Virus record (IMG/VR): IMGVR_UViG_3300031251_000016 | Coordinates: 1-64,000 of that record | DNA length: 64,000 nucleotides | Direction: 5' to 3' (one strand) | DNA from: a virus | In this document: one piece after another, positions 1 through 64,000 of the stretch | Layout of the letters: each line of letters opens with the position of its first letter | Numbering within the stretch: position 1 is the first letter of the stretch | The notes under the pieces: model-generated | The model's database searches: none | What the model saw: only the letters and a program-made list of their open reading frames with translations | What the model was told of the DNA's origin: nothing | Made by a program: the position numbers and the translations under genes

Positions 1-148
1 GCCCCTCGAGGGTGGCAACGTGCTCGAGCTGTTCGAGCGTGCGGCGAAGATCGGGGCCGACGCGGAGCTCGAAGCGCGTCTCAAGGCGCTCGAGGACCTC
101 CTGAAGAAGAGGGAGCAGTCGAGTGGCGGCGCCTGGAGCGGTCTCTAA
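1..148 (+). CDS. C-terminal end of an unknown protein (partial)
   Basis: An open frame enters from the left edge (first full codon at base 2) and stops with TAA at 146-148, giving about 48 residues. The tail is charged and likely helical, with AELEARLKALEDLLKKREQ. It lies directly upstream of small phage genes and the large terminase, so a small terminase or another early phage gene is possible. Too little is visible to assign a family. Confidence 0.45.
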   Translation, partial: PLEGGNVLELFERAAKIGADAELEARLKALEDLLKKREQSSGGAWSGL

Positions 149-368
149 GCGGCTTGAGGCGATCGAGGCGCGCGTCAAAGGTCTCGGCGCCACTACGCAG
201 CTGGATGACATTGTAGCGCAGCTCGACGCCGCTACCGCAGCCGCGAAGGATTGGGCTGCGGAGAGTGAGTGGATCCCGGTTTTCCCGGGCGAGCCTGAAT
301 CGCCTCTTTCCTGGCGAAACCCAGAGTTTGCAGCGGCTCTGGAGCGAATCAGTCGTATTGTGATTTAA
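123..368 (+). CDS. small hypothetical phage protein
   Basis: An 81-residue protein that starts at GTG after a GGGAGC ribosome-binding site and overlaps the end of the upstream gene by 26 bases. The N-terminal half is predicted coiled coil (KRLEAIEARVKGL...), and the C-terminal half is Trp/Pro rich. I do not recognise the family. The overlap suggests translational coupling with the upstream partial gene. No membrane segment or signal peptide is visible. Confidence 0.5.
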   Translation: MAAPGAVSKRLEAIEARVKGLGATTQLDDIVAQLDAATAAAKDWAAESEWIPVFPGEPESPLSWRNPEFAAALERISRIVI

Positions 369-373
369 CCGTA

Positions 374-402
374 TTGACCCCCGTCAAGCATGACTGTATA
401 GA
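374..402 (+). promoter_or_regulatory. sigma-70-like promoter
   Basis: TTGACC at 374-379, a 17-base spacer and TATAGA at 397-402. The ribbon-helix-helix gene starts at 438, which leaves a leader of about 30 bases. This is one of the best matches to the sigma-70 consensus in the window. Confidence 0.6.
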
Positions 403-437
403 GAGCGCGACGGTGCTCTTGGAAAGTAGGTGATGCG

Positions 438-656
438 ATGATGTTCGAGCCTCCCAGCAGACCGCCACGTCGGCGGCGGAGATCCCGGCCGGTGTACTCG
501 ACTTCGGTCCGACTCTCTCCTGAAGTCATTGACCGGATTGACTATGTTATAGAGAATGAATCTCGTGTGACCTCTCGTAGCGACGCAATCGGGCTTGCGC
601 TTGACCATTGGTTGACTCTGGCGGAGGCCGCAATCGCGCGGAAAAGGGCGAGCTAG
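438..656 (+). CDS. ribbon-helix-helix DNA-binding protein
   Basis: A 72-residue protein with a very basic N-terminus (PPRRRRRSRP) followed by a CopG/Arc-like ribbon-helix-helix: a short beta strand (YSTSVRLS), helix A (PEVIDRIDYVIE) and helix B (SRSDAIGLALDHWL). Such dimers bind operators through the beta ribbon, so it is probably a small phage repressor. No toxin gene is adjacent, so a toxin-antitoxin role is not supported. It has its own promoter upstream and a terminator downstream, making it a single-gene unit. Confidence 0.7.
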   Translation: MMFEPPSRPPRRRRRSRPVYSTSVRLSPEVIDRIDYVIENESRVTSRSDAIGLALDHWLTLAEAAIARKRAS

Positions 657-683
657 TTCGCACCCTCTGAGAAGTTTGGGGAA

Positions 684-716
684 GGCGGCGCTATGGCAGC
701 GGCGCCTTTTTCTTTT
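684..716 (+). terminator. rho-independent terminator
   Basis: The stem GGCGGCGCT / AGCGGCGCC (684-692 and 698-706) has one internal mismatch and a five-base loop. It is followed by TTTTTCTTTT. It ends the ribbon-helix-helix transcript. Confidence 0.65.
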
Positions 717-720
717 GGGC

Positions 721-749
721 TTGACAGCCGCCGACTGCAAAGCTAGCCC
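721..749 (+). promoter_or_regulatory. sigma-70-like promoter
   Basis: TTGACA at 721-726, a 17-base spacer and TAGCCC at 744-749. It is placed for a transcript that starts near 756, which favours the GTG at 780 as the start of the next gene. Confidence 0.5.
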
Positions 750-779
750 GTGAAGTCACTACGTTACAGAGGGACGCTA

Positions 780-983
780 GTGACTAAGCCAGCCAAAGCC
801 CGACGAGGCTTTGCCGCCATGAGTAAGGAAGCGCGCACGGAAATTGCGCGCAAAGGCGGCAAAAGCGTCCAACCTGAAAATCGCTCGTTCGCCCGCGATC
901 CCGAGCTTGCGCAGCGCGCCGGCAAGAAGGGCGGCACGAACCTCCACGCGAATAGGCGCAAGGAGGCCATCACATGGCCTTGA
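780..983 (+). CDS. KGG-repeat small basic protein
   Basis: A 67-residue basic protein with two KGG-type segments: GFAAMSKEARTEIARKGGK and a second one ending RAGKKGG. KGG (stress-induced, GsiB-like) segments occur in small bacterial proteins and phage genes of unclear function. The GTG at 780 was chosen because AGAGGGA lies just upstream and because a promoter -10 element overlaps the alternative GTG at 750. It overlaps the next gene by 10 bases. Confidence 0.6.
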   Translation: MTKPAKARRGFAAMSKEARTEIARKGGKSVQPENRSFARDPELAQRAGKKGGTNLHANRRKEAITWP

Positions 984-1390
984 ATTGGGAGGTAGACCGG
1001 GAGCTGCTGGAACAGCGCCGATCCCATGACGCCCTTAAGCAGCAAAAGAACGAGCCGGCGCTGCGCTACGACGCCGGCAAGCCGCGCTTCGATCTGCTCC
1101 CGAGCGACGCGCTTGAAGAAATCGCTGCGGTTTTCGCGCACGGCGCTGAGAAATACGGCGATAGCAACTGGCTCAACGGTGGAATGTCGTGGCGCCGCTG
1201 TCTCGGCTCGTTGTTGCGCCATGTGTTCGCCTGGGCGGCGGGGCGCGATCTCGACGACGGGCCGGGCGGCAGCGGCCTTCCGCACATGGCGCACGCTGCG
1301 GTCAACTGCATCTTTCTGCTCACCTACGCCAAGCGAAAGCTTGGCACGGACGATCGACTCAAGGAGAAGCCGAATGCAGTCAAAGCGTAG
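974..1390 (+). CDS. dATP/dGTP diphosphohydrolase N-terminal-domain protein
   Basis: A 138-residue protein matching the DUF5664 / dGTP_diPhyd_N family: LRYDAGKPRFDLLPSDALEE, then FAHGAEKYGDSNW, then RHVFAWAAGRDLDD and HAAVNCIFLL. Family members are all-alpha nucleotide hydrolases related to MazG that act on purine dNTPs in phage-infected cells. It is immediately followed, with a 17-base overlap, by a gene with the companion PF04447-type domain, so the two probably act together on the host dNTP pool. The assignment rests on motif memory. Confidence 0.72.
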   Translation: MALNWEVDRELLEQRRSHDALKQQKNEPALRYDAGKPRFDLLPSDALEEIAAVFAHGAEKYGDSNWLNGGMSWRRCLGSLLRHVFAWAAGRDLDDGPGGSGLPHMAHAAVNCIFLLTYAKRKLGTDDRLKEKPNAVKA

Positions 1391-1904
1391 CAGCTTCATG
1401 GAGGCTTGCCTCAACACGGCCACGGGCTTCGTCATTTCCTACCTTGCCGGCTGGCTCGTCTTCCCGCTGTTTGGCTTCGACTGGACGCCGGGCAAAGGCC
1501 TGGCGCTGACGCTGATCTTCACCGGTATCTCGATCGTGCGCTCCTACATCTGGCGGCGCATTTTCAATCGCAAGCACAAGTTCGCGAAGTTCGATCTTGT
1601 CGCGCATCTCGGGCGGCAGCGTGCGTTCTCGGAGCACACCTTCGGTCCGGGCATGCGAACGAAGGGCCTCATCGCGCACATCCGCAAGGAGCTTGACGAG
1701 ATCGAGCGCGCGCCGTTCGACCTGGAAGAGTGGATCGACGTCGTCATCCTGGCTTTCGATGGCGCGTGGCGTGCGGGGCACTCGCCCGTCGACATCGTGG
1801 CGGTGCTGGCGCTCAAGCAGAGCAAGAACGAACGTCGCAGATGGCCGGACTGGCGCGCGGTGGGCCAGGATCAGGCGATTGAGCACATTAGTCCCGCTGC
1901 GTGA
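1374..1904 (+). CDS. membrane-anchored dATP/dGTP pyrophosphohydrolase (DUF7220 + PF04447-like)
   Basis: A 176-residue protein with two parts. Residues 1-65 hold two hydrophobic helices (TGFVISYLAGWLVFPLF and GLALTLIFTGISIVRSY), as in DUF7220. Residues 80-165 match the PF04447 dATP/dGTP pyrophosphohydrolase, with GLIAHIRKELDEIE, LEEWIDVVILAFDGAW and LKQSKNERRRWPDW. Conserved acidic residues (E in KELDEIE, E/D in EEWID) would bind metal. The start at 1374 has AAGGAG upstream. MazZ of diaminopurine phages belongs to this family, but no purZ is seen in this window. Confidence 0.75.
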   Translation: MQSKRSSFMEACLNTATGFVISYLAGWLVFPLFGFDWTPGKGLALTLIFTGISIVRSYIWRRIFNRKHKFAKFDLVAHLGRQRAFSEHTFGPGMRTKGLIAHIRKELDEIERAPFDLEEWIDVVILAFDGAWRAGHSPVDIVAVLALKQSKNERRRWPDWRAVGQDQAIEHISPAA

Positions 1905-4696
1905 ACGCCGACGCCGTCCAAGCCCGCATCCGGTGGCTGCGCCAGGCGCGCGCGGCGCAGATCCCACCTGAGCATGAGTCGTGGTGGACTTACATCGCCT
2001 ACACACCCGGAAGGGGCTATGGAAAAACGAGGCTATCGGCGGAGGACTGCGCTTGGTATGCGATGACGCATCGGCGCGAGATCGTCCACGTCGTCTGCCC
2101 GACGAGTGACGACCTGCGCAAGGTCTATTTCGAGGGCCCGTCGGGGCTGCTGAATTGCCTGCCGCCAAGCGCGATCGTCAAATACAACAAGACGCCCTAT
2201 CCCGAACTCGTCACGACGACCGGCACGAAGATTCTTGGCTTCGGCGCTGAGAAGCCGGATCGCCTGCGCGGCCCCCAATGTCATCGGGCGTACTGCTTGG
2301 TCGGAGAGACGCTCGTCTTAATGGCGGACGGCTCTGAGAAGCCCATACGAGACGTAGAAGTCGGCGATCACGTAGTTACGCGCGCCGGATCGAAGATGGT
2401 CACTGCGGCGTGCATGACGAGAAAGCGGGCCACAACGCTGAAAGTGACTTGTTTTGGAGGACGAGCCATTGAAGGAACCCCCGAACATGAGCTATACGTA
2501 GTCAACGCGGGTTGGACCCCGCTGGGCGAGCTCAAACCGGGGGACAGGCTATGTGCGATAGGTGCGTCGAATTTGGCGGCAGGCGCTACCATCGCAGAAG
2601 CGATGGCTACTTCGTTCATGAAGGGTCGAGCCGCACCCGGCCGCGCGTTCGGCGTTATCTGCACAGGGACGTGTGGGCCGAGGAGAACGGCGAGATTCCT
2701 AAAGGATTTCACATCCACCATCGCGACGAGGACCGCGGGCACAACGCAATCGACAATCTTTTCCTCATGCCGCACGGCGATCACGCGCGCCACCACCGTC
2801 TTGGCAAAGAAAGCCCTACGTCCGTTTCGAACGGGCGAGCGGTCATGGAAGCGTTCTGGAGTCGGGCCGAGTGGAAGACCGCCAAGTGCATCGTTTGCGG
2901 AGCCGAGTTTCAATCTCGTGCTTTGGTTCCGTCAAAATTTTGTTCCGTCAAATGCAGCAGCGAATGGCACGAGCCGCGCTACGTTCCCGAAAGAAAGACT
3001 TGTGCATGCTGCGGTGCGTCTTTTGTTGCCAAAAAGCGCGCTCAGAGATTCTGCTCTAGGGCGTGCAACAGTCGTGCGAATGGCAAGGGTAGCCAAGGGG
3101 CGCGCGTCGTGTGCTGCGCAGAGTGCGGGTCCTGCTTCCCGTCAAACCGGAAAAACGCGCGGTTTTGCGGTCGAGAATGCGCCTTGGCTTACCACGACCG
3201 TAGTCGCGAGCGTCGAACCTTCGCCGACTTGTAAACCAGTCTACGATTTGACTGTTGCCGACGCGCACGAGTTTTTTGCGAACGGCATGCTGACGCACAA
3301 CTGCGACGAATTGGCGGCCTGGCAGTATGCCGAGACGTGGGATCAGCTTCTCTTCGGCTTGCGCCTCGGCAAGCACCCGCGCGCCATTATCACGACGACG
3401 CCGCGGCCGACGCCTCTGGTGCTGTCGATCCTCAAGGACAAGGGCACGCTTAAGATCACGGGCTCGACCTTCGACAACGCGGCCAACCTATCGGCGAAGA
3501 CGCTCGAGAAGCTCAAGGAGAAGTACGAGGGCACGCGCCTCGGCCGGCAGGAGCTGCGCGGCGAGGTCCTCGACGACGTGCCGGGCGCGCTCTGGACGCG
3601 CGACATGGTCGACGCGGCGCGGGCTCCGGTCGTTATTCCCGACTTCACGCGCATCGTAGTCGCGATCGACCCGTCAGGCGTGCGCAACGAGAGCGACACG
3701 GGATCCGATGAGGTCGGTATCGTCGTCGCGGCGAAGGGCGTGGATGGCCGCGGGTATGTGCTGTTCGACGGCTCCTGCAGGATGTCGCCGCTGGGCTGGG
3801 GGCGCCGCGCCGTCGAGCTTTACCGGCGCTTCGGGGCCGACCGGATCATCGGCGAGCGTAACTTCGGCGGCGCGATGGTCGAGGCCGTCATTCTGAGCAT
3901 TGACGACAATGTGCCCTACAAGGAGGTCACGGCCAGCCGCGGCAAGGTGCAGCGCGCCGAGCCGGTCGCAGCGCTCTACGAGCAGGGAAAAATCTCGCAT
4001 GTCGGCGACCTCGACGTGCTCGAGGATCAGATGTGCTGCATAACCTCGGCCGGCTATCTGGGCGAAGGCTCGCCCGATCGGGTCGACGCGTGTTTCGTTG
4101 CCGGAACGCTGGTTGAGACGGCAAGAGGAAGCGTGCCGATTGAGTGCGTGACGACGAAAGACTTTGTGCTTACTCGTCAAGGATTTAGACGCGTGACGTG
4201 GGCAGGCCGAACGGGGGTGAGAGAAACCGTTGTCACGACATTTGAGGATGGAAGAGAGCTAACGTCCACACCAGAGCATCCTGTCTGGACGGGTAGCGAC
4301 TTCACTGCTATAGCGGCTACGGCAGTTGGAGAGTCGTTATGGTCGCTGACCGCGAGAAGCGATACTTTGTCGACGCTATTTGCCCGGCTTGTGGAGGCGC
4401 GTTTAGGCAGAAAAAATGGGGAGACCGCTCCGAGGCTTGTTCCCGTAAGTGTGCTTGGGCGCTCCGCAGGGCGCGTCGAGCCTGTCTATAATCTGCATGT
4501 TGACGGCCCCCATGAATTCTTCGCGAACGGCTTCCTCGTGCATAATTGCGTCTGGGCGCTAACTGATCTGTTTCTCGGCGAGGATTTTGGCGGCTTTCTC
4601 GGCCACTACCGCGTTGAGTCTGAGAAGCGGCAGGCCGAAGTCGCTGCGAAGAAGGCGCCGGTCGCCGCGGGCTGGCTGCCGCCAAAGGTGGCTTGA
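1901..4696 (+). CDS. terL: terminase large subunit with two inteins
   Basis: This is the phage packaging motor ATPase and nuclease. The 931-codon frame starts with GTG overlapping the previous stop. Removing two inteins (residues 132-467 of 336 aa, and 731-882 of 152 aa) leaves a 443-residue protein, normal for TerL. The N-extein has Walker A GRGYGKTR. The Walker B region RGPQCHRAY / CDELAAW is interrupted by intein 1, one residue before Asp-Glu. The RNase H-like nuclease part has VAIDPSG, and SPDRVDA / CVWALTDLF is interrupted by intein 2. Both inserts therefore sit in catalytic motifs, and splicing should be essential for packaging. Confidence 0.93.
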   Translation: MNADAVQARIRWLRQARAAQIPPEHESWWTYIAYTPGRGYGKTRLSAEDCAWYAMTHRREIVHVVCPTSDDLRKVYFEGPSGLLNCLPPSAIVKYNKTPYPELVTTTGTKILGFGAEKPDRLRGPQCHRAYCLVGETLVLMADGSEKPIRDVEVGDHVVTRAGSKMVTAACMTRKRATTLKVTCFGGRAIEGTPEHELYVVNAGWTPLGELKPGDRLCAIGASNLAAGATIAEAMATSFMKGRAAPGRAFGVICTGTCGPRRTARFLKDFTSTIATRTAGTTQSTIFSSCRTAITRATTVLAKKALRPFRTGERSWKRSGVGPSGRPPSASFAEPSFNLVLWFRQNFVPSNAAANGTSRATFPKERLVHAAVRLLLPKSALRDSALGRATVVRMARVAKGRASCAAQSAGPASRQTGKTRGFAVENAPWLTTTVVASVEPSPTCKPVYDLTVADAHEFFANGMLTHNCDELAAWQYAETWDQLLFGLRLGKHPRAIITTTPRPTPLVLSILKDKGTLKITGSTFDNAANLSAKTLEKLKEKYEGTRLGRQELRGEVLDDVPGALWTRDMVDAARAPVVIPDFTRIVVAIDPSGVRNESDTGSDEVGIVVAAKGVDGRGYVLFDGSCRMSPLGWGRRAVELYRRFGADRIIGERNFGGAMVEAVILSIDDNVPYKEVTASRGKVQRAEPVAALYEQGKISHVGDLDVLEDQMCCITSAGYLGEGSPDRVDACFVAGTLVETARGSVPIECVTTKDFVLTRQGFRRVTWAGRTGVRETVVTTFEDGRELTSTPEHPVWTGSDFTAIAATAVGESLWSLTARSDTLSTLFARLVEARLGRKNGETAPRLVPVSVLGRSAGRVEPVYNLHVDGPHEFFANGFLVHNCVWALTDLFLGEDFGGFLGHYRVESEKRQAEVAAKKAPVAAGWLPPKVA
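2294..3301 (+). other. intein 1 in TerL Walker B site
   Basis: A 336-residue intein. Block A is CLVGETLVLMADGSEKPI, block B is GTPEHELYV (TxxH), block F is VYDLTVADAHEFFANG and block G is MLTHN, followed by Cys as the +1 residue. All four blocks are in the terminase frame. The roughly 230 codons between B and F in that frame show no endonuclease motif and look like low-complexity Ala/Arg/Ser/Thr sequence, because the DNA there encodes an HNH protein in another frame. Confidence 0.93.
2551..3234 (+). CDS. HNH homing endonuclease nested out of frame inside intein 1
   Basis: A 227-residue HNH endonuclease read in a frame whose codons begin at the third base of terminase codons. The HNH core is HIHHRDEDRGHNAIDNLFLM followed by HGDHARHH. 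It is followed by three zinc ribbons of pattern CxxC-x13-14-CxxxC (starting CIVCG, CACCG and CAECG). The start at 2551 follows CCGGGGGACAGG, a weak ribosome-binding site; the frame itself opens upstream of 2512. The stop at 3232-3234 lies just before intein block F. Expression would need internal initiation. It probably mediates homing of the intein or its own gene. Confidence 0.85.
   Translation: MCDRCVEFGGRRYHRRSDGYFVHEGSSRTRPRVRRYLHRDVWAEENGEIPKGFHIHHRDEDRGHNAIDNLFLMPHGDHARHHRLGKESPTSVSNGRAVMEAFWSRAEWKTAKCIVCGAEFQSRALVPSKFCSVKCSSEWHEPRYVPERKTCACCGASFVAKKRAQRFCSRACNSRANGKGSQGARVVCCAECGSCFPSNRKNARFCGRECALAYHDRSRERRTFADL
4091..4546 (+). other. intein 2 (mini-intein) in TerL nuclease motif
   Basis: A 152-residue intein. 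Block A is CFVAGTLVETARGSVPI, block B is STPEHPVW, block F is VYNLHVDGPHEFFANG and block G is FLVHN, with Cys as +1. Blocks F and G closely resemble those of intein 1 (DAHEFFANG versus GPHEFFANG), so the two may be related. It interrupts SPDRVDA / CVWALTD, the RNase H-fold metal site. The short linker carries an out-of-frame zinc-finger remnant. Confidence 0.92.
4297..4491 (+). pseudogene. out-of-frame zinc-finger remnant of an HNH gene inside intein 2
   Basis: In the same relative frame as the HNH gene of intein 1, this stretch is open from 4297, with an ATG at 4339, to TAA at 4489-4491. It encodes CPACGGAFRQKK then CSRKC, a CxxC-x15-CxxxC zinc ribbon like the three in the intein 1 nuclease. 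It stops at the 5' edge of block F, at the same relative place as the nested gene in intein 1. No HNH core remains. I infer it is the 3' remnant of a nested endonuclease gene. The short length leaves some chance of coincidence. Confidence 0.6.
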
Positions 4697-4721
4697 CTAT
4701 AACTACGGTCTTGGTTATGCA
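4693..4721 (+). promoter_or_regulatory. sigma-70-like promoter
   Basis: TTGACT at 4693-4698, a 17-base spacer and TATGCA at 4716-4721. It overlaps the terminase stop codon and lies 28 bases before the next ATG. Confidence 0.55.
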
Positions 4722-4749
4722 GTAGCTACCCAAGCCTGGAGGTTAAGCT

Positions 4750-4992
4750 ATGAAAGCGACTACCCTCGCCCTCGTTTTTGTTTTTGCCCTCACTCCCGCC
4801 CTCGCCCTTGACGCCGCGCCGACGGCGGAGGCCCCCCTCTACGACCCATGTCAAGTCGCGACGACCGCAGCCGACCTCGCCGACTCCTTCACGCTCAACA
4901 ATCCAGCTAACGACATAAAGGTGATGGCGGACCTTGCTCACGACACGCGCGACATTATCTGCGCGAGGCGCCCCGTCCCCGCGGCGAAGTAA
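4750..4992 (+). CDS. small secreted protein
   Basis: An 80-residue protein with a Sec signal peptide: MKATT, a hydrophobic core (LALVFVFALTPALA) and a likely cleavage after ALA. The mature part is about 60 residues with two Cys that could pair. The ribosome-binding site CTGGAGG lies upstream. It has its own promoter directly after the terminase. The family is not recognised; a periplasmic role in the lysogen or in lysis is possible. Confidence 0.65.
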   Translation: MKATTLALVFVFALTPALALDAAPTAEAPLYDPCQVATTAADLADSFTLNNPANDIKVMADLAHDTRDIICARRPVPAAK

Positions 4993-4997
4993 GATAA

Positions 4998-6125
4998 ATG
5001 ACCAGTCCCGACATATCCCGCGCCGCGCTTGAGCGGTTGGCTGCGACAAGGAGAAACTTCAATTTCGGCAGCGCCGCTGATCTAGTCCTCGCCCTCCGCG
5101 ACGCGCTAGATGCTGCGGAGCGGGAACGCGACGAGCTTATTGACGAGAACTCGGACTTGAAAAATGCGCCCTGGCCAGAATGGGCTGAGCGCATGAAACA
5201 CGCGATACGTGAGGAGACGGGATACGATGGATATGACGACGTATCCAACGGTATTGATCTCCCCAAAGAACTCGATGAGATGATTTCTGAGTTGCGGGAG
5301 AAACGCAAAGCTGCTGAGCGGGAGCGGGATAACTGGAAGGCTCACGCCATTTCGCGCGGGAAGCGTCTGCGCAAAACTCGCGACAAGTTCATAAACATCA
5401 AAGATGAACTGTGCGACGATGGCGACCGGGTTTATTTCGGCAGCACAAACCACGCTGATATGTTCAAGGACGACGTCGAATGGCTTGATGCTTTCGCGTG
5501 GAACAAGATTATGGGCGAGCCCGAAGATTGGGATTTGCTCGGGGCGCTTGATAAGTTTCGATCCGCGCTAGACGCCGAGCGGAAGAAAGTAGCAGAGGAA
5601 GCCGAAAAGCTGCGATTGGCGCGAGAGCACATTGAGCTGAAGTGCAGAGAACGAGACGCCGCCCGCGAGGAAAATGCGAGGCTGAGAGAGGCGGCGCAAA
5701 ATCTTTTACGGGATGTTGATCGGGGGTGGACGCTTGGTCCTCCGATGGACGCCCTCCGCGCCGCCCTCACACCCGCGGATCCGAGTGATCTTGCGGAAAA
5801 AGACTATGGAACGCCGATTTTTGACGCTGTATGGGAAGCGATAAAGCGCTGGGACTTAGATCGCGGGGATTATCCAGGCGCGGCAAACAGGCGCTCTAGC
5901 TATGCGGGCGCGACTGGCACGGACGTTCAAGCCATTCTCAACGTCGTGAATCCGTTTGTCACCGCCGCCCGCGCCGCAGGCCGGAGGGAAGGGCTGAGAG
6001 ATGCAATTGCGGAGCTTAGACAAGTCCGCGAGGATTTCAGCGGCGATGGAGGTTGTTATCGAAACGGCGTGACGGACGCAATTGACGCCATCCTCGCCCT
6101 CGCCGACCAGGAGCCAAAGCCATGA
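4998..6125 (+). CDS. coiled-coil phage protein
   Basis: A 375-residue acidic protein with long coiled-coil stretches (ALDAAERERDELIDENSDL, KRKAAERERDNW, EKLRLAREHIELKCRERDAA). The C-terminus ends LADQEPKP, and the next gene ends with the similar REEPKP, which suggests recombination among these genes. Similar mosaic proteins are common in phages of Rhizobiales, with no known function. It overlaps the next gene by 4 bases (ATGA). Confidence 0.65.
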   Translation: MTSPDISRAALERLAATRRNFNFGSAADLVLALRDALDAAERERDELIDENSDLKNAPWPEWAERMKHAIREETGYDGYDDVSNGIDLPKELDEMISELREKRKAAERERDNWKAHAISRGKRLRKTRDKFINIKDELCDDGDRVYFGSTNHADMFKDDVEWLDAFAWNKIMGEPEDWDLLGALDKFRSALDAERKKVAEEAEKLRLAREHIELKCRERDAAREENARLREAAQNLLRDVDRGWTLGPPMDALRAALTPADPSDLAEKDYGTPIFDAVWEAIKRWDLDRGDYPGAANRRSSYAGATGTDVQAILNVVNPFVTAARAAGRREGLRDAIAELRQVREDFSGDGGCYRNGVTDAIDAILALADQEPKP

Positions 6126-6718
6126 TTACAACCACGCTCAATCGTATCCGCGCGCATCATCCTTGCTCCGATGGATGGGAAAAACTGCTCGCCGGCCTTG
6201 GCAAAACGGAAGCCGATGACGATCCGCTCCCTTATGCGCTCATCGTCGAAATCAACGGAATAAGTGACGCGCTATGGGCATGTCGAGCCGAGCCGCAGCA
6301 CGCGAAGGAATGGCGGTTGTTTGCCGTCTGGTGCGCGCGACAGGTCGAGCACTTGATGAGGGACGAGCGGTCGAAGGTGGCGCTCGTCGTCGCCGAACGA
6401 TATGCGAATGGAGCGGCGAGCGACAAAGAACTGGTCGCCGCATGGGCCGCCGCAGAGGCCGCCGCAGAGGCCGCCGCATGGGACGAAAGGGTCGCCGCAA
6501 GGGACGCAAGGGTCGCCGCAAGGGACGCAAGGGCCGCCGCAAGGGCCGCCGCATGGGACGCATGGGCCGCCGCAAGGGACGCCGCATGGGACGCCGCATG
6601 GGACGCCGCAGGGGACGCCGCAAGGGACGCCGCATGGGCCGCCGCATGGGCCGCCGCAAGGGGCGCCCAGTGTGAAAAATTCTTGGATGTTGTCGGACGT
6701 GAGGAGCCCAAGCCATGA
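6122..6718 (+). CDS. protein with Ala/Asp/Trp-rich repeat tail
   Basis: A 198-residue protein. Residues 1-105 look globular (HHPCSDGWEKLLAGL, ISDALWACRAEPQHAKEWRLFAVWCARQVEHL). Residues 106-180 are repeats of the form AAxDA/AAWDA that probably form an amphipathic helix. Proteins with an uncharacterised head and an AAWDAAWAAARDAA tail recur in phages. The repeats come from a short GC-rich DNA unit (GGGACGCCGCA). The many reverse-strand open frames across this stretch are its shadow. Confidence 0.6.
   Translation: MITTTLNRIRAHHPCSDGWEKLLAGLGKTEADDDPLPYALIVEINGISDALWACRAEPQHAKEWRLFAVWCARQVEHLMRDERSKVALVVAERYANGAASDKELVAAWAAAEAAAEAAAWDERVAARDARVAARDARAAARAAAWDAWAAARDAAWDAAWDAAGDAARDAAWAAAWAAARGAQCEKFLDVVGREEPKP
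6445..6665 (+). repeat. degenerate tandem repeat, units of about 12-15 bases
   Basis: Repeats of GCCGCAAGGGACGC / GCCGCATGGGACGC type inside the coding region of the previous gene. They are coding repeats that can expand or contract in frame. They are not CRISPR-like, since they have no spacers. Confidence 0.7.
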
Positions 6719-6936
6719 CGCCAGAGCAGCTTTTAGAGGCGATGAAACGTGCAATTTCCGGCGACTACAGCGGTCCGCTTGATGATTGGGACGATGAAGC
6801 CCGAGCTGCGCTCGCTGTGGCGCTGGAGGCTGCGGAGAAGGTGGCTGACGTTCATTTTGCCGCCGGCGCTCAGCGGCATGAGATCGCCGCCGCCATCCGC
6901 GCCCTTGTGCCCGTGCGCAAAGAGGGAGGGGAGTGA
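6715..6936 (+). CDS. small hypothetical protein
   Basis: A 73-residue acidic helical protein (MTPEQLLEAMKRAISGDYSG...). The start overlaps the upstream stop (ATGA). The central WDDEARAALAVALEAAEKVADV suggests an amphipathic helix. It recalls small helper proteins in phage early regions, but I do not recognise a family. Confidence 0.55.
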   Translation: MTPEQLLEAMKRAISGDYSGPLDDWDDEARAALAVALEAAEKVADVHFAAGAQRHEIAAAIRALVPVRKEGGE

Positions 6937-6937
6937 G

Positions 6938-7156
6938 ATGCGCCACCCCGTCGCCACCGCCGTGCAGATCGAGCGCGCCATAAAAGCCGCCCAGCGCGCC
7001 GGACTGCCGATCGAGCGCGTCGAGGTTGACGGCTCGAAGATTGTCGTTATCTCCTACAGCCAAGTCGAGACGTCGAGGGTCTCGTCGCTCGACAAATGGC
7101 TGGAGAAACGACGTGGACGTGAAGAATCTCAATCGCGTTCGCAAAAAGCGGGCTGA
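6938..7156 (+). CDS. small hypothetical protein upstream of the integrase
   Basis: A 72-residue protein starting MRHPVATAVQIERAIKAAQR, with the ribosome-binding site GGGAGGGGAG. It has an N-terminal helix followed by a strand-rich part (VEVDGSKIVVIS) and a basic tail. Short proteins with this exact layout often lie before phage integrases in Rhizobiales and overlap them, as here by 44 bases. It could be a directionality factor, but no DNA-binding motif is clear. Confidence 0.55.
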   Translation: MRHPVATAVQIERAIKAAQRAGLPIERVEVDGSKIVVISYSQVETSRVSSLDKWLEKRRGREESQSRSQKAG

Positions 7157-8135
7157 CGGCAGCTTCGTCACCTATTGGTATGCGTGGAAAGGCGGCCCGC
7201 GGCTCGAGGGTGAGCCAGGGTCGTCGGCGTTCAAGCGCTCCTACGAAGCCGCCATGCGCGCGGCGCGCACGGGATCTGCGCCCGACCATCTTGGCGCCGT
7301 CCTCGACGAGTATCTCGCCTCACCCGAATTTAGGAAGCTCGCGCCGCGCACGCGTAGGGACTACGCCCATTACCTTGAGATGGCGCGCGTTGAGTTCGAC
7401 GACTTCCCGATTGCTGAACTCGCCGATGACAAGGCGCGCGGCGTCTTCCTCGCCTGGCGTGACGGAATCGCCAAACGCTCGAACCGCATGGCCGACTATG
7501 CGCTCATGGTGCTCTCGCGCGTCTTCGCGTGGGCGCGCAACCGCCGGCGGATCCCGGCGCATCCCTGCCAGCGCAGCGGACGCGTCTACGAGGGCGCCGC
7601 GCGCGTCGACGCGGTTTGGACCGACGCCGACGAAGCGAAGTTCCTGGCTGTTGCGTCGTCCCAGCTGCGGCTTGCCTTCATGCTGGCGCTGTGGACCGGG
7701 CAGCGACAGGGCGACATCCTGGCGTTGACGTGGGACGCCTATGACGGTGAAGCGATTCGGTTGGAGCAGCAGAAGACCAAGCGTCGGGTCGTCGTTCCCG
7801 TTGGCGCTCCGCTCAAGGCGCTCCTCGACGTGACGCAGCGGCGCTCGGACTTCATCGTGACCGGGCAGGGCGGCGAGCGCTTCACGGGCTTTGGCTTCTC
7901 GGCGTCCTTCCGCAAGGCCTGCGCGCGGGCAGGGGTGCGCGGCCTCACGTTCCACGATCTGCGCGGTACGGCCGCAACCCGCATGGCGGAGGCCGGCGCC
8001 ACGGAGCTCGAGATCGCCGCGGTGACGGGCCACTCGATCTCGGACGTCAAGTCGATCCTCGATCGTCAGTATATCAGCCGCTCGACGGTGCTCGCTGGGG
8101 CGGCGATCCGGAAACTTGAAAACCGCGTGAAGTGA
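7113..8135 (+). CDS. int: tyrosine-family site-specific integrase
   Basis: A 340-residue phage integrase. It has an N-terminal arm-binding part, a core-binding SAM-like domain (residues 50-150, LDEYLASPEF...RTRRDYAHYL) and a catalytic domain with Arg in WTGQRQGDIL, HDLR in FHDLRGTAATR, His in VTGHS and the nucleophile Tyr in ILDRQYIS. The GTG at 7113 has TGGAGA upstream. The gene is about 1 kb from the attP with a tRNA 3' end, its likely substrate. Insertion into a tRNA gene of the host is inferred. Confidence 0.9.
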   Translation: MDVKNLNRVRKKRADGSFVTYWYAWKGGPRLEGEPGSSAFKRSYEAAMRAARTGSAPDHLGAVLDEYLASPEFRKLAPRTRRDYAHYLEMARVEFDDFPIAELADDKARGVFLAWRDGIAKRSNRMADYALMVLSRVFAWARNRRRIPAHPCQRSGRVYEGAARVDAVWTDADEAKFLAVASSQLRLAFMLALWTGQRQGDILALTWDAYDGEAIRLEQQKTKRRVVVPVGAPLKALLDVTQRRSDFIVTGQGGERFTGFGFSASFRKACARAGVRGLTFHDLRGTAATRMAEAGATELEIAAVTGHSISDVKSILDRQYISRSTVLAGAAIRKLENRVK

Positions 8136-8177
8136 CTACTCGCTTGCGCGCGGCTTCGGGCTTGGCTACAAAGGCGC

Positions 8178-9134
8178 ATGGCCTTCGTCCGCGTAACGCA
8201 GCTTGACGGGAAACTGCCGAATCTAGCACTCATGCGGCTGTCGGCGTGGCGGAAGTCGCTTGGCGACGAGGTCTATTTCACGCGATCGCCCTACCGGCAC
8301 GCCGACGAACCCGACTACTCGGCGGTCTACGCAAGCGCAATCTTCAAGTTCTCTGCCGAGCGCGTCGAACGACTCAAGCACGAGTGGCCGCAGGCGATTG
8401 TAGGTGGGACCGGCTCGGGGGGCAGCGTTGGGGTCGAGGACCTGGAAGGCTTCGAGGACCGCGGGCTAGACTATAGCCTCTATCCTGATTTCGAAGCGAG
8501 CATTGGTTTCACGCAGCGCGGGTGCCGGCTGTCCTGCAAGTTCTGCGTGGTGCCAGGGAAGGAAGGCAAGCCGCGCCACAATGCGACCGTTTGGCAGGTT
8601 TGGCGCGGGTGGTGGCACAAGAAGCAGCTGCACTTGCTCGACAACGATTTCTTCGGAGGTCCGGAGTGGGAGGATCGAATCGGGGAGATCCGGGCGGGCG
8701 GCTTCAAGGTCTGCTTCAGCCAGGGCGTGAACGTGCGCGCGGTGACTGACGAGGTCGCGCAGGCGATCGCGTCCGTCGAGTATCGGGACGACAGCTTCAG
8801 CCGGCGGCGTCTCTACACGGCTTGGGACAACCTGAAAGACGAAGAGGTTTTCTTCAAAGGAGTCGATCGGCTCGAGGCGGCCGGCGTCCCGCCGAAGCAT
8901 TTGATGGCCTACATGCTCGTCGGCTTCGACAAAAACGAGACTTGGGAGCGAATCTTTCATCGTTTCAACCGGATGGTTGCGCGCGGGATTCTGCCTTACC
9001 CGATGGTGTTCGACAATTCCCGCCGCGACCTCAAGCAGTTCCAGCGTTGGGCGGTCACGGGCCTTTACCGTGCCGTTCCGTGGGGGGATTACGACGCGAA
9101 CCGAAAGAAGCAGCGCGCATGGGCTGGCCTGTAA
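8178..9134 (+). CDS. radical SAM enzyme
   Basis: A 318-residue protein with the radical SAM cluster motif CRLSCKFC (CxxxCxxC) at about residue 117, preceded by IGFTQRG. The first 100 residues resemble a degenerate B12-binding-type Rossmann part (PQAIVGGTGSGGS). The GG-like and C-terminal barrel segments follow (LHLLDNDFFGG, MLVGFDKNETWERIF). The substrate is unknown; it could modify phage DNA, a tRNA or a host protein. It sits between integrase and attP, a common place for cargo genes. A promoter-like TTGCGC-N17-TACAAA ends only 5 bases before the ATG. Confidence 0.8.
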   Translation: MAFVRVTQLDGKLPNLALMRLSAWRKSLGDEVYFTRSPYRHADEPDYSAVYASAIFKFSAERVERLKHEWPQAIVGGTGSGGSVGVEDLEGFEDRGLDYSLYPDFEASIGFTQRGCRLSCKFCVVPGKEGKPRHNATVWQVWRGWWHKKQLHLLDNDFFGGPEWEDRIGEIRAGGFKVCFSQGVNVRAVTDEVAQAIASVEYRDDSFSRRRLYTAWDNLKDEEVFFKGVDRLEAAGVPPKHLMAYMLVGFDKNETWERIFHRFNRMVARGILPYPMVFDNSRRDLKQFQRWAVTGLYRAVPWGDYDANRKKQRAWAGL

Positions 9135-9146
9135 GAACGGGTAGGC

Positions 9147-9177
9147 CTCCCAACTTTCTCCCAACTCGGCTCCCAAC
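9147..9177 (+). repeat. integrase arm-type sites, left group
   Basis: Three CTCCCAAC octamers at 9147, 9158 and 9170, spaced 11-12 bases, so on the same helix face. Confidence 0.6.
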
Positions 9178-9210
9178 GCCCAACCAGACCGTTCGTAAGT
9201 TATTGATTTT

Positions 9211-9255
9211 TGGCGACCCCGGCAGGATTCGAACCTGCGACCTACTGCTTCGAAG
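9211..9255 (-). other. 3' part of a tRNA gene (attP core identity segment)
   Basis: Read on the minus strand, the segment holds a T arm (GCAGG-TTCGAAT-CCTGC), the acceptor 3' strand (CGGGGTCG) and the CCA end at 9211. No matching acceptor 5' strand is found about 75 bases away, so the tRNA is incomplete. Phages that integrate into tRNA genes carry this end to restore the gene. The isotype cannot be named from this piece. Confidence 0.75.
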
Positions 9256-9363
9256 ACCGATGTTCCCCTAGCGTAAGACATTGACGCTAAAGCGTATCAC
9301 AAATAGCCGCTACTCAAGTCGCTACAGATTCGCTACGAGCAGCATCAATGGGGTAGGAGCGCT

Positions 9364-9382
9364 CTCCCAACTTTCTCCCAAC
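9364..9382 (+). repeat. integrase arm-type sites, right group
   Basis: Two CTCCCAAC octamers at 9364 and 9375 in the same orientation as the left group, forming an exact 19-base copy of 9147-9165. Confidence 0.6.
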
Positions 9383-9461
9383 AATGTTACCCGCCCGTGA
9401 GGGCAGACTTGACTTTAGCCGCAGGGCGTGCTGGGTGGCTAGCCTATTATGGGGGTAGACA

Positions 9462-9818
9462 ATGAAAATTTCGGCGATAATTCTCTCCCTAACGCTAGGC
9501 GGTCCCGCTCCGGAGCCGCACGTCATCGTCGCCCGCGAGGTCCTGGCGCCCCAAGTCATGGCGCGCGTCGGGGCGGAGGACGGGCGGGTCCTTCGCGTCC
9601 TCCGCCACTGCGGCGCGCACGACCAGGCGACCTACTATCAGACGCTCCTCACGGAGAAAATGCTGGCGCTCTGGGGCGACTACGGGCGGGTGACGCTCTG
9701 GGCCCTAGAGGACGCGGTCTCGCAGAAGACTGACCCGGTCGCGGACCTGCGTGGCCGCGCCTGCGCCGACTACACCAAGGCGGTCGGGGAGGCCATGGCT
9801 AGTCTCACTTCGCGCTAG
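9462..9818 (+). CDS. small protein with signal-like N-terminus
   Basis: A 118-residue protein starting MKISAIILSLTLGG, a short hydrophobic start that may be a signal peptide. The rest is helical with two Cys (RHCGAHDQ and GRACADY). TATTAT at 9445-9450 could be a -10 element, but no good -35 lies upstream. It is the first gene after attP. The family is not recognised. Confidence 0.55.
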   Translation: MKISAIILSLTLGGPAPEPHVIVAREVLAPQVMARVGAEDGRVLRVLRHCGAHDQATYYQTLLTEKMLALWGDYGRVTLWALEDAVSQKTDPVADLRGRACADYTKAVGEAMASLTSR

Positions 9819-9826
9819 AGTCACGC

Positions 9827-9855
9827 TTTGCAGGCGCTACGGATCGTAGTAGCTT
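9827..9855 (+). promoter_or_regulatory. weak sigma-70-like promoter
   Basis: TTTGCA at 9827-9832, a 17-base spacer and TAGCTT at 9850-9855, 33 bases before the ATG at 9889. It is flanked by GTAGT sequences like other promoters here. Confidence 0.4.
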
Positions 9856-9888
9856 GGTAGCGAAGACGCGAACTGAGGATGTTTAGTG

Positions 9889-10197
9889 ATGGCCGTGACC
9901 AACTGGCAGATGACGGTTTCCGCGGCGAGCCCGGGGGTTCCGAATCCATTCGTCATCCCCGGCACGAAGCGGTCTTACGCCGTTTCGGCGGGTTCCGCGC
10001 TCTCTGTTCCCGATTTTGACGCTCAGATTCTTGCCTCGGTGGGTTGGATCTTGCTTGCGAAGAACGTCGTGCCCACGAGCGGACGCCCCGTAGGCGCGCT
10101 GGCGGGCCAGTCGATCCTTGATTCGACCGTCGGGGCCATCCTCATCTCGGATGGCAAAGGCAACTGGCTCCACAGCGCGACCGGCGTCGTTTCGTAG
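9889..10197 (+). CDS. small phage protein, probably structural
   Basis: A 102-residue beta-rich protein (MAVTNWQMTVSAASPGVPNP...). Its middle, SVGWILLAKNV, resembles short phage proteins annotated as structural, and GWI/GWxL endings are common there. ATG at 9889 follows GTG at 9886; GAGGATG lies upstream. It has its own weak promoter. The role is not established. Confidence 0.5.
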   Translation: MAVTNWQMTVSAASPGVPNPFVIPGTKRSYAVSAGSALSVPDFDAQILASVGWILLAKNVVPTSGRPVGALAGQSILDSTVGAILISDGKGNWLHSATGVVS

Positions 10198-10206
10198 CGC
10201 GCCGCC

Positions 10207-10488
10207 GTGCCGGAGTTCTCGCCCATGCCAACGGTCGAGTGCATCCTGGGGGAACTCCGCGGCGAGCTGCGGGCGCACGTCGAGGATCGCAGGATTCATG
10301 ACGCGCGGATCGAGGAACGATTCGAACGAATCGATGCGAAGCTGGCGGCGCTGACCTCCGCGCGCGACAACAGCCTAGGCGCTATGTGGGCGTTCTCTAA
10401 AGTCGGCGTGGGCGTCGTCGCGCTCTTCGGTCTCCTCGGCTACTTCGCGACAAACGGGCTACCCGAGTTTGTGAAGCGAGTGCTGTAG
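10207..10488 (+). CDS. coiled-coil protein with C-terminal membrane anchor
   Basis: A 93-residue protein. Residues 10-55 are charged and coiled coil (ELRGELRAHVEDRRIHDARIEERFERIDAKLAAL, in part), and residues 60-85 form one transmembrane helix (FSKVGVGVVALFGLLGYFA). The layout resembles XhlA-type accessory lysis proteins, but it lies away from the amidase, so a membrane role in infection or exclusion is equally possible. It starts at GTG 7 bases after the upstream stop codon. Confidence 0.5.
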   Translation: MPEFSPMPTVECILGELRGELRAHVEDRRIHDARIEERFERIDAKLAALTSARDNSLGAMWAFSKVGVGVVALFGLLGYFATNGLPEFVKRVL

Positions 10489-10580
10489 TGACCTCGTAGC
10501 GACTCCGCGCTTGACTTGGCTGCGGGCGTATGTGACAAGGCGGTAGATGTGGGCTCCGGAAGAGAGCTTGGGAGGTTGTT

Positions 10581-10802
10581 TTGGTCATTGAAACGCGCAA
10601 CGACGACCCGCCGCTCGATTATGTTGCAGAACGCACTGAAGCCTTTACGAGATTGGCGCTCGCGCTCGACGGTCTCAAATGCGACGCGGTCAAGACCGCA
10701 GGGCTGAAAATGCTCGAAGCGATCGTGGAGTCGGTCAAGACAGCGCCCGTGAGCGCGACGCCGCCGCACCACATCAAGGGCCGGCCCGTCGTCGTGAAGT
10801 GA
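10581..10802 (+). CDS. small hypothetical protein with paralogue at 17.0 kb
   Basis: A 73-residue protein starting at TTG after GGGAGG. The segment LDGLKCDAVKTAGLKMLEAI matches SDVKAAGLKVIDEAL encoded near 17.14 kb, so the two small genes are paralogues flanking the portal block. A downstream helix and a basic tail (IKGRPVVVK) follow. Function unknown. Confidence 0.5.
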   Translation: MVIETRNDDPPLDYVAERTEAFTRLALALDGLKCDAVKTAGLKMLEAIVESVKTAPVSATPPHHIKGRPVVVK

Positions 10803-10817
10803 AGCCCCCTCCGCCCC

Positions 10818-10846
10818 TTGGCTACGTAGTCAGCATGCTGTAGGCT
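10818..10846 (+). promoter_or_regulatory. sigma-70-like promoter of the portal operon
   Basis: TTGGCT at 10818-10823, a 17-base spacer (containing ACGTAGTC) and TAGGCT at 10841-10846, with the portal start 38 bases downstream. Confidence 0.5.
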
Positions 10847-10883
10847 ACGGCAGCGACTCCTCGGCTGAGAGGCGGATTTTTTC

Positions 10884-13800
10884 ATGCCCGACGTAAAAGG
10901 CGGCCTCGTCACGCCGATCTCAAGCGCCATGACGAGGCTCGTCAGCGGCGTTCGCGACTCCATCCGCAGTGTCGGCACGAGCAACTGGTTCGGCCCGTTG
11001 CAGCCGCTGAAGCCGATGGCGCCCGATGACGTCAAGGGGCGGCAGTGGAACTACCCCGTCGGCCTCAACCTCAATTACGTGCCGCGGGGCGAAAGCGGCA
11101 CTGACGACCGATCCGGCGTTGTCAGCTTCGAGGAGCTGCGCTCGCTGGCCGACAACCTCCCGATTCTGCGGCTCGTGATCGAGACCCGCAAGGATCAGGT
11201 CGAGTCGATCGGCTGGATGGTCAAGCCCAAGGGCGTGAAGGGTGGCAAGTTCTCCGACGCCGAGAAGCTCAACGACCCGCGCATCAAGCAGGTCACTCAG
11301 TTTCTGGCCTCGCCCGACCAGCGCAGCGGCTTCGCGACATGGATGCGCCAGCTGCTCGAGGAAGTCTTTGTCACCGATGCGCTGACGATCTACCCGCGCA
11401 TGAAGCGCGGCGGCGGGCTCTACAGCCTAGACCTAATTGACGGCGCGACGGTGAAGTCTCTGATTGACGCCACCGGACGGCCGCCGGTTCCGCCCGATCC
11501 TGCATATCAGCAGATCCTGCACGGCATCCCTGCGGCTGATTTCTCGCGCGACGAGCTGCTTTATCTGCCGCGCAATCGTCGCGTGAATCGACTTTACGGG
11601 TTCTGCTTTGCGCCTGGGACCGAAATCTTGACTCGCGAGGGCTGGAAGCAGATCGACGGGCTATCATCCAAGGACCAACTCGCGACGCGTCAACCAGTGA
11701 CGCACGAGTTTCAGTGGCAATCGCCGATCGCGTTGACCTCGCGGGAATTCTCCGGGGATCTGATTCGTTTTTCGAATAGCATGGGCGGCGCGGGCAGCGT
11801 CGACATCCTGGTCACGCCCGAGCACAAGATGATCGTTCGCAACCAGCGCACCGGGCGCGAGCAGCTTATGCCGGCCGAGGACCTCGCGGGTAAGTCGACT
11901 AAGGCTTGCCGCTGGCGCATCCCACTTGCGGCGGATTCTTGGAATGGCGTGCGAATCGTCGAGAAGCGGTTCGCGAACGAGGAGACGCTAGCGCGCAACG
12001 TCGAGATTCGTCGGCTGCGGCAGGCTGGCCTGACGTATCGCGAAATCGCCGAGAAGGTTGACTGCGCACAAATGACTGCGCACGACGTGGCGTCGGGTCG
12101 GTACGCCTACGACGGGCGCGGCGCATTTAAGGTTGACGTGCTGTCGGGCGACAATTTCTGCGCGTTCATGGGGATGTATCTGTCGGAAGGCTCGACGAAC
12201 AAGGACCGGATTGTCGTCGTCTCTCAGACGAAATCTCAGACGGCGGAGAAGTTCAAAGAGAAGCTTACGGAGTGTTTCGGGCTTGTAGAATATGACGGTA
12301 GGGACTTTAGGGTTCACAGGACGCGGGTCGCCGAGTATGTCGGTCAGTTCGGGAAGAGCTACGAAAAGTTTGTGCCCGAAGAGATCATGAACGCCACGTC
12401 CGAGCAGATTGAGATATTTCTTGATTACCTGTTCGATGGCGACGCGCACCGCAGCAGATCCGGGCAGACGCTGCTCTACACGACTAGTGCGCGCCTCGCC
12501 GACCAGGTGCAGGAGCTCTGCCAAAAGATCGGCAAGCCAGCTTCAGTGACGAAGCTTGCTCCGCGAGGCTCGGTCATGACCGATGGCCGCGTTATCGAGG
12601 CGGAGAATTGCCGCCCGCAGTATCGGGTTTCGGTCAATCGTCGTAAATTCGTGCGCGTTCTTTCGTCGCGCGTTCCCTACAAAGGGCCGGTTCATTGCGT
12701 GAGCGTTCCCAACAAGAGCGTGCTGGTCAGGAGGAACGGTCGCGCAGCGTGGACTTCGCAATCCCCGGTCGAGCAAATAATCTTGGCTGTAAATATCGCG
12801 CTGCGTCGCGAGATATACACCCTCAACTACTACAAAGAAGGCACGCTTCCCGAGGCTTTTGGCACGCTGCCGAAGGAGTGGACGCAAGAGCAGATCGGCA
12901 GCTTCCAGGCCTATTTTGACGCGCTTCTCACGGACAACCTCGCCGACCGGCGCAAACTGCGCTTCATGCCCGACGGCTTCAAGTTCGAGCAGGTGCGCCA
13001 GCCGCCGCTCAAAGACGCCTACGACGAGTGGCTCGCGCGCGTCGTTTGCTACGCTTTTTCCGTGCCGCCGACGCCCTTCGTCAGTCAGGTCAACCGTGCG
13101 ACGTCGGATTCACTGCGCGTTGAGGCCTCGCACGAAGGTCTGATTCCGCTCAAGAACTGGATTAAGGCCGTCTTCGACCTCGCGATCCAGCGTTATATGG
13201 GCTTCTCGGACCTCGAGTTCGCATGGGACGACTCCGACACGACCGACCCATTGCAGCGCGCCCAAGCCGACCAGATCGACATCGCCTCCCGCGTCAAGAC
13301 CGTCAATGAAGTGCGCGACGAGCGCGGCCTGCCGCCGCTACCGGATGACCAGGCCGATGGCGCGCCGCCGCCCACGGCGCTCGACATCGCCAACGCCCGG
13401 GGGAACGCTTTCGGCGGCAAAAAGCCGGGCGACGGGGAGGACGACGCGGAGAAACTGGTCAAGACCGCGCCATTCGCAGCCGGCATCTGCTTTCTCACTC
13501 CCGATCGCAAGGCGTTGTTCTTGCGTCGCACGGGCGACGATCACGGCGGCGAATGGTGCTTGCCGGGCGGCAAGGTCGAGCCGGGGGAGGCGCCGAACGA
13601 AGCCGCAGCCCGGGAAGCAGCCGAGGAGGCGGGCGTTCGCGTCAATCCTGACGATCTATGGCAGATGTTCTCGACGACGACCGTTTCCGATAGCGGTCCT
13701 CAGTTTGCGACCTTCCTGCATTACGTGCCCGGCAAGCAAGCGGTTACGCTCGACGAGAAAGAGAGTTCAGACTTTCTTTGGGCGTCGATCGACAATCCGC

Positions 13801-15401
13801 CGCAGCCGCTTCACCCCGGCGTCTCACGGACGCTGCCGATGCTCGCGGGCTACAAGCACCCTGCCGAGAAGCTCGCCAAGTACTCTCCGAATCAGTCGCG
13901 CGACAGCCACGGTCGCTTTGCACCGCAGGGGACGTCTGGCCTCGTGCAGACTCGCCGGCGCAAGCCGCGTGAAGTCGCGGGCGCCAAATGGGATGCGACG
14001 ACGCAGTCAGGCGTACGCTATGAGGCTGCCATTCGAGCGGTGAAGGGTGCGGCGCGCATCGGCGGCGCGGCTTTCGCGGCTGGCTACATCCCGGCGCTGC
14101 GCTTGGCAGTGAAACGAGGCGCCTTTACCGCGCTGCTCGGCGCTACGGGATCGGGAAGTGTCGCACTCTGGGCGGCGAAGCCTGCCGCAGTCGTCGTCGG
14201 TACGGCGGCGTCCTTGGTGCTGAGCGGCATCGCCGGCGAGGGCGTCCACGACATCTTCACGTCGGGCCACGCGCTGCTCGAGCAGGCCTGCGATGCGCTT
14301 GGCGTCCACCGCGCCTACGCCGACCGGGCGGTGACGCTTGTTCGGTCGATCTTCTACGGCACGCTCGACGAACTTGCCCCTGGACTGCGCGACATCGCAC
14401 GCGACATCGGCAAAGCGGCCGACGATCAGAAGCCGCTTCATCAGTTGCTTGAAATCTGGCGCGAGCACGGCGACGCGTCCGCGACCGCCTGGGCCGAGGG
14501 CTTCAAGAAAGAGATCGAGAAGTCGGACCTCGACGACGGAATGAAGGAGTTCTCGCGCAAGTTCGCCGACGGAACGCGCGAAATCTTCCTCAAGGCGCTC
14601 GCACAGGCCGAGCACGAGGTCGAGACGGGCAAGCATGAGAAGCTTGCCAAGGCCTCGGAAACGTGGCCCGAGGGCAAGGCGCCGAAGCCAAAGCACGCCC
14701 GCAACCTTCGATCGCTGTGGCAGGAGATTTTCAAGGCGGCGAGCAAAAAGGCCGCTGCGGCGCTTCGGGCGTCGTATACCGCGAAGCTCGCCAAGGGTGG
14801 TGACACCGTCGACGTCGACTTCTCCGACTACGAGGATCAAGTTACTGAAGCTCTGGCGGAGGCGGCGTCCGATGGCGGCGGCGCAGGCCTCAACGAGCTT
14901 TTCGACAAGTTCGGCGAGCCGGCGTCGGGGTCGATCCGGACGGCCGTCTTTGATGCGGCGCAGGAGCGCGCGCACACTTGGGCGGCCCAGCACGCCGCGG
15001 AGCTCGTCTCGCAAGTGAGCGATACGACGCGCGAGATGCTTCGCGACGTGATCGCGGACGGGCTGTCCGATGGGCTCACGATTCCTGAGATCGCCGACGA
15101 GATCGAAAGCGCCGCAGTGTTCTCCGACGAGCGCGCCGCGACGATCGCGCAGACCGAGGTCACGAACGCCAATTCGGCGGGCGCGCTCGAGGGCTACCGT
15201 GCGGCGCAGGATAGCGGCCTCAAGGTCAAGAAGGGCTGGCTTAACGGGGCCAATCCGTGCCCGGTCTGCCAGGAGAACGCCGCGGCCGGCTTTATTGAGC
15301 TCGACGACGAGTTTCCGAGCGGCGACATGGCTCCGGCAGCGCACCCTCACTGCCAGTGCTCAGTTACGTGCCAGGCGGTCGAGGACGATGGGGAGGCCTG
15401 A
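10884..15401 (+). CDS. portal - intein - NUDIX - MuF-like head morphogenesis fusion
   Basis: A 1505-codon frame. Residues 1-240 and 627 to about 850 are the portal (RLVIETRKDQVESIGW; after splicing YGF-SPVEQIILAVNIALRREI). Residues 241-626 are an intein. Residues about 860-990 are a NUDIX domain with a full box, GKVEPGEAPNEAAAREAAEE followed by AGV. A NQSRDSHGRFA motif and a hydrophobic Ala/Gly-rich stretch (about 1050-1130) follow. The last 90 residues match the Mu gpF minor head protein (IAQTEVTNANSAGALEGY, CPVCQENA, HPHCQCS). Portal and MuF are normally separate adjacent genes. The NUDIX insertion is unusual and may hydrolyse a nucleotide or be structural. Confidence 0.88.
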   Translation: MPDVKGGLVTPISSAMTRLVSGVRDSIRSVGTSNWFGPLQPLKPMAPDDVKGRQWNYPVGLNLNYVPRGESGTDDRSGVVSFEELRSLADNLPILRLVIETRKDQVESIGWMVKPKGVKGGKFSDAEKLNDPRIKQVTQFLASPDQRSGFATWMRQLLEEVFVTDALTIYPRMKRGGGLYSLDLIDGATVKSLIDATGRPPVPPDPAYQQILHGIPAADFSRDELLYLPRNRRVNRLYGFCFAPGTEILTREGWKQIDGLSSKDQLATRQPVTHEFQWQSPIALTSREFSGDLIRFSNSMGGAGSVDILVTPEHKMIVRNQRTGREQLMPAEDLAGKSTKACRWRIPLAADSWNGVRIVEKRFANEETLARNVEIRRLRQAGLTYREIAEKVDCAQMTAHDVASGRYAYDGRGAFKVDVLSGDNFCAFMGMYLSEGSTNKDRIVVVSQTKSQTAEKFKEKLTECFGLVEYDGRDFRVHRTRVAEYVGQFGKSYEKFVPEEIMNATSEQIEIFLDYLFDGDAHRSRSGQTLLYTTSARLADQVQELCQKIGKPASVTKLAPRGSVMTDGRVIEAENCRPQYRVSVNRRKFVRVLSSRVPYKGPVHCVSVPNKSVLVRRNGRAAWTSQSPVEQIILAVNIALRREIYTLNYYKEGTLPEAFGTLPKEWTQEQIGSFQAYFDALLTDNLADRRKLRFMPDGFKFEQVRQPPLKDAYDEWLARVVCYAFSVPPTPFVSQVNRATSDSLRVEASHEGLIPLKNWIKAVFDLAIQRYMGFSDLEFAWDDSDTTDPLQRAQADQIDIASRVKTVNEVRDERGLPPLPDDQADGAPPPTALDIANARGNAFGGKKPGDGEDDAEKLVKTAPFAAGICFLTPDRKALFLRRTGDDHGGEWCLPGGKVEPGEAPNEAAAREAAEEAGVRVNPDDLWQMFSTTTVSDSGPQFATFLHYVPGKQAVTLDEKESSDFLWASIDNPPQPLHPGVSRTLPMLAGYKHPAEKLAKYSPNQSRDSHGRFAPQGTSGLVQTRRRKPREVAGAKWDATTQSGVRYEAAIRAVKGAARIGGAAFAAGYIPALRLAVKRGAFTALLGATGSGSVALWAAKPAAVVVGTAASLVLSGIAGEGVHDIFTSGHALLEQACDALGVHRAYADRAVTLVRSIFYGTLDELAPGLRDIARDIGKAADDQKPLHQLLEIWREHGDASATAWAEGFKKEIEKSDLDDGMKEFSRKFADGTREIFLKALAQAEHEVETGKHEKLAKASETWPEGKAPKPKHARNLRSLWQEIFKAASKKAAAALRASYTAKLAKGGDTVDVDFSDYEDQVTEALAEAASDGGGAGLNELFDKFGEPASGSIRTAVFDAAQERAHTWAAQHAAELVSQVSDTTREMLRDVIADGLSDGLTIPEIADEIESAAVFSDERAATIAQTEVTNANSAGALEGYRAAQDSGLKVKKGWLNGANPCPVCQENAAAGFIELDDEFPSGDMAPAAHPHCQCSVTCQAVEDDGEA
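11604..12761 (+). other. intein 3 in the portal protein (LAGLIDADG type, C-terminal Gln)
   Basis: A 386-residue intein. Block A is CFAPGTEILTREGW, block B is VTPEHKMIV, and the two LAGLIDADG-like blocks are GMYLSEGS and LDYLFDGDAH. A helix-turn-helix-like LRQAGLTYREIAEKV lies between B and the first. Block F is VHCVSVPNKSVLVRRNG. The end is AAWTSQ followed by Ser. The last residue is Gln instead of Asn, and the penultimate residue is Ser instead of His, a non-canonical but known type. The endonuclease is in frame, unlike intein 1. Confidence 0.9.
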
Positions 15402-15403
15402 TA

Positions 15404-17014
15404 GTGCAGCCGGCAATTTCTAAAGAAGAGGCCGAGCGCACGCGCAAAGCGTTCGCCGCGGCAGGCGGAAACACCACGCAAGCGGCCAAGCGGCTAGGCA
15501 TTCCACGGGAGACGATGCAAAGCCGCGTGCGCAAGCTCGGGCTCAAGAGTTCCGCCAATCCCCAGCAGCCCAAACCCCAAGCCTCGACGCCCACGGTTCC
15601 GGCCGCGCCTGCGCAGACCCGCGTCGTCTTGCTCACTGCGGCGCAAGACGAGACGGGTCTGCTCGCCGGAGCGCTCCCCAACCTCAAGGCCTACGCCGCG
15701 CACCGGGGCGCCGACATCTTCCTCGGCGGCTTCACTTATCAGAAGGGCCTCTTCGAGGACCATGCCGTCCGCACTGGCGTCTTTCATCATTCGATCGTTC
15801 CGCATCTCAAGCCCGAGGTCGTCGAGCTCGCGCCGCGGCTGCTCTGGTATGGCGCCGCGAACATCCTGCCGACGGCCGCCGATCCGTTGTCGGGATGGGA
15901 CACGAACACGCGCGCTGCTTGGGCGATCTTCCCGCACGCCAAGATCGCGCTCAAGAGCGTGCCGGTCATGCCGGGTCGCCCGGGCAAGCAGATCATGACG
16001 ACCGGCGTCATTACGAAGCCCAATTACGTGCAGCGCAATGCCGGTCAGAAAGCCGAGTTTCACCACACGCCCGGCGCTGCGGTCGCGGAGATCAAGCCGG
16101 ACGGGACCTTTTTCGTTCGCCAGCTTTCCATGCTCTCGGACGGCAGCTTTCAGGACCTCGACGTCCTGGTGCGCGACGGCAAGGTCACGACGGGCGCGCC
16201 GGTTGAGGCAATTGTTTGGGGTGACGTGCATGTCGAAGTCCTCGACACCGGCATAGCGAAGCTTGCTTGGGGCTACGACCGGGCGACCGGTGTTTGCTCT
16301 GGCGGGTCCATGCTCGACACGCTGAAGCCACGCCTCCAATTCATCCACGACAGCTTCGACTTCAAGGCGCGCTCGCACCACACGCGCAATGATCCGCACG
16401 AGCGCGCCAAGCGCCTCGCCGAGGGATGTGATTCGGTCGAGGAGATGCTTCGGGAGACGGCGCGCTTCCTCGCCGCGACGCGCCGCCAGCGTACGGTCTC
16501 GGTGCATGTTGCGTCGAACCACAATTCGCACCTGGAGAAGTGGCTCAAGGATCCGGCCGGCGCCTTTGACGCGCGCAACGCGCGGGTTTGGCATCGGCTG
16601 AACCTCGCATGGCATGACGCGATCGACCGTGGCGACGAGGCCTTTCTCGGTCATGTCCACGCTTTGCAGAACGCGGGGCAGGACCTCGGCGACGTGATTT
16701 TCCTCGCCCCTGGCGAAAGCTTCCTCGTCTGCCAGGGCCGCGCGCCGGTCGAGTGCGGCTTGCACGGCGACACCGGGCCCCGCGGAGCGCGCGGCTCGCC
16801 GGCGAACCTGCACAAGATCGTCGAACGCGTCTGCTGCGGACACACGCACGAACCGCGCATTGTCGAGGGGGCCTACTATGCGGGGACGTGCTCGCGACTC
16901 GATCTTGACTACGCGAAGCGGGGGCCGACGGCTTGGCACCACGCGGCGGTCGTCATCTATCCAACAGGGAAGCGCGCCATAGTCACCATGCAGAACGGAG
17001 AATGGCGGGCTTAG
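15404..17014 (+). CDS. HTH-metallophosphoesterase fusion
   Basis: A 536-residue protein. The N-terminus (about 1-50) is a FIS-like helix-turn-helix (AAGGNTTQAAKRLGIPRETM...VRKLGL). After a Pro/Ala linker comes a calcineurin-like phosphoesterase with GDVHVE, SNHNSHLEKW (GNHD-like) and CGHTHEP. Proteins of this kind occur in morphogenesis regions of phages and recall T5 A1. The role may be DNA processing, entry or host DNA damage. GTG at 15404 follows GGGGAGG; it starts 2 bases after the MuF stop. Confidence 0.7.
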   Translation: MQPAISKEEAERTRKAFAAAGGNTTQAAKRLGIPRETMQSRVRKLGLKSSANPQQPKPQASTPTVPAAPAQTRVVLLTAAQDETGLLAGALPNLKAYAAHRGADIFLGGFTYQKGLFEDHAVRTGVFHHSIVPHLKPEVVELAPRLLWYGAANILPTAADPLSGWDTNTRAAWAIFPHAKIALKSVPVMPGRPGKQIMTTGVITKPNYVQRNAGQKAEFHHTPGAAVAEIKPDGTFFVRQLSMLSDGSFQDLDVLVRDGKVTTGAPVEAIVWGDVHVEVLDTGIAKLAWGYDRATGVCSGGSMLDTLKPRLQFIHDSFDFKARSHHTRNDPHERAKRLAEGCDSVEEMLRETARFLAATRRQRTVSVHVASNHNSHLEKWLKDPAGAFDARNARVWHRLNLAWHDAIDRGDEAFLGHVHALQNAGQDLGDVIFLAPGESFLVCQGRAPVECGLHGDTGPRGARGSPANLHKIVERVCCGHTHEPRIVEGAYYAGTCSRLDLDYAKRGPTAWHHAAVVIYPTGKRAIVTMQNGEWRA

Positions 17015-17019
17015 GAGGC

Positions 17020-17255
17020 TTGGTTAGGGCTGACGACGAGACTGAGTTCGACGAATCTGAGGCCTTCCTCGACAGCATCGCCGCACGCGTTGACGCCTGC
17101 GCGAGTGTCCTGGCCGAGATAAAGAGCGCGACGGACCCTCTGACGTCAAGGCCGCAGGGTTGAAAGTCATTGACGAGGCGTTGGCGACGTTTAGGAAGCG
17201 TTCGCGCGCCGACTTGCGTTCCTTCCCCGGAGGGAAGGGACCAAAGGCCAGTTAA
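17020..17255 (+). pseudogene. small hypothetical gene with an apparent frameshift
   Basis: The frame from TTG 17020 (FLDSIAARVDACASVLAEIK) ends in SRPQG at 17163. The frame one base back continues SDVKAAGLKVIDEAL to a stop at 17253-17255, homologous to the 73-residue protein at 10581 (CDAVKTAGLKMLEAI). A -1 shift near 17139 (CCTCT) would join them. A real deletion, a sequencing error or recoding are all possible. Confidence 0.4.
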
Positions 17256-17347
17256 GCTAACCCCGCGTTTTTGTTTCCTAAGTCAAGCTCGCGCGCGCTT
17301 TTCGCCTGTAGTAACTTCGCCGCTGACTACGCGCGAGGTTACAGTCA

Positions 17348-19309
17348 ATGGGCGACCTGAATCTCTTCATTCCGCTGACGAAGATCGACGCCGAAAAGCG
17401 CCTCGTCTACGGCGTCGCCACGGCCGAGACCCTCGACCGTTCGGGTGAAATTTGCGACTACGCTTCGACGAAGCCCTTTTACGAGAAGTGGTCGAGCGGC
17501 ATCGCCAAGGCGACGGGCGGCAAGTCGCTTGGCAACCTGCGCGCCATGCACGGCAAGATCGCCGCCGGCAAGCTCGTCGACATCGCTTTCAATGACGACG
17601 CGAAGCAGATCGAGGTCGCGGCGAAGGTCGTCGACGACGACGAGTGGAAGAAGGTCGAAGAGGGCGTCTACACCGGATTCTCGCACGGCGGACGCTACGT
17701 CAAGAAATGGACTGGGACCGATGGCGCCAAGCGCTATACGGCCGAGCCGTCCGAGCTTTCCCTCGTCGACTACCCTTGCGTTCCTGAAGCCGTGTTCGAG
17801 GTCGTTAAGGCCGATGGCGTCGAGACGCGTCATTTCGTCGCCAAGGCGGAAGTCGACGAGAAAACGCTGATCGAGCGCACCTGGAAGATCGGCAAAGAGC
17901 AGCACGTCAAGGACTGGGACACCGCCAAGGAGCTCGCCAAGGCGCAGCTCGTCGAGGAAGGCCTGCGCAAGGCCGAGATTGACGTTGGTGCGGTCGAAAC
18001 CCCGGTCGATACGGCGGACGACGCCGAGAAAAGTTTCAGCCCTGCGCAAGCGCGAGGCGCAGACGGCAAGTGGGTCTCCGGCGGCTCAACCGTTGCGTCG
18101 CGCGCAGCGGAGGCGGCGGGTAGGACTGCGGTGGCGGCGACTCGAAGGGCGTCAGCCATAGCAGCAGGGGCTAGCGCCGGCATCCACGAGGGTTTGAAAG
18201 CCGGAGATTCCGACACCGGAGTCGTGCGCGGCGCCATTAGCGGCGCCATTACCGCAGCTATTCCTGGCGCAGTTGTTGGGGCGGTTACCGGCGGCATTCC
18301 TGGGGCCATTACTGGCGCCGTGACGGAAGGCGCTATCGGAGCCCTTACTGGCGCCATCGCAGGCGGCTCCGTGGGCGCAATTACTGGGTCCGAGGACGCC
18401 GACGAAAAGACCAAGGACAAGAGGAAGTCCGAGAAGTGGGTCGACGGCGTCGAGCACAAGACTTTCTGGACCTGCGGTTGCGAGGGCCATGAGCACGTCA
18501 CCAAGCTCGAGGCGGTGGCCTGCGCCAAAGACCGCCTCGCCAAGGAGGCGGCTGCCGAGATGCCTGAGGTCAGCGCGGCGCGCGACGCGCTCGGCAAGCT
18601 GCAGGACGCGCTCGGCGTCGAGAAGAAGGCCGAGGAAGAGGCGCCGACTGCTGCGGCCAAGGAAGACCTCGAAAAGATGCTCGGCGAGGAAGTGTGGGAC
18701 GCCGCTGCGGCCATCCGCGCGGTCGACATGCTTTTCTCCATCCGCTCCAAAGAAGCCGCCGAGCCCGATAACGAAGCGGCGCAAGTCGCGTCGCTCGATC
18801 GCGCGATCGCCGGCGTCAAAGAATTCATCGCCTCCGAGATCATGGAGGACAACTCCGACGACGGTGACGGGCTCTTCGCAGCGGCGAAAGCGACGCTCAC
18901 CAAGATCGGTGCGCGCAACAGCGCGAAAGATTTGGCGGCTCTCCAGGCCATTCACGACCACTGCGCCGATCTGGGCGCGAAGTGCTCGGGGATGGAGGAC
19001 GACACCGCCAAGGCCGCGGAGACCGAGGGTCTCTCCAAGATCGCCGCGGAAAATGGGGTGCTCAAGTCCGAGCTTCAATCGGTCACGTCGCGAGTTGCGG
19101 AACTGACGAAAGCGGTCGAGGCGCTGCGGGAAATGCCCGCGCCCGCCAAGGCGGCCGTGTTCTCAGTCAGCAAGTCGGCGGACGGAGGGGCCGAGGGAGG
19201 GTCTGCGGAAGACGCTTACCTCAAGAAACTCGAATCCCTTCCCCCAGACCAGCGCGCGCAAGCGATCATGAAGCTAGCGCTTCGAGCCCCCGTGCCGGTC
19301 GTCCGATAA
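17348..19309 (+). CDS. XkdF-like prohead protease fused to scaffold-like tail
   Basis: A 653-residue protein. Residues 1-165 match the phage serine protease XkdF/prohead protease type, with candidate His in RAMHGK and Ser in GFSHGGRYVK, then SLVDYPCVPEAVFEVVK. About residue 230 has FSPAQARGADGKW, then a glycine-zipper stretch (residues 285-345, repeats of GAITGAV). The C-terminal 250 residues are helical and charged, as expected of a scaffold. It lies between the MuF block and the capsid protein, the usual place. The glycine-rich insert is unusual and similar in position to the hydrophobic part of the portal fusion. Confidence 0.75.
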   Translation: MGDLNLFIPLTKIDAEKRLVYGVATAETLDRSGEICDYASTKPFYEKWSSGIAKATGGKSLGNLRAMHGKIAAGKLVDIAFNDDAKQIEVAAKVVDDDEWKKVEEGVYTGFSHGGRYVKKWTGTDGAKRYTAEPSELSLVDYPCVPEAVFEVVKADGVETRHFVAKAEVDEKTLIERTWKIGKEQHVKDWDTAKELAKAQLVEEGLRKAEIDVGAVETPVDTADDAEKSFSPAQARGADGKWVSGGSTVASRAAEAAGRTAVAATRRASAIAAGASAGIHEGLKAGDSDTGVVRGAISGAITAAIPGAVVGAVTGGIPGAITGAVTEGAIGALTGAIAGGSVGAITGSEDADEKTKDKRKSEKWVDGVEHKTFWTCGCEGHEHVTKLEAVACAKDRLAKEAAAEMPEVSAARDALGKLQDALGVEKKAEEEAPTAAAKEDLEKMLGEEVWDAAAAIRAVDMLFSIRSKEAAEPDNEAAQVASLDRAIAGVKEFIASEIMEDNSDDGDGLFAAAKATLTKIGARNSAKDLAALQAIHDHCADLGAKCSGMEDDTAKAAETEGLSKIAAENGVLKSELQSVTSRVAELTKAVEALREMPAPAKAAVFSVSKSADGGAEGGSAEDAYLKKLESLPPDQRAQAIMKLALRAPVPVVR

Positions 19310-19327
19310 TCGAAAGGAGCGCACGTC

Positions 19328-20842
19328 ATGCGCGGCATCTCGGCTGAAACCATCCAGCTGGTGAAAGACGCCCTCGCCAACGGCAGGGACGAACTCGCCA
19401 AGAATATCTCGATCGCTACTGGCCTGACGGCTTACGACCTCCAGGCCCCCGCGAAGAACCTCTACCCGATCATCACGCCGATCCGGAACACGATCCCGCG
19501 CGTCAGGCGCCGTAACCCCGGCGACGCGGCGCATTGGAAGGTCATCACGTCGATCACGGGCTCCGGCTTCGACTCGATGGGCTGGGTTCCGGAAGGGCAG
19601 CGCGCCTCCAACATGACCTACTCCTCGAGCCCCGTCTCGAAGAGCTACGTCACGATCGGCGAGGAGGACTATCTGTCGTTCGAAGCGGAGGCCGCGGCCG
19701 AGGGCTTCGAAGACATCAACGCCACGGCGACGATGCGCCTCCTTCAGAAGCTCTTCACGAAGGAAGAGAAGGGCCTGATCGGCGGCAACGCGTCGCTTGC
19801 TCTCGGCACGACCCCGACTCCGTCGCTGTCGGCTTCGGGCACGGGCGCCACGCTTCCGGGTGCGACCTACTCCGTCATCGCGGTTGCGCTGACCTACGAG
19901 GGCTGGCGCGCTCAGTCCGTCTCCGCGGGCATCACTCAGTCGCTCACGGTGACCGGCCGCGACGGCCAGACCTTCACGCTGAACGGCGGTTCCGCGCAGA
20001 AGTCAGTGAACGCCACGCAAGCGGTCTCCTTGGGCCAGACGCTCTTTGCGAGCGTGACAGCCGTTGCGGGCGCCGTCGCCTACGCCTGGTATGTCGGCAC
20101 CGCGGGTAATGAGCGTCTGCAGGCGATCACGCCGCTCAACAGCATCGCGATCACGGCTCCGCTCAACAGCACGAACCAGCTCGCGACTGCGCTGACGGCG
20201 ACGGACAACAGCCGGAACCAGTCGCTCGCCTTCGACGGCCTGTTCACCTGGAACGCGCTGGGCGCGCCCAGCCAGGGCGGTCCCGCGCCCTACCTTGGCG
20301 TCCAGCCGACGGGGACGAGCGGAACCGGCACGCCCCTCACGGCGTCGGGCCGCGGCTCGGTTGTCGAGATCGACAACATGCTTCAGTCCATGTGGGACAA
20401 CGCGCGCATCTCGCCGAGCGTGATGTACGTGAACAGCCAGGAGCAGAAGAACATCACCAACAAGGTGCTGTCCAACGCCTCCGGTCCGCTGCTTCGCTAC
20501 AACTCGCCGGGTGACGGCAAGCAGCCCTACGCGATCACGGCAAACGGCGTCGTGACCTTCTACTACAACCCGTTCAGCGTGGACGGCGGCAGCGAAATCC
20601 CGATCAAGGTGCATCCGGACATCCCGCCCGGCACCGTCCTCGCTTGGGCCGAAGGGTTGCCCCCGTGGTTCCAGTCGAACGAGGTTCCGAACACCGTCGA
20701 GATCCTGACGCGGAGGGACTACTACCGGCTCGACTGGCCGCTGCGCACCCGCGCGCGTGAATTCGGCACCTACGCCGAGGAAGCGCTGGCCGTGTACTAC
20801 CCTGCGGCGATCGGCGTCATCACGAACATTGGTAACGGCTAA
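19328..20842 (+). CDS. major capsid protein
   Basis: A 504-residue protein directly after the protease, with the ribosome-binding site GAAAGGAG. The N-terminus (LYPIITPIRNTIPRVRRR) and C-terminus (RRDYYRLDWPLRTRAREFGTY) are typical of HK97-fold capsid proteins of this phage group. The centre (about 150-290) carries an Ala/Ser/Thr-rich insertion (SLSASGTGATLPGATYSVIA) that is probably an Ig-like surface domain. It assembles the icosahedral shell. A hairpin terminator follows. Confidence 0.82.
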   Translation: MRGISAETIQLVKDALANGRDELAKNISIATGLTAYDLQAPAKNLYPIITPIRNTIPRVRRRNPGDAAHWKVITSITGSGFDSMGWVPEGQRASNMTYSSSPVSKSYVTIGEEDYLSFEAEAAAEGFEDINATATMRLLQKLFTKEEKGLIGGNASLALGTTPTPSLSASGTGATLPGATYSVIAVALTYEGWRAQSVSAGITQSLTVTGRDGQTFTLNGGSAQKSVNATQAVSLGQTLFASVTAVAGAVAYAWYVGTAGNERLQAITPLNSIAITAPLNSTNQLATALTATDNSRNQSLAFDGLFTWNALGAPSQGGPAPYLGVQPTGTSGTGTPLTASGRGSVVEIDNMLQSMWDNARISPSVMYVNSQEQKNITNKVLSNASGPLLRYNSPGDGKQPYAITANGVVTFYYNPFSVDGGSEIPIKVHPDIPPGTVLAWAEGLPPWFQSNEVPNTVEILTRRDYYRLDWPLRTRAREFGTYAEEALAVYYPAAIGVITNIGNG

Positions 20843-20861
20843 AGCCGAAATCTGAAGCGGG

Positions 20862-20883
20862 AGGGCGGTCTCAGGGCCGCCCT
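20862..20883 (+). terminator. weak hairpin terminator after the capsid gene
   Basis: AGGGCGG / CCGCCCT (20862-20868 and 20877-20883) with an 8-base loop, followed by TCTCCCC. There is no strong T run, so termination is probably partial. Confidence 0.4.
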
Positions 20884-20921
20884 TCTCCCCTCGGCCGCCC
20901 AACCTCCTCAGGAGCAACTCC

Positions 20922-22073
20922 ATGTCCGCCACACTTCTCGCCCCCGCCGCGGGGCAGGTTTTCCAGACGCGCGTCGGCAACTACACCGCCGACGCGAACG
21001 GCATCATCGCCAACGTCCCCGTGGGCTTCGCCATCGCCGACCTCGTCGCTGATGGCTGTTCACTGCTCGCCTTCAATGCGATCGCCAACCCGCGCAACTT
21101 CGTTGACGGCGGCGATTTCACGACGAACCCCTGGCAGCGCAACATTCCGGGCCTGGCCTCGGGCGGCGTCATCGCATCGGCCATCACGAGCACGCCGACC
21201 TATTTCGCCGACCGCTTCTTTGCGGTGGGCGGCGCATCCTCGTCCATCCTAATGGCGAACGTCGCCGACACGACCATCCCGGGCTTCAGCAATTCGCTGC
21301 TGCTCACGCGCAGCGCCGCCAACGCCAACACGGCCCCGATCCTTTTCGGGCAAATCATCGAAACGGCCGATGCGATCCGCGCGCAGGGTCAGACGATGAC
21401 CCTGTCATTCTGGGCGCGCACGGCGGCGAACTACTCGGGCGGCGCGCTCACCGTGCAGCTCGTTTCGGGTACGGGCTCCAACCAGTCGGTCGCCAACTTG
21501 GTCGCCGGTTCGTGGACGGGCCAGGCCAACGCCGTAAACACCACGCAGGCTCTGACCGCCGGCATGACGCGGTATCAGTTCACGGGCGTTGTGCCCGCGG
21601 GCGCGACGCAGCTCGGCTTCCTGCTTTCCTGGACGCCCTCGGGCACCGCTGGCACAACGGACGGCATCTATCTGAATGGCTTCCAGCTCGAGGTCGGCAC
21701 GTCCGCCTCGGTCTTCGAGCACGAGGACGTGCAGATTATTCTCGAAGAGTGCCAGCGCTACGCGTGGGTCATTCCCGAGCCGGCCAACGGCGTCCTCGTC
21801 GGGGCGGGGACCACGCTCGGCGCGAACGTGCAGAACTTCTACATGGCGACACCGGTTCAGCTCCTGAAAGCCCCGACCGTCACCGTTGCGGCCGGCTCTT
21901 TCAAAGTGGCGGCGGGTGCGGCCTACGCTGCGGCCACCACGTTCGCGGCGGGTTCGACGCACACGGTCAACGCGATCAGCCTCACCGCGGCCAACACGGC
22001 GTCGGCGGGCGTCGGCGCGCTGCTCGGCGGCGGCGGCGGCTCGGGCTACATCGTCGCTTCGGCTGACTTCTAG
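20922..22073 (+). CDS. phage surface / head-fibre-like structural protein
   Basis: A 383-residue Ala/Thr/Gly-rich beta protein. After an N-terminal 50 residues comes NFVDGGDFTTNPWQRN, a jelly-roll carbohydrate-binding-like domain (YFADRFFAV ... MTLSFWARTAANYSGG) and LNGFQLEVGTSASVFEHED, then ECQRYAW. This NPWQRN ... FQLE.G..AS.FE module recurs in phage decoration and fibre proteins. It lies directly after the capsid, so a head-decoration role is likely. Ribosome-binding site CAGGAGC. Confidence 0.7.
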   Translation: MSATLLAPAAGQVFQTRVGNYTADANGIIANVPVGFAIADLVADGCSLLAFNAIANPRNFVDGGDFTTNPWQRNIPGLASGGVIASAITSTPTYFADRFFAVGGASSSILMANVADTTIPGFSNSLLLTRSAANANTAPILFGQIIETADAIRAQGQTMTLSFWARTAANYSGGALTVQLVSGTGSNQSVANLVAGSWTGQANAVNTTQALTAGMTRYQFTGVVPAGATQLGFLLSWTPSGTAGTTDGIYLNGFQLEVGTSASVFEHEDVQIILEECQRYAWVIPEPANGVLVGAGTTLGANVQNFYMATPVQLLKAPTVTVAAGSFKVAAGAAYAAATTFAAGSTHTVNAISLTAANTASAGVGALLGGGGGSGYIVASADF

Positions 22074-22074
22074 G

Positions 22075-22104
22075 TTGACTTCGAAGTCGCTCCGGCGCAT
22101 AAGG
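22075..22104 (+). promoter_or_regulatory. possible sigma-70-like promoter
   Basis: TTGACT at 22075-22080 and CATAAG/ATAAGG at 22098-22104 with a 17-18-base spacer. A strong terminator lies only about 40 bases downstream, so any transcript would be very short unless read through. Confidence 0.35.
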
Positions 22105-22145
22105 GGACGCGCGAGCGACATCGCGTTTTCATCCCATTCAGACTC

Positions 22146-22174
22146 AGGCGGCCTCCGGGCCGCCTTTCTTTTTG
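22146..22174 (+). terminator. rho-independent terminator
   Basis: A perfect 8-base stem, AGGCGGCC / GGCCGCCT, with the loop TCCG, followed by TTCTTTTT. One of the strongest terminators in the window; it ends the head-protein transcript. Confidence 0.8.
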
Positions 22175-22225
22175 CCTGGAGGTCTGGTATTCACTACTGT
22201 GCAGGCTTCAGAAGGACCGTGACCG

Positions 22226-22453
22226 ATGTTGATTCCGATGCGCGCCCCCGAAAATGCTTCCGGCTTCAGCTTCGCCGGCGAGAGCTACGAGGTCGACGCG
22301 ACGGGCTTCATCTACGTCCCCCAGGAAGCGGTCGAGGCGGCGAAGGCGCACCGCTTCGTCGTCGACACGAGCGACGTGCAGGCCGATGACGCGATTGACA
22401 ATCCTTTCGCCGACGTCCCGGCGCTGAAGAAACGAGGCAGGGCCAATGTCTGA
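22226..22453 (+). CDS. small head-region protein
   Basis: A 75-residue protein (MLIPMRAPENASGFSFAGES...) with the ribosome-binding site AAGGA. YEVDATGFIYVPQEAVEAAKAHRF resembles short phage proteins found between capsid and connector genes. It overlaps the next gene by 8 bases. Role unknown; probably virion assembly. Confidence 0.6.
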   Translation: MLIPMRAPENASGFSFAGESYEVDATGFIYVPQEAVEAAKAHRFVVDTSDVQADDAIDNPFADVPALKKRGRANV

Positions 22454-22676
22454 GCTGACCGATCGGCACGAGGCGATTATCCGCGAGCACCACGCCACGG
22501 TGCAACAGCTGCTAGAGAAGGTGCGCGGCCATAACTCCGCACTCGTGCAGGCGCAAACGCGCGCCACCGCTTCGGACGAGGCTGCGGCGGCGTCGGCGAC
22601 GAAGCACGGTGAGGCGCTGCACTATCTCGTCGAGATCACGAAGCTCCTTGCGGGTGAGATCGAGGCGCTCGGGTGA
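22446..22676 (+). CDS. small helical protein
   Basis: A 76-residue, almost wholly helical protein (MSELTDRHEAIIREHHATVQ...). It overlaps its neighbours by 8 and 4 bases, which indicates a tight operon. No motif is recognised. It sits just before the connector gene. Confidence 0.55.
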   Translation: MSELTDRHEAIIREHHATVQQLLEKVRGHNSALVQAQTRATASDEAAAASATKHGEALHYLVEITKLLAGEIEALG

Positions 22677-23524
22677 CGACGCCTTCCGACCTCGCGACGC
22701 TCTTCGCCGTCAAAAACTGGCTTGGCGTCACGTCGGCGGCTGATGACGTGCTGCTGGGATCGCTCATCACGGCGGCGAGCCGCGCAATCTACGCCTACCT
22801 CGGACGCTCGGCGATCCTTCCGGCGGCCTACTCCGAATGGTATGACGGCCGCGGTTTCTATTCGCTCACCCTGCGGCGCTGGCCGGTCATCTCGGTCGCG
22901 TCGGTTGTTGCAGACGGGCTCAGCATTCCGGCGGCGCCCGTAACGCCGCTCGCAACGGGGTCTTATCAGTCGCCGGGGTTCCTCCTGAGACCCTGGGACG
23001 GGCAGCCGCCCGGGCGCTTGGGTGTCGTCACGCTCAATCGCTACCGCTTTCGCCGCGGGCAAAACAACATCGGCGTCGCCTACTCCGCGGGCTACCAAGT
23101 TTCGGGCGAGGCCGCGACGGTTCCCGTCGCCCCTTACCAGGTTACGGTGCATGCGCCCTACGGGCCGTGGGCCTCTGACATGGGGGTAACTTACGCCTCG
23201 GGAGCGCCGCTTACACCGGTTGCTTCCTCGCCGGCGGTGGGCCAGTACACCGCCAACCCCAATGGCGTCTATCGTTTCTCCGCCGCCGATTCGGGCGCTG
23301 CGGTGAATCTGAGCTACGGCTATCTTCCGCAGTCGCTTGTACAGGCCTGCATTGACATCGTCGCCGAGCGCTACCGCTACCGAGACCGCATCGGCCAGCG
23401 TTCGAAGTCGATCGCCAGCCAGGAAACCGTCAGCTTCGATCTCGGCCGTCCGGGTTCGGGAATGACCGATTTCGCGCTCGGGCTGCTCGCGCCCTACCGG
23501 CAGGTTACGCCGATCGACTACTGA
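22673..23524 (+). CDS. head-tail connector (gp6-like) protein
   Basis: A 283-residue protein. The N-terminus LATLFAVKNWLGV...LITAASRAIYAYLGR and the C-terminus YLPQSLVQACIDIVAERYRYRDR with FALGLLAPYRQV are typical of phage gp6-like head-tail connectors. An inserted beta domain (about 160-225; AVGQYTANPNGVYRF, NLSYGY) also occurs in the tail tube protein at 25.6 kb. GTG start overlaps the upstream stop. Confidence 0.75.
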   Translation: MTTPSDLATLFAVKNWLGVTSAADDVLLGSLITAASRAIYAYLGRSAILPAAYSEWYDGRGFYSLTLRRWPVISVASVVADGLSIPAAPVTPLATGSYQSPGFLLRPWDGQPPGRLGVVTLNRYRFRRGQNNIGVAYSAGYQVSGEAATVPVAPYQVTVHAPYGPWASDMGVTYASGAPLTPVASSPAVGQYTANPNGVYRFSAADSGAAVNLSYGYLPQSLVQACIDIVAERYRYRDRIGQRSKSIASQETVSFDLGRPGSGMTDFALGLLAPYRQVTPIDY

Positions 23525-23537
23525 GGAGGCGTAGCAT

Positions 23538-23711
23538 ATGTCTACAGGCCCGCTGGCGTTCTTCCTCACGGCCTTCCTCGTCGCGGAGCTGAGCGCGTTC
23601 TTCGCGGGTCTCTCTCTGAGCTCCGGCAGTCAAGACGGGCTTTTCATCTCCCTCGCATTTATGGCTGCGAGCACGCTTGCGGGGATCGTGACCTATCTCG
23701 CGGATATCTAG
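23538..23711 (+). CDS. small double-pass membrane protein
   Basis: A 57-residue protein. Two hydrophobic helices, FFLTAFLVAELSAFFAG and LFISLAFMAASTLAGIV, are joined by a short polar loop (SLSSGSQDG). Ribosome-binding site GAGGAGG. It sits in the middle of connector genes. It could be a holin-like or exclusion protein; the position argues against main holin. Confidence 0.55.
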   Translation: MSTGPLAFFLTAFLVAELSAFFAGLSLSSGSQDGLFISLAFMAASTLAGIVTYLADI

Positions 23712-23720
23712 GAGAAAAGC

Positions 23721-23972
23721 ATGACTACGCAAGTCAGAATTCGGTCGCATAACTGCCCCGTTCTCGTGCAGACACGGGACCAGCGTTGGGATTCAGCGGC
23801 GGACAAGCTAAGCGACGAGTTCTTTCTGGCCGATTCGCGCGTGCAGTGGCCCGAACACGGCGAGCTCACGTACTACGTCACGACGACACGCAAGATCGCA
23901 GTGCGAGACCTAGAATACGACGACCCGCGTGCGCTCGCCAGCAAGCCGGAAGCGCTGCCCGCAGAGGGCTGA
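23721..23972 (+). CDS. small head-tail region protein
   Basis: An 83-residue protein, MTTQVRIRSHNCPVLVQTRD..., with the ribosome-binding site AGGAGAAAAG. Mostly beta (ELTYYVTTTRKIAVRDLEYD). Proteins of this size at this place often accompany the HK97 gp10-like gene that follows. Function unknown. Confidence 0.55.
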   Translation: MTTQVRIRSHNCPVLVQTRDQRWDSAADKLSDEFFLADSRVQWPEHGELTYYVTTTRKIAVRDLEYDDPRALASKPEALPAEG

Positions 23973-23977
23973 CCCCG

Positions 23978-24463
23978 ATGCAAGTCACCTTCGAGATCGA
24001 CGACAGCAAGCTTGAAGCGCGCCTTTCCGGCATGACGGCGCGCATCCAGACGGCGCTCGCGCAGAAGCTGACGGCGCTCGCTCTCAAGCTCGAGAACCAC
24101 ATCAAGGCGGACAAGCTGTCAGGCCAGGTGCTCAACGTGCGGACCGGCGCACTGCGGCGTTCGATCTTTACGACAGTCGAGACGGCGCCGAACGAGGTCA
24201 CGGCGACGGTGGCCTCGTCCTCGGACGTGCCCTACGGCCGGATTCACGAGTTCGGCGGTGCGATCGACATACCCGAGATCACGCCCGTCAAGGCGCAGGC
24301 GCTGCACTTCGTCATCAACGGCAAGGACGTGTTCGCCAAGCGCGTCCGCGCTCACACGGTCCACATGCCTGAGCGGTCCTTCATGCGCTCGGCGCTTGCC
24401 GACATGGAAGCTGAGATCCGCAACGGCATAAAGGAAGCGGTTGAACAGGGGGCGGCAGGATGA
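23978..24463 (+). CDS. HK97 gp10-like neck/tail-completion protein
   Basis: A 161-residue protein: LTALALKLENHIKADKLSGQVLNVRTGALRRSI, VPYGRIHEFGG and HMPERSFMRSALADME (shown in pieces) match the HK97 gp10/minor tail family, which completes the head-tail interface. ATG at 23978 fits the family start and follows the upstream stop by a few bases. The next gene overlaps by ATGA. Confidence 0.78.
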   Translation: MQVTFEIDDSKLEARLSGMTARIQTALAQKLTALALKLENHIKADKLSGQVLNVRTGALRRSIFTTVETAPNEVTATVASSSDVPYGRIHEFGGAIDIPEITPVKAQALHFVINGKDVFAKRVRAHTVHMPERSFMRSALADMEAEIRNGIKEAVEQGAAG

Positions 24464-24669
24464 AAGGCGTTTTGCTTCTTGTCTGGCTGTGCCCCGCGCA
24501 GGCGGTAGACTGCACGGCGGACGCGGCGCGGGTCCGCGTTTCGACCCGCCTCGATCAGCCGACGTGCGCAGGTGTAAGCCTTCTAAGCTTCGCTCAGAGC
24601 TTGGCGGAGCCACAGCCAGATGAGCACCTTCGTTTTAGGTGCAGTCAGGGAGGCGGCAATGGATCCTGA
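24460..24669 (+). CDS. small secreted protein
   Basis: A 69-residue protein with an apparent signal peptide (MKGVLLLVWLCPAQA) and four further Cys-containing segments (DCTAD, PTCAG, RCSQ). ATGA overlap with the gp10-like gene. Such short Cys-containing exported proteins often sit in tail regions of alphaproteobacterial phages. Function unknown. Confidence 0.45.
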   Translation: MKGVLLLVWLCPAQAVDCTADAARVRVSTRLDQPTCAGVSLLSFAQSLAEPQPDEHLRFRCSQGGGNGS

Positions 24670-24832
24670 TTGGGACGACTACTCCGATTCCGTAATCGAC
24701 GCGGAGAAGCGCCGCTACGAGAGCTGGTATCGCCTCCGAGCCTCGTGCTTCGAATCGCCTTTCGAGCGTTGGCGCAGGCGCGCCCTCGCCGCGCTGGGGC
24801 GATTCTGGCGCTGGGGAACCCGACAACTCTGA
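24659..24832 (+). CDS. small hypothetical protein
   Basis: A 57-residue protein starting MDPDWDDYSDSVIDAEKRRY, with the excellent ribosome-binding site AGGGAGG six bases before ATG 24659, preferred over ATG 24620. Acidic start, then a Trp/Arg-rich tail (RWRRRALAALGRFWRWG) that may associate with membrane. Confidence 0.45.
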   Translation: MDPDWDDYSDSVIDAEKRRYESWYRLRASCFESPFERWRRRALAALGRFWRWGTRQL

Positions 24833-24847
24833 GGAAGGGATAAAAGG

Positions 24848-25102
24848 ATGATCGACGTTTTCCGCTTCAATTATGAGACCGAGGCCTTTGAGGTCATTGC
24901 GTCTTTCGACAATGACAAAATCGCTGAAGCGGGCGAATTTGCGCGCCTTGAGGCCGAAAAAGAAGGCCTGCAAAACGCCACGTTCACGGGTGGCGGCGGC
25001 AAGATTCAAGGCGACTACTCCGGCGGCCTGCATGCGCCCTACTACGGCATCGCGAAAGACCTGTACCCCAGCGCGCCCCGCGTCCCGTGGCCACCGCAAT
25101 GA
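24848..25102 (+). CDS. small hypothetical protein
   Basis: An 84-residue protein starting MIDVFRFNYETEAFEVIAS. Beta start, a helix, then a Gly/Pro-rich tail (HAPYYGIAKDLYPSAPRVPW). The next gene starts within its stop codon (ATGA). Not recognised; coupling suggests a virion or assembly role. Confidence 0.5.
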   Translation: MIDVFRFNYETEAFEVIASFDNDKIAEAGEFARLEAEKEGLQNATFTGGGGKIQGDYSGGLHAPYYGIAKDLYPSAPRVPWPPQ

Positions 25103-25545
25103 CGACGCGCGAGCAAGCGATTACGGCGCTGCAGACCCTCGTTACGAATGCCTACGCGTGGGCGCAGCCCCCCTCGCGTCGGCTTAAGCTATGGACCGAC
25201 GTTCCTCTCCGAGCGCGCCCCGCCTGTTTCCTCTTCGAGGGCGGGCGCAACTCTTACGCTTGGACGAACGTGAACGCGCCGAAGCGAGATCTCGACGTCC
25301 AGCTCTTCATTTACATTGACGCGAAGGATCCGAACGTCATCGGATCGACGCAGCTCAACAACGTCCTTGACGCCCTCGATTCGGCGCTCGCGCCCGACAG
25401 TGGCTTCTCGGGCGCGCCGGGCGGGGCCAATACGCTCGGTGGCCTCGTCGCGTCCTGCCGCGTCTTCGGCGAGGTTTTGAAGGAGCCCGGCGACCTCGAC
25501 GGCGATGGCCTTCTGCTCGTGCCAATCAAAATAATCCTTCCGTAG
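25099..25545 (+). CDS. tail terminator-like protein
   Basis: A 148-residue protein (MTTREQAITALQTLVTNAYA...) with ARPACFLFEGG, DLDVQLFIYIDAKDP and a C-terminal DGDGLLLVPIKIILP. The length, position before the major tail protein and fold pattern match phage tail terminator/minor tail U-like proteins that cap the tail tube. ATG 25099 overlaps the upstream stop. Confidence 0.65.
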   Translation: MTTREQAITALQTLVTNAYAWAQPPSRRLKLWTDVPLRARPACFLFEGGRNSYAWTNVNAPKRDLDVQLFIYIDAKDPNVIGSTQLNNVLDALDSALAPDSGFSGAPGGANTLGGLVASCRVFGEVLKEPGDLDGDGLLLVPIKIILP

Positions 25546-25551
25546 TCAAGT

Positions 25552-25580
25552 TTGAAGCGACTACTAGCTCCTGCTAGGTT
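25552..25580 (+). promoter_or_regulatory. sigma-70-like promoter of the tail operon
   Basis: TTGAAG at 25552-25557, a 17-base spacer (GACTACTAG inside) and TAGGTT at 25575-25580, 46 bases before the tail tube start. Confidence 0.5.
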
Positions 25581-25625
25581 GGCGGCTGCCATCGCGCAGT
25601 CTCCGCCAGCTCTAGGAGCCCCTTC

Positions 25626-26378
25626 ATGTCCTATTCGGTTTTCGGGCCCGGCGTCCTTATCGCCACGAGGACCGATGTCACCCCTTCCACGCCGATCAAT
25701 ATCGGCTACGCCAACGAGTTCTCTGTGGATTTCGCCGGCAACGTCAAGCAGCTCTTCGGTCAGAATCAGCTGCCGATTGACGCCGCGCGCGGCACGATCA
25801 AAGTCAGCGCGAAGGCGAAAGCCGCGGTCGTTTCCGGCCTGGCGCTCAACGCAGTGTTCTTCGGTGACGCCTTCACGGCGGGCGGCATCAAATGGAACGT
25901 CGGCGAGGCGCATTCCGTTCCGGCGGTGAGCACCTACACCGTTACCGTCACCAACTCGGGGACTTTCGACCAGGACCTCGGCGTCGTCTACACGTCCGGC
26001 GCCAGCGCCGGCCTCCCGTTTCAGAAAGTGACGTCGCTTACCGCGGTCGGGCAGTACACGGTTGCGGCCGGCGTCTACACTTTCTACTCGGGCGACGCCA
26101 GCGCCAACGTGGCCATGACCTACACGTCAACAGTCGCCTCGGGCATCCAGACGCTCACGCTTGCGAACCAGCTGCTCGGCGTCTCTCCGATCATCCAGCT
26201 CGACTACTACACCATTCGCAACAACAAAGCACTGGTCGCTCGCTTCTACCAGGCGCAGACCGCGAAGCTGGCGCTGGCTGCGAAGCTCGAAGACTTCGTC
26301 ATGCCTGAACTCGACTTCGAGCTTTTCGCCAATGCGGCGGGTAACCTTGGCACGCTTGTCTTCGGCGACATCGGGTAG
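25626..26378 (+). CDS. major tail tube protein
   Basis: A 250-residue beta-rich protein. YANEFSVDFAGNVKQLFGQ and DAARGTIKVSAKAKAAVVSG are typical of siphophage tube proteins, and the C-terminal MPELDFELFANAAGNLGTLVF fits. An inserted Ig-like segment (about 120-180; AVGQYTVAAGVYTFYSGD) matches the one in the connector protein. It has its own promoter and a terminator follows, as expected for a highly expressed structural gene. Confidence 0.78.
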   Translation: MSYSVFGPGVLIATRTDVTPSTPINIGYANEFSVDFAGNVKQLFGQNQLPIDAARGTIKVSAKAKAAVVSGLALNAVFFGDAFTAGGIKWNVGEAHSVPAVSTYTVTVTNSGTFDQDLGVVYTSGASAGLPFQKVTSLTAVGQYTVAAGVYTFYSGDASANVAMTYTSTVASGIQTLTLANQLLGVSPIIQLDYYTIRNNKALVARFYQAQTAKLALAAKLEDFVMPELDFELFANAAGNLGTLVFGDIG

Positions 26379-26407
26379 TGACTTCGCAGTCGCGACCGTG
26401 TTAAGCT
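26379..26407 (+). promoter_or_regulatory. possible sigma-70-like promoter
   Basis: TGACTT at 26379-26384, a 17-base spacer and TAAGCT at 26402-26407. It overlaps the 5' side of a terminator hairpin, so a transcript started here (about 26414) would lack the full stem. Confidence 0.4.
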
Positions 26408-26409
26408 TG

Positions 26410-26437
26410 GGCCGTGGCGACATCGCCGCGGCCTTTT
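26410..26437 (+). terminator. rho-independent terminator
   Basis: GGCCGTGGCG / CGCCGCGGCC (one G-T pair), loop ACAT, then TTTT. It separates the tail tube gene from the chaperone genes. Confidence 0.7.
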
Positions 26438-26451
26438 AGCGAGGAGACCCG

Positions 26452-26772
26452 ATGATCCCGAAGCCGCTCGAAATTACCCTGGGAGGCGAAACCGTCTTCG
26501 TCCCGCCCTTTACGCTCCGGCAGCTTCGCGAGCTTAAAGACCTCATTAGAGAAGGGCAGCGCAAGCAGGGGCTCGACGTCATCGAAACGGGCCTTGAGAT
26601 CATCTGTTTTGCGACCGGCAAGTCCGAGGACGAGATTACGGCCACGGTCGTCGAGGTCGACGTTGCGGCGCAGGAAGTCTTGAAGTTCGCCGGGTTTCAG
26701 GTCTCGGGGGAAGTGACGGGGGCGCCCGTCAAGACGCCGACGAGCGATGGAGGTTCCTCTACGGCCGTTTGA
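26452..26772 (+). CDS. tail assembly chaperone (G-like)
   Basis: A 106-residue protein between the tube and tape-measure genes. Its start, KPLEITLGGETVFVPPFTLRQL, and FATGKSEDEITATVVEVDVA match phage tail assembly chaperones that coat the tape measure during tail growth. It overlaps the next gene by 1 base. A -1 frameshift near 26706 (GGGGGA) could fuse the two, as in lambda G-GT, but the slippery site is poor. Confidence 0.65.
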   Translation: MIPKPLEITLGGETVFVPPFTLRQLRELKDLIREGQRKQGLDVIETGLEIICFATGKSEDEITATVVEVDVAAQEVLKFAGFQVSGEVTGAPVKTPTSDGGSSTAV

Positions 26773-27020
26773 TGGCTCACGGTCGAACGTTTGCGGAAGT
26801 CGACGAGATGACGATGACGGAAGTGCAACTCGTGTTCGACTACTGGAAAGACTACCCGCCGACGAATGAAGTGACGGCTGCTGTGAATGGCGTGGGCGTC
26901 TTCGGCAGGAAGCCGGAGGAGCGGGGCTCCGAAGAGGGCGCTCAAGCTGTGGACCCAAAGACCATCGAAGAGCTGCGCGCCTCGCTGGCGCGGAATGCGC
27001 ATCTGCTGCTGAAGGGGTAG
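26772..27020 (+). CDS. tail assembly chaperone second part (GT-like)
   Basis: An 82-residue protein starting MAHGRTFAEVDEMTMTEVQL with FDYWKDYPPTNE. The position right before the tape measure and the YW..PP motif match the second chaperone part. The frame is open upstream into the first gene for at least 66 bases in the -1 frame, so it may also be made as a fusion. Confidence 0.6.
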   Translation: MAHGRTFAEVDEMTMTEVQLVFDYWKDYPPTNEVTAAVNGVGVFGRKPEERGSEEGAQAVDPKTIEELRASLARNAHLLLKG

Positions 27021-27024
27021 CGAC

Positions 27025-30000
27025 GTGACCGAAACCGATCTCAGCGTCAAGATTGGCGCCGACTCCAGCGGCCTTGGTAACGCGCTGCAAGCCGCCAATC
27101 GCAGCTCGGAGCAGTTCTCCGCCAATTTCAAGACGAGCGTCGACAATCTCAACGTCTCGCTGAAGAATCTCAACGAGACGCTTGGCGCAATCCACGACAG
27201 CACGCAGAGGACCGCCGACGCGACGCAGCACCTCTCGACCGTCACGAATTTCCTACTGACGATCACGGGCATCAAGCTCGTGAGCGAGGCGGTCTCGGCC
27301 ACCGCAAGCGGACTCGTTTCGCTCGGGAGCGCCACGGCGAGCGCCGCGGCCTCGTTCGCGTCCTATGCGCAGGCTCAGGGCTACGTGATCGGGCAAACGA
27401 ACGCGGTCCGCGTCGCCAATGATAACTTTGGCGGCACTCTTGTCCGGAGCGTCCTGCCGAGCGTTGCGCAAGTCGCGCTTGAATTTGGGGCCCTCAACGT
27501 CGCCATTCGTGCGGCGCCCGCAGTCGTAGGCGTCACCACGAGCGCAGTAAGCGGCTTGGCGACGGCGATTCGCATCGCAGCAGGCGCGGCCGTCGAGTTC
27601 GGCCTCCGGATGGTTTCACTGACGACGGTCCTCTCATTTCTCGCTGCGCGGGGTTTGAAGGTTCTCACGGACGCTTTCATGGACCTCGCGGGCGTGCTCG
27701 TGCGAGCGGGGCAGGCGTTCGGCGAGTATCTTAATTGGGCGTCGCGCTATGACGACGCCGGCTCGCGCATGGCGGCGAAGACGCTGACGATGGCGGGCAA
27801 CCTCGCGCAGTTCGAAGCCGAGATGAAGCGCACGGGCCAAACCGATGCGACGCGCGGCCTGCAGAATTACCTCGCCGAGCTCGACAAGATTCCTCCGAAG
27901 CTCGGCAAGACCAAAGAGGAGAACGCGGCGCTCGCGGAGCAGGCGAAGCAGGCGTCCGTTGACCTCGAAGCGGCGTTCGCTTCGCTCCCGAGCTATACGG
28001 CGCCGCTCAACGACTTCCTCGTGAAGGCGGTTCGGCTGCTCGCGACCAATACCGATGAGGCGAGGCAGTGGGGGACTACGTTCGCTGACGCGTTCCGCGA
28101 TCTGAACGGGAGCGGAGAACGCTTCCTGCGGTCGATCCAAGATATTGACCCACACCTTCTCGAAAACTTCAAGCATGCCCAGCAGACCGGCAACGTAATG
28201 GACATGCAGCGCACGATCATGCAGGGCATCCTTGTCCTCACCGATCGCGCGAACGACGCCGAACAGCGCCGCTACCAGGAGGCTATCAGAACTGGGCAGG
28301 CGATGGGCATGTCGCGTGAGGAGGCCGAGAAGTGGGCTGCGTCGACCGACGAGACGTTGCGCCACGCCAAGGATCTGAGCGACGTCTACGATAAGATCCG
28401 ACTATCCGCGCAAGGCGCTGCAATCTCGGTCAAGAGCCTCGGCGACAACCAGAAAGAGTCTTACAAGCAGGCGGTCGACCTCAGCAACAACGGCGGCACA
28501 AACTCGGCGCAGATTCGTATCCACCAGGCCAACATTGACGCGCTCCGCGAGGGGATAAAAGCCGAGCCCGGCAACCAGGATATGAAGGATACGCTTAACG
28601 AAGAGCTGCAAAAGCTGCGGGAGCTGAACGACGCGCGTGCGGGTGGCAACGAAGAATCGAAGTTGGCGGTAAAGCTCGCGAAAGACGAGCTTGCGCACGG
28701 AACGGATTCCCTCGGGGCTGCGCGCCAGAAAGTCGAGGTTCTTGAGCGCCATCTCGCCGTGCTAGAAAACGCCGATCACGAAACGGGGCAGACCTCCGTC
28801 GAGACGCAGAAGTATGTCGGCCAGCTCGCCGCCGCAAAGAAATTGGTCCTCGATCTCGAAGCGGGCGTCAAGGCAACACGCAAAGAGACGGAGATCCTCG
28901 GCGAGACGCGAGGTTCGTCTGCGTGGGTCAAGGCGAGCCTCGACGCGCTTAACGCGCGCCATCCGCAGAAGGGTGGCGCGGTCGAGCAAGCGGCCTACGA
29001 GAAAGATAAAAACGCGATCGAGCAGGCCGGCGCCGAGTTTCGCGCCAACCAGGAGAAGCAGCAGCAAGCGCTTGCCCTCGACGACATAAAGCTCAAGTAC
29101 GCGAAACTGATGGACAACCTCGACGGCCTCGAGAAGCGCCATCTCGTTTCGTCTGAGGAAGCGTCGCAGCAGCGTATCAGCTTTCTCAAGCAGGAAGACG
29201 TGGAGGTTGGCGCCAATTACGAGAAGCAGCTGGCGCGCTATGGCGAGGACGAGACCGAGTACTCGGCGCTGTTGAAGAAAAAGCAGCATGAGCACGACGC
29301 CTATCTGAAAGCGATCGACCAGGCGGAGACGCGCGAGCTCGAAAAGCTCGATCAGGAGGCGCAGACCGCGGCGGGCCATCTCACGTCCGGACTGCAAGGC
29401 GCGATCAGCAGCGCTATTCAGGGCAAGAGTCCCTGGAAAGGACTCGCGGATAGCTTGGTCAGCGAGCTTTCGTCCGCGCTCACGAATAACCTGAAATCGA
29501 TTCTGAGCGTTGGCTTGGGGCAGCTTGGTATCGGCTCCATGATTAACGGAATCTTGTCCGGGGACACGCTGAAGTCAGGACTCTCCTCGCTGTTCGGCGG
29601 CGCAGGCGGCGCAACAGCGTTGACCGGATCGGCGACAGCGCTGACCGGCTCGGCGACGGCGTTGACCGGAGCCGCTACGGCGTTGACATCGGCCGCGGCG
29701 GCGCTGAGCGCGGGCGGAGCGGCCTCGGCCGCGGGTGGAGCTGCGGCGGCCTCGAGCGGAGGTTTTCTTTCGACGCTCGGCTCGGCCGCGGCGGGGCTGC
29801 TTGCCTTTGACGTCGGCTCCTGGAGCGTCCCCTCGCAAGGAAACTTCGACGGCAAGGGTGGCTGGCCCGCGCTGATCCATCCGGGCGAGATGATTATCCC
29901 GGCAGGGCCGGCTTCGAACCTGCGGAACGCCACGGCGAGCGGTGGGGGCTTGGCGAGCGGTGGCTCAACCAGCGTGACACACAATCACAACTGGAACATT

Positions 30001-30114
30001 CAGTCCAACGACGCGCGCAGCTTTATGAACCTGTTCCAGAACAACTCGCAGGCGGTTACACAGATGATCGCCAAAGTCATGAACGCCAATCCCTCGCTTC
30101 GGCCGAGCTACTGA
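27025..30114 (+). CDS. tape-measure protein
   Basis: A 1029-residue protein, the longest tail gene, as expected of a tape measure that sets tail length. GTG start. Coiled-coil start (NRSSEQFSANFKTSVDNLNV), hydrophobic segments at about 75-120 and 165-225, then a long charged helical centre. The C-terminus has an Ala/Gly/Thr-rich repeat (about 855-915, ATALTGSATALTG) and GNFDGKGGWPALIHPGEMII, a common tape-measure end. The length implies a tail of roughly 150 nm by the usual 1.5 angstrom per residue rule (inference). Confidence 0.85.
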   Translation: MTETDLSVKIGADSSGLGNALQAANRSSEQFSANFKTSVDNLNVSLKNLNETLGAIHDSTQRTADATQHLSTVTNFLLTITGIKLVSEAVSATASGLVSLGSATASAAASFASYAQAQGYVIGQTNAVRVANDNFGGTLVRSVLPSVAQVALEFGALNVAIRAAPAVVGVTTSAVSGLATAIRIAAGAAVEFGLRMVSLTTVLSFLAARGLKVLTDAFMDLAGVLVRAGQAFGEYLNWASRYDDAGSRMAAKTLTMAGNLAQFEAEMKRTGQTDATRGLQNYLAELDKIPPKLGKTKEENAALAEQAKQASVDLEAAFASLPSYTAPLNDFLVKAVRLLATNTDEARQWGTTFADAFRDLNGSGERFLRSIQDIDPHLLENFKHAQQTGNVMDMQRTIMQGILVLTDRANDAEQRRYQEAIRTGQAMGMSREEAEKWAASTDETLRHAKDLSDVYDKIRLSAQGAAISVKSLGDNQKESYKQAVDLSNNGGTNSAQIRIHQANIDALREGIKAEPGNQDMKDTLNEELQKLRELNDARAGGNEESKLAVKLAKDELAHGTDSLGAARQKVEVLERHLAVLENADHETGQTSVETQKYVGQLAAAKKLVLDLEAGVKATRKETEILGETRGSSAWVKASLDALNARHPQKGGAVEQAAYEKDKNAIEQAGAEFRANQEKQQQALALDDIKLKYAKLMDNLDGLEKRHLVSSEEASQQRISFLKQEDVEVGANYEKQLARYGEDETEYSALLKKKQHEHDAYLKAIDQAETRELEKLDQEAQTAAGHLTSGLQGAISSAIQGKSPWKGLADSLVSELSSALTNNLKSILSVGLGQLGIGSMINGILSGDTLKSGLSSLFGGAGGATALTGSATALTGSATALTGAATALTSAAAALSAGGAASAAGGAAAASSGGFLSTLGSAAAGLLAFDVGSWSVPSQGNFDGKGGWPALIHPGEMIIPAGPASNLRNATASGGGLASGGSTSVTHNHNWNIQSNDARSFMNLFQNNSQAVTQMIAKVMNANPSLRPSY

Positions 30115-30126
30115 GGATCGCGCGCC

Positions 30127-30762
30127 ATGACGATCCCGACATTCCCCGTCCTCCCGCTGGTCGCCTACCCGGTCAAGCGAAGCCTCGTCACGAAGACCGT
30201 CAAGGAAGAGGCGATGGCGGGGCCGACGTTTCGCTACCCGATCCGCACGCGGCCAAAGTGGCAGTGGGAAATTTCGGTCGACGCCTTGCGCGAGAAGCGC
30301 CCGAGCGTGAGCGGCGAGTGGACAACGCTCAATAGCTTCCTGCTTTCGATCCTTGGGCCGGCGTTCCCCTTCTACTACCTCGACCAGCTCGACAACGCCG
30401 CAACGACCGCGCAGTTCGGCACAGGCGACGGCGTCACAACGACGTTCCAGCTTGGCCGCGTAATTGGCTCATTCTTTGAGCCGCTCTACGGCGCTTTCGG
30501 GGGGTCGATCGCCTCCAATGCGCTTTCCGGAAACCCGAGCGTCTACGTGAACGGCGTACTGCAAACCTTCGGAACCGCCTACACGATCAGCTCGACAGGG
30601 CTTGTGACTTTCACGTCGGCTCCGGGGGCCGCGGCGGTGATAACGTGGACCGGCTATTTTGCGTTCTTGTGCGAGATGGACGACGACGTGGTAGAGCAGA
30701 CGCTGTTCATGAGCGGGCTCTATGCCGTCCCGAAGATCGCATTCTCGAGCAAGCTCCTATGA
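30127..30762 (+). CDS. distal tail protein (DUF2460)
   Basis: A 211-residue protein. FPVLPLVAYPVKRSLVTKTV and the FRYPIRTRPKWQWEISVDAL segment plus CEMDDDVVEQTLF match DUF2460, the distal tail protein of alphaproteobacterial GTAs and phages. An inserted beta domain (TGDGVTTTFQLGR ... VYVNGVLQTFGTAYTIS) lies at 95-180. It starts the four-gene tip module with 4-base overlaps. Confidence 0.8.
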   Translation: MTIPTFPVLPLVAYPVKRSLVTKTVKEEAMAGPTFRYPIRTRPKWQWEISVDALREKRPSVSGEWTTLNSFLLSILGPAFPFYYLDQLDNAATTAQFGTGDGVTTTFQLGRVIGSFFEPLYGAFGGSIASNALSGNPSVYVNGVLQTFGTAYTISSTGLVTFTSAPGAAAVITWTGYFAFLCEMDDDVVEQTLFMSGLYAVPKIAFSSKLL

Positions 30763-31676
30763 AGAGCGCGACGACGGGCCTCGCGAACCTCATCAACAGC
30801 GGCGTCTTCATGGACGTGACGCTCTACACAATTGCGCTCGCGCAAAACGCCGGCACGCTCTACATCTCCGCCGCAGATTTCGACGTAAATTACGGCGGCA
30901 ACACCTTCCTGCACGGGAGGCCCGGGGTTGACGTTGCGAGTAGTAAGCCGCAGGCGCACTGGAAAGCCGGCCTTGATGTCGACGAGTATCCGTTAACGCT
31001 CCTCCCGCGGCTAACGACGGCGTCGGGCGGTCCAGACATGCTCGGGTCCGCTACTCTTTTGCAGGCCGCGGTCGGCGGCGCCTTCGACGGCGCTCTCGTC
31101 ACCGTGCAGCGCGCGTACTTTAGCGGGCCTCCGGCGTGGCCCCAGCCGCCCGGCGGTTTCGTCCCCGTCGGAGTCCTGCCGATTTTCTTCGGGATGGCGG
31201 GCGAGGTCACTCCGACGGCCTACGAGATTCCGATCAACGTCCAGAGTCTTATGGGGCTGCTGAAGATCAATACGCCGCGAAACGTCTACCAGGCGCAATG
31301 CCGTCACATCCTCTACGACAGTGGATGCACTCTCGCGCGTGCGAGTTACACGACGAGTTATGTGGTCGGCTCTGCGACGCAAAACAGCGTGACGGCTTCT
31401 GCCGCGGTCCCCGCGCCTTCCGGCTCGGGGACCTATCAATTCGGCCGCTTGACGTTCACGAGTGGCGCCAACAACGGCGTCACCGTCACGATCCTCAGCC
31501 AATCGGTCTCGACGTTCCTGCTCTACGGCCTCCCGCCCTATCTGCCCGCGCCGGGCGACACTTTCACCGTGAGCGCTGGCTGCGACAAGCAACCCGCGAC
31601 GTGCTCGCTCTTCGGCAACCTCGTCAATTTCGGAGGCACGCCGAACATTCCCGTCCCGGAGGTCACTGTCCCGTGA
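30759..31676 (+). CDS. tail hub protein with possible Fe-S cluster (DUF2163)
   Basis: A 305-residue protein. VTLYTIALAQNAGTLYISAA, YSG-like hub pattern and QCRHILYDSGCTL with CDKQPATCSLFGN match DUF2163/BR0599 hub proteins. Four Cys in two pairs (C-x8-C and C-x6-C) are placed as in hub proteins known to hold an iron-sulfur cluster. The start at 30759 (ATGA overlap) is chosen over upstream extension. Confidence 0.8.
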   Translation: MKSATTGLANLINSGVFMDVTLYTIALAQNAGTLYISAADFDVNYGGNTFLHGRPGVDVASSKPQAHWKAGLDVDEYPLTLLPRLTTASGGPDMLGSATLLQAAVGGAFDGALVTVQRAYFSGPPAWPQPPGGFVPVGVLPIFFGMAGEVTPTAYEIPINVQSLMGLLKINTPRNVYQAQCRHILYDSGCTLARASYTTSYVVGSATQNSVTASAAVPAPSGSGTYQFGRLTFTSGANNGVTVTILSQSVSTFLLYGLPPYLPAPGDTFTVSAGCDKQPATCSLFGNLVNFGGTPNIPVPEVTVP

Positions 31677-32113
31677 ATGAGAATGACCGCCGCAAAGTCG
31701 TCGCCATCGCCGAGAGCTGGGTGGGCTGCCCCTTTCACGACTGCGCAGCTCTCAAGGGCGTCGGCGTCGACTGCGCGAACCTTGTCGCCAAGGTCTTCGA
31801 GGAAGCGTGCCTCGTCGATTCAATCCCGATCCCGCCCTACACCCCGCATTTCTTCCTGCACAAAGGGGAAGAGCTTCTCTGCGACGAGCTTCTCAAATAC
31901 GCGCACGAGATTCCCGAGAACGAGGTCTTGCCCGCCGACCTTGTCGTTTACAAAGTTGGGCGCGCGTATGCGCACGTCGCGATCGTTTGCGAGTGGCCGA
32001 GCTACGTGATTCACGCGCACAAGCCGTCGCGAGCCGTTATCGCCTCGCACGTCGAGCACCGGGAGTTAATGGGGCGCCCGCGGCGCTATTTCCGCTTCGG
32101 AGGGCTCGACTAA
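31673..32113 (+). CDS. NlpC/P60 tail peptidase
   Basis: A 146-residue protein starting at GTG (GTGA overlap). WVGCPFHDCAALKGVGVDCANL holds the catalytic Cys (VDCANL), and YAHVAIV holds the catalytic His. NlpC/P60 enzymes of the tail tip cut peptidoglycan peptides during DNA entry. The gene sits between hub and tail-tip genes as in GTA-like modules. Confidence 0.85.
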   Translation: MNENDRRKVVAIAESWVGCPFHDCAALKGVGVDCANLVAKVFEEACLVDSIPIPPYTPHFFLHKGEELLCDELLKYAHEIPENEVLPADLVVYKVGRAYAHVAIVCEWPSYVIHAHKPSRAVIASHVEHRELMGRPRRYFRFGGLD

Positions 32114-35100
32114 ATGGGCAGCCTGCTCCACAGCCGCTCGTCGCGCGTCAACCAGCCGCAGATTCAGTATCCGGACACCGGGCTTCGCATCCAGACGGCC
32201 GTCATGGGGCGCGTGCGCCCGATCGGATGGGGCCGCGTCCGCGCCGCGGGCAACGTCATCCTTGCCAATAGCTTTCAGGCCGTCGCGACGCCAAGCGTCG
32301 ACTCTTCGGGCAACGTCTCCTACAGCTACACCTACGAGGCTGATGTCATCGTGGCGCTTGGCAATAGCGTCGTCAACGGCATCGTCAACATTTGGAACGG
32401 CACGGAATCCGGTATGGTCCTCTTCAACGGACCGAACCAGCCGAACCTCAGTCTCAACCCGCTGAACACGGTCGCCAATCCGAACGGCATGGGCGGCGGC
32501 CTGCTTTTCCACGGTAGCTACACGCAAACGCAGTGGACTTATAAAGGAGCGCTGTCGGCTGGAAACCTCGCCTATCGCGGCGAGGCGTATCTAGCTTTCG
32601 CCAAGCTCAACATGGGCAGCAGCACGACGATCCCGAACTTCACTTTCGAGTTCGATTACGGAATCGGCTTCGACCTTCCGGCGGTGTGCCCCGACGCCAA
32701 TCCAGCGGACGTTATTACCGATTATCTGACAAATGCCGACTACGGAGTGCCGCAATTCCTGTCGTCATACCTTGCCGACATGACGGATTTCCGCCGCTAC
32801 TGTCGCGCATTCTCGCTACTCGTCTCATTCACCGAGACGAACCAGCGGCCGGCATCCGACATGTTGCAAGAGCTGGCGCGCGTTTTGAACGTCGATTTCG
32901 TTTGGTCCTCGGGAAAACTCAAGGTCGTCCCCTACACGCCATTCCCGGGAACGCAGAACGGATACTTCTGGAACCCGCAGACGACACCGGTCTACGCCTT
33001 CAACGACACGCACTACCTCGAGAACAGCGGTTCGCTCGGTTCCGTGTCGTCAACGGCCCCAACGCCCGTCGCCATCGCGCGAAAACCTCGCTCGCTCGCA
33101 GTGAACCACACGAAACTCGAGTATCTCCCGCGCGGGGCTTACTACAATCCGTGGATTCTTGACTATATCGACGAGGGCTCTGTCGCCAATTGGGGCGTCG
33201 AGATTATCGGCGACGTCATTCAGGCGCATCATTTTTGCTACGATGCGGCGGCGCAATCCGCGTTGCATCTATTGGCCTCCCGTAACCAAGTCATCCGCAC
33301 GTTCCAATTCACCGTTGGGCGCCGGTTCATTCTGCTCGACCCGATGGACCTAGTCACCATCACAGACGCGACAAGCGGCCTCAACAATCAGCCCGCGCTC
33401 GTCAAAGAAATCCGAGAGAACGCGGACGGCACTCTGACGGTAACGGCCGAGGAGTATCTCGCCCTCGTCGGACCGCCCATTTTTGGTTTTTCTAACATCA
33501 CGGCAATAACGTCCGCGCTGAACATCGGCGGGCCTCCGGGCGACGTCAATCCGCCGATCATTTTCGAGCCGCCGGACCAACTCGGGAAAGGCCTCTGGCT
33601 ATACGTCGCAGTATCCGGGCAGAATCAGGTTCTATGGGGCGGGTGCGAAATCTGGGCGTCCTTCGATCAGATCAGCTACGCGCAGATTGGTCAGGTTTTC
33701 GCACCGGCGCAGATGGGCGTTCTTACGGCGACTCTCCCCTCAGTTTCCGCGGCGATCAGCGGGCAGACCATTGACGCGACGCACACGCTTTCCGTGAATC
33801 TCGCCGAGAGCAACGGCGCGCTGCTGCCGGCCAGCCCGCAAGACTTTGCGTCACTGGCGACGCTCTGCCTCGTGGATGGTGAGCTGCTCGCTTACGAGAA
33901 CGCCGCCCTGGTCAGCGGGAATTCTTACAATCTCTCGCCGCTCTCGCGCGGCTGCTACGGATCGAACATCGCAAACCACGCGATCGGCGCGCCGTTCACC
34001 CTGGTCGACGGGAGCCTGTTCCACTACCATTTCACGCAAGACAAGATCGGTCAGACGATCTATCTCAAATTCCTATCGTTCAACGTCTTCGGACAAGGCC
34101 TCGAGCAGCTCGCGAACGTCGGCGCCTACTCTTACGTCATCCAAGGAACGGCGCTCGGGTCCCCACTGCCGACTGTTCAAAACCTACGGACCGTATTCAA
34201 CGCGGGGGTGACGCAGCTCTTTTGGGACGAAATTACCGATTTCCGTCCCGTTCAGTATCTTGTCAAAAAGGGCGGGTCATGGGCCTCCGCGCTGCCGGTC
34301 GCCACGCTCGCACATCCGCCCTTCGTCGTCACGGGCGACGACACCTATTGGGTTTCCGCGGTTTCGCAGCCGACTTCCGGGCTCACGGTCTATAGCGCGT
34401 CGCCTACGTCTTTAACGGTTGCCGGATCGTTCATAACGCAGAACGTGATTTTGTATTTCGACGAGGACGGCAAGCAGGCAAACACGGCCTACTGGCCAGG
34501 GGCGAAATCGAACGTCCAGCCGGATTCGATCGGCCTGAGACTCGACACGACTGGAAACATTCTTAGCGACACGAGCATCCTCGCGACTACCGACATCATC
34601 AACTATGGCAGCACGGGGATCCAGTCGAGCGGCTCCTACACGTCGAACACCATAGTAAACGCCGGTCGCCTGACCCAGATGCTCGTCCAAGCCAACTGGG
34701 TAGCGGTTGGTCTGCCGATCGGGGCGGCGTCAAACATACTGGCGCAGCCGAACATCCTCTCGCAGCCGGATGTACTGAACTTTGCTAACACGGCCTTCGT
34801 AAACGTCTACCCGCAAATAAGGGTTGGGACGTGGAATGGGGGCGGGATCACCTGGGGAACGTGGCAAAAGTATCAGGCTGGCGTGTACCAGGGTCAATAC
34901 GTGCAGATGCAGCTCATCCTGTTGACCGTTGACCCGAATACGATCGCGTACTGCACGGATTTCGACTGGACCGTCTCACTGGCGCCGAGGGTAGACCACT
35001 ATCTAAACCAGACGATTCCTGCGGGCGGACTCACGATCACCTTCCGGCCTGACGCGCTCGCAGGGCAATCGCAACAATCGGCGGCGCCGTTTAACGGGGG

Positions 35101-35266
35101 CCCGAATGCGGGGAATCTCCCGGGCATCCTCGCGACTTGGCAGAATAACGCCGGCGACCAGCTCGTAATCACAAACCTATCGCTCTCTTCCGTCACCATT
35201 CAGATTCAGAACGGCGGCGTCGGAGTTACAACCTACAACGCAAACGTAGTCGCAGAGGGCTACTAA
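32114..35266 (+). CDS. large tail-tip (J-like) protein
   Basis: A 1050-residue protein starting MGSLLHSRSSRVNQPQIQYP with GLRIQTAVMGRVRPIGWGRV, the start typical of GTA/phage tail-tip megatron proteins. The middle is rich in beta hub domains (DMLQELARVLNVDFVWSSGK; LVTITDATSGLN) and the C-terminal third in fibronectin-like and Ser/Thr-rich beta domains. It probably forms the baseplate spike and carries receptor contacts. Confidence 0.8.
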   Translation: MGSLLHSRSSRVNQPQIQYPDTGLRIQTAVMGRVRPIGWGRVRAAGNVILANSFQAVATPSVDSSGNVSYSYTYEADVIVALGNSVVNGIVNIWNGTESGMVLFNGPNQPNLSLNPLNTVANPNGMGGGLLFHGSYTQTQWTYKGALSAGNLAYRGEAYLAFAKLNMGSSTTIPNFTFEFDYGIGFDLPAVCPDANPADVITDYLTNADYGVPQFLSSYLADMTDFRRYCRAFSLLVSFTETNQRPASDMLQELARVLNVDFVWSSGKLKVVPYTPFPGTQNGYFWNPQTTPVYAFNDTHYLENSGSLGSVSSTAPTPVAIARKPRSLAVNHTKLEYLPRGAYYNPWILDYIDEGSVANWGVEIIGDVIQAHHFCYDAAAQSALHLLASRNQVIRTFQFTVGRRFILLDPMDLVTITDATSGLNNQPALVKEIRENADGTLTVTAEEYLALVGPPIFGFSNITAITSALNIGGPPGDVNPPIIFEPPDQLGKGLWLYVAVSGQNQVLWGGCEIWASFDQISYAQIGQVFAPAQMGVLTATLPSVSAAISGQTIDATHTLSVNLAESNGALLPASPQDFASLATLCLVDGELLAYENAALVSGNSYNLSPLSRGCYGSNIANHAIGAPFTLVDGSLFHYHFTQDKIGQTIYLKFLSFNVFGQGLEQLANVGAYSYVIQGTALGSPLPTVQNLRTVFNAGVTQLFWDEITDFRPVQYLVKKGGSWASALPVATLAHPPFVVTGDDTYWVSAVSQPTSGLTVYSASPTSLTVAGSFITQNVILYFDEDGKQANTAYWPGAKSNVQPDSIGLRLDTTGNILSDTSILATTDIINYGSTGIQSSGSYTSNTIVNAGRLTQMLVQANWVAVGLPIGAASNILAQPNILSQPDVLNFANTAFVNVYPQIRVGTWNGGGITWGTWQKYQAGVYQGQYVQMQLILLTVDPNTIAYCTDFDWTVSLAPRVDHYLNQTIPAGGLTITFRPDALAGQSQQSAAPFNGGPNAGNLPGILATWQNNAGDQLVITNLSLSSVTIQIQNGGVGVTTYNANVVAEGY

Positions 35267-35284
35267 GAAGGAAAGGGCTTCGCC

Positions 35285-36460
35285 GTGAATACATCTTGGA
35301 AAACGTCGCTGAGCGCAATCGGCGCCGGGCTGCTGTTTGCGGTAGCGAGCTTCGCCCCGCCGACTGCTCTCGCCGATCAGTCGACCCTCCAATCTCCGAC
35401 GACGGGGACGGTGAGCGGTCTCCAACTGACGAACAACTACAACAGCGCGCTCAACGCGCTGAACACGTGCAACAGCGGTAGCAGCGCGCCGACAAACCAG
35501 CTTTCCGGGTCTCCGAGCGCCGGCAACTGTTGGCTGAACACGTCGACGACGCCGAACACGATCTCTGTCTACGACGGAACCTCGTGGCTGGCCGCCGGCT
35601 ACGTCGACGCGACAAACCACGTTTACTCACCGGCCTGGAATGGCGGCAACGTCACGTCGATCGCCTCGGCGTCGTCGACGAACCTCTGCGCTTCCTTGCA
35701 GCCTTACGTCTCCGTCACCGGAACCACGGGCATCACGAGCTTTGGCTCCGCCTGCCCGCTCGGCGCGCTGAAGCTCGCCACTTTTACGGGGGCGCTCACG
35801 CTCACGAATAACGTGACGAGCCTGATCCTCCCCAATAACGGGAGCAACATCACAACGGCCGCAGGCGACGTGCTCGGGGCGATCAACCTCGGGTCGGGAA
35901 ACTGGAAGGTTCTCTTCTATATCCGCGCCAGCGGGCAGCAGGTCGGGACGACTTCGAATAAGGTGCTGGTCAACACGCTCAGCCCCGTGAGCGTGGCGAG
36001 CATCTCCGATACGACGAGTTTTACCGCAACCTATTCTGAATACGAAATCGACATAGAGAACCTCATTCCTGCGACAAACGGCGTCACGCTGTACATGACG
36101 GAGCAATCCGGAGGTTCTTTTCAGACGAGCGGCTACTACTGGCGTCAGCTAAACTATGCTGGAGCGGTGGGCGTGACCGTTGGAAGTAACGCGGTGAACT
36201 TTCAATTAACCGGCGCAAGCATTGTGCAGAACGCCGCTGGCGGAGGCGTCACCTGCCGGGCTACAGTTAGCAACGTCTCGTCTACGTCGGTGTACAAGAT
36301 CATCCAAAGCCGCTGCTCTTCCATAGGCACGGCGGCAGCCGAAGGCGATCAGGTTGACGGGGGGTGGCTTGGCGGCTCTGGCGCGATCACGGGGCTAAGC
36401 TTCTCCTTCAACTCCGGAAACATCTCTTCCGGAACGATCAAAATCTACGGATGGAACTGA
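35285..36460 (+). CDS. putative tail fibre with signal-like N-terminus
   Basis: A 391-residue protein starting at GTG after GGAAAG. The first 30 residues (MNTSWKTSLSAIGAGLLFAV, then PPTALA) look like a Sec signal peptide, odd for a virion protein. The rest is Ser/Thr/Asn/Gly-rich beta sequence with CNSGSSAPTN and NCWLNTSTTPNTISVYDGTSW, a motif also found in phage tail fibres. Position after the tail-tip gene supports a fibre; surface export in the lysogen is an alternative. Confidence 0.6.
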   Translation: MNTSWKTSLSAIGAGLLFAVASFAPPTALADQSTLQSPTTGTVSGLQLTNNYNSALNALNTCNSGSSAPTNQLSGSPSAGNCWLNTSTTPNTISVYDGTSWLAAGYVDATNHVYSPAWNGGNVTSIASASSTNLCASLQPYVSVTGTTGITSFGSACPLGALKLATFTGALTLTNNVTSLILPNNGSNITTAAGDVLGAINLGSGNWKVLFYIRASGQQVGTTSNKVLVNTLSPVSVASISDTTSFTATYSEYEIDIENLIPATNGVTLYMTEQSGGSFQTSGYYWRQLNYAGAVGVTVGSNAVNFQLTGASIVQNAAGGGVTCRATVSNVSSTSVYKIIQSRCSSIGTAAAEGDQVDGGWLGGSGAITGLSFSFNSGNISSGTIKIYGWN

Positions 36461-36477
36461 CGGTCTTAGAGCCAAGC

Positions 36478-36506
36478 TTGTAGTCGCTACCCGCCCCTCG
36501 TATGGT
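36478..36506 (+). promoter_or_regulatory. promoter, repeated element copy 1
   Basis: TTGTAG at 36478-36483, a 17-base spacer and TATGGT at 36501-36506. The element CAAGCTTGTAGTC(G/A)CTACCC and the following CCGCCC...TATGGT are repeated at 40385-40417. Confidence 0.6.
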
Positions 36507-36534
36507 TGAGCAGCCATTCGAGGGGTTCTCCGAT

Positions 36535-36927
36535 ATGAAAATGCAGAAGTGCGCCCGGTCCGCGAGCTTCGCGCTACCGCTGTTCGCCTTTGCTCTCGCA
36601 CCGATGCTCGCGCGAGCCGAGCTCGTGCCGGTCGGCGGCGTTTCGTTCCCCGTCCAGTCCCCCATCTCCGGCAATATTCCGGTCGTGGCCGATGCGCAGT
36701 CGGCGCCCTTCGAGGGCGCAACCGCGATGACGGTCGGGACCTCCTACACTGCCGCCCGCTCGGTTCTAGCCAACTGCACGGTGGCCGGTAACGTAAGCCT
36801 CACGCTGCTTGATGGTTCAACGGTCGTTTGGGCGGTTCCCACGGGCGCGACGCTCCTGCGCGTCGCCGCAACGGCAGTGAACACCAGCGGCACGACGGCA
36901 ACCTGCACCTACTACAACCTGAAGTGA
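36535..36927 (+). CDS. small exported protein in the fibre region
   Basis: A 130-residue protein (MKMQKCARSASFALPLFAFA, then a likely cleavage after ARA), with the ribosome-binding site GAGGGG. The mature part is beta-rich (GGVSFPVQSPISGNIPVVAD...CTYYNLK) with two Cys. It has its own strong promoter, so it may be expressed apart from the fibre operon. Function unknown. Confidence 0.55.
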   Translation: MKMQKCARSASFALPLFAFALAPMLARAELVPVGGVSFPVQSPISGNIPVVADAQSAPFEGATAMTVGTSYTAARSVLANCTVAGNVSLTLLDGSTVVWAVPTGATLLRVAATAVNTSGTTATCTYYNLK

Positions 36928-36957
36928 CGCCACCCGCGGGCGCATAAGAGGTCGAGC

Positions 36958-37386
36958 ATGGCTGCCTACAACAAATTCAATCTCACCGTCGACGACATGC
37001 TGAAGGCCATAAACAACTATGGCACCGACGGCCTGAAGGTCATGCTGACCAACACGCTGCCCGTGGCGACAAATCACGTCTACGGCGACATTTCCGCGAA
37101 CGAACTGGCGAGCGGAAATGGCTATGCGACGGGCGGCGCGACGGTCCCGGGCACCGGCCTATCGAACGCGTCGGGCGTTGAGAGCCTCGCAGGCACCGCG
37201 GTGACATGGACCAGTAGCACCGGAAGCATGGGACCGTTCCGGTACGTCGTGCTTTACGACAACTCGTCAGCGTCAAAAACCCTCATTGCGTGGTGGGACA
37301 TCGGGGCCTCGACGACCCTCAACGGCGCGAACGGCGACCAGTTTGTCTGGACGCCGGCCGGTAGCGTCATTTTCACCCTGCAGTAG
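36958..37386 (+). CDS. phage structural protein of the fibre module
   Basis: A 142-residue protein starting MAAYNKFNLTVDDMLKAINN. GPFRYVVLYDNSSASKTLIAWWD resembles a common phage virion protein of about 140 residues encoded next to fibre genes. Gly/Ser/Thr-rich, no signal peptide. Ribosome-binding site AAGAGG. Confidence 0.65.
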   Translation: MAAYNKFNLTVDDMLKAINNYGTDGLKVMLTNTLPVATNHVYGDISANELASGNGYATGGATVPGTGLSNASGVESLAGTAVTWTSSTGSMGPFRYVVLYDNSSASKTLIAWWDIGASTTLNGANGDQFVWTPAGSVIFTLQ

Positions 37387-37401
37387 CGGAGCGCGTCGCA
37401 C

Positions 37402-38550
37402 GTGGCCGTACTCTATGATCGCGTCCGATGGGCCGTTTCGGGCACGCCCGGGACCGGCAACATCACTCTCGGGTCACCCGTCGCCACCTTCCGCGATGGC
37501 ACCGGCTCGGGCGGTAACGCGGCAATCCCGAACGGCACGACTATCTCCTACGTCGCCGAGGACGGGGGAACAGTCGCAGAATACGGCCGCGCGGTTTACT
37601 CGACATCTGGACCGACGCTCACGCGCTCCCCGCTGTGGTCAACCTCGGGCCTTGCGATAGCGGCCAGTCTCAGCTCTTCGGCTATCGTCTACATAGACGC
37701 TCTGGCAGAAGATCTTTACTGGGGGACTTATATTTTTGCGTCGCGAATTCAGGGCGGCAATGGAACAATCAACTATTACCTCGACCCTGCGGGGTCAGAT
37801 TCTAATGACGGGGCCTCCACGGGAACGGCGTGGGCGACGTTGGCGCATGCGGCCAGCGTCATTTCTACGATAGTCAACGACTTAGGTCAAATCGCGGTGA
37901 CCGTGAATGTTACTATGGCGAGCGGGACGTATAACGAGATACACGAAACGAGCTTTACGCTTCAGACCCAACTTATTAACGTAGTTATCGCGTCCGCTAC
38001 TTCTGTTGCGTCCGACGTCATAATAAACTACGTCAATGTTTTCAATACGGGGGCTTTTAACGTACTGGGCGGAGGCCACATCTCCACCGTTGGCATCGAG
38101 TCTGTTACGTTTTCGGCAAGCGGGCTGCTTCCCGCCATGTGGGTTACCGCCGGTGGTGGGGGCTACGTTATCGTCGCAAACTGCGTGTTTAACGCTGTTG
38201 ACAACCTGTACGCCCTGTTTTGGATTTTTGACTCACTGTCATACTTAGGCGTTTACGGTGGGACGTTTTCCGTTGGGACCGGCGTACAGTATTTTTTATT
38301 GGCGTCAACCGGCGGGTTCGCGCAATTCTACTACACGGTTGCGTTTGTCGGGACGTGCGCGTTTGGCGCGCAAACGATCGCGGTCGCCGAAACGGCGATC
38401 GCCGATGTTCAGTGCGCATTCACTGGAACCGTGACGGGGCAACGTTACTCCGCGACCGCGCTTAGCGCCATCAATACCTATGGGTCTGGGACGTCGTTCA
38501 TTCCGGGCTCGGTCGCCGGAACAACGGACGCCTCGAGTTTCTACCTTTGA
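37402..38550 (+). CDS. tailspike with beta-helix-like domain
   Basis: A 382-residue protein with GTG start. After about 125 residues of N-terminal virion-binding sequence comes INYYLDPAGSDSNDGASTGT followed by AWATLAHA, the typical start of a right-handed beta-helix (pectate-lyase fold) of phage spikes, and then repeated short strands rich in Asn/Val/Thr. It may bind or cut a surface polysaccharide. GC is slightly lower than in the head genes (more AT-ending codons such as GTT, ATA), hinting at transfer. Confidence 0.7.
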   Translation: MAVLYDRVRWAVSGTPGTGNITLGSPVATFRDGTGSGGNAAIPNGTTISYVAEDGGTVAEYGRAVYSTSGPTLTRSPLWSTSGLAIAASLSSSAIVYIDALAEDLYWGTYIFASRIQGGNGTINYYLDPAGSDSNDGASTGTAWATLAHAASVISTIVNDLGQIAVTVNVTMASGTYNEIHETSFTLQTQLINVVIASATSVASDVIINYVNVFNTGAFNVLGGGHISTVGIESVTFSASGLLPAMWVTAGGGGYVIVANCVFNAVDNLYALFWIFDSLSYLGVYGGTFSVGTGVQYFLLASTGGFAQFYYTVAFVGTCAFGAQTIAVAETAIADVQCAFTGTVTGQRYSATALSAINTYGSGTSFIPGSVAGTTDASSFYL

Positions 38551-38562
38551 GGAGAACCCGCG

Positions 38563-39204
38563 ATGGCTATCACTAAACCGGCGCAGCCCCGCCCTCCGTA
38601 CAACGCCGCCAACTGGTACTGGGTCATTCCCAGCATCGCGAGTTACGTCTTCGCAAGCGCGCGCGCGGCCTGGATTCCGGCGTCGGACGCCGCTTACTCG
38701 ACGTGGCTCACTTCGGGCGGCGTTGCAACGTCAGTCCCCGATACCGCGACGCTCGCGGACGTGCTGACGACGGCAGGACTCACGCAAGCCGCGACGGCGG
38801 CGGCGGTCGACCCGACAAGCCTTTCCAGCATCCAGGCGGGTGCGCGGGCGCAGATCGCCGCGACGCGCTACGCGCTCGTCGCCGGCGGCGTCACAGTCAA
38901 CGGCCACCCATTCGATACGTCGCTCGAGGCGCGCGCGAATTGGGACTCGGTCTACCTCGCCGCACTCGGCAACCCGGCGCTTGCGATCCAGTGGAAACTC
39001 ACGTCGGGCGTCTTCCTTCCGCTCGACGCCGCGCAAATAACCGCCATCGGGCAAGCACTTCTCGGCTTCGTTCAAAGCTGCTTCGCTTACGAGGAATCGC
39101 TCCTGGCCCAAATTAACGCCGCCGCGACGATTCCCGCCGTCCAGGCGATCGATCTCGTAACCGGGTGGCCGAGCAGCATCCTGACCGTTGCCGGAGCGCC
39201 GTAG
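38563..39204 (+). CDS. DUF4376-like fibre accessory protein
   Basis: A 213-residue protein. The last 110 residues (ARYALVAGGVTVNGHPFDTS...FLPLDAAQITAIGQALLGFV...CFAYEESLLAQINAA) match DUF4376, found near phage tail fibre ends and often linked with fibre assembly. The first 90 residues are Ala-rich. Ribosome-binding site GAGGAG. Confidence 0.7.
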   Translation: MAITKPAQPRPPYNAANWYWVIPSIASYVFASARAAWIPASDAAYSTWLTSGGVATSVPDTATLADVLTTAGLTQAATAAAVDPTSLSSIQAGARAQIAATRYALVAGGVTVNGHPFDTSLEARANWDSVYLAALGNPALAIQWKLTSGVFLPLDAAQITAIGQALLGFVQSCFAYEESLLAQINAAATIPAVQAIDLVTGWPSSILTVAGAP

Positions 39205-39207
39205 CGC

Positions 39208-40380
39208 ATGCTCGCCAACCGCCCTATCGCTAGTGCGGCGCTCGCGAGTAGTTTTAGGACTGGCGGCCCGAGAATCTTTGCGATCGCCGCGGCCTCTGGG
39301 GTTTACGTGCTGTCCGGGTCCTCCGCGGCGCTGAAGCTGGTTCACAAGTTCGCTGCGAACTCCGGGGCTTACTCGCTCACCGGCTCGCCCGCGACTTTTA
39401 CGTTCGTCCGCAGAATGTCCGCGGCCTCCGGGGCGTACGTGCTGTCCGGCTCTGCGGCAGCCTTGACGGCTGTTCGCAGAGTGGCGGCGGCCTCGGGCGC
39501 GTATTCGCTTACCGGCTCGCCCGCGACTTTTACGTTCGTCCGCAAAGTGGCCGCGGCCTCCGGGGCTTACGTCCTGTCTGGGTCCTCTGCGGCGCTGAAG
39601 CTAGTCCGCAAGTTCGCTGCGGCCTCGGGCGCGTACTCACTCACCGGTTCGCCCGCGACTTTTACGCTCGTCCGCAGGGTGGCGGCGGCCTCCGGGGCTT
39701 ACGTGCTGTCCGGCTCCGCGGCGACCTTAACAGTGATTCATAAGTTCGCTGCGGCCTCCGGGGCTTACATCCTGACCGGGGGTGCGGCGACATTCACCCA
39801 CGTCAACGGCCTGCTCAGGGTCGTCATCAAGCTCCAAGCCGACACGAGCAATTTATTTGTTGCGCTTGCCGACTGCGCGAAGCTATTTCTGGAACGGGCC
39901 GACGCAACCCGCCTATTCGCGGCGCTCGCGGACGGCGTGAATCTGTTTCTGGAACAGGCCGACGCGACGTCGGTTATCCCACTGAAAGCCGACGCAGCAG
40001 CCTCGATCGGGGGAAAGATTATGGCCTTTGACAACCCGCTTCTCGTGCGCAGCGCCGGTGACGATTTCACGCTGCAGTTCTTGTGCATGGCCGGGGGGCA
40101 GCCCGCGGCCTACGTCGCTCCCGTCGCCACGTTCTCGGTCGGTTCGTCGTCAGCTCCGGACGACGCCGAGACGCCGATTTTAGTGAAGACGGGGAGCGAC
40201 GCAACCATGTCGCAGTCGGGCGGCAACTGGTACGCAAATATCGCATTCCATCGCGCAGACACGATCGGGAAGTTCCAGCCCGGCGTCTACTACTGCGAGC
40301 TCTCCGTCACTGACGGGGGCGTGACGCTCACTGTTGCAACGCTCATGCTACAGATTCGACCGACGATCACTCGGCCCTAG
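39208..40380 (+). CDS. repeat-containing fibre-like protein
   Basis: A 390-residue protein. Residues 29-204 are eight 22-residue repeats of ASGAYxLxGSxAxxxxVRxx, alternating two types (YVLSGSSAALK and YSLTGSPATFT). Residues 215-270 hold shorter Leu/Phe/Asp repeats (LFVALADCAKLFLERAD; RLFAALADGVNLFLEQAD). The C-terminal 120 residues (MAFDNPLLVRSAGDDFTLQF...) resemble a phage Ig-like virion domain. It is last in the fibre operon and may be a stalk or variable surface protein. Confidence 0.6.
   Translation: MLANRPIASAALASSFRTGGPRIFAIAAASGVYVLSGSSAALKLVHKFAANSGAYSLTGSPATFTFVRRMSAASGAYVLSGSAAALTAVRRVAAASGAYSLTGSPATFTFVRKVAAASGAYVLSGSSAALKLVRKFAAASGAYSLTGSPATFTLVRRVAAASGAYVLSGSAATLTVIHKFAAASGAYILTGGAATFTHVNGLLRVVIKLQADTSNLFVALADCAKLFLERADATRLFAALADGVNLFLEQADATSVIPLKADAAASIGGKIMAFDNPLLVRSAGDDFTLQFLCMAGGQPAAYVAPVATFSVGSSSAPDDAETPILVKTGSDATMSQSGGNWYANIAFHRADTIGKFQPGVYYCELSVTDGGVTLTVATLMLQIRPTITRP
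39292..39819 (+). repeat. eight tandem 66-base coding repeats (132-base higher-order unit)
   Basis: Eight units of 66 bases encode alternating 22-residue motifs, so the higher-order unit is 132 bases. In-frame gain or loss by recombination is possible. Confidence 0.85.
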
Positions 40381-40388
40381 CGTCAAGC

Positions 40389-40417
40389 TTGTAGTCACTA
40401 CCCGCCCCGCATATGGT
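40389..40417 (+). promoter_or_regulatory. promoter, repeated element copy 2 (lysis genes)
   Basis: TTGTAG at 40389-40394, a 17-base spacer and TATGGT at 40412-40417, nearly the same as 36478-36506. The amidase gene starts 24 bases further on. Confidence 0.6.
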
Positions 40418-40440
40418 CAAGCAACCGTGCGGAGCGCTCC

Positions 40441-41079
40441 ATGCCTATGAACCCCTACGTGAACCCCTACGTGAAGCAGGCCGGCCCTTACCCCGTCAAC
40501 TTTGTGCCCGACCCGCACTTTCAGACACCGGTCAATTTGAGCGCGCCGCGCGCCGGCGTTCTGCATACGACCGAGGGCTCGACTATCGAGGGCGCGGAAG
40601 GCGTATTCAGCCATCACTACGCGCCGCATTTCACCGTCGGTCCCGACGCGCGCAGAAAGGTGAAGATCGACCAACTCGTGCCGATCGGCTTCATCGGCGC
40701 CGCGCTTGAAGAGCACAACAACCTCGCGCTCGTGCAGATCGAGGTCGTCGGCTTCTCGAAGACAACGCCGTGGTTCTTCGACGCGCCGACCGCTGACGCG
40801 CTCGCCAACCTTCTCGTCGTGCTGGAGCGTGACTACGGCATCCCGCTTTCGCACCCCTGGGGCGACGACGATTGGGCCGCCGCGGGCCCGAACGCGCACC
40901 GCGCCTCGCGCAAGTTCGGCGCCGTCGCCGGCTGGTTCGGGCATCAAGACATTCCAGATAATTCTCATTGGGATCCGGGGCATTTGCAGTGGTCGAAGCT
41001 CTTCGCGCTCGCGGCCAAGATCAAGGCTTCCGCGTCCGATCCCGTCGCGGCCTACGAGGGAGCGCCCGGTCATGCTTGA
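40441..41079 (+). CDS. N-acetylmuramoyl-L-alanine amidase endolysin
   Basis: A 212-residue amidase_2/PGRP-type enzyme. Zinc and catalytic residues fit: VLHTTEGS (His), FTVGPDARRKVKIDQLVPIG, and FGHQDIPDNSHWDPGHLQW (His and Asp near the end). It cuts the amide bond between MurNAc and L-Ala to lyse the host. No signal peptide is visible, so a holin is needed. Own promoter upstream; downstream genes overlap, giving a lysis cassette. Confidence 0.85.
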   Translation: MPMNPYVNPYVKQAGPYPVNFVPDPHFQTPVNLSAPRAGVLHTTEGSTIEGAEGVFSHHYAPHFTVGPDARRKVKIDQLVPIGFIGAALEEHNNLALVQIEVVGFSKTTPWFFDAPTADALANLLVVLERDYGIPLSHPWGDDDWAAAGPNAHRASRKFGAVAGWFGHQDIPDNSHWDPGHLQWSKLFALAAKIKASASDPVAAYEGAPGHA

Positions 41080-41578
41080 TCCCGCCGCATACCTCCCTTG
41101 GCAACATTCTCACGCCCAGCAGGCGTTCAAATTCTTCAACGGGCGGGAGAGCCCGCGCGGGACATTGCGCGATTTCCAAGCGGCGGCGCTCATCGAAATG
41201 TGGGACGCCGAGGCCAGCTTCTATCTCGACATTTGGGGCGATGAGGGAACGGCCTATGGCGGCTGGCAGTGGCACGACGACCGCCTGACGCGCATCTGCA
41301 ATTTCCTCGACGCCCCGAAGCCGCAGCGCATCGGCCTGAGTAAATTTCTCACTAAGAACGGCTTGACGCTTGAGCAACAGGTCCAAGGCGTTTGGCATGA
41401 ACTCCAGACGAGCGAATCGGTAGCGTTTGCGCTGCTTGTCGGCACGACCAACGCCCATGACGCCGGCGTGGTCGCCTGCACGAAATTCGAGCGGGCGGGC
41501 GCGCACGGGCAGGCGGCGATTCGGGGCGCGAGGACCGCGCTCTGGCTTGATTGGCTGACGAAGAACCCTGCAACGTGA
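41072..41578 (+). CDS. lysis-cassette protein, possibly lysozyme-like
   Basis: A 168-residue protein overlapping the amidase by 8 bases. TAYGGWQWHDDRLTRICNFL and VWHELQTSE with a C-terminal AHDAGVVACTKFERAG pattern resemble the phage tail lysozyme family (a goose-type-like fold). A catalytic Glu candidate is in HELQTSE. It could be a second peptidoglycan hydrolase. Medium certainty. Confidence 0.6.
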   Translation: MLDPAAYLPWQHSHAQQAFKFFNGRESPRGTLRDFQAAALIEMWDAEASFYLDIWGDEGTAYGGWQWHDDRLTRICNFLDAPKPQRIGLSKFLTKNGLTLEQQVQGVWHELQTSESVAFALLVGTTNAHDAGVVACTKFERAGAHGQAAIRGARTALWLDWLTKNPAT

Positions 41579-41763
41579 CCGCTTGGCGGCCCCAGGAAAG
41601 CGGCCGGCTGGCCTACGCCATTAACGCCGCCCTGATCGTCGGCGCGTTCGCGCTTGTCGGTCGTGACGGCGTTTGGCACGCCATGCTCTCGCGCCGCTCG
41701 CGCTCGGCCGCCTTGCTCGGGGCCTGCGTCGCCCTGGCGGTCTACCGAACGCTCGTGCGCTAG
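41575..41763 (+). CDS. small membrane protein, holin candidate
   Basis: A 62-residue protein starting at GTG inside the previous stop (GTGA). Two hydrophobic helices, LAYAINAALIVGAFALV and AALLGACVALAVYRTLV, are joined by a basic loop (SRRSRS). Size, topology and place beside endolysin genes make it the best holin or spanin-like candidate. It converges with the minus-strand replication genes. Confidence 0.55.
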   Translation: MTAWRPQESGRLAYAINAALIVGAFALVGRDGVWHAMLSRRSRSAALLGACVALAVYRTLVR

Positions 41764-42110
41764 AACAGCCCGTAGTGGAAAAGGACGGCGCGCACTTCCG
41801 CGAGGCTCCGCGCCACTTCGTAGGCGCCGCCGATCGCAGTCCAGACCTCGCGGAAGCCCTTCTGGTCTTTCGACAGGACGCCCTTCGGCGTTTTCAATTC
41901 AAGCGCCAGCCGGGTTTTCTCGCCGAACAGCATGAGATCGGCGACGCCAGGCCGCACGCCCATGTCCTTCAGCTTGCGCGCGGTCGCCGGGTCGCGCCAC
42001 TCGCCGTTCGGGACCGCGAACCAGATGACGCGCTCCGGCAGCTCCTTGCGGAGCATGATCGCGACGGCAATCTGAAACGCGCCCTCGTCGCGAAAGGGAA
42101 AATCGGTCAT
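41760..42110 (-). CDS. VRR-NUC domain nuclease
   Basis: A 116-residue protein, MTDFPFRDEGAFQIAVAIML..., with WFAVPNGEWRDPATARKLKD, GVRPGVADLML and ALELKTPKG, the PD-(D/E)XK core of VRR-NUC (D in VADLML, ExK in ELKTPKG). Stand-alone phage VRR-NUC proteins are structure-specific, Holliday-junction-type nucleases. ATGA overlap with the polymerase gene. Confidence 0.85.
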   Translation of the reverse strand: MTDFPFRDEGAFQIAVAIMLRKELPERVIWFAVPNGEWRDPATARKLKDMGVRPGVADLMLFGEKTRLALELKTPKGVLSKDQKGFREVWTAIGGAYEVARSLAEVRAVLFHYGLF

Positions 42111-44086
42111 TTTTTCATTCGATCGCCGCAGTAGCCCTCGGCCGCCAGAGGAAGCCCAGGAGCCCAAGGAACCGGGCGGCTCATGATCTCTATGATTTGG
42201 TTGAGGCGCTCTTCCGCAACCTCGACGGGGGCCAAGCCTACCGCGCTATCGTAGACGTCCATAATTAGCTCCACGTCGGGAAGCTCGCGCTCGACCGCCG
42301 CCTCAACCGCCGTGATGACGTCGCGCGCTGACGATTGGCTTATGATTTCAAGCCATGCCCCGCCATAAACGCGCTGCGGAAGCATGCGACCGTGCTTGGC
42401 GCGCAGGAACGTCATCTCGCCCGTGTCGCGGTCGATCCGCGGCGAGTAATGCGGGATCGCGCGCCCGCTCGGAACCCGCACCCAAAGGACAGGCTCGCCG
42501 CCGATGTCCAAGCGGTCGTCAGGCGTTGCCGGCCACGGGTTCTCGCGTGAGTAGCAGAAGACGACCTTTCCGTCGGCGGCGCCGAAAGCCAGCCCCGGTC
42601 GCCAGACCGCTTCGCGCGCTGCGCTATCAAGCTGGTTCCAGAGGCCGCCTTTGCTCGCGAGTTTCGGGTTGTCCTTCCGGTAGCCAAAAATCCAAGCTCT
42701 CGACCGCTCGGGTGTGAGGCCCGGAATTTTGCGACGGTTCGTCAAATAGAATTTGTTGTCGCCGAGTCCGTAGTTCCCGCCGAGCGTGATCGTCTTGAAG
42801 TTCTGCCGCTCTTCAGGATGCGTCTTCTTCGTCGACCCTGGCGGCAGCCCGAGACCGCTGATCGCGTTGTGCATGTAAAGGTCGCCGTCGGCCGCAAGAA
42901 TCGCGAGTCGCTCGGCGTCGCCCGCGAGCCACAGAGCCAGCCGCAACTCAATATTGGCGAGATCGGCGTCGATGACGGCGTAGCCGTCGGGAGCTTTTAC
43001 GAGCCCGCGCAACACATCGGTCAGCGCAGTGTTGCCACAGGGAAAACCGATAAGCAGCGTCTCTATGGTATTTTCAATGTCATACTTGCCCGACGGTCGC
43101 GCGATGTTGAAGGTGTTCACGCCTTCGCTCGTGCCGCGGCCCGAACGCGCGCCGAAGTAGCGCGTGTGGTCCTTGTAGCGGCCGTCTACGTGGCGGTCGA
43201 GCAGCGCCTGCGCCTTCGTCGGGGCCATGCCGCCGCTCTCTCGCAGGATGCAAAGCACGTCGAAAGCGTCGAAGGACAGATTGTCGCTCTCGAGCACTTC
43301 CTCGACGGTCTCCTTGCGCATGTTCACCACCGGGACGCCGACGGATGCGAGCCAGGTCTGAATTCGCGCGCGCTGCGTGACCGCAGTCACGGCGCCTCGC
43401 GTGACTTCGCGCAGCCGGTTCGAGACCTCCAGCTCGATCTCTTCACGGCGCGCGGCGACCGCTTCGGCGAGTTTGAGGTCGATCGGGAGGCCGGTTTCGT
43501 TCTTGCGCCACGTCCGTTCCCAGATCAGCCGCTCGGCCGGCGGCAACTCGGGCAGGCGCGCGTCCACGTCCGCCAAAGCGCGGACATCCTGCAAATTGTA
43601 GCCGAGTAGGTCGCGAAAAACGTCGGGATCCTCGCAGAAGGTCCCGTCGCGCTGCGGCTTGCACGTTTTCATGACGAGCGCCGTGCCGCCCTTCGACTTG
43701 CCGGGCACGCCGAGCGTCTTGGCGAGCTCGTCGAGACCGCCGGGGAGCGACATGCGCTGCGCTCGCGCCATCGTGCAGGAAAGCTTCGCAACGGGAATAT
43801 CGTGTTTCAGGGTCTCGCGGATCACGCTAGCGTCAAAGCCGACGTTGTGGCAGACGACGCGGTCGGCCTCTTCGAGCGCCATGACGAAGTCGAAGGCCGA
43901 GTGCGAGCCGAGATGCGCCAAGCCCGGGATGAAGACGGCGCCGGCAAGCGAATTCGGCTTACCCTTCCACATCCAAGCGGCGGTCGTAATTGAGGTCGAA
44001 GGGTCTTTGGAGTAGCGCCTATGACCTGCGGCTCGTAAGTCGCATCTTGAACGAGTTTCGAGATCGAGGAGAAGAGTGTTCGTCAT
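42107..44086 (-). CDS. family A DNA polymerase with 3'-5' exonuclease
   Basis: A 659-residue replicative polymerase. Exonuclease motifs: LLLDLET, CHNVGFDASV, YNLQDVRAL. Polymerase motif A is DADLANIELRLALWLAGD, motif B is KTITLGGNYGLG and motif C is LIMDVYDSAVG, where the usual HDE is YDS (the catalytic Asp is kept). No 5'-3' nuclease domain, as usual in phage polymerases. It lies with VRR-NUC, ssDNA-binding, helicase and DUF2800 genes, a common phage replication cluster. Confidence 0.9.
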   Translation of the reverse strand: MTNTLLLDLETRSRCDLRAAGHRRYSKDPSTSITTAAWMWKGKPNSLAGAVFIPGLAHLGSHSAFDFVMALEEADRVVCHNVGFDASVIRETLKHDIPVAKLSCTMARAQRMSLPGGLDELAKTLGVPGKSKGGTALVMKTCKPQRDGTFCEDPDVFRDLLGYNLQDVRALADVDARLPELPPAERLIWERTWRKNETGLPIDLKLAEAVAARREEIELEVSNRLREVTRGAVTAVTQRARIQTWLASVGVPVVNMRKETVEEVLESDNLSFDAFDVLCILRESGGMAPTKAQALLDRHVDGRYKDHTRYFGARSGRGTSEGVNTFNIARPSGKYDIENTIETLLIGFPCGNTALTDVLRGLVKAPDGYAVIDADLANIELRLALWLAGDAERLAILAADGDLYMHNAISGLGLPPGSTKKTHPEERQNFKTITLGGNYGLGDNKFYLTNRRKIPGLTPERSRAWIFGYRKDNPKLASKGGLWNQLDSAAREAVWRPGLAFGAADGKVVFCYSRENPWPATPDDRLDIGGEPVLWVRVPSGRAIPHYSPRIDRDTGEMTFLRAKHGRMLPQRVYGGAWLEIISQSSARDVITAVEAAVERELPDVELIMDVYDSAVGLAPVEVAEERLNQIIEIMSRPVPWAPGLPLAAEGYCGDRMKK

Positions 44087-44237
44087 CGGGCACGTCGCTA
44101 GTTAGCCAGCGGTAGCCGCTCAGGCTGATTTCACCGCGGAGAAATTGGTCGTGAACTTCGGGAGGAGCTGGCCGGTCTGGGTAGCGCTCTGAGAGCCGCT
44201 GCTTCCAGGCCTCGATTTCGGCGTAGCTAAGTTTCAT
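44019..44237 (-). CDS. small hypothetical protein upstream of the polymerase
   Basis: A 72-residue protein (MKLSYAEIEAWKQRLSERYP...) overlapping the polymerase start by 68 bases. The first 50 residues look like a small helical domain (PPEVHDQFLRGEISLSGYRW); the last 20, in the overlap, are Ser/Arg rich. The overlap is long, so the protein may end as shown or the gene may be a remnant. Confidence 0.45.
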   Translation of the reverse strand: MKLSYAEIEAWKQRLSERYPDRPAPPEVHDQFLRGEISLSGYRWLTSDVPDDEHSSPRSRNSFKMRLTSRRS

Positions 44238-44337
44238 GGATGCACAAAGTTAGGAAAGCGAGGGCGGAGACGCGTTACCGGACGCCGCCCTCTTCTAACC
44301 TCGCGCCTCAGTTCCCCAACCAGACGCGGGGATCTCG

Positions 44338-45039
44338 TCAGAACGGGATGTCGTCGGAACGGGACGCCGCAGCATTCGGATTTTGCCCGAAACCTCCGGC
44401 CGCAGGCAGTGGGGCGCCGAGGCCCTGGATCGGAATGCCTTGCGCCCGCGCCTGCTCAATGAGCATGTTCGAGTCGGGGCGGGAACCGAGCTTGATCTCT
44501 TCGCCCGAGCCCGTGAACAGGATTCCATTGAGGTAGGTCTTGACGCCCGGGCTCGTGCCGGCGCTCTTGGTAAGACCGACCGAGAGGACGCAGTAGTCGC
44601 CGTCCTTCACGATAACGCGGCCTCCCATTCTCGAAGCGGGGAGGGCAACGGCCTTACCGTTCTGCACGCCTTCGATCGTTAGGTAGTCGGGCGAGGACGT
44701 GTCGGCGCGGATACACCAATGGCCCTTGCTCCAGTCGGAGACTCTGCCCTGAAGACTCGGCTGGTCGCCGTCCTTGACGGGCCAGATCAGCCGCGCAACG
44801 TCGTAGCCGGCGAAGTGCTGCGCATAAATTTTGCGGCAGGCTTCGGTCACGGAGGCGAAGACTGGGTCTTCCTGCCAGCGCCCAGTCGTTTTCGGCACGA
44901 TCGCCGTGACCGAGTAGCGCGGCTTGTCAAGGGGCTTGCCCGTCGTGAAGTCGGTCGTCTCGGGCGTCCACAGTCGGGAGATGTAGACGGCGCGTGCGCC
45001 AAAGATCGAACAGCCGATGATCTCGCGTTTCTCAACCAT
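44338..45039 (-). CDS. single-stranded-DNA-binding protein (DUF2815-like)
   Basis: A 233-residue protein matching phage DUF2815: FGARAVYISRLWTPETTD, VTAIVPKT, GRVSDWSKGHWCIRADTSS, DYCVLSVGLTK and KTYLNGILFTGSGEEI. The C-terminus ends SRSDDIPF, an acidic tip like that of SSB, which binds partner proteins. It probably coats ssDNA for the adjacent polymerase. Promoter on the minus strand at 45102-45130. Confidence 0.82.
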   Translation of the reverse strand: MVEKREIIGCSIFGARAVYISRLWTPETTDFTTGKPLDKPRYSVTAIVPKTTGRWQEDPVFASVTEACRKIYAQHFAGYDVARLIWPVKDGDQPSLQGRVSDWSKGHWCIRADTSSPDYLTIEGVQNGKAVALPASRMGGRVIVKDGDYCVLSVGLTKSAGTSPGVKTYLNGILFTGSGEEIKLGSRPDSNMLIEQARAQGIPIQGLGAPLPAAGGFGQNPNAAASRSDDIPF

Positions 45040-45101
45040 GTCAGTGCTCCAGTGTTGCAGTTGCTCAGTTTCTCAGGTGTCGCATTTCGGCGACGGGGAG
45101 C

Positions 45102-45130
45102 AACGTAAGCCGTAGCGACTCTGTAGTCAA
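45102..45130 (-). promoter_or_regulatory. sigma-70-like promoter for the replication operon
   Basis: On the minus strand, TTGACT (45130-45125), a 17-base spacer and TACGTT (45107-45102). It diverges from the helicase promoter at 45144. Confidence 0.6.
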
Positions 45131-45143
45131 GTTAGAATGTGAC

Positions 45144-45172
45144 TTGACCGTAAGCCGGGGCGCGCCTATCTG
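45144..45172 (+). promoter_or_regulatory. sigma-70-like promoter for the helicase gene
   Basis: TTGACC at 45144-45149, a 17-base spacer and TATCTG at 45167-45172. The ATG at 45180 is only 7 bases further, so a transcript from here would be nearly leaderless. Confidence 0.5.
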
Positions 45173-45179
45173 TTGGGGA

Positions 45180-46643
45180 ATGATTCAGCTCCGCCCCCAC
45201 CAGATCGAGGCCGTCGAAAAGCTCCTCGCCTGCGAAGAGCGCTTCGCGCACGCCGAGGTCTGCGTGTCGGGCGGGAAGTCGCTCATCATGGCCGAGCTGG
45301 CGCATCGCGTGTCGGGGCGGGCGCTGATCCTGGCGCACACGTCCGAGCTGGTGAAGCAGAACATTGAGGCCTGTAGCCAGATCGGGCTTTTTGCGGCGCC
45401 CTGCGCACGCGAGGTCGGAATCAACCTCTTTGCCAGGGTCACGGTCGGAACGATCCAGACCGTCGTGCGCCGGCTCGCGCATTTCAAAGACGTCGAGACC
45501 GTAATTGTCGACGAGACGCACCTGGTCACGCCCGACGACGAGAGCATGTACCGCAAGCTCTTTGCAGCCCTGCCGGACGCTCGCGTCCGCGGTCTGACGG
45601 GCACGCCCTACCGCGCCGACGGTTCGGGGTCGCTCGAGGAGACCTTCGGGCCCTGCGTCTTCCGCTTTCGCTTCGCCGAGGCCTTGGAACTCGGCTACGT
45701 AAAACCCCTGCGGCAGATTGACGCCGAGGCCGACGACATTGACATCCAGGGCGTAAAGGTCACGGCCGGTGAGTGGAGCACGGGCGAGCTCGCCCACCGC
45801 GGAATCGCCCTCGCGCCAATCCACGCCAAGGCGGCCGTGAAGGCTCTGCGCGAAGAACGCCGGCGCCGGACCCTCGTCTTCGCCTGCGACATTGAGCATG
45901 CCGAAGTGCTGGCGCGCGAGTTCAACGCGGCCGTTGGACGGCGGATCGCAGTCGCCGTTCATTCAAAGCTGCCCCAAGAGGAGCAAGAGCGCCACATAAA
46001 GGACTTCCGCGAAGGCCGGCTTCCGGTCCTCGTATCGGTTCAGAAATTTAGTACGGGCTTCTCGGTCAACGAGATCGACTCGCTCGTGCTCTGCCGACCG
46101 GTCCGCTCGCGCATTTACTACGAGCAGGGGCTTGGCCGCGGAGCCCGCAAGACGCATGTCGCCCATGATTGCGTCGTCGTCGACTTCGGCGGCAACGTCG
46201 CGCGCCACGGCGCGCTCGACATGATTAAGCCCGTCGAGGTCCGCGGACTTAAGACCAAGCGCGAGCGCGACGAAGCGGCGCAAAAGGCGTTCAAGGTCTG
46301 CAAGGCCTGCGGTCAAGAGTACGCGGAGTTCTTCGATTCCTGCCCACACTGCGGCCACGATCCGCGCCTCGACCGCTCGGTCGGTAGTGACCTCGTCATG
46401 CGCTCGAAGGCGCGCGAGATGCTCGAGGAAGCCAAGATGAAGCCGCAGTGGCTGCCGGCGCAGGGCACGCCCGTGCGCGTGCCAGGCCGTCATTGGTCGA
46501 TCCCGCTCGACGCCGGCAAGGCGATTTGGTGGCCGGCGCACATGCCAACGGTCCCCGTTCACGTCTACGTGCAATGGAACGCCCGTTGGGGCTTCGTCGC
46601 TGAGGGGATCGTCGGCGCGGACGGGCAAATTCACCAACCTTAA
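45180..46643 (+). CDS. superfamily 2 DNA helicase
   Basis: A 487-residue helicase of the DEAD/SSL2 type: LRPHQIEAVEKLL (Q-like), Walker A VSGGKSLIMAE, DETH box IVDETHLV, motif III GLTGTPYRADG, and helicase C motifs VLVSVQKFSTGFS and EQGLGRGARKTH. A C-terminal zinc ribbon follows: CKACGQEYAEFFDSCPHCG. It probably acts in phage replication or recombination. ATG 45180 matches the family start; the TTG at 45144 is inside the promoter. Confidence 0.85.
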   Translation: MIQLRPHQIEAVEKLLACEERFAHAEVCVSGGKSLIMAELAHRVSGRALILAHTSELVKQNIEACSQIGLFAAPCAREVGINLFARVTVGTIQTVVRRLAHFKDVETVIVDETHLVTPDDESMYRKLFAALPDARVRGLTGTPYRADGSGSLEETFGPCVFRFRFAEALELGYVKPLRQIDAEADDIDIQGVKVTAGEWSTGELAHRGIALAPIHAKAAVKALREERRRRTLVFACDIEHAEVLAREFNAAVGRRIAVAVHSKLPQEEQERHIKDFREGRLPVLVSVQKFSTGFSVNEIDSLVLCRPVRSRIYYEQGLGRGARKTHVAHDCVVVDFGGNVARHGALDMIKPVEVRGLKTKRERDEAAQKAFKVCKACGQEYAEFFDSCPHCGHDPRLDRSVGSDLVMRSKAREMLEEAKMKPQWLPAQGTPVRVPGRHWSIPLDAGKAIWWPAHMPTVPVHVYVQWNARWGFVAEGIVGADGQIHQP

Positions 46644-46655
46644 GCCTAAAATGTA

Positions 46656-46684
46656 TTGACTACCTAGCTTGACTTTGCTAGCTA
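46656..46684 (+). promoter_or_regulatory. sigma-70-like promoter
   Basis: TTGACT at 46656-46661, a 17-base spacer and TAGCTA at 46679-46684, 42 bases before the next ATG. Confidence 0.5.
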
Positions 46685-46726
46685 GGCTTTACCGAGGGGG
46701 CCGCCTCTCGTGCAGTAGGAGACAAT

Positions 46727-47323
46727 ATGACACAGCACCGATTTACGATTTCCGGGAACTCGCGCGCCGAACTGCGCGCCGCGTTCGACGAGCTGTTTGG
46801 CGACGGGCCGGGCAATACGACCGCCGTCAAAAACGAGGAGCCCGCGAAGGCGTCGGGCCGCGGTAGCCGCAAAGGAGCCGCCGCAGCCCCCGACCCCGTG
46901 CAGGTCCCCGAGGCGCAAGCCCAGCCGGATCCCTTCGCCCCCTCGGCTGCCACGGCCGCGCAAGCGACGGCCGCAGCCGCAGACCCGTTCGCGCCCTCCG
47001 CGCCGCAGCCGCCCGGCGATGACCCGTTCGCGCCCTCCGCGCCGCAGCCGCCCGGCGATGACCCGTTCGCGCCCTCGACCGCTCCGACGACCGCAGCCGC
47101 GCCGCTCGCCGCCGCCAATCCCGCCGTCGAGAAGCTCATCGAACGCTTCGAGGCGAAGAGCAAAGAGCCGAACATCGGGCCCGACCGCGTGCGGGACTAC
47201 CTCGCCAAGTTGCTTGGGCTGGCCCCGAGCGTGCCCTTGGCCGAGATGTATTCAAAGCTGCGCGCCGGCGCCTACACGCCGGACGTCGTCGATAAGCTGC
47301 TCGACCAGACCGGCGGTCGCTGA
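46727..47323 (+). CDS. Pro/Ala-repeat protein of the replication region
   Basis: A 198-residue protein. The N-terminal 30 residues (MTQHRFTISGNSRAELRAAF) form a small beta-helix unit. Residues 50-125 are Pro/Ala rich with the repeat DPFAPSAPQPPGD. The C-terminal 65 residues are helical (VEKLIERFEAKSKE, RDYLAKLLGLAPSVPLAEMY). The ordered ends joined by a flexible linker suggest an adaptor in the replisome or recombination complex. Family unknown. Confidence 0.55.
   Translation: MTQHRFTISGNSRAELRAAFDELFGDGPGNTTAVKNEEPAKASGRGSRKGAAAAPDPVQVPEAQAQPDPFAPSAATAAQATAAAADPFAPSAPQPPGDDPFAPSAPQPPGDDPFAPSTAPTTAAAPLAAANPAVEKLIERFEAKSKEPNIGPDRVRDYLAKLLGLAPSVPLAEMYSKLRAGAYTPDVVDKLLDQTGGR
46982..47076 (+). 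repeat. 39-base tandem repeat
   Basis: Two exact 39-base copies (46982-47020 and 47021-47059) and a 17-base partial third, encoding DPFAPSAPQPPGD. Confidence 0.85.
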
Positions 47324-47432
47324 TTTCGTGAGGTTCGGCGGGGGCCGTCTGTAACGTCCGGCCGGAAACCGGGCTACGAAAGGGCTTTTCCGGAGCCTGC
47401 CCCCGTCGATAAGTTTCTTAAGGAGAACAACC

Positions 47433-47603
47433 ATGCGCGGTACTGCAATGGCAATCATGGGCGCGACGTTCGTTTACCTCGACGCCAAGAACTCTCGCGA
47501 CGCGGTCCCCGCCGACTTGCGGAGAACCTACGACCACCATCGGGCGGCGGTTTTCCTCGGCTGGTTCGCCGCCACGCTTTTCGCCGTCGTGCTGGGGTGG
47601 TGA
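47433..47603 (+). CDS. small membrane protein
   Basis: A 56-residue protein with the ribosome-binding site TTAAGGAG. The N-terminus is MRGTAMAIMGATFVYLDAKN and the C-terminal helix is VFLGWFAATLFAVVLGW. One clear transmembrane segment. It is coupled to the next gene (3-base gap). Function unknown. Confidence 0.55.
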   Translation: MRGTAMAIMGATFVYLDAKNSRDAVPADLRRTYDHHRAAVFLGWFAATLFAVVLGW

Positions 47604-47606
47604 GCC

Positions 47607-48731
47607 ATGACCCGAGCGCACGCCATTTTCGCCCCTTCAAGCGCCGCGCGTTGGCTGGCCTGTCCTGCGAGCGCAGCGCTTGCCGCTGACCTGCCCGAGC
47701 GGACCTCGGACGCGGCCGACCGCGGCACCTACGTCCACGAGCTGCTCGAGCAGGGCGTCGAGACGCTGGCGCAAACCGGCGTTGTCTCGGTCGAGCACGT
47801 TCCCGAGGACCGCAACCCCGTCGTCGAGGAAATTCTGGCCTTCGTCGAGAAGCTCGGCGACGACCGGCTCTACGCGCTCGTGACGCGCGCGATCGCCGAC
47901 GAGGGCGGCGACGTCGCCGGCAACCTCGAAATGATCCTCCACTTCGTCGCCAAGCTCGGACCCGGGCGCCTCGAAGCCGAGCAAAAAGTGGTCATCAATG
48001 ACGTCTGTTGGGGGACGGCCGACATTCTGCACGTGACCGAATGTGAGACCGTAGCGACATTGGGCGACTACAAGAACGGCGGCTACGACGTCGAAGCCTT
48101 CGAGAATAAGCAGCTCTTGACCTACGCCGTCGGCGTCTTGCGCGCGACCCCTAAGATTCGCTGGTTCCGGCTCGCGATCGCGCAGCCGAACTCGAAGACG
48201 CACGGCGAGGTTGAACCCATCAAGCAATGGGTCGCCTCGGCCGAGCAGGTCTCACAGCACGCCAACGCGATCGAGAGCGCCATTGCGCGCGCCCGCGCCG
48301 GCGAGAAGCCGCAGCCGGGCAAGCATTGCCGTTGGTGCGCGGCCTTCGGAGAGTGCGAGGCGACGAAATCGACGCTGGCGCTGGTCGAGCGCGCGGTCGA
48401 GATGCTGCCGAGCAATATCCCGAACGACAAGATTGCGCAGATCGCGCGCGTCCTGCGCGGTCTCGACGATTTCCGCAAGCTCGTCGACACTGAAATCAAT
48501 TCGCGCTTGCTCACGGGCAAGTCGGTCCCTGGCGCCTCGCTTGAGCCGGCGCGCGCCTTCCGCCAATGGAAAGACGAATACGCGGTCAGGCAAAAGCTGG
48601 TTGAAGCCTACGGCCCGACGGTGTTGAAACCGCCGACGCCGGCGCAGGCGGAGAAGCTTGGCTCGGTCGGCAAAGAAGCCGTCGCGATGCTTTCGGCGAA
48701 GCCGCGGGGCGTTTTGAAGGCGTCGTACTAG
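47607..48731 (+). CDS. DUF2800 PD-(D/E)XK exonuclease (Cas4/RecB-like)
   Basis: A 374-residue protein: SAARWLACPASAALAADLPE and DAADRGTYVHELLEQG, then EQKVVINDVCWGTADILHV and LGDYKNGG (D...ExK-like core with D in GTADI and DYK), and a Cys cluster HCRWCAAFGECEA of Cas4 type near the C-terminus. Together with CPAS it could bind an Fe-S cluster. DUF2800 genes typically lie beside DUF2815 and family A polymerase genes, as here. Confidence 0.82.
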   Translation: MTRAHAIFAPSSAARWLACPASAALAADLPERTSDAADRGTYVHELLEQGVETLAQTGVVSVEHVPEDRNPVVEEILAFVEKLGDDRLYALVTRAIADEGGDVAGNLEMILHFVAKLGPGRLEAEQKVVINDVCWGTADILHVTECETVATLGDYKNGGYDVEAFENKQLLTYAVGVLRATPKIRWFRLAIAQPNSKTHGEVEPIKQWVASAEQVSQHANAIESAIARARAGEKPQPGKHCRWCAAFGECEATKSTLALVERAVEMLPSNIPNDKIAQIARVLRGLDDFRKLVDTEINSRLLTGKSVPGASLEPARAFRQWKDEYAVRQKLVEAYGPTVLKPPTPAQAEKLGSVGKEAVAMLSAKPRGVLKASY

Positions 48732-48750
48732 CGCCCCGCGACCGTTTTCT

Positions 48751-49062
48751 TTAGGCCTTGTTCTCGGCCTTGCCGTAGTTGCCGGCGATCAGCTTCGCGC
48801 CAGGCGCGTCGCGAACCGTCGTGAACCAGGCCGAGCCCTGCGTAATCAGGAATTGCAGGCCTGCAAAAATCCAGCCGGCTTTGACGGCGAAGTCCTGCCA
48901 AGCGTCGATAGCCACTTTGCTGGCGTCGAGCGCATGCTTGCCGGCGTCGACCGTTCCCTTGATCTCGTCGGCGGAAGGCACGTGCTGCGCGAAGGCGTGG
49001 CCAAGGGCGAGCGACGCTAGCGCCGCGGCAAGGCCGATAACTAGAGCTAGACGGTATTTCAT
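48751..49062 (-). CDS. small exported or membrane protein
   Basis: A 103-residue protein starting MKYRLALVIGLAAALASLAL with a signal peptide (cut after AFA). The rest has one amphipathic/hydrophobic helix (FAVKAGWIFAGLQFLITQG). It is encoded just after the outer-membrane barrel gene on the same strand. A role in the envelope of the lysogen is possible. Confidence 0.55.
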   Translation of the reverse strand: MKYRLALVIGLAAALASLALGHAFAQHVPSADEIKGTVDAGKHALDASKVAIDAWQDFAVKAGWIFAGLQFLITQGSAWFTTVRDAPGAKLIAGNYGKAENKA

Positions 49063-49090
49063 GCTCGGGTCTTTCACAAGGAGGGAAGAG

Positions 49091-49114
49091 GACCGGGGTT
49101 TTGAGGCCCCGGTC
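49091..49114 (-). terminator. hairpin between the barrel gene and the next gene
   Basis: A perfect 8-base stem, GACCGGGG / CCCCGGTC, with an 8-base loop. There is no T run on the minus strand, so it may only attenuate or stabilise the upstream mRNA. Confidence 0.4.
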
Positions 49115-49121
49115 GTTTTCG

Positions 49122-50168
49122 TCAGTGCAGCTGGCCGCCGCCCACCACGCTATTGAGGCTCGATTGCAGGTTAGCGATGTCGGACTGAACCTTAGCGTTG
49201 CCCTGCGTGTTGAAGGTCGCCAGGTTGCCTTGCAGCGTCGCCGCATCCGTCGTCAGGTTGCCCGTGAAGGTCGGAAGCGTCGGCGAGCCGAACAGGGCGC
49301 TAAAGTGGTAGGTCAGTCCAATCGCGACCTTGTTCTCGGCGAACGTCTTGTGGCCGAGATACTGAGTCTGCACCGTCGAGAAGATCGCCGGAGTCGCGCC
49401 ATACTGGAGGCCCGCCGCGGCGACGTTGTGTGAGCCGAAATTCTCATAGAGATACTCGGCCTTGACGGACCAGCCCGGAAGGCCGGTCATCCACTCGACG
49501 CCGCCACCGACCTGGTAGCCAACCCACAGCGGGGCCGTTGAGCCGTAGCCGTAGGCGATCGAGGTCGCCGAACCGCCCGTCACCGAGGAGCCGGTCTGCA
49601 GCGCCGCGAGGCCACCCTTAGCGTAGACGAGCCAGGTCGGCGTGATGAGGTAGCCGACGCGGCCGGTTCCGCCGAAAGCGAATTTCCAGTCGGTCCCGAT
49701 CTGCGCGATGGTCGGAAGCGCTCCGGGGATCACCAACGGCGCGGTCGGGAAGGTGACGCTTTTGCCATTGCCGCCGAGCGGGGTTTCAAAATTGCCCTCG
49801 ACGCCGACGAGGAAGTTGCCGAACGTCTTGTTGTACCCGGCGTTGCCGCCGAAGACGCCGCCGCTGTTGTTGAGATAGGCGGTCGCGCCTGCGGCCCACC
49901 CGTACGGCGCGTAGACCGGATTTAGAGTCGTCGACGAGAATCCGGTCTGATAGGCGGAGAGCTGCATGCTCGGGGAGGCGTCCCAGACGTAGCCAGCGCT
50001 CACGCCAGCGTAGAACCCATCCCACGGCGCCACGGTCGGGGCGGGAATGGCGGGGGCGGCCTTGCGGCTAGGCAGATCGGCGGCGCGCGCCTGACCAAGC
50101 ATGATGGAGGCGGCGCCGAGGCCGAGCGCCGTTGCGGCGAGCAAAAGGGGAAGGCGATTCGATCGCAT
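49122..50168 (-). CDS. outer-membrane beta-barrel protein (Omp25/31-like)
   Basis: A 348-residue protein with a Sec signal peptide (cut after ARA) and the mature start ADLPSRKAAPAIPAPTVAPW, typical of rhizobial Omp25/31/RopB proteins. The barrel has repeated strands (DGFYAGVSAGYVWD, GNFLVGVEGNFE, AFGGTGRVGYLI, GLTYHFSALFG). The C-terminal 45 residues after the barrel form a helical Asn/Gln/Leu tail (LATFNTQGNAKVQSDIANLQ), an unusual addition. Carried by a phage, it may change host surface properties or block superinfection. Confidence 0.82.
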   Translation of the reverse strand: MRSNRLPLLLAATALGLGAASIMLGQARAADLPSRKAAPAIPAPTVAPWDGFYAGVSAGYVWDASPSMQLSAYQTGFSSTTLNPVYAPYGWAAGATAYLNNSGGVFGGNAGYNKTFGNFLVGVEGNFETPLGGNGKSVTFPTAPLVIPGALPTIAQIGTDWKFAFGGTGRVGYLITPTWLVYAKGGLAALQTGSSVTGGSATSIAYGYGSTAPLWVGYQVGGGVEWMTGLPGWSVKAEYLYENFGSHNVAAAGLQYGATPAIFSTVQTQYLGHKTFAENKVAIGLTYHFSALFGSPTLPTFTGNLTTDAATLQGNLATFNTQGNAKVQSDIANLQSSLNSVVGGGQLH

Positions 50169-50276
50169 GAGGAAAGCTCCATAGCCGGGGATCGGCTGCG
50201 GAGCTTTTTAGCGCATACGCAGTCGCTCGACTGTGACCTAAAAGCCACAGCGGCGGGGAATCGTAGTTAAGCTAGC

Positions 50277-50411
50277 TCAGCCTTTCGTTTTGTTTGCCGC
50301 CCACGCGAGGGCGAGCACGATAACTATGAGGGCAAAAATTGCCGGGTCCGTCGATAGGTAGAGCAAGAGCGCCGTGACGAGCGCCGCCCCGAGGACTTCG
50401 AGCGCGCGCAT
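50277..50411 (-). CDS. small membrane protein
   Basis: A 44-residue protein, MRALEVLGAALVTALLLYLS, then AIFALIVIVLALAWAA and a basic end. Two adjacent hydrophobic helices. The start shares one base with the upstream stop (TGATG), so it is translationally coupled. Confidence 0.5.
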   Translation of the reverse strand: MRALEVLGAALVTALLLYLSTDPAIFALIVIVLALAWAANKTKG

Positions 50412-50608
50412 CACGGCGCACGCTCCTGTATCTCGGACGGCCGGAGCTTGATGACGCTACCGCCGAGGGTTTCGGCGTGGACCCATTTGCGCCCGATCTT
50501 TACCACGGTCGCGAGGCGCGCGCCGCGCGCACCCCATTCACTTTCGGGGCGGATGTGAATCCGCGAGCCCACCGAAAAGCCGAGTTTGATCTCTCGGGCG
50601 GTTTTCAT
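50411..50608 (-). CDS. small hypothetical protein
   Basis: A 65-residue basic protein starting MKTAREIKLGFSVGSRIHIR. Beta-rich with VVKIGRKWVHAETLGGSVIK, resembling a small SH3-like or KOW-like fold. It overlaps the genes on both sides. A leading ATG follows AGGAG sequence (GAAGGAGCTTGGG). Confidence 0.5.
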   Translation of the reverse strand: MKTAREIKLGFSVGSRIHIRPESEWGARGARLATVVKIGRKWVHAETLGGSVIKLRPSEIQERAP

Positions 50609-50781
50609 CTCCCAAGCTCCTTCTTGATCTCCTTTTTTCGCGTGAAGTCCGAGTCGCTCGCGTCGCCGGCGCCTTTCAAGAAGGCGGCGGCAAGCAGGCA
50701 AACGACGGTCGCGGCGATCACGGTAAACACGGCGGGAACCTCCTCGATTTCGACTCGGTCGGGTTTGAGCGTGACTTTCAT
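50605..50781 (-). CDS. small membrane-anchored protein
   Basis: A 58-residue protein: a short beta start (MKVTLKPDRVEIEEVP), a transmembrane helix (VFTVIAATVVCLLAAAFL) and a charged tail (FTRKKEIKKELGR). ATGA overlaps on both sides. Function unknown. Confidence 0.5.
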   Translation of the reverse strand: MKVTLKPDRVEIEEVPAVFTVIAATVVCLLAAAFLKGAGDASDSDFTRKKEIKKELGR

Positions 50782-51122
50782 GCGACGTCCCGCCATTTGC
50801 CCTTGGGCCGCGTCCAATCGCTGAAGCGCTCGGCGAATTCGACGGCGCTTTCAGAGTCAAGCAGGTCGTCGCCATTGTCAAAACGCTGCGACAACTGCTC
50901 GCCGATCCGCGCGGCGACTTCTTTCGTAACGTCGACGCAGATTCCCTCGACGGGGCAGACGCGCAAGACCATCTCGGCGTCGTCTATCGCCCCGCTCAGG
51001 ATCTCGGCTTCAAGCTCGGCGACTTCCATGCCGGGTTCACTCTCGGCCCAGTATCGGACGAGGCGCATATCCCGCGCGCGAAACGAGCGCAGCACGATTG
51101 CGAAGGGTTCAGTCGGTTTCAT
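50778..51122 (-). CDS. hypothetical acidic protein
   Basis: A 114-residue acidic protein starting MKPTEPFAIVLRSFRARDMR, with the ribosome-binding site AAGGAATC (a variant of the AGGAGTC used by its neighbours). Helical parts include EVAELEAEILSGAIDDAEMV. The end, RPKGKWRDVA, overlaps the next start. Family not recognised. Confidence 0.55.
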   Translation of the reverse strand: MKPTEPFAIVLRSFRARDMRLVRYWAESEPGMEVAELEAEILSGAIDDAEMVLRVCPVEGICVDVTKEVAARIGEQLSQRFDNGDDLLDSESAVEFAERFSDWTRPKGKWRDVA

Positions 51123-51186
51123 GGTTGGGATTCCTTGTTTGGGAGAAAAGGCCGAGGCGGAGGACCAGCAACGCCCCGGCAAGGCG

Positions 51187-53028
51187 TTACTCCGCCGCTT
51201 CGGCGAGCGCGGGCGGCGCGTCTATGACGACGAGCGCCACGTTGACGTTTGTTCCCGACTCCTTGAACGATCCGGCCGGCAAAGCGCGCCACGTTGCGGA
51301 GGCGACGCGGGGCGATTCTTGCCAGCGCTCGAAAGCCGCGCCTTGCCTCGGCCCGTTTGCGCACAAGGCGACGAGCCGGCCGCCCGGTTTCAGGAAGCGC
51401 AACGCGTGCTCAACGTGCTTGACGTCGACGCCGTTCTCGAAGGGCGGATTCATCAAGATGCGGTCAAACTGACCGATTGTTACCGGCTCCGGGTCGAAAG
51501 GCGTGCTTGTGGCGACGACGGCAGCCGGCCCGTCGATCTCTAAAAAATCCGCATTTTTCAAGAAGGCTCCGAAGGAGGCTTTCAAGTTATGCCGAGTCGC
51601 CTCGCAAAGCTGCGGGTTGACCTCGATTCCGACTCTGAGCGCATCGGCTCCGATCGCCTCAAGCAGTCGCCCCGTTCCGAAACTCGGCTCTAAGACGCGG
51701 GCGCCCGGCCGCACGTCCGCCAGCGCAACCATCTGCTCGGCGATCTCGACGGGAGTCGGGAACAGTTGCGGCGCCGAGACAACTTTGACGCCTTCCTTCG
51801 CGGCCTTCTCAAGCGCGCGGAAAGCTTCGGCCTTGTCGTCGACCGGCGCGGGTTCAGTCTTGGCGACGGGCGGCGCAGCGTCTGACAGGAAAAAGCCCGT
51901 CCCGTCGCTCGCTTCATGCAAGCGACCTGCTTCCCGCGCCTCGGCGACTTGCGCCGCGCTCATAACCCCAGTGATTTTATCGAGCTCGATATTGCGCGGA
52001 AAGTTTTTGCCGCCGTTCCCCCAGTTGTCGAGAACAGTTATGGTGACTCGGTTAACCTTATGCACGTAGGACCAGCCGCCGCGGTGACTCGCCCAGCATT
52101 TGACGGCGCCGCCCTTTTCCGGTTTCGTCTGGTCCGTTGCGATCCCGCCAGCCTCGGCGAGCATGGCGCGCTCATAAGCGAGGCGGTTTTGGTAATGCTC
52201 AATCCACCGTTCGGCGCGCGCGATGACGCGCGGGTAAAGCTGGCGGCCTTGTTCGATGACCTCTTCCAGCGTGCGGGGGGCGAAGAGAGTCGACGGCTCG
52301 CCTTTTTCGAGGCGGTCTAGGGCGCCCCATGCGGTCTCGCGAAGAAAGTCGCCCGGCGCGTCGCCTTCTTTTTTCGCGACATTGAATGAATTGTGATTCG
52401 CGAAGTATTTGGCTTGCCCGATCGTGATTCCCTCAAGCGACCAGAAACGCAGGCGCGCTTGAGCCTCAAGCTTGTTGGTCGTCGCCTTGCGAAGATCCGA
52501 CTCGATTCCCTTGATACGGCGGGCGCGGACGGCGGGAAGCTCCTTGTATTTCGCATGGCGCAAGGCGCCATCGGCGCGCGCCGTCCAGTAGGTTGACGTC
52601 CTCCAAAGCTTCACGGCCTGACGCATTCCGTTTTCGATGCGCTCGGCGTCTTTGCGCGCTCGGCGCTCGGAATGATGGCCGACAAGGATAGGCTGTCCGA
52701 GCGGGATTCCGTCCGCAATCGCCGCGACGGCTTTACGAGCGCGCTCGGCTTCGGCGCCGCGCTTGTCGCTGTAGTCCTCGAAACGCTCGGCGCGCTCCTC
52801 CGCCCGGTCGACTAGGCTCTTGTCTTCGTCTTCGATCTCGCCGGCGAGCTCGATTAGGAAGTCTTCGCGCGCTGGCGTCCACATTGGCGCGAAAAATAAA
52901 TCCTGCTTCGGCGCCCATTTGAAGCCGAGCGCCTTGGCTTTGGCGTAGGTCTCGGCGTCGAGCCGTTGCGAGGCGTAGAGGCGAAGCTTGTTATCGTCGG
53001 GCGAGTAGGTAGCAGTAAACGTGGTCAT
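51187..53028 (-). CDS. DUF3560 - DNA methyltransferase fusion
   Basis: A 613-residue protein. The N-terminal part (about 1-250) matches DUF3560: FTATYSPDDNKLRLYASQRL, DKRGAEAERARK and PILVGHHSERRARKDAERI. The C-terminal part (about 430-600) is an S-adenosylmethionine-dependent methyltransferase with VLEPSFGTGRLLEAIG (motif I) and FDRILMNPPFENG (NPPF, N6-adenine type). It may modify phage DNA against restriction. ATG 53028 is preceded by AAGGAGTC. It begins the group of minus-strand genes sharing this ribosome-binding site. Confidence 0.8.
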   Translation of the reverse strand: MTTFTATYSPDDNKLRLYASQRLDAETYAKAKALGFKWAPKQDLFFAPMWTPAREDFLIELAGEIEDEDKSLVDRAEERAERFEDYSDKRGAEAERARKAVAAIADGIPLGQPILVGHHSERRARKDAERIENGMRQAVKLWRTSTYWTARADGALRHAKYKELPAVRARRIKGIESDLRKATTNKLEAQARLRFWSLEGITIGQAKYFANHNSFNVAKKEGDAPGDFLRETAWGALDRLEKGEPSTLFAPRTLEEVIEQGRQLYPRVIARAERWIEHYQNRLAYERAMLAEAGGIATDQTKPEKGGAVKCWASHRGGWSYVHKVNRVTITVLDNWGNGGKNFPRNIELDKITGVMSAAQVAEAREAGRLHEASDGTGFFLSDAAPPVAKTEPAPVDDKAEAFRALEKAAKEGVKVVSAPQLFPTPVEIAEQMVALADVRPGARVLEPSFGTGRLLEAIGADALRVGIEVNPQLCEATRHNLKASFGAFLKNADFLEIDGPAAVVATSTPFDPEPVTIGQFDRILMNPPFENGVDVKHVEHALRFLKPGGRLVALCANGPRQGAAFERWQESPRVASATWRALPAGSFKESGTNVNVALVVIDAPPALAEAAE

Positions 53029-53104
53029 GACGTGACTCCTTGTTTCGTCGATGCGATTGCATCGGCAGTTGGTGAAAGGTTGCGGGCTTGGTTTGGCTTG
53101 GGCG

Positions 53105-53269
53105 CTAAGCGTCCCAACGGCGAAACGTGACGCGGTGCGCGAAGTCGCGCCCGCGATCGTAGGCAAGCAAAAGATCCCGGTCCGCGTAGTGGCGAGTCAC
53201 GTCGCTGCGAAATTCCAAAAAGCCGCATGCGAACGCAACGGTAACTTGCGCCATTCTCTTGACGGTCAT
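53105..53269 (-). CDS. small hypothetical protein
   Basis: A 54-residue protein starting MTVKRMAQVTVAFACGFLEF and containing LAYDRGRDFAHRVTFRRWDA. The 23-base sequence around its start is identical to that of the DUF3560 gene (GTCATGACGTGACTCC...), so the start region was duplicated. Confidence 0.55.
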   Translation of the reverse strand: MTVKRMAQVTVAFACGFLEFRSDVTRHYADRDLLLAYDRGRDFAHRVTFRRWDA

Positions 53270-53338
53270 GACGTGACTCCTTGTTTCCCGGCGCGACGGC
53301 GCCGGCGATTGCTGAAGGGCTGCGGGTTTGGTGAAGAG

Positions 53339-53557
53339 TTAGCAGTGCGGGTACGTGAAGCGCATTTGTTGCGTGTCGCGGTCGACCGCTAAGCAGCCGC
53401 GCCTTTCGAGTCCTGCGACCGCGCGCAAGGTTGCGCGGTCGCGCCCGAACGCGTGCCAGCCTCGATACTTTTCGACGAATTCTAAGAGCCGGACTTGGTG
53501 CGCGCCGACTGCGACAATCGGCCCTGCGGCGCCGTGGTAGATTGTGAATTTAGCCAT
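53339..53557 (-). CDS. small hypothetical protein
   Basis: A 72-residue protein, MAKFTIYHGAAGPIVAVGAH..., with AAGGAGTC before ATG. RDRATLRAVAGLERRGCLAVDR resembles a small winged-helix-like segment, so DNA or protein binding is possible. Function unknown. Confidence 0.55.
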   Translation of the reverse strand: MAKFTIYHGAAGPIVAVGAHQVRLLEFVEKYRGWHAFGRDRATLRAVAGLERRGCLAVDRDTQQMRFTYPHC

Positions 53558-53560
53558 GAC

Positions 53561-53803
53561 CTAGACTCCTTCGTGAATTGGCGCCGACACGTCGGCGTAG
53601 AGTGTCCAAAGCTCGGCGAGGATTGCGGACGTCGGCGCGTTCGGCCGCGTCAATTCCATCGCTTCAAGCTCAGTCTCGAATTGCGTCGCGTCGTCGCCTT
53701 GGAAAAAGACGTCACGGCGCGCCGCATGGTTGGTTAGGAGATAACAGGCGCCGGCGCCCGCGCTCCGCACGCTGTAGGGCGCGGCTTGTCGAATGAGAAT
53801 CAT
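53561..53803 (-). CDS. small hypothetical protein
   Basis: An 80-residue protein starting MILIRQAAPYSVRSAGAGAC. VFFQGDDATQFETELEAME is a motif I associate with small proteins in other phage early regions, often beside DUF3560 genes. Start context is AAAGGCTCTAGCC. Function unknown. Confidence 0.55.
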   Translation of the reverse strand: MILIRQAAPYSVRSAGAGACYLLTNHAARRDVFFQGDDATQFETELEAMELTRPNAPTSAILAELWTLYADVSAPIHEGV

Positions 53804-53805
53804 GG

Positions 53806-54246
53806 CTAGAGCCTTTCGTTTCCGATGACTCGAAAGGTTGACCCTTCAGGAAAGTAGACAGGCGCGCCGCCGTCGCTTCGGCGCGACTCAATCGCCAAGT
53901 GACAGGGGCGCCAGCCTGTCGACTTGCCAAGCCAAAACCGCTCTTTTTCGCCGCTCGGCGTAGTCACTTCAATGCGGCGGCCTTCGAGACCGATTAGCGG
54001 CTTAACGAGCTCGGACGGGTCGCGGGCGCCAGTCGCGCGCGAATGCGCGGCGCCAAGATCCATTGCGAGGCTATAGGCCGCATAAGCTTCGATTGTGCCT
54101 ATTTCGACAGACTCGCACGGTCGTTTGAGCCACGCGAGAACTTCGCGGCGCCAGCGCTCCGCAACGTCGAATCCAAGGCAGGTATAGCCTTCGCCGCACG
54201 GTATGACGTAAAGCCGCTGCTCGGCGTTTACGGTGACTTGTGACAT
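53806..54246 (-). CDS. hypothetical protein of the small-gene array
   Basis: A 146-residue protein starting MSQVTVNAEQRLYVIPCGEG, with GAGGAGTC before ATG. It contains SLAMDLGAAHSRATGARDPS and a beta-rich end (RRIEVTTPSGEKERFWLG). Not recognised. It is the third largest gene of the array. Confidence 0.55.
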   Translation of the reverse strand: MSQVTVNAEQRLYVIPCGEGYTCLGFDVAERWRREVLAWLKRPCESVEIGTIEAYAAYSLAMDLGAAHSRATGARDPSELVKPLIGLEGRRIEVTTPSGEKERFWLGKSTGWRPCHLAIESRRSDGGAPVYFPEGSTFRVIGNERL

Positions 54247-54258
54247 TGGCTTGACTCC

Positions 54259-54438
54259 TCAAAACGTGCGATTGGAATAGGGGCGGGGACCGTAGAATCC
54301 TCCGCCGTGACGCGTAGCGACTAGCTGCGCCAGGTGGCGCATAGTCGGGAATCGGACGCCTTTCGGGCGCGCCGCGTATCCCGCATCGGTCGACTCCGTC
54401 ACCTCGCGAATCTTCGATTTGAACTTGATGGTGGCCAT
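54259..54438 (-). CDS. small basic hypothetical protein
   Basis: A 59-residue basic protein, MATIKFKSKIREVTESTDAG..., with KGVRFPTMRHLAQLVATRHGGG. The stop codon overlaps the GAGGAGTC ribosome-binding site of the next gene (54246). May bind nucleic acid. Confidence 0.5.
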   Translation of the reverse strand: MATIKFKSKIREVTESTDAGYAARPKGVRFPTMRHLAQLVATRHGGGFYGPRPYSNRTF

Positions 54439-54441
54439 TGC

Positions 54442-54678
54442 TCAAGCCTCCGGTAACGCGCGCAACGCGGCGTAAGTCATCTTGCGCGCGCTCAAGCCGA
54501 GGCGCGCGCAAGTTTCGCGGAAAGCTTCACCGTCGCGACTCCAGCTGTGGGCGCGGCCGTGGATCGTATCCGCGACTCCCGCCATGAACCGCTCAAGGCG
54601 AGCGGCGTCTTGCGCCCACGGGTATTTCTCAAGCAAGACGGCGCGAAAGGCTGCGATAAACTGAGCTTTGGTAGGCAT
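54442..54678 (-). CDS. small hypothetical protein
   Basis: A 78-residue helical protein: MPTKAQFIAAFRAVLLEKYP, then FMAGVADTIHGRAHSWSRDG. GAGGAGTC lies before ATG 54678. A two-helix alpha bundle is likely. Function unknown. Confidence 0.55.
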   Translation of the reverse strand: MPTKAQFIAAFRAVLLEKYPWAQDAARLERFMAGVADTIHGRAHSWSRDGEAFRETCARLGLSARKMTYAALRALPEA

Positions 54679-54694
54679 GGTCGACTCCTCTTGA

Positions 54695-54913
54695 TTAGCG
54701 CGCGAGGCGCGTTCCGTCACGAAAGGGAAGCTCGCCAGAAAGCTTTTGCAGCGCGCAGATACGCTCGTAACGCTCCGGCGAATTGAGGCGCATGGTGGGC
54801 CAGTCAAAACCAAAGGCGCCGCCTCCGGCGAAGTCGCGGCGATAGGCGCGGATCAGCGCGTCTATTTGGCGCGCGCATCCTTCTTTCGATTTAGGCCAAG
54901 GCTTGATTGTCAT
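54695..54913 (-). CDS. small hypothetical protein
   Basis: A 72-residue protein, MTIKPWPKSKEGCARQIDAL..., with TGGAGTC before ATG 54913. Contains FGFDWPTMRLNSPERYERIC. Unknown. Confidence 0.55.
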   Translation of the reverse strand: MTIKPWPKSKEGCARQIDALIRAYRRDFAGGGAFGFDWPTMRLNSPERYERICALQKLSGELPFRDGTRLAR

Positions 54914-54938
54914 GGTAGTGACTCCAGGGTTTCGAGGC

Positions 54939-55163
54939 TTAGGCGCCCCAGTAGAAATTGGCGCCTTGCGCCTGCAGGCGAGACCAGTCGCGCGGCGTTG
55001 GATAGCGGCGCCAATTGTCTTTGATGTAGTCAGGTAAGCGGTCCCAAGGCGTTCGGGGAATGTTGTAGGGGCGCGAGTCGAAATAGACCGGCATAGCGCG
55101 GCAATCGTTTTCATAGGCGCGCCGCGCGTCGTCGAAAGCGTGGCTTTGTTTGGCGAGATTCAT
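54939..55163 (-). CDS. small hypothetical protein
   Basis: A 74-residue protein, MNLAKQSHAFDDARRAYEND..., Tyr/Arg/Pro rich (RPYNIPRTPWDRLPDYIKDN), with TTGGAGTC before ATG 55163. Unknown. Confidence 0.55.
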   Translation of the reverse strand: MNLAKQSHAFDDARRAYENDCRAMPVYFDSRPYNIPRTPWDRLPDYIKDNWRRYPTPRDWSRLQAQGANFYWGA

Positions 55164-55179
55164 AGGGGTGACTCCAAGG

Positions 55180-55626
55180 TTAGCGCGTAAGATCGAAATA
55201 AATCGTGCCGTCATTGGCGCGAAATATGTTGCCGCTGCAGTTTCCAGTCTCCGCGCGGGCTTGGTACTCTTGCCAGTCGGACTCGTCCGGATCATTGTCG
55301 AGTCCAGCCTCGCGCATATCGCCCGCGATTAGCTGAATAAAGAGCGCGTTACATTCGACGTCCGACCATGCGGCAATCTCTTCGTCGCTCCATGCGCCGA
55401 AGTCTTTGACGTAAGCTCGCAAGGCTTCAATCTGTTCTGGCGTGGTCAACAAAGGCGAGCTCGCGCCTTCATCTTTAGCGTTTCGCCAAGTCTCGGCGCC
55501 CGCGTTTTTGCCGCGCTCCGCAAGGTAGCGTTCATGCGTCCAATGGAACGCGCGAGCGCTGGAATGAAGCGACAGAATCCGCGAGACTAGCTCGCCTTGG
55601 ATTCTAAGGGCGCGACCTATGTTCAT
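55180..55626 (-). CDS. hypothetical acidic protein of the small-gene array
   Basis: A 148-residue protein starting MNIGRALRIQGELVSRILSL. It is Trp/Glu/Asp rich and mainly helical (EIAAWSDVECNALFIQLIAG), ending in a beta hairpin (GTIYFDLTR). The start context is GGAGCTTGAGTC, a variant in which GGAG and AGTC are split. Confidence 0.55.
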   Translation of the reverse strand: MNIGRALRIQGELVSRILSLHSSARAFHWTHERYLAERGKNAGAETWRNAKDEGASSPLLTTPEQIEALRAYVKDFGAWSDEEIAAWSDVECNALFIQLIAGDMREAGLDNDPDESDWQEYQARAETGNCSGNIFRANDGTIYFDLTR

Positions 55627-55712
55627 GACTCAAGCTCCGGCATAAGTGAGAAGGGAGACTCCAGCGCCGACAAGGGCGCCGGAATGAGAGAAGAAGAGGA
55701 GGCGCGCGAAGA

Positions 55713-56303
55713 TCATTTCGCTTTGCGGAGCTTGCGGTAAAACCGCCACGCTGCAGCGTCCAAGGCGCCGCGCAAGCTGTCATACGAGAGCCCACGGTCG
55801 CGATAGTACTCGGCGTCCACTTCGTCGACCGGCTGCAGTTCGGCAGTTATCCACGCGGCGCCGAAAGCTTGCTCGCCTTCTGGCCCTTCATAGACGGTCG
55901 CGTGCAAGCCGTAGTCGGCCTCTCCGACAACCTCAGTGTGAGCCATGACGAATCGCCGAACGCGTTTGCCGGCTACGTATTCGTTTGCGAGCAAGGCGCG
56001 AATTGCGTCGTAAGGACAATCTGAATCCTTGAGTGTGACCAGAAAACGGGGGAAATTTCCTTCGTTTCCGTCGCCACTGCGAAAAAGGTAGGTTTTAGCC
56101 TTGGACGCCGAGTCTTCGCTTTCAGTCTCTTGCGCCATAGCGTCGTATCCCGCGTTGAATTCGGCAATCGCCGAGTCGCGAGAGGAACGCATGCCATAGT
56201 GGCAACCATAGCAGCGCTCGAACCCCGCCTTGCGAGCGGCGGCGCCTGCTTGGCGATACTCGCCTTTAGCCTTTAGAGCCTCAATTTCTTGCGCAGTGGA
56301 CAT
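55713..56303 (-). CDS. hypothetical protein, largest of the small-gene array
   Basis: A 196-residue protein: MSTAQEIEALKAKGEYRQAG, then CYGCHYGMRSSRDSA, then a region like a small alpha/beta domain (RFVMAHTEVVGEADYGLHAT). CYGCHYG could bind metal with later His. GAGGAGTC precedes ATG 56303. Function unknown. Confidence 0.55.
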   Translation of the reverse strand: MSTAQEIEALKAKGEYRQAGAAARKAGFERCYGCHYGMRSSRDSAIAEFNAGYDAMAQETESEDSASKAKTYLFRSGDGNEGNFPRFLVTLKDSDCPYDAIRALLANEYVAGKRVRRFVMAHTEVVGEADYGLHATVYEGPEGEQAFGAAWITAELQPVDEVDAEYYRDRGLSYDSLRGALDAAAWRFYRKLRKAK

Positions 56304-56315
56304 TGTCTCGACTCC

Positions 56316-56543
56316 TCAGTTCGGGCGAAGGGCGCGGCGCCCATGCGCCGCGAGATAGCCAAGGGCGGATTTTTTGGCGCCCGTTGACCAGTAGAAAGTG
56401 ACTACGTTCCCGCCATTGTTGCAGCGGGCGAAGCGTCCTTTGATTCCCTCGAATTCGACCCATTGACCAGGGCGAAGGAGTCCCGCTTGAGCGGCGCGCA
56501 TGTAGGCGCCGGAGTCGGGGAAGCTGATGCGGGGAAGGAACAT
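56316..56543 (-). CDS. small hypothetical protein, first of the array
   Basis: A 75-residue protein starting MFLPRISFPDSGAYMRAAQA with QWVEFEGIKGRFARCNNGGN, an SH3-like beta pattern. AAGGAGTC precedes ATG 56543. As the most upstream gene of the array it follows the intergenic region with the GGCGAAAA repeats, which may control the whole group. Confidence 0.55.
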   Translation of the reverse strand: MFLPRISFPDSGAYMRAAQAGLLRPGQWVEFEGIKGRFARCNNGGNVVTFYWSTGAKKSALGYLAAHGRRALRPN

Positions 56544-56728
56544 GCGAGACTCCTTGTTTGCCAGGTAGCGCCATTTGCTCGACGCCGTTTCGATAGTCGC
56601 TACAGTGAAGTCAGAATGTGGCGAAAAAAGGGCGAAAATGTGGCGAAAATAAGGAAATGACTACCAGCGGCGCCCGTGCTCGCCGTGGCGCCGCCGTGGC
56701 GGTGACGGTGCAGAAGGTATTGATTTAA
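56544..56728. promoter_or_regulatory. control region of the minus-strand array with phased repeats
   Basis: Intergenic. GGCGAAAA occurs at 56620, 56631 and 56642, exactly 11 bases apart, within two copies of AATGTGGCGAAAA (56615 and 56637). The part near 56718-56735 is AT rich (TATTGATTTAATTAGG). No clear -35/-10 pair was found on the minus strand. It could hold an operator or a replication origin with iterons. Confidence 0.5.
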
Positions 56729-57421
56729 TTAGGTTTTGACGTGCCAGGGCACGAGGCCGTTTTCGGCTAAAAAGACGTTGTAGTCCTTGGCGGACTTCCT
56801 CAAATTGCAGTTGCGACAGAGGTATTGAATATTGCTCGGCCAGTTCGTTCCGCCTTGAGACAGCGGCTTGATGTGATCGATGTGACCGCGTCCGCGTAGC
56901 GACGCGCCACACGCGGCACAGCAGCCGAGCTGTGCCAGGCGAATAGCCTTCAAGTCTTGGGGAGTATGAAAACCCTCCGCGCCGAGCCAACGAGCGCGCC
57001 GGCGCGCAGTGTTGGCGCGCATCTTCTCGGGATTATCCCGCCAGTACTGGCGAAGCCGTTCTCGCTCTTTTTCTAGGTTGGCTCGGCGGTGGTCAGCGCT
57101 GTGCTTGCGCTCCCGCTCTTTCACTTTCTCAAGGTTGCTCGCGCGGCAGCGCTGTCGGTTTGCTTTCACTTTCTCGGGGTTAGCCCGCGCCCAATCTCTG
57201 GCAATTTCGGCCATTTGCGCGGGATTCGCGTCGCGCCATTTTTGTACGCGCAGCTTGGCGCACTCCGCGCAACAGTTTCCCTTAGCGATCCGCGCGGCGA
57301 CGTGGCCCTTCTTGCAGGGCTCGCCCGTGAAATACCGATTGAGCCCGCGCTCGAGCGCTTCATCGCGCGTTTGCGGGAGCGCCAAAACGTCGAACAGGGC
57401 GTCAAGATTGACCGGCTTCAT
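56729..57421 (-). CDS. HNH endonuclease with zinc-finger and NPEK repeats
   Basis: A 230-residue HNH nuclease. The N-terminus has a zinc-binding CKKGH...CCAECAK and the centre has NPEK/NLEKxxxxxR repeats, as in phage homing nucleases. The C-terminal HNH core is CCAACGASL, HIDHIKPLSQGGTNWPSNIQ and LCRNCNLRKS. It is free-standing between the small-gene array and the deaminase gene. Its place next to control sequences suggests a homing element. Confidence 0.82.
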   Translation of the reverse strand: MKPVNLDALFDVLALPQTRDEALERGLNRYFTGEPCKKGHVAARIAKGNCCAECAKLRVQKWRDANPAQMAEIARDWARANPEKVKANRQRCRASNLEKVKERERKHSADHRRANLEKERERLRQYWRDNPEKMRANTARRRARWLGAEGFHTPQDLKAIRLAQLGCCAACGASLRGRGHIDHIKPLSQGGTNWPSNIQYLCRNCNLRKSAKDYNVFLAENGLVPWHVKT

Positions 57422-57450
57422 GACCCGAAAAGTAGCACAAATTTTCTGGC

Positions 57451-57467
57451 TTGACTACAGTAGTCAA
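57451..57467. promoter_or_regulatory. 17-base perfect palindrome (operator candidate)
   Basis: TTGACTAC-A-GTAGTCAA, an 8-base inverted repeat around one base. It covers the -35 element of the promoter at 57451-57479, as expected for a repressor operator. Confidence 0.55.
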
Positions 57468-57479
57468 TGCGCGTATTCC
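57451..57479 (+). promoter_or_regulatory. sigma-70-like promoter of the early operon
   Basis: TTGACT at 57451-57456, a 17-base spacer and TATTCC at 57474-57479, 28 bases before the deaminase ATG. It overlaps the 17-base palindrome. Confidence 0.55.
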
Positions 57480-57506
57480 GGATACCGTCAAGCCGACGGA
57501 GCCGTC

Positions 57507-57965
57507 ATGAAGCTTTGCAATCCAAGTCGCTGGGATAGCTACTTTTTTCGCGTTGCCGAGGCCGGCGCGCTCATGTCGAAGGACCCCTCGACGCAATGCG
57601 GGGCGGTCATCGTCCGGCCAAATAAGACGATCGCCTCGACAGGCTGGAACGGGTTTCCGCGCGGCGTCGAGGATGCGACCGACCGCTACACTTTGCGCGA
57701 GCAAAAGCTGCTCATGGTCGTGCATGCAGAGGCGAATAGCATTGCGTCGGCGCGCGAGGCGCTCGACGGCTACGCGCTTTACGTCACGCCGCTCGCGCCA
57801 TGCTCGAACTGCGCCGGCCTCGTCATTCAGGCGGGCATCAAGACCGTCTGCTTCAAAGCGCCGGCGGACGCGCCCGAGCGCTGGCGCGCCTCTTTCGACG
57901 CCACAATGACGATGTTCGCCGAGGCTGGCGTCGAGACGCGATGGTTCGGAGAAGCAAGCCGATGA
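57507..57965 (+). CDS. deoxycytidylate deaminase
   Basis: A 152-residue zinc deaminase: DPSTQCGAVIVRPN, VVHAEANSI (His and catalytic Glu) and APCSNCAGL (two zinc Cys). dCMP deaminase turns dCMP into dUMP for dTTP synthesis; phages use it to tune nucleotide pools. Start at 57507 gives MKLCNPSRWDSYFFRVAEAG, the normal family start. Overlap with the next gene is 4 bases. Confidence 0.85.
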   Translation: MKLCNPSRWDSYFFRVAEAGALMSKDPSTQCGAVIVRPNKTIASTGWNGFPRGVEDATDRYTLREQKLLMVVHAEANSIASAREALDGYALYVTPLAPCSNCAGLVIQAGIKTVCFKAPADAPERWRASFDATMTMFAEAGVETRWFGEASR

Positions 57966-58393
57966 CCGTCCTCACCCAAATCGACAACGCTAAGACGCTT
58001 TTCTTCGAGCGGGAGCACGAAGGGAAGGACTCGCCCGTCCGCCTCCGCATCCACGACCCGGCCGACCCCGAGAACGACTGGCGCTCGGCGGTCTTCTCGA
58101 ATTTCGAGCTGGCGGCCATGTGCGTGCAGCTGCAGCGCTTCGCCGTCGAGCGAACGGACTGGTTCCCAATCTACGCAAACCCGGTCGTCGTCGCCGCCTT
58201 TGAGAAGCGCCTCGTCGACGGTGAAGGCAAGCTTACCGAATGGCGCGAGAAGCAGGGCATTAGGGCCGAGCGCGAGGCGAAGCAGTCCAAGCTGCTCGAC
58301 GCTTTGGCGAACTATGTCGAGGCGCGCGACTTCGGCTTCGAGGGAAACTTCGACGCGGTCAGGGAAGCTTTCGAGGCGAGCAAGGAGGGTTAA
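57962..58393 (+). CDS. hypothetical protein in the deaminase operon
   Basis: A 143-residue protein: MTVLTQIDNAKTLFFEREHE, DDxxNDWRSAVF-like beta start, then helical (KQSKLLDALANYVEARDFGF). Overlaps the deaminase stop (ATGA). Not recognised. Confidence 0.55.
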   Translation: MTVLTQIDNAKTLFFEREHEGKDSPVRLRIHDPADPENDWRSAVFSNFELAAMCVQLQRFAVERTDWFPIYANPVVVAAFEKRLVDGEGKLTEWREKQGIRAEREAKQSKLLDALANYVEARDFGFEGNFDAVREAFEASKEG

Positions 58394-58396
58394 AAT

Positions 58397-59044
58397 ATGA
58401 GTGGGATGGCGTTGGCGCCCAGAGTGGCCGACATTGTGAGGGTTGTCTCCGAGGACTATGGCCTCCCAATTTTTGCAATCCTCTCGCCGCGCAAGTCCGC
58501 GCAGATCGTCGAGCCGCGGCACGTCTGCGTCTACCTCGCGTCCGAGTTGACCAAACAATCTTGGACGCAACTCGGCCGGCACTTCGAGCGCGATCACACG
58601 TCGCTCTTAACCGCACGGGCGAACTTCGAAAAGCGGCTCGCCACGGATAGCGCCCTCGCCGCGCGCGTTGAGCGCCTCGCCGCCGAGGCGCGTCGGCTCG
58701 CCGTGCCGGAGATCCGCGAGGCGGAGGACGAGCAGCGACGCCTCGCGGCGCACACGCGCAGGCTAGAAGACGCGGCGCTCCGGCGCGCGGCGCGTGAGAT
58801 GAAAGAACGGCGCGAGCGCACGCAGGTCGTGCTCGACGAGCTTCCCAGAACGCCGCCAGGGCCGTCACGTGACCGACTCGTCGCGGAGGCGAAGGGCCTC
58901 GACCCTCGCTTTAACGAGCTCGCGCGCCGCTACGCCTACGCGCAGCAGGCGACCTTCACGATGGCGGAACGCGAAGCCAATGCGGCGCTGTCGCGCGAGA
59001 TCGCGTTCCTGCCGAAGCGCTTCGCCGAGCGCGCGCGTGGTTAA
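58397..59044 (+). CDS. DnaA-domain-IV-like DNA-binding protein
   Basis: A 215-residue protein. Residues 10-75 match the DnaA C-terminal DNA-binding domain: IVRVVSEDYGLPIFAILSPR, RHVCVYLASELTKQSWTQLG and FERDHTSLLTAR (the DHT motif of the DnaA signature). The rest is coiled coil (EAEDEQRRLAAHTRRLEDAA). Phages use such proteins for origin binding or gene regulation. It lacks the AAA+ domain. Confidence 0.75.
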   Translation: MSGMALAPRVADIVRVVSEDYGLPIFAILSPRKSAQIVEPRHVCVYLASELTKQSWTQLGRHFERDHTSLLTARANFEKRLATDSALAARVERLAAEARRLAVPEIREAEDEQRRLAAHTRRLEDAALRRAAREMKERRERTQVVLDELPRTPPGPSRDRLVAEAKGLDPRFNELARRYAYAQQATFTMAEREANAALSREIAFLPKRFAERARG

Positions 59045-60845
59045 GGCTTACTACAACGAGCATGACCCTCACGCTGCGGCGTGGCTTCGCAACCTGATCG
59101 CGCAAGGACTGATCGCGGATGGAGACGTCGACGAAAGAAGCATCGAAGACGTCCGCCCCGACGACTTGCGAGACTACGCCCAGTGCCACTTCTTTGCCGG
59201 CGTCGGAGTTTGGTCTTACGCACTCCGACTTGCCGGCTGGCCCGACGACCGGCCTGTCTGGACCGGCTCGTGTCCGTGCCAACCTTTCAGCGCGGCAGGC
59301 AAAAGAGGCGGGGCTTCTGACGAGCGGCACCTATGGCCTGCGTTCTTCCATCTCATCGAGCAGTGCAGACCTAGAACTGTTTTTGGCGAGCAGGTTGCGA
59401 GCAAGGATGGGCTCGCTTGGCTCGACCTTGTTCACGCTGACTTGGAAGGAGCGGGCTACGCCGTTGGGGCTCTCGATCTCTGCGCTGCGGGCGTCGGGGC
59501 GCCGCATATCCGACAGCGATTGTTCTTCGTGGCCGACGCCGATGGCGGGCTCTCCGGCGACCGAGGCTTACAACGAAGCGGGGAACAGCGACTACAGCCG
59601 CAAGACGGTGGCGCTAGCCTCCTGGCCGACGCCGAAAGCCTCGGACTGCCAGGGCGGCAGGACGACGGAGACGGCGGGCGGCGGCAACGCGCATCTGGAT
59701 CGGGACGTGAGGTTGGCGAGCTGGGCGACGCCGGCAGCACGGGACGGCCGATTTGCGAACGCGAAGACCTACAAGGAGCGGGGCGGTGGGGTGAAGGGGG
59801 AGCAGTTGAACAACCAAGCCGTCCACTTAGCGGGTTGGGCGACGCCGAATGCCTCGGCGCCGGGAGGGACGCCGGAAGCAGCTTTGAAGCGCAAGGAGGG
59901 CCTTCCTTGCGGTCAGAGCGTGACGACGCTGGATCATCAAGTTCAGATGGTCGGCCCGGTCCGACTAACGGCTATTGGAATCTTGCTGACTGGATCTTCT
60001 GCACAGACGGAAAATGGCGGCCAGTTGAGTCCACGCATGTCCGCTTGGCTCCAAGGATTGCCGCCGATTTGGGACGAGTGCGCGCCGACGAAGGAACAGA
60101 TGAAACGGAGTTGATGAATGCCGCGCGTCTACGAGGTCAAACCAACCCCCGAAAAGTTTTGTCGTCACTGCGGCGTAGCACTGGGGCGGAAGCGCATGAA
60201 CGGCCGCCTAGAGGACCGAGGGGTTTTCCTGCGGCGACAGTTTTGCGATCAAACGTGCATGGCGAAAGCCATGGAGAAAGAGACCTGCACGTCGGTCAGC
60301 CATTCCCGCATGAAGGCCAATCGCACGATGAAACCATCATGCGAAGCGTGCAACGCGACGGGAAAGCTACACGTCCACCACAAGGACGAGAACCCGCTCA
60401 ACAACGACCCGTCGAACTTGAAGACGTTGTGCGTCTCTTGCCACCGTCGCTCGCACTCGCCGAACTTCACGGCGACAGGGGAACAGCGAGCGCCTTGCGC
60501 TCATTGTGCGAAGCAATCTGTAAAGGTCGGTCTTTGCGCCACGCACCTGACGAGGCTCAGGCGCTTTGGCCATCCCTTAGCCAAGAAGCGAAAGATTGGA
60601 TCGGCTTGGGTTTTGATGCTGCACGATGGGAACTTGTGGTTCCCTTTCCCCTCATAGATGGGTCTGCCTTCCGAGTGGGACCAGGCGGCGCCAACTCGCG
60701 ACCAAATGAAGGCATCTTCGAAGGCAAGTCCCGCGCGAAAATGCTCCGCGGCTACGGGAACTGCATCGTCGCGCCGCTCGCGGCGGAATTCATCGGCGCT
60801 TTCCTCGATTGGGAAACCGAAGGCTTGGGAGGGGTTATGAAATGA
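59037..60845 (+). CDS. C5 cytosine-specific DNA methyltransferase, split by an out-of-frame insertion
   Basis: A 602-codon frame with GTG start overlapping the upstream stop by 8 bases. Motif I is FFAGVGVWSYALRLAGW, motif IV is SCPCQPFSAAGK (catalytic Cys), motif VI is FGEQVA, motif VIII is IRQRLFFVADA and the late motifs are GPTNGYWNLADWIFC, DGKWRPVE and LRGYGNCIV. Between DGKWRPVE and PFPLIDGSAF lie about 190 codons without family similarity that cover an HNH gene in another frame. From 59119 to 60114 the same DNA encodes a second protein. Activity with the insert is uncertain. Confidence 0.85.
   Translation: MVKAYYNEHDPHAAAWLRNLIAQGLIADGDVDERSIEDVRPDDLRDYAQCHFFAGVGVWSYALRLAGWPDDRPVWTGSCPCQPFSAAGKRGGASDERHLWPAFFHLIEQCRPRTVFGEQVASKDGLAWLDLVHADLEGAGYAVGALDLCAAGVGAPHIRQRLFFVADADGGLSGDRGLQRSGEQRLQPQDGGASLLADAESLGLPGRQDDGDGGRRQRASGSGREVGELGDAGSTGRPICEREDLQGAGRWGEGGAVEQPSRPLSGLGDAECLGAGRDAGSSFEAQGGPSLRSERDDAGSSSSDGRPGPTNGYWNLADWIFCTDGKWRPVESTHVRLAPRIAADLGRVRADEGTDETELMNAARLRGQTNPRKVLSSLRRSTGAEAHERPPRGPRGFPAATVLRSNVHGESHGERDLHVGQPFPHEGQSHDETIMRSVQRDGKATRPPQGREPAQQRPVELEDVVRLLPPSLALAELHGDRGTASALRSLCEAICKGRSLRHAPDEAQALWPSLSQEAKDWIGLGFDAARWELVVPFPLIDGSAFRVGPGGANSRPNEGIFEGKSRAKMLRGYGNCIVAPLAAEFIGAFLDWETEGLGGVMK
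59119..60114 (+). CDS. W(P/A)TP-repeat protein overlapping the methyltransferase
   Basis: A 331-residue protein in the +1 frame of the methyltransferase. It matches a phage family that I recall as encoded over C5 methyltransferase genes: LSARQAKEAGLLTSGTYG, STLFTLTWKERATPLGL, repeats SWPTP, SWPTP, SWATP and GWATP, and the end SSAQTENGGQLSP, GLPPIWDECAPT. Both frames carry conserved family motifs, so this is dual coding. Its function is unknown. It ends 3 bases before the HNH gene. Confidence 0.7.
   Translation: METSTKEASKTSAPTTCETTPSATSLPASEFGLTHSDLPAGPTTGLSGPARVRANLSARQAKEAGLLTSGTYGLRSSISSSSADLELFLASRLRARMGSLGSTLFTLTWKERATPLGLSISALRASGRRISDSDCSSWPTPMAGSPATEAYNEAGNSDYSRKTVALASWPTPKASDCQGGRTTETAGGGNAHLDRDVRLASWATPAARDGRFANAKTYKERGGGVKGEQLNNQAVHLAGWATPNASAPGGTPEAALKRKEGLPCGQSVTTLDHQVQMVGPVRLTAIGILLTGSSAQTENGGQLSPRMSAWLQGLPPIWDECAPTKEQMKRS
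60040..60720 (+). repeat. diverged duplicated segments flanking the HNH gene
   Basis: In the +1 frame of the methyltransferase, 60054-60111 encodes GLPPIWDECAPTKEQMKRS and 60661-60714 encodes GLPSEWDQAAPTRDQMKAS. The two copies flank the HNH gene. The upstream copy completes the overlapping protein, and the downstream copy, in the other frame, completes the methyltransferase C-terminus. Confidence 0.75.
60118..60657 (+). CDS. HNH endonuclease inserted in the methyltransferase region
   Basis: A 179-residue HNH nuclease: an N-terminal zinc ribbon (FCRHCG ... FCDQTCMAK), then the HNH core CEACNATGKLHVHHKDENPL, NNDPSNLKTLCVSCHRRSH, and a C-terminal CAHCAKQ...GLCATHLTRLRRFGHP. It lies between two diverged copies of the segment coding GLPxxWDxxAPTxxQM. 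The methyltransferase frame stays open through all of it. Likely a homing endonuclease. Confidence 0.85.
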   Translation: MPRVYEVKPTPEKFCRHCGVALGRKRMNGRLEDRGVFLRRQFCDQTCMAKAMEKETCTSVSHSRMKANRTMKPSCEACNATGKLHVHHKDENPLNNDPSNLKTLCVSCHRRSHSPNFTATGEQRAPCAHCAKQSVKVGLCATHLTRLRRFGHPLAKKRKIGSAWVLMLHDGNLWFPFPS

Positions 60846-61027
60846 TTGGTTTTCCAAAGTTCGCGTGGCCGCGTCGGCGCGGCGCGCTGCTCGCGGTCCC
60901 CGTTCTTCTCGCGATCGCAATCGGACTCGGCGCGGGATGCGCATGGCTAGAGCGCTCGGATGAAGGATGGCTCACGAAAGAGCCGACAAGCGGCGAGTGG
61001 CTCGCGGAAAGGTATGGGCGCAAATGA
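60842..61027 (+). CDS. small membrane or lipoprotein-like protein
   Basis: A 61-residue protein: basic start (MIGFPKFAWPRRR), hydrophobic helix (GALLAVPVLLAIAIGLGAG) and Cys directly after, LGAGC, which resembles a lipobox. TGAAATGAT overlap with the methyltransferase stop. The tail is GWLTKEPTSGEWLAERYGRK. Confidence 0.5.
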   Translation: MIGFPKFAWPRRRGALLAVPVLLAIAIGLGAGCAWLERSDEGWLTKEPTSGEWLAERYGRK

Positions 61028-61197
61028 CTAAGGTCGAAATGACGGACCGGCTGCGGAAACGCATCTTTCACATGCGCAAGGTCGAAGGCTGGACCTTTGA
61101 GGAGATCGGACGCGCGCTCGGCATTTGCCGCGAGAGAGTTCGCCAAGCGCTGCGCGAAGAGGAAGCGAAGATGGCGACGGCGGCGGGGCGCAAATGA
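61024..61197 (+). CDS. sigma-region-4-like HTH protein
   Basis: A 57-residue protein whose centre, WTFEEIGRALGICRERVRQA, is a sigma-70 region 4 helix-turn-helix. It has no other sigma regions. Such small phage proteins can bind -35 elements or act as anti-/co-activators of transcription. Coupled by ATGA on both sides. Confidence 0.7.
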   Translation: MTKVEMTDRLRKRIFHMRKVEGWTFEEIGRALGICRERVRQALREEEAKMATAAGRK

Positions 61198-61820
61198 ACG
61201 ACCCGTTCCCCGGGCTGTGGCGAAACTTCTACGGCCTGATCCTCGCAGATCCGCCGTGGCGGTTCGAGTCATGGAATGGGAAGGACGCCGAGAAATCGCC
61301 GGCGCGCCATTATGACCTCATGTCGCTTGACGGCATCAAGGCGCTCCCGGTCGAGAGCCTCGCGGCGCCGGACTGCGCCCTCGTCGTGTGGGGCGTGCAA
61401 GCGATGATGCCCGAGGCTTTCGAACTCATGCGCGCTTGGGGCTTCACGCCGAAGTCGACCGGTGCATGGGCGAAGCAATCGAAGAGTGGCGAGAAATGGG
61501 CGTTCGGGACGGGCTACATTTTCCGGTCAGCGGCCGAGTTCTACGTCCTCGGCACGCGAGGCAAGCCCAGGGTCGCCGTGCGCGACGTGCGCAATCTGAT
61601 CGTCGCGCCGGTGCGTGAGCACAGCCGCAAGCCCGACCAGCTCCACGCCGACCTTGAGCGCATGTTTCCGCATGTTCCGAAACTCGAGCTCTTCTGCCGC
61701 GAGCGTCGGCCGGGGTGGGACGCTTGGGGCAACCACGTCGACAAGTTCGAAGCGCGCACCGCCTCTGCCGAATGGGAAGCGCTCGGCGGAGCGCGCGAAC
61801 TGGAATGGGAGGGGCTGTGA
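61194..61820 (+). CDS. MT-A70 family adenine methyltransferase
   Basis: A 208-residue protein: GLILADPPWRFESW (DPPW catalytic motif), ALVVWGVQAMMPEAFELMRA, TGAWAKQSK, GYIFRSAAEFYVLGTRGKP and VREHSRKPDQLHADLERMFP match MT-A70 (N6-adenine). Phages use it to modify DNA. With the NPPF enzyme at 51 kb and the C5 enzyme at 59 kb it is the third methyltransferase in this window. Confidence 0.85.
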   Translation: MNDPFPGLWRNFYGLILADPPWRFESWNGKDAEKSPARHYDLMSLDGIKALPVESLAAPDCALVVWGVQAMMPEAFELMRAWGFTPKSTGAWAKQSKSGEKWAFGTGYIFRSAAEFYVLGTRGKPRVAVRDVRNLIVAPVREHSRKPDQLHADLERMFPHVPKLELFCRERRPGWDAWGNHVDKFEARTASAEWEALGGARELEWEGL

Positions 61821-62032
61821 TGCCTTTGTTCGGAGCCTGCAGGGTTCACAACTGGATCAACACCGAGACGAACGAGCAGAAGTTCGGCGTGCAAGCTTAC
61901 GTCGAACTCGGATGGCGCCACGTCACTCCTAAGGTCGGCGACGTGCAGACGCCCATGCTCTTTGATACGGCTGCGGAAGCGCAGAAAGCGGCCGAGAAGA
62001 CGCAACAGAGGCTGCGGAGGATTCCGAGTTGA
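61820..62032 (+). CDS. small hypothetical protein
   Basis: A 70-residue protein starting MPLFGACRVHNWINTETNEQ, beta-rich then a helical end (AEAQKAAEKTQQRLRRIPS). The start shares one base with the upstream stop. Unknown. Confidence 0.55.
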   Translation: MPLFGACRVHNWINTETNEQKFGVQAYVELGWRHVTPKVGDVQTPMLFDTAAEAQKAAEKTQQRLRRIPS

Positions 62033-62154
62033 ACCCCAACGACCTCGCACGCTACGCAACCATCTTTGGTATGGCGTTCGTGGGGACGCTCGCGTTTACA
62101 AAAGCAATCGTTCTCGTCATATGGGCCATCATTCACGCCCCGCAATTTCCGTGA
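62029..62154 (+). CDS. tiny membrane protein
   Basis: A 41-residue protein starting at TTG inside the previous stop (TTGA): LNPNDLARYATIFGMAFVGT, then LAFTKAIVLVIWAIIHA. One or two transmembrane helices. The start codon is rare and the protein short, so certainty is moderate. Confidence 0.45.
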   Translation: MNPNDLARYATIFGMAFVGTLAFTKAIVLVIWAIIHAPQFP

Positions 62155-62192
62155 TTGACTTGACTACAACGTGACTACAGTGCGATGAAAGA

Positions 62193-62223
62193 AGCCCGCC
62201 ACGGTGCTGAAGCGTGGCGGGCT
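62193..62223. other. strong hairpin before the primase gene
   Basis: Perfect 11-base stem AGCCCGCCACG / CGTGGCGGGCT with a 9-base loop. On the minus strand it is followed by TTCTTTCAT, on the plus strand by AAGAAC. It may act as a terminator or attenuator. Confidence 0.5.
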
Positions 62224-62244
62224 AAGAACAAGTTTGGACGCGCA

Positions 62245-64000
62245 ATGAATAGCACGAGTGCGCTTGCCCTTCAACCGTCCGTAGTGACTGCGCTCTCCGC
62301 GGGCGACGTGCTCTTCCGAGTCGCCGAGCAGTGCGCGGCGCAGGGCTATTTTCCTCTCCCACTCGCCCCCGCCACGAAATTCCCCTTTCAAAAAGAATGG
62401 CATACTTGGCCAAACTGGCGGAACGGCGACTACGGCCGCGCCGGCCTCGTCGGCATCCGCATGGGCGATAGCGGCGTTTTCGTCCTCGACGTTGATTCGG
62501 ACCACGATCTGGTCATCCCCGCGCTGCAATGGCTCGTCTGCGGCGCCCCCGTTCGGTTTGGCTCGCGCGGCTTCGCGACGATACTGCGCTGGGCCGACGG
62601 ACAGGCGCGCTTCGGCCACGATCTGAAATGGACGCACGCCGATGGAAGCGTCTTCTCGATCCAGGTTAAGGGGCGTGGGCAGGTCGGCGTCTTTGGCACG
62701 ACCGATACGGGCAAGACCTATCGTTGGGAAGATGGGGTAGGGCCCTGGAACACGCCGCTCGCGGCGCTCCCCACCTTCGAAAGCATGGAGGCGCTGCTCG
62801 CGCGGATCGACGAAGTCCTGGAGCGCCATGGCTTCCGACGGACCACATTCCCCGAGCGCCGCGCATCGCATGCCGATCTGCTGAGCGGCGTCGGCGGCAG
62901 GGCGGCTTATGCCTATAGCGGAGTCGGCGGCCGGGGGCTGCCGGCCGATCTGAGCTTTGAGGAGCGAATGGCGCTCAGCGAGTGGGGCGACCGCGAAGTC
63001 GCCAAGGCGCTCGCTGAGCTGGGGAGAATGTCGGCGGGAACAGGGCGCGGCAAGGTTGCGCACGCGTTCGGCCTACGCGTCGGCCCGCTTGTGACGGAGG
63101 GGCTGCTGCGTCGGGAAGAGATCGAGGCGGCGATCTTTGCGGCGACGGGCGACGAGAATTCCGCCTTCTGGTCCTTTGGCCGCGGCGTCGGCATGACGGT
63201 GGGCGAAACGATCGCGGTCGAGCTGGAGACGCTGCGGCGCCCGGCGCGCCAGATCGAGGAAGCCAAGGCGGCGGGCCTCCCCATGCCTGGGTTCGATTTT
63301 GGACCTACCCCGGGGGGAACCGGGAACGAATCTGGGGAGAATCAGGGGCAAGAGGGGAACGGCGGCCCTTTTGGACTGATTGAGGACCTCGTCGGCGCAC
63401 TGCGCGACCGGGCGTCGAGGCTTGGGTCCAAGCCTAAGAGCAAAGCGATCGAGCGCGCCAGGGTCGACTTCGCCCGCTTGCTCACGGCGCTCGTCAAACG
63501 CGGCAAGATCGAGCAGCCCCTGTCGAACGAGTTGGCGGCGCTCGCCAAGGCCTACAAGCCGGACCAGACGGGCGACGGCAACAACCCATGCTGGCCCACC
63601 CCTGAGACGGAGAAGCTGGCCGATGACGTTCTGCGGACCCTGGCGCACGGGGGCGACGTCAGCAAGGCGCTTGAAATTGGTGAGGAGATGCTGCCCGCGC
63701 CGCCGAGCGTGGAAGGCGGGGGGCCTGCGAAGCTCGAGGGCGGCACGCTCACAGCGAGCGACGACACCTTCGACGCGCTTTCGACGCGCATGGTCGTTGT
63801 CAACCAGCGGGGCGTCATGCACGTTCTGCACATCGCCGACGACGGATCGGTCGAGTACATGTCCCGCGACGACATGCGCGAGCTGCTCTACTCGAACCTG
63901 TTCGTGGGGAGCATGGAGCACAAGGAGCCCGCTTTCGACTGGTGGCGGCGTCATCCCCGCTACCGGGCGCGCCGCGCCGTCTTCCGGACCGATGGCGGTG
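62245..64000 (+). CDS. bifunctional primase/polymerase (prim-pol) protein, partial
   Basis: A frame open from ATG 62245 (or 62185) to the end of the window, 585 codons seen. The N-terminal 150 residues match the bifunctional DNA primase/polymerase fold: AAQGYFPLPLAPATKFPFQK, VGIRMGDSGVFVLDVDSDHD (DxD metal motif) and RFGSRGFATILRW. Later parts have a helical domain (EEIEAAIFAATGDENSAFWS) and a Gly/Glu-rich linker (about 350-375). Genes of this type usually end in a DUF5906 or D5-like helicase, which would lie outside. It would prime phage replication. Confidence 0.8.
   Translation, partial: MNSTSALALQPSVVTALSAGDVLFRVAEQCAAQGYFPLPLAPATKFPFQKEWHTWPNWRNGDYGRAGLVGIRMGDSGVFVLDVDSDHDLVIPALQWLVCGAPVRFGSRGFATILRWADGQARFGHDLKWTHADGSVFSIQVKGRGQVGVFGTTDTGKTYRWEDGVGPWNTPLAALPTFESMEALLARIDEVLERHGFRRTTFPERRASHADLLSGVGGRAAYAYSGVGGRGLPADLSFEERMALSEWGDREVAKALAELGRMSAGTGRGKVAHAFGLRVGPLVTEGLLRREEIEAAIFAATGDENSAFWSFGRGVGMTVGETIAVELETLRRPARQIEEAKAAGLPMPGFDFGPTPGGTGNESGENQGQEGNGGPFGLIEDLVGALRDRASRLGSKPKSKAIERARVDFARLLTALVKRGKIEQPLSNELAALAKAYKPDQTGDGNNPCWPTPETEKLADDVLRTLAHGGDVSKALEIGEEMLPAPPSVEGGGPAKLEGGTLTASDDTFDALSTRMVVVNQRGVMHVLHIADDGSVEYMSRDDMRELLYSNLFVGSMEHKEPAFDWWRRHPRYRARRAVFRTDGG

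Follow-up and report, generated by a model that had tools for sequence, protein, structure and literature searches.

Architecture of the terminase locus

The window analysed here, a stretch of 64,000 nucleotides, is part of a 66,457-base virus record of IMG/VR and contains a gene for the terminase TerL that encodes two inteins. The first intein extends from position 2294 (Cys1, TGC) to position 3301 (Asn codon AAC, 3299–3301), with TPEH as its block B, and a complete endonuclease gene is nested within it in another reading frame. The features of the locus are listed below; in the insertion-site motifs a slash marks the point of insertion.

1901–4696, + strand: TerL precursor of 931 residues, three extein pieces and two inteins in a single open frame (Pfam Terminase_6N/6C, Intein_splicing, Hint_2)
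2294–2550, + strand: N-terminal splicing half of intein 1 (Cys1, blocks A and B), at the Walker B site RAY/CDELAAW (Pfam; AF2 pLDDT 96–98, residues 1–90)
2539–2544, + strand: SD-like GGGGGA overlapping the Gly-Asp codons at the end of block B, proposed ribosome-binding site of the HNH gene (duplex dG −8.6; class-wide enrichment)
2551–3234, + strand: HNH_3 endonuclease with three zinc ribbons, in frame −1 relative to TerL, ATG start, TAA stop (Pfam; AF2; PDB match I-HmuI)
2567–3181, + strand: TerL-frame reading of the HNH DNA, a stop-free unstructured linker joining the two HINT halves (AF2 pLDDT ~45, residues ~92–296; no amino-acid constraint)
3182–3301, + strand: C-terminal splicing half of intein 1 (blocks F and G, ...LTHN), with the +1 Cys at 3302 (Pfam; conserved blocks; AF2)
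4091–4546, + strand: intein 2, a mini-intein of 152 residues at the TerL nuclease site DRVDA/CVWAL (Pfam)
4339–4491, + strand: out-of-frame (−1) ORF of 50 codons in intein 2, with one zinc ribbon, an ATG and a GGAG SD-like site; HNH-gene remnant (alignment; profile)

Pfam searches of the TerL frame recover two HINT inteins, with an Intein_splicing match at E=1.4e-18 in intein 1, and searches of frame −1 between its blocks B and F recover HNH_3 at E=1e-13. The catalytic H/N/H residues and all three CxxC-CxxxC ribbons of the window HNH are intact, and the H/N/H columns are invariant across the HNH alignment. The host frame meets the criteria for a class 1 type intein (Cys1, TxxH, C-terminal Asn and +1 Cys/Ser): C1, T62, H65 and N336 are invariant in the 35 loci compared, in which the HINT blocks with Cys1, TxxH, HN and the +1 Cys are conserved. 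The canonical homing-intein layout, with an endonuclease in frame between blocks B and F, is not met because the HNH is in frame −1, and the criterion for a fractured gene with a split intein is not met in the window because TerL is a single ORF. An earlier reading, made from the sequence alone, had placed splicing blocks A, B, F and G in the terminase frame and a full HNH nuclease with three zinc ribbons in a second frame (2551–3234), with the terminase frame open throughout. All three claims are upheld by the coordinates, conserved blocks, Pfam matches, intact catalytic residues and single TerL ORF. That reading missed intein 2, which displays the same layout in reduced form.

Structure predictions agree with this assignment. 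The AF2 model of intein 1 shows two segments of high confidence (residues 1–90 and ~300–336, pLDDT 96–98) separated by a region with pLDDT of ~45, the TerL-frame stretch between blocks B and F being predicted as disordered. Compared with the PDB, the model matches solved inteins, gp41-1 first, and meets the HINT fold criterion. The HNH product is modelled with a pLDDT of 89, and its best Foldseek match in the PDB is I-HmuI (1u3e_M), with a probability of 1.00 and an E-value of only 0.018; a sequence search of the PDB with the HNH profile gave no match.

Distribution of the two-frame layout

Relatives were collected by tblastn on phage records and then by scans of IMG/VR and of bacterial and archaeal genomes. 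A single-sequence search of IMG/VR with the window HNH gave no match, and an alignment was needed. The tblastn search with the HNH found matches in terminase-annotated ORFs of several phages, and the two-frame layout is present in the isolates Tetrasphaera phage TJE1, Acinetobacter phage Highwayman (GC 0.39) and Rhodobacteraceae phage LS06-2018-MD07, as well as in a fecal phage contig (GC 0.39). The survey comprises 246 HNH ORFs, reduced to 166 representatives at <80% identity, a threshold that leaves residual kinship among them; most relatives are metagenomic contigs or fragments, some of them cut.

The HNH sits within an intein whose host frame is open throughout in 113 of the 166 representatives, in frame −1 in 102 and in the other frame in 11. 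N- and C-blocks lie in separate ORFs in 16/166, intein blocks are absent from 25/166, and the remainder are cut. None of the 166 carries the HNH in frame with the intein. The search itself was frame-independent; the seeds were all out of frame, and this zero count is not an estimate for HNH inteins at large. The search for the same layout among TerL inteins that the sequence-only reading had proposed thus finds it widely. The layout with HNH in the opposite register (+1) characterizes one TerL intein family (L086, L187–L241), which keeps the costlier frame open and has no SD at the ATG; on the HNH tree the opposite register corresponds to a single change of frame label.

Two further loci were observed in the survey. 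In L017 (415–5148) a LAGLIDADG-type homing endonuclease, encoded in frame, shares a single TerL ORF with a two-frame HNH intein. At L116 (788–4141) an intein-like element of the two-frame kind lies in an ORF with exteins for which Pfam returns no terminase match, suggesting that host genes are not confined to TerL.

The host frame is kept open by selection

The sequence-only reading had cautioned that high GC favours long open alternative frames and that selection on both frames must be shown. Openness was evaluated against a null of synonymous-codon shuffling of each HNH that keeps protein and codon usage, a conservative null since codon usage is taken from sequences already avoiding stops. 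The caution holds for the window alone: 1.0 stops are expected and the TerL frame remains open in 26% of shuffles (P(0)=0.26), so that this GC-rich locus by itself is insufficient to show selection for openness.

The relatives do show it. At the 128 loci where both intein blocks are present and the frame is usable, the host frame is open in 113 against 12.0 expected, and in the subset with GC<0.45 it is open at 48 of 56 against 1.0 expected, the open layout being found in widely divergent phages, those of GC 0.32–0.45 among them. The count of 0 stops against 231.9 expected over the 102 frame −1 loci is partly fixed by the definition of that class; the fair count is 113/128 against 12.0. Three controls behave as chance predicts: HNHs of split inteins carry 101 stops (100.7 expected), free-standing HNHs carry 166 (162.7 expected), and the unused frame of the opposite-frame group carries 91 (90.9 expected). 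Chance is thus excluded as the source of the open host frame across relatives. The HNH occupies frame −1 at ~90% of open loci, a preference explained by its lower cost, with ~2.3 expected stops per HNH in frame −1 versus ~18 in the other frame (231.9 versus 1854.6 over 102 loci).

The two frames are under different kinds of selection. In 322 pairs, differences concentrate at the third position of HNH codons (25246/22778/37002 for positions 1/2/3), and host-frame identity is 0.268 versus 0.267 expected from the HNH alone. The per-frame substitution analysis that had been called for gives, in the L086 family (37 pairs), a dN/dS of 0.11 for the HNH and 1.66 for the host frame, with 0 host-frame stops observed versus 239 when sequences are simulated under the HNH constraint alone. 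Taken together, dN/dS, codon positions, identity and stop counts establish that the HNH is a protein under purifying selection and that the host frame is selected solely for openness, in agreement with the AF2 model. Selection on both frames is therefore answered asymmetrically: for protein in the HNH, for openness only in the host frame. The description 'two functional proteins' in its strict sense was rejected for the linker, where no amino-acid constraint of the host frame is detected.

Start signals of the HNH gene

The HNH starts directly after block B. A scan for the first ATG, or otherwise the first alternative start, within a fixed interval after block B finds a start at 94 of 102 frame −1 loci, mostly ATG, and none in that interval at the other 8/102. 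The median SD duplex energy is −5.4 at HNH starts versus −2.1 at 4470 control start triplets (p=2.6e-18), and HNHs of the Walker B clade share a conserved MCDxC start. In the opposite-frame group ATGs are present and SD enrichment is absent, and another route might act there.

HNH clades follow the insertion site

In a tree of 106 HNHs (a quick tree with SH-aLRT support only), all 12 HNHs from the Walker B site fall in a single supported clade and all 4 from the DRxDA/CVWA site in another. Insertion-site labels require 30 changes on this tree versus 55.7 when shuffled, and none of 500 shuffles is as good. At all insertion sites the HNH lies between blocks B and F, where an intein canonically carries its endonuclease. 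Clades that track the insertion site are what is predicted for a site-specific homing enzyme; this evidence is indirect, and cleavage and homing are inferred.

Intein 2 of the window offers a reduced version of the same arrangement. Its small ORF aligns with the final zinc ribbon of two HNHs, those of L065 (score 115; best of 50 shuffles 42) and L106 (score 105; best shuffle 48), both of which sit at the same TerL site as intein 2 (DRxDA/CVWA). It matches the HNH profile at E=3.6e-6 and is too short for Pfam. The sequence is best explained if intein 2 descends from a two-frame intein by loss of the HNH domain, a probable inference.

Split relatives

Where relatives carry host-frame stops, TerL is cleanly divided in the manner of a split intein: an N-half terminates beyond block B, the HNH comes next or overlaps it, and the C-half is provided with a separate start. 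Vibrio phages 1.238 and 1.245 have a split TerL with a broken host frame. The sequence-only reading would have been refuted by terminase-frame stops in relatives; such stops occur in a minority only, and in these TerL is divided as in split inteins.

At twelve loci (L004, L008, L028, L103, L108, L115, L122, L124, L127, L166, L179 and L186) TerL consists of two ORFs split between intein blocks, and an HNH gene of the same family stands free between the two halves or overlaps them. These twelve are regarded as candidate natural split inteins.

Relation to known systems

The closest precedent is the ShiLan domain of mycobacteriophage methylases, in which an HNH lies out of frame with neither an intein nor any splicing domain (Arsenault, Gosselin, Gogarten 2025, PMC11855218). 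Both arrangements have a zinc-finger HNH out of the host frame, an open host frame and probable mobility. However, ShiLan has no splicing blocks, is thought to be retained in the protein and resides in a non-essential methylase, whereas the two-frame HNH is nested in a HINT intein of an essential gene. Translation of the ShiLan HNH is unexplained and no ribosome-binding site is seen, whereas the HNH of the two-frame intein has an SD-like site, and openness has here been tested statistically across >100 lineages. The ShiLan criterion of an element with little beyond the HNH ORF is not met by intein 1, which has full splicing blocks outside that ORF.

The same phage also contains a hidden HNH of the ShiLan type. 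A C5 DNA methyltransferase ORF at 58869–60845 of the window (DNA_methylase E=6.9e-12) carries a zinc-ribbon HNH in another frame (60118–60657) and no intein blocks; its host frame has 0 stops versus 4.4 expected (P=0.0035) and its unused frame 10 versus 7.8. The annotated DNA-cytosine methyltransferase of Staphylococcus phage CUB-EPI_14 (L244, 842–2647; GC 0.33) carries a homologous HNH, likewise out of frame and in that same register, with 0 host-frame stops versus 11.1 expected.

The dCTP deaminase intein of cyanophage CL131, which self-excises in E. coli (PMC6293099), likewise combines HINT with HNH_3 between blocks B and F, but its HNH_3 is in the same frame and part of one precursor, whereas here it is a separate frame −1 gene. 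Dassa et al. 2009 report fractured genes in which split inteins are accompanied by a free-standing endonuclease (gp41-1 type). There too the endonuclease is translated separately between the intein halves, gp41-1 is the nearest solved structure to the intein model, and the HNHs of the split TerL relatives belong to the same family; in the window, by contrast, the host gene is unsplit and encodes an unbroken precursor through the HNH gene. I-HmuI, one of the HNH homing endonucleases of phage group I introns, gives the best structural match to the HNH model, but these enzymes are carried by an RNA intron and not by an intein in another frame. Full-text literature searches returned no description of an intein that contains an endonuclease in another frame; they did not cover the actinobacteriophage intein preprint of Gosselin et al. 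2025 ('non-canonical architecture'), which may hold related cases.

Alternative explanations

The HNH could be a ShiLan-like selfish insertion that landed by chance in a pre-existing mini-intein and has no part in intein mobility. Out-of-frame HNHs without inteins do exist (PMC11855218), one of them in the window methylase, and invasion of an intein by an HNH remains a possible origin of the arrangement. Nevertheless, as the sole explanation it is improbable, given that HNH clades match the TerL site (12/12, 4/4 and 0/500 shuffles, as above) and that the HNH lies in the canonical B–F slot at all sites.

Alternatively, the HNH might be produced by programmed −1 frameshifting as a fusion of TerL-N, intein-N and HNH, with no separate product. 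The ~90% of open loci with the HNH in frame −1 would fit this model, but the stop cost accounts for that bias, start codons are present at 94/102 loci with SD enrichment, the MCDxC start is conserved in the Walker B clade, and 16 representatives use the opposite frame. Frameshifting is considered very improbable; it cannot be ruled out, slippery sites not having been scanned.

That the open terminase frame is a by-product of high GC, and only a single frame matters, finds support in the 26% of shuffles that keep the window frame open. Across the family it is refuted by the 48/56 open loci at GC<0.45 and by free-standing and split relatives, which carry stops at chance level; it is tenable for a single locus only if the intein is a dead relic.

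Finally, HNH_3 genes are common in phage introns, but a group I intron mistaken for an intein can be virtually dismissed: positions 1800–4800 give no Rfam match up to E=1, the HINT blocks are conserved in 35 loci, and the host frame is selected to be open, which an intron would not need.

Proposed mechanism and implications

The preferred reading, held with strong confidence in the absence of any experiment, is that intein 1 is a mobile intein made of two overlapping genes, and that phage TerL inteins include a large class of this construction. In the TerL-frame product, blocks A/B and F/G would fold as a HINT domain, excise and ligate the exteins, and the middle would form a long disordered loop whose only role is the absence of stop codons. 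Re-initiation on the same mRNA at the ATG at 2551, directed by the SD-like sequence in the codons at the end of block B, would yield the separate frame −1 HNH, which would cleave, at the insertion site, TerL genes that lack the intein, allowing the whole intein to spread.

The comparative data show the two frames, selection on the HNH, an open-but-free host frame, SD enrichment and site-tracking HNH clades; protein splicing, HNH expression by internal initiation, DNA cleavage and homing are inferred, without experiment. The uncoupling suggested by the sequence-only reading, in which one frame provides splicing and a product with an internal start provides homing, is supported comparatively in both halves, with splicing, expression and cleavage remaining inferred. 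A bolder reading, which appears probable as one joint claim, is that two-frame inteins constitute a previously undescribed major class of homing inteins with splicing and mobility in overlapping frames, widespread in phage TerL in both frame registers, beside split inteins and HNH-deleted mini-inteins such as intein 2 of the window.

In all likelihood, then, this is a real and widespread out-of-frame variant of the homing intein, its splicing and cleavage being inferred. Standard annotation seeks an in-frame endonuclease and would file two-frame inteins as odd-spacer inteins without one; in GenBank, TerL of TJE1 and of Highwayman is annotated without an HNH. The conserved arrangement also constitutes a natural, replicated overlap in which one frame is constrained in sequence and the other only stop-free, a test bed for overlap statistics and entangled gene design. 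For the phages themselves, the layout uncouples nuclease dose and timing from the motor protein and lets either activity be lost separately, and it bears on how inteins gain and lose endonucleases and on how split inteins with a free-standing endonuclease arose.

Follow-up and report, generated by a model that had tools for sequence, protein, structure and literature searches.

A homing-type HNH gene that appears to spare both of the overlapping phage genes it interrupts

HNH genes lying out of frame inside phage methylase genes have been described before, the closest case being the ShiLan domain of mycobacteriophage methylases (PMC11855218; first reported in PMC9957025), the spread of which was judged by its authors as homing (PMC11855218). 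Out-of-frame HNH-like ORFs are likewise found inside the phage DNA methylases Pacc40 gp60 and Applejack gp54/gp55 (PMC11855218; PMC12613952). A second kind of precedent is given by the fungal mitochondrial mORFs, which bring a replacement C-terminus for the gene that they enter, as in Allomyces atp6 and in Glomus atp6, atp9, cox2 and nad3 (PMC3630166). The published out-of-frame HNH cases that we consulted come from mycobacteriophages, with ShiLan having a phase in which it can cost little to keep the host frame open, and active maintenance of an open host frame had previously been unsettled. The locus analyzed here is of the same kind as ShiLan and differs from it in its phase, in an added duplication of the gene end and, as far as the weak profile match goes, in its HNH family.

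The locus lies in a part with 63% GC of the window, by which we mean the whole analyzed stretch of 64,000 nucleotides (positions 1 to 64,000 of IMG/VR record IMGVR_UViG_3300031251_000016). There, a C5-cytosine DNA methyltransferase frame (MTase) overlaps an overprinted protein (OV), and an HNH gene begins immediately 3' of the OV stop (Table 1). The HNH ORF, the OV stop and the open MTase frame were all confirmed directly in the window sequence, with the MTase frame running uninterrupted from its GTG at 59037, across the entire HNH gene, to a terminal stop codon that has 60845 as its last base. OV was matched by tblastn in 201 of 50,697 phage records. A literature search of titles and abstracts, with few subscription journals or preprints covered, gave no report of this HNH family, of the OV overlap or of the +1 phase.

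Table 1. Features of the interrupted MTase/OV locus, in window positions.
Feature	Position	Strand	Remarks
MTase, C5-cytosine DNA methyltransferase frame	59037..60845	+	602 aa with insert; GTG start; annotated from PF00145 (6e-12) and phrog_363 (1.5e-76)
OV, protein overprinted on MTase in the +1 frame	59119..60114	+	stop at 60112-60114; annotated from phrog_31772 (8.9e-32) and phrog_1008 (5.3e-27)
3' end of OV			upstream copy, followed by the basic tail KEQMKRS and two stops
Upstream copy of the duplicated OV/MTase 3' segment	60055..60111	+	supplies the OV C-terminus; GLPPIWDECAPTKEQMK
GGAG, Shine-Dalgarno-like	60107..60110	+	7 bases 5' of the HNH start codon
HNH endonuclease gene	60118..60657	+	179 aa, ATG; shares the OV frame, which is +1 relative to MTase
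Host-frame filler, foreign residues added to MTase	60118..60640 (approximate bounds)	+	from alignment against uninterrupted MTases
Downstream copy of the duplicated segment	60661..60717	+	belongs to the MTase end (PFPLIDGSAF...); GLPSEWDQAAPTRDQMK in OV frame
OV-frame remnant 3' of the HNH stop (MGLPSEWDQAAPT...)	60658..60840	+	overlaps the MTase tail
MTase motif X and C-terminal helix (LRGYGNCIVAPLAAEFI...)	60744..60842	+	from alignment and structure model
Junction TGATGAATG			OV stop / putative HNH initiation region

That the MTase frame is open through the HNH gene had been claimed in the first-pass annotation, and our analyses both confirmed this and indicated that it is more than chance would give. 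The evidence came from 51 non-redundant HNH genes that make up one family (HMM score >90; ORFs sharing identical last 60 residues were merged, and L064, a repeat of L001, and L056, the window itself, were dropped from the family listing), with the HNH being in phase +1 relative to the host in the window and in the nested family members. The host frame was stop-free over the HNH match in 50 of these 51 genes, within a GC range of 33–71%, the sole exception being L196, near which the ORFs show no MTase. Altogether 10 host-frame stops were observed, as compared to 337 expected upon synonymous shuffling within each gene or 441 expected from neighbour codon usage; six of the ten were in L196, three in L195 and one in L053, the latter two having them where the HNH ORF extends beyond the host's own end. 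Because the host frame is open, a T at the third base ahead of codons starting with AA, AG or GA was found at none of 2142 places in 49 genes, compared with 1386 of 5470 places ahead of other codons. For the Staphylococcus phage CUB-EPI_14, at 33% GC, 11–22 host-frame stops were expected and none was found. For the HNH gene of the window alone, over which the MTase frame likewise has no stop, 4.3–4.4 were expected when the HNH protein was kept fixed and synonymous codons were shuffled (P about 0.005), and 6.5 when using the codon usage of neighbouring genes (P about 0.001). As a control, 102 other HNH ORFs had 1583 host-frame stops, with 1725 or 1572 expected; these were picked on outcome, being those having at least one host-frame stop among 118 others of at least 80 codons, and they show merely that the null is roughly calibrated. 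The remaining 16 of the 118 were open in the host frame and located inside other ORFs. Across the family, chance is excluded as the reason for the open host frame, with the window by itself making a weaker case (P about 0.001–0.006).

It had further been proposed that the HNH gene was inserted into a dual-coding pair, with a duplicated end of which each copy serves one frame, thereby freeing the overlapping frames from each other, and comparisons with relatives bore out these points. The two copies, at 60055 and 60661 in the OV frame, are 606 bp apart, a multiple of 3. The window repeat shows only weakly in the DNA, with identity at 32 of 57 bases (the best of 63,829 offsets, with 31 for the next best), and plain local DNA alignment of the two flanks of the insert did not find it (score 19, matched by 722 of 990 random window pairs). 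It is convincing only through relatives. When uninterrupted relatives were sought, these were found to have one copy of the OV/MTase end and not two (Pseudomonas phage PMG1; 10 uninterrupted phages). The upstream copy fitted OV better than MTase, and the downstream copy MTase better than OV, in all of the 22 OV-bearing hosts that were scored (23 were taken; L188 remained unscored, its copies being visible in the alignment). Comparing family member L186, which has a net insert of 471 bp relative to PMG1, one PMG1 segment (1324–1361, 38 bp) matched both sides of the insert. In its upstream copy 4 of 18 OV residues were changed as compared to 11 of 19 MTase residues, and in its downstream copy 2 of 33 MTase residues as compared to 7 of 32 OV residues, which supports a release of the two frames from each other. 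For the window's own insert we found no near-identical counterpart that lacks it, the most similar uninterrupted DNA from phages being about 74% identical, and phage DNA similarity to the window covered parts of the MTase only.

The window HNH protein matched PF01844 at 22.8 bits (cut-off 21.4) and is laid out as an N-terminal CxxC..C..C domain, the HNH core and a C-terminal Cys/His domain, with every one of 28 relatives retaining H87, H88, N96, N100, H109 and H113 as well as the Cys pairs; as regards active-site residues, it meets the criterion for an HNH homing endonuclease. Its AF2 model had a mean pLDDT of 86.4, and a Foldseek search with this model gave nothing at E 0.001 or better (best 0.13). 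A Shine-Dalgarno core was found 5' of the HNH start in 29 of 48 family genes, compared with 15% at random places, and the ATG was 0–2 codons from an in-frame stop in 33 of the 48 (49 genes were taken, with L069 left out as it has no ATG). The HNH protein is probably translated, just 3' of the OV stop, from a Shine-Dalgarno-like site of its own; the site is seen directly and its use is inferred. The window MTase has the hallmarks of a C5-MTase in the alignment, with CPCQPFS (catalytic PCQ motif) and RGYGNCIV (motif X), and its model matched M.HhaI with a Z of 14.3 over 174 residues (model range 2–599). With a mean pLDDT of 57.7 and with its target-recognition region and insert poorly modelled, docking of motif X in the predicted structure is suggested as a hint only. 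A catalytic PCQ and a motif X belonging to one fold, as expected of a C5-MTase, are supported by PF00145, by the alignment and by the M.HhaI match, with the activity of a 602-aa enzyme being an inference.

Most hosts of the HNH family were either C5-MTases, of more than one type, or OV-like proteins, with PF00145 in 23 of 31 further host ORFs and phrog_1008 matching 6 of the 31 (OV-like proteins). The HNH tree had 15 host-type changes (minimum possible 6), and since host type is clustered on this tree, vertical descent with the host also contributes. Both inserted and uninterrupted alleles occur, with no direct transfer shown. The family was not found at E 1e-10 in 298 Pseudomonas genomes (searched without a positive control), and plasmids gave none in one search and one weak HNH match in another, so recent movement was not caught. 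A profile scan of genome contigs gave 38 loci, nearly all of which matched the HNH core alone. Hidden out-of-frame mobile HNH genes are much more widespread than the published cases. In the record of CUB-EPI_14 a single DNA-cytosine methyltransferase CDS covers both MTase and HNH, an example of how annotation can hide such endonucleases.

The TerL of the window matches intein/Hint domains, and a second HNH ORF (2551–3231) lies out of frame inside this intein. The likeness of the two loci, as drawn in the first-pass annotation, held in kind, with both having an out-of-frame HNH in an open host. The TerL-intein ORF is, however, in phase +2, as is ShiLan, and the family HNH profile did not detect it. 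With 1.0 host-frame stop expected (P(0) 0.26), its open frame is also uninformative alone. The broader idea of a common strategy of endonuclease genes was supported, and for methylases it is already in print with the ShiLan domain (PMC11855218).

We consider it quite likely that a homing-type HNH cassette, placed in another frame towards the 3' end of a phage C5-MTase gene, spares its host in two ways. In the MTase frame, ribosomes would read through the cassette, the open frame being observed and translation and activity inferred, and the MTase would be lengthened by about 170–190 residues, which follow its target-recognition part and precede motif X. The OV frame is cut by the cassette, and a carried copy of the OV end with a short basic tail and a stop would replace what was lost; the upstream copy is present and fits OV, with the cassette as its source being inferred. 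The MTase end would be kept by the downstream copy, which is seen in place. The HNH may cut alleles that lack the insert, at the conserved 3' segment that codes in two frames, with repair copying the cassette in, a homing step that we infer because of the patchy occurrence, the several host gene types and the several insertion sites. The host frame of this family is in a stop-prone phase, also at 33–42% GC, and because stops are avoided even there, we see strong evidence, without any experiment, that the interrupted host protein would still be translated through the insert and would still matter.

True dual coding, with the host-frame insert being a useful MTase domain (for example in DNA binding) selected for its sequence, seems to us improbable. 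Some helices were predicted in the filler, and at 40–50% HNH identity its host-frame similarity showed a slight excess over the null (mean Z 0.69 compared with 0.35 in the other frame), which was larger at >50% identity, where common ancestry inflates both frames. Below 40% identity, however, the excess was near nil (host-frame mean Z of 0.08 and 0.46, compared with 0.26 and 0.21 in the other frame), and confidence in the insert model was low, with pLDDT mostly at 29–71. Since stops are avoided yet the filler has nearly no residue conservation apart from being open, we infer that it is kept open by selection and tolerated rather than used, and that it is not a domain.

Very unlikely, in our view, is removal of the insert before the MTase works, by way of an intein, a self-splicing intron or translational bypass, with the open frame being incidental. 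HNHs of this type are often borne by introns or inteins, and excision would give a normal MTase, but no Rfam match at E 1 was found in 58800–61200 (an undescribed ribozyme not being excluded), about 540 of the 606 bp that separate the copies are taken up by the HNH ORF, with scant room left for a ribozyme, and Pfam finds no Hint or Intein_splicing domain in the window MTase. An excised insert also needs no open frame, yet the frame is open in all but one of the family genes. We give equally little credence to a gene in pieces, with the MTase made as two separately translated parts, the C-terminal part starting 3' of the HNH, and the through-frame unused. Precedents for this are known, both in split C5-MTases and in phage genes divided in two by an endonuclease gene, such as nrdA by mobE, but nothing would then hold the through-frame open, and open it is. 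Ranked lower still is a nested restriction–modification system with the HNH as restriction partner of the MTase: almost every member does combine an HNH nuclease with a DNA methyltransferase, but the hosts in which the HNH is closest to that of the window have nearly unrelated target-recognition parts (identical at 9/101, 22/91, 28/94 and 23/90 aligned residues for L058, L060, L061 and L063, respectively) with HNHs that are 59–66% identical, and some hosts are OV-like proteins. Chance opening of the MTase frame in GC-rich DNA, with the HNH disrupting a dead MTase gene, could draw on the GC content of this part of the window and on the single MTase case (P about 0.005), but is scarcely tenable with the family being open down to 33% GC, with 10 stops in place of 337–441, and with all 22 of the OV-type hosts that were scored retaining motif X downstream.

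Returning to the cassette that spares both of its host genes, we lean towards regarding frame-sharing as a third way, beside introns and inteins, for homing endonuclease genes to reside inside coding genes. A cassette open in one fixed phase would enter methyltransferases (and, for sister HNH groups, polymerase genes and terminase splicing inteins) without splicing, and here read-through together with a carried duplicate end would keep two overlapping genes alive and thereby separate them. The insertion would in this manner un-stack two overlapping genes, an unusual exit from gene overlap.

Among known systems, the free-standing phage HNH homing endonucleases (I-HmuI relatives) share with the window an HNH core with the expected residues, with a PDB profile match of the window HNH to I-HmuI at E 0.28 only; they are found in introns or intergenic regions, whereas the window HNH uses an alternative frame of its host gene. 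ShiLan is closer, having an HNH with flanking zinc-finger parts off-frame in a phage methylase, a methylase frame without stop, no intein or intron signal, and an insert the first 11 residues of which resemble the first 11 after the insert, an end repeat as in the window (PMC11855218); the window likewise has an off-frame HNH, no added stop and no recognisable intein or intron. The ShiLan HNH is in the third frame (+2), as we confirmed on JN020143, unlike the +1 of the window family, and for ShiLan the authors report no ribosome-binding site, nor is an overlapping second protein mentioned in the parts of the article that we consulted (PMC11855218), in contrast to the Shine-Dalgarno cores of the window family and to OV. 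The family profile matched the ShiLan HNH weakly (8.0 bits), the best part being the HNH core. The ShiLan host methylase presumably has a DPPY-type motif and is not a C5 enzyme. With the fungal mORFs the window shares an endonuclease ORF near the 3' end of a gene and a duplicated gene end of which one copy, brought by the element (in the window by inference), restores the interrupted protein (PMC3630166), and the mORF-type criterion of two gene-end copies flanking the ORF, with one copy in uninterrupted relatives, is met. In mORFs, a single gene is repaired and its former end is left over as a remnant (PMC3630166), whereas in the window one copy would restore OV, with the second copy still serving the overlapping read-through MTase.

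The locus is part of an IMG/VR virus record of 66,457 bases, and analysis of its anatomy confirmed what the first-pass annotation had observed, namely an HNH gene within an overlapping gene pair, flanked by two copies of the end of that pair, with the frame of the C5-cytosine methyltransferase (MTase) remaining open. Across the HNH gene this frame contains no stop, and a normal motif X (LRGYGNCIVAPLAAEFI) closes it. The protein overprinted on the MTase, here called OV, is common in phages, with a tblastn match in 201 of 50,697 phage records, and had no Pfam match. Although OV is the partner overprinted on the MTase, both PHROGs families that it matches carry the label DNA methyltransferase. 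A further methyltransferase-like ORF with an ILADPPW motif, which we take to be MT-A70-like, follows shortly after the MTase.

Coordinates of the HNH genes, their hosts and neighboring features (L-numbers denote fetched loci with HNH genes)
Feature	Locus	Position	Strand	Remarks
C5-cytosine MTase frame	window	59037-60845	+	phrog_363 (1.5e-76), PF00145 (6e-12)
OV	window	59119-60114		+1 frame of MTase; phrog_31772 and phrog_1008 matches
HNH gene	window	60118-60657		OV frame; starts directly behind OV stop
Two copies of OV/MTase end	window	at 60055 and 60661		one on each side of the HNH gene
ILADPPW-motif ORF	window	61197-61820	+	
HNH ORF in TerL intein 1	window	2551-3231	+	third frame (+2); inside TerL 1892-4693
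Family HNH, closed host frame	L196	3007-3351		
Annotated DNA-cytosine methyltransferase CDS	L052 (CUB-EPI_14, ON325435.2)	36629-38434		nested HNH unannotated
HNH ORF	L217	2779-3246		host 69-4793; DNA polymerase III alpha gene, weak Hint match; 41% GC
HNH ORF	L218	3019-3363		host 1095-3965; UDG/family A DNA polymerase gene, DNA_pol_A match in two stretches

For the HNH gene of the window alone, the probability of an open MTase frame was 0.001–0.006. A family profile, built from 14 HNH proteins, was run on all loci fetched by then, and among 51 non-redundant genes with a profile score >90, the frame of the host (the gene containing the out-of-frame HNH gene) was free of stops over the HNH match in 50. 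These host-frame ORFs span 219–936 codons, some being cut by contig ends. Across the family 10 stops were observed, compared with 337 expected when the HNH protein was kept fixed and synonymous codons were shuffled within the gene, or 441 when the neighboring codon usage was applied. Six of the 10 were found in L196, having no MTase among the surrounding ORFs inspected, which we regard as a natural control for relaxed selection; its host frame is the only closed one in the family, and it sits on a long branch of the HNH tree. Three more in L195 and one in L053 occur where the HNH ORF extends beyond the host's own stop. Staphylococcus phage CUB-EPI_14, at 33% GC, had no host-frame stops against 11–22 expected. 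In 102 further HNH ORFs, each containing one or more host-frame stops, the counts followed the null, with 1583 observed versus 1725 or 1572 expected; the presence of a stop was itself the criterion of choice, so these controls were selected on outcome.

The host-frame residues encoded by the HNH insert (filler) were compared in pairs among 49 genes, against a null in which both HNH proteins were preserved and stops were excluded. With HNH identity <40%, filler similarity barely exceeded this null, with a mean Z of 0.08 (42 pairs) and 0.46 (689 pairs), and the third, unused frame gave 0.26 and 0.21 in the same bins. Mean Z for the host versus third frame was 0.69 versus 0.35 at 40–50% identity (352 pairs), 3.16 versus 1.93 at 50–70% (83 pairs) and 7.97 versus 5.84 at >70% (10 pairs), a rise in both frames for closer pairs as shared ancestry would give. 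The filler is held open yet hardly conserved in its residues. An AlphaFold2 model of the 602-aa product (31 sequences) had an overall mean pLDDT of 57.7, with block means mostly at 75–96 for residues 1–170 (dipping near 81–100), mostly 29–71 in the insert, and 94 at residues 581–590 within the C-terminal helix. VIA-align matched the model to M.HhaI with Z 14.3 and 2.8 Å over 174 residues, which extend from model residue 2 to 599 and take in the chain's end. This match hints, but does not prove, that motif X is still able to reach the catalytic domain.

Identity between the two copies of the OV/MTase end was weak at the DNA level (32 of 57 bases; the top of 63,829 offsets, with a runner-up of 31), and plain local DNA alignment of the flanks did not detect the repeat. 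At the sequence level, the repeat is firmly established by the relatives, not by the window DNA alone. Where an OV-bearing host carries the insert, the OV motif WLMGxPxxWDxC is retained in the upstream copy, with a short basic tail and then a stop after it, and the MTase motif has been lost there; the MTase motif persists in the downstream copy, the OV frame of which has decayed in several hosts, sometimes with stops. When the copies were scored against OV and MTase profiles derived from 10 phages without the interruption, the upstream one fitted OV better than MTase in 22/22 cases and the downstream copy fitted MTase better than OV in 22/22, while the OV score was higher for the upstream than for the downstream copy in 16/22. 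Locus L186 was 82–91% identical in matched pieces to the uninterrupted Pseudomonas phage PMG1, of which positions 1324–1361 have matches on both sides of the L186 insert, the net insert being 471 bp and thus a multiple of 3. Compared with PMG1, the upstream copy of L186 had changes in 4/18 OV and 11/19 MTase residues, and the downstream copy in 2/33 MTase and 7/32 OV residues. The OV end therefore resides in one copy and the MTase end in the other, confirming the earlier claim that each copy serves one frame.

With regards to translation, the first ATG was found 0–2 codons past an in-frame stop in 33 of 48 HNH genes (immediately past it in 21), and a Shine-Dalgarno core within 15 bases of the start in 29 of 48, compared with 15% at random places. 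At the OV/HNH junction of the window (TGATGAATG), GGAG lies seven bases ahead of the HNH ATG. The most straightforward interpretation is that HNH translation initiates just after the OV stop.

Using rough pattern rules, we assigned host classes for 50 nested HNH genes, of which 23 were in MTases of the window's type, 8 in Dcm-like MTases (5 after and 3 before motif IX), 3 in OV-like WPTP-repeat proteins, 1 inside the WPTP repeats of another MTase and 15 in other or unclassified hosts. PF00145 matched 23, and phrog_1008, the OV family, 6 of 31 further host ORFs scanned. Named phages with the family were found in three records (CUB-EPI_14, phiKX1 and phiKX2). For CUB-EPI_14, of rule class 'other', alignment with phage IME-SA4 puts the insert between the target-recognition part and motif IX; its record has a single CDS annotated there. 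In L065, L182 and L200 the host frame itself resembles OV (WPTP repeats, LMGWPxGW, then a RIKALGN-like end), which suggests a relationship between OV and the terminal part of MTase-like proteins of this sort. The HNH tree, in which several deep forks are weak, required at least 15 host-type changes. Both movement and descent seem to be at work in shaping host distribution, because this exceeds the minimum possible of 6 yet is fewer than the average of 24.7 with shuffled labels.

Another 16 HNH ORFs with a length of 80 codons or more had an open host frame, all in phase +1 by construction of the list. Terminase genes carrying intein domains accounted for ten of them (L221, L210, L214, L124, L097, L236, L090, L220, L086 and L252), and out-of-frame HNH genes therefore also sit inside inteins; L252, at 36% GC, had no host-frame stops versus 14–33 expected. 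Two (L219 and L205) were in MTases, L151 looks by eye like another interrupted terminase, and the host gene type of L014 was not assigned. Of the remaining two, L217 is in a DNA polymerase III alpha gene with a weak Hint match, and L218 is in a family A DNA polymerase gene for which no intein match was found. The window's own terminase has a second Hint_2 match at protein residues 734–779, intein-like and apparently without an endonuclease.

The initial interpretation, that an endonuclease gene had entered an open frame without stopping it and had freed the two overlapping frames from each other, was thus supported by openness beyond chance across the family, one copy per frame and recurrence. 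These features, like the anatomy, are demonstrated; a homing-type HNH cassette sharing frames with its host is the mechanism we infer, expression, cleavage, homing and MTase activity not having been shown. The kind of element, an out-of-frame HNH in a phage methylase, is already known. The ShiLan domain, found in a mycobacteriophage methylase, is described as an insert of 202 aa with patchy spread that is neither intein nor intron; the methylase frame lacks stops, the third frame encodes the HNH, and 11 residues form an end repeat (PMC11855218; Arsenault, Gosselin and Gogarten). The ShiLan gp65 sequence confirmed the third-frame HNH. Judged by sequence, the window element is not the ShiLan element, being in phase +1, with the ShiLan HNH scoring 8.0 bits against the family profile (at best distantly related) and hosts that, unlike ShiLan, are C5 enzymes or OV-like. 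In phase +1 many stops are expected, and an open host frame is therefore informative, whereas TerL intein 1 of the window, likened to the MTase insertion at first pass, shares its HNH phase with ShiLan and has an open host frame that is not significant by itself, only 1.0 stop being expected (P(0) 0.26). For ShiLan, the authors found no ribosome-binding site and proposed leaderless initiation, in contrast to the Shine-Dalgarno cores of the present family; their structural picture is similar, in that loops keep a structure at a distance from the enzyme (PMC11855218). In the literature searched, no report was found of both devices, out-of-frame HNH and duplicated end, combined on two overlapping genes. 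The duplicated end itself parallels the replacement gene ends that fungal mitochondrial mORFs carry in (PMC3630166).
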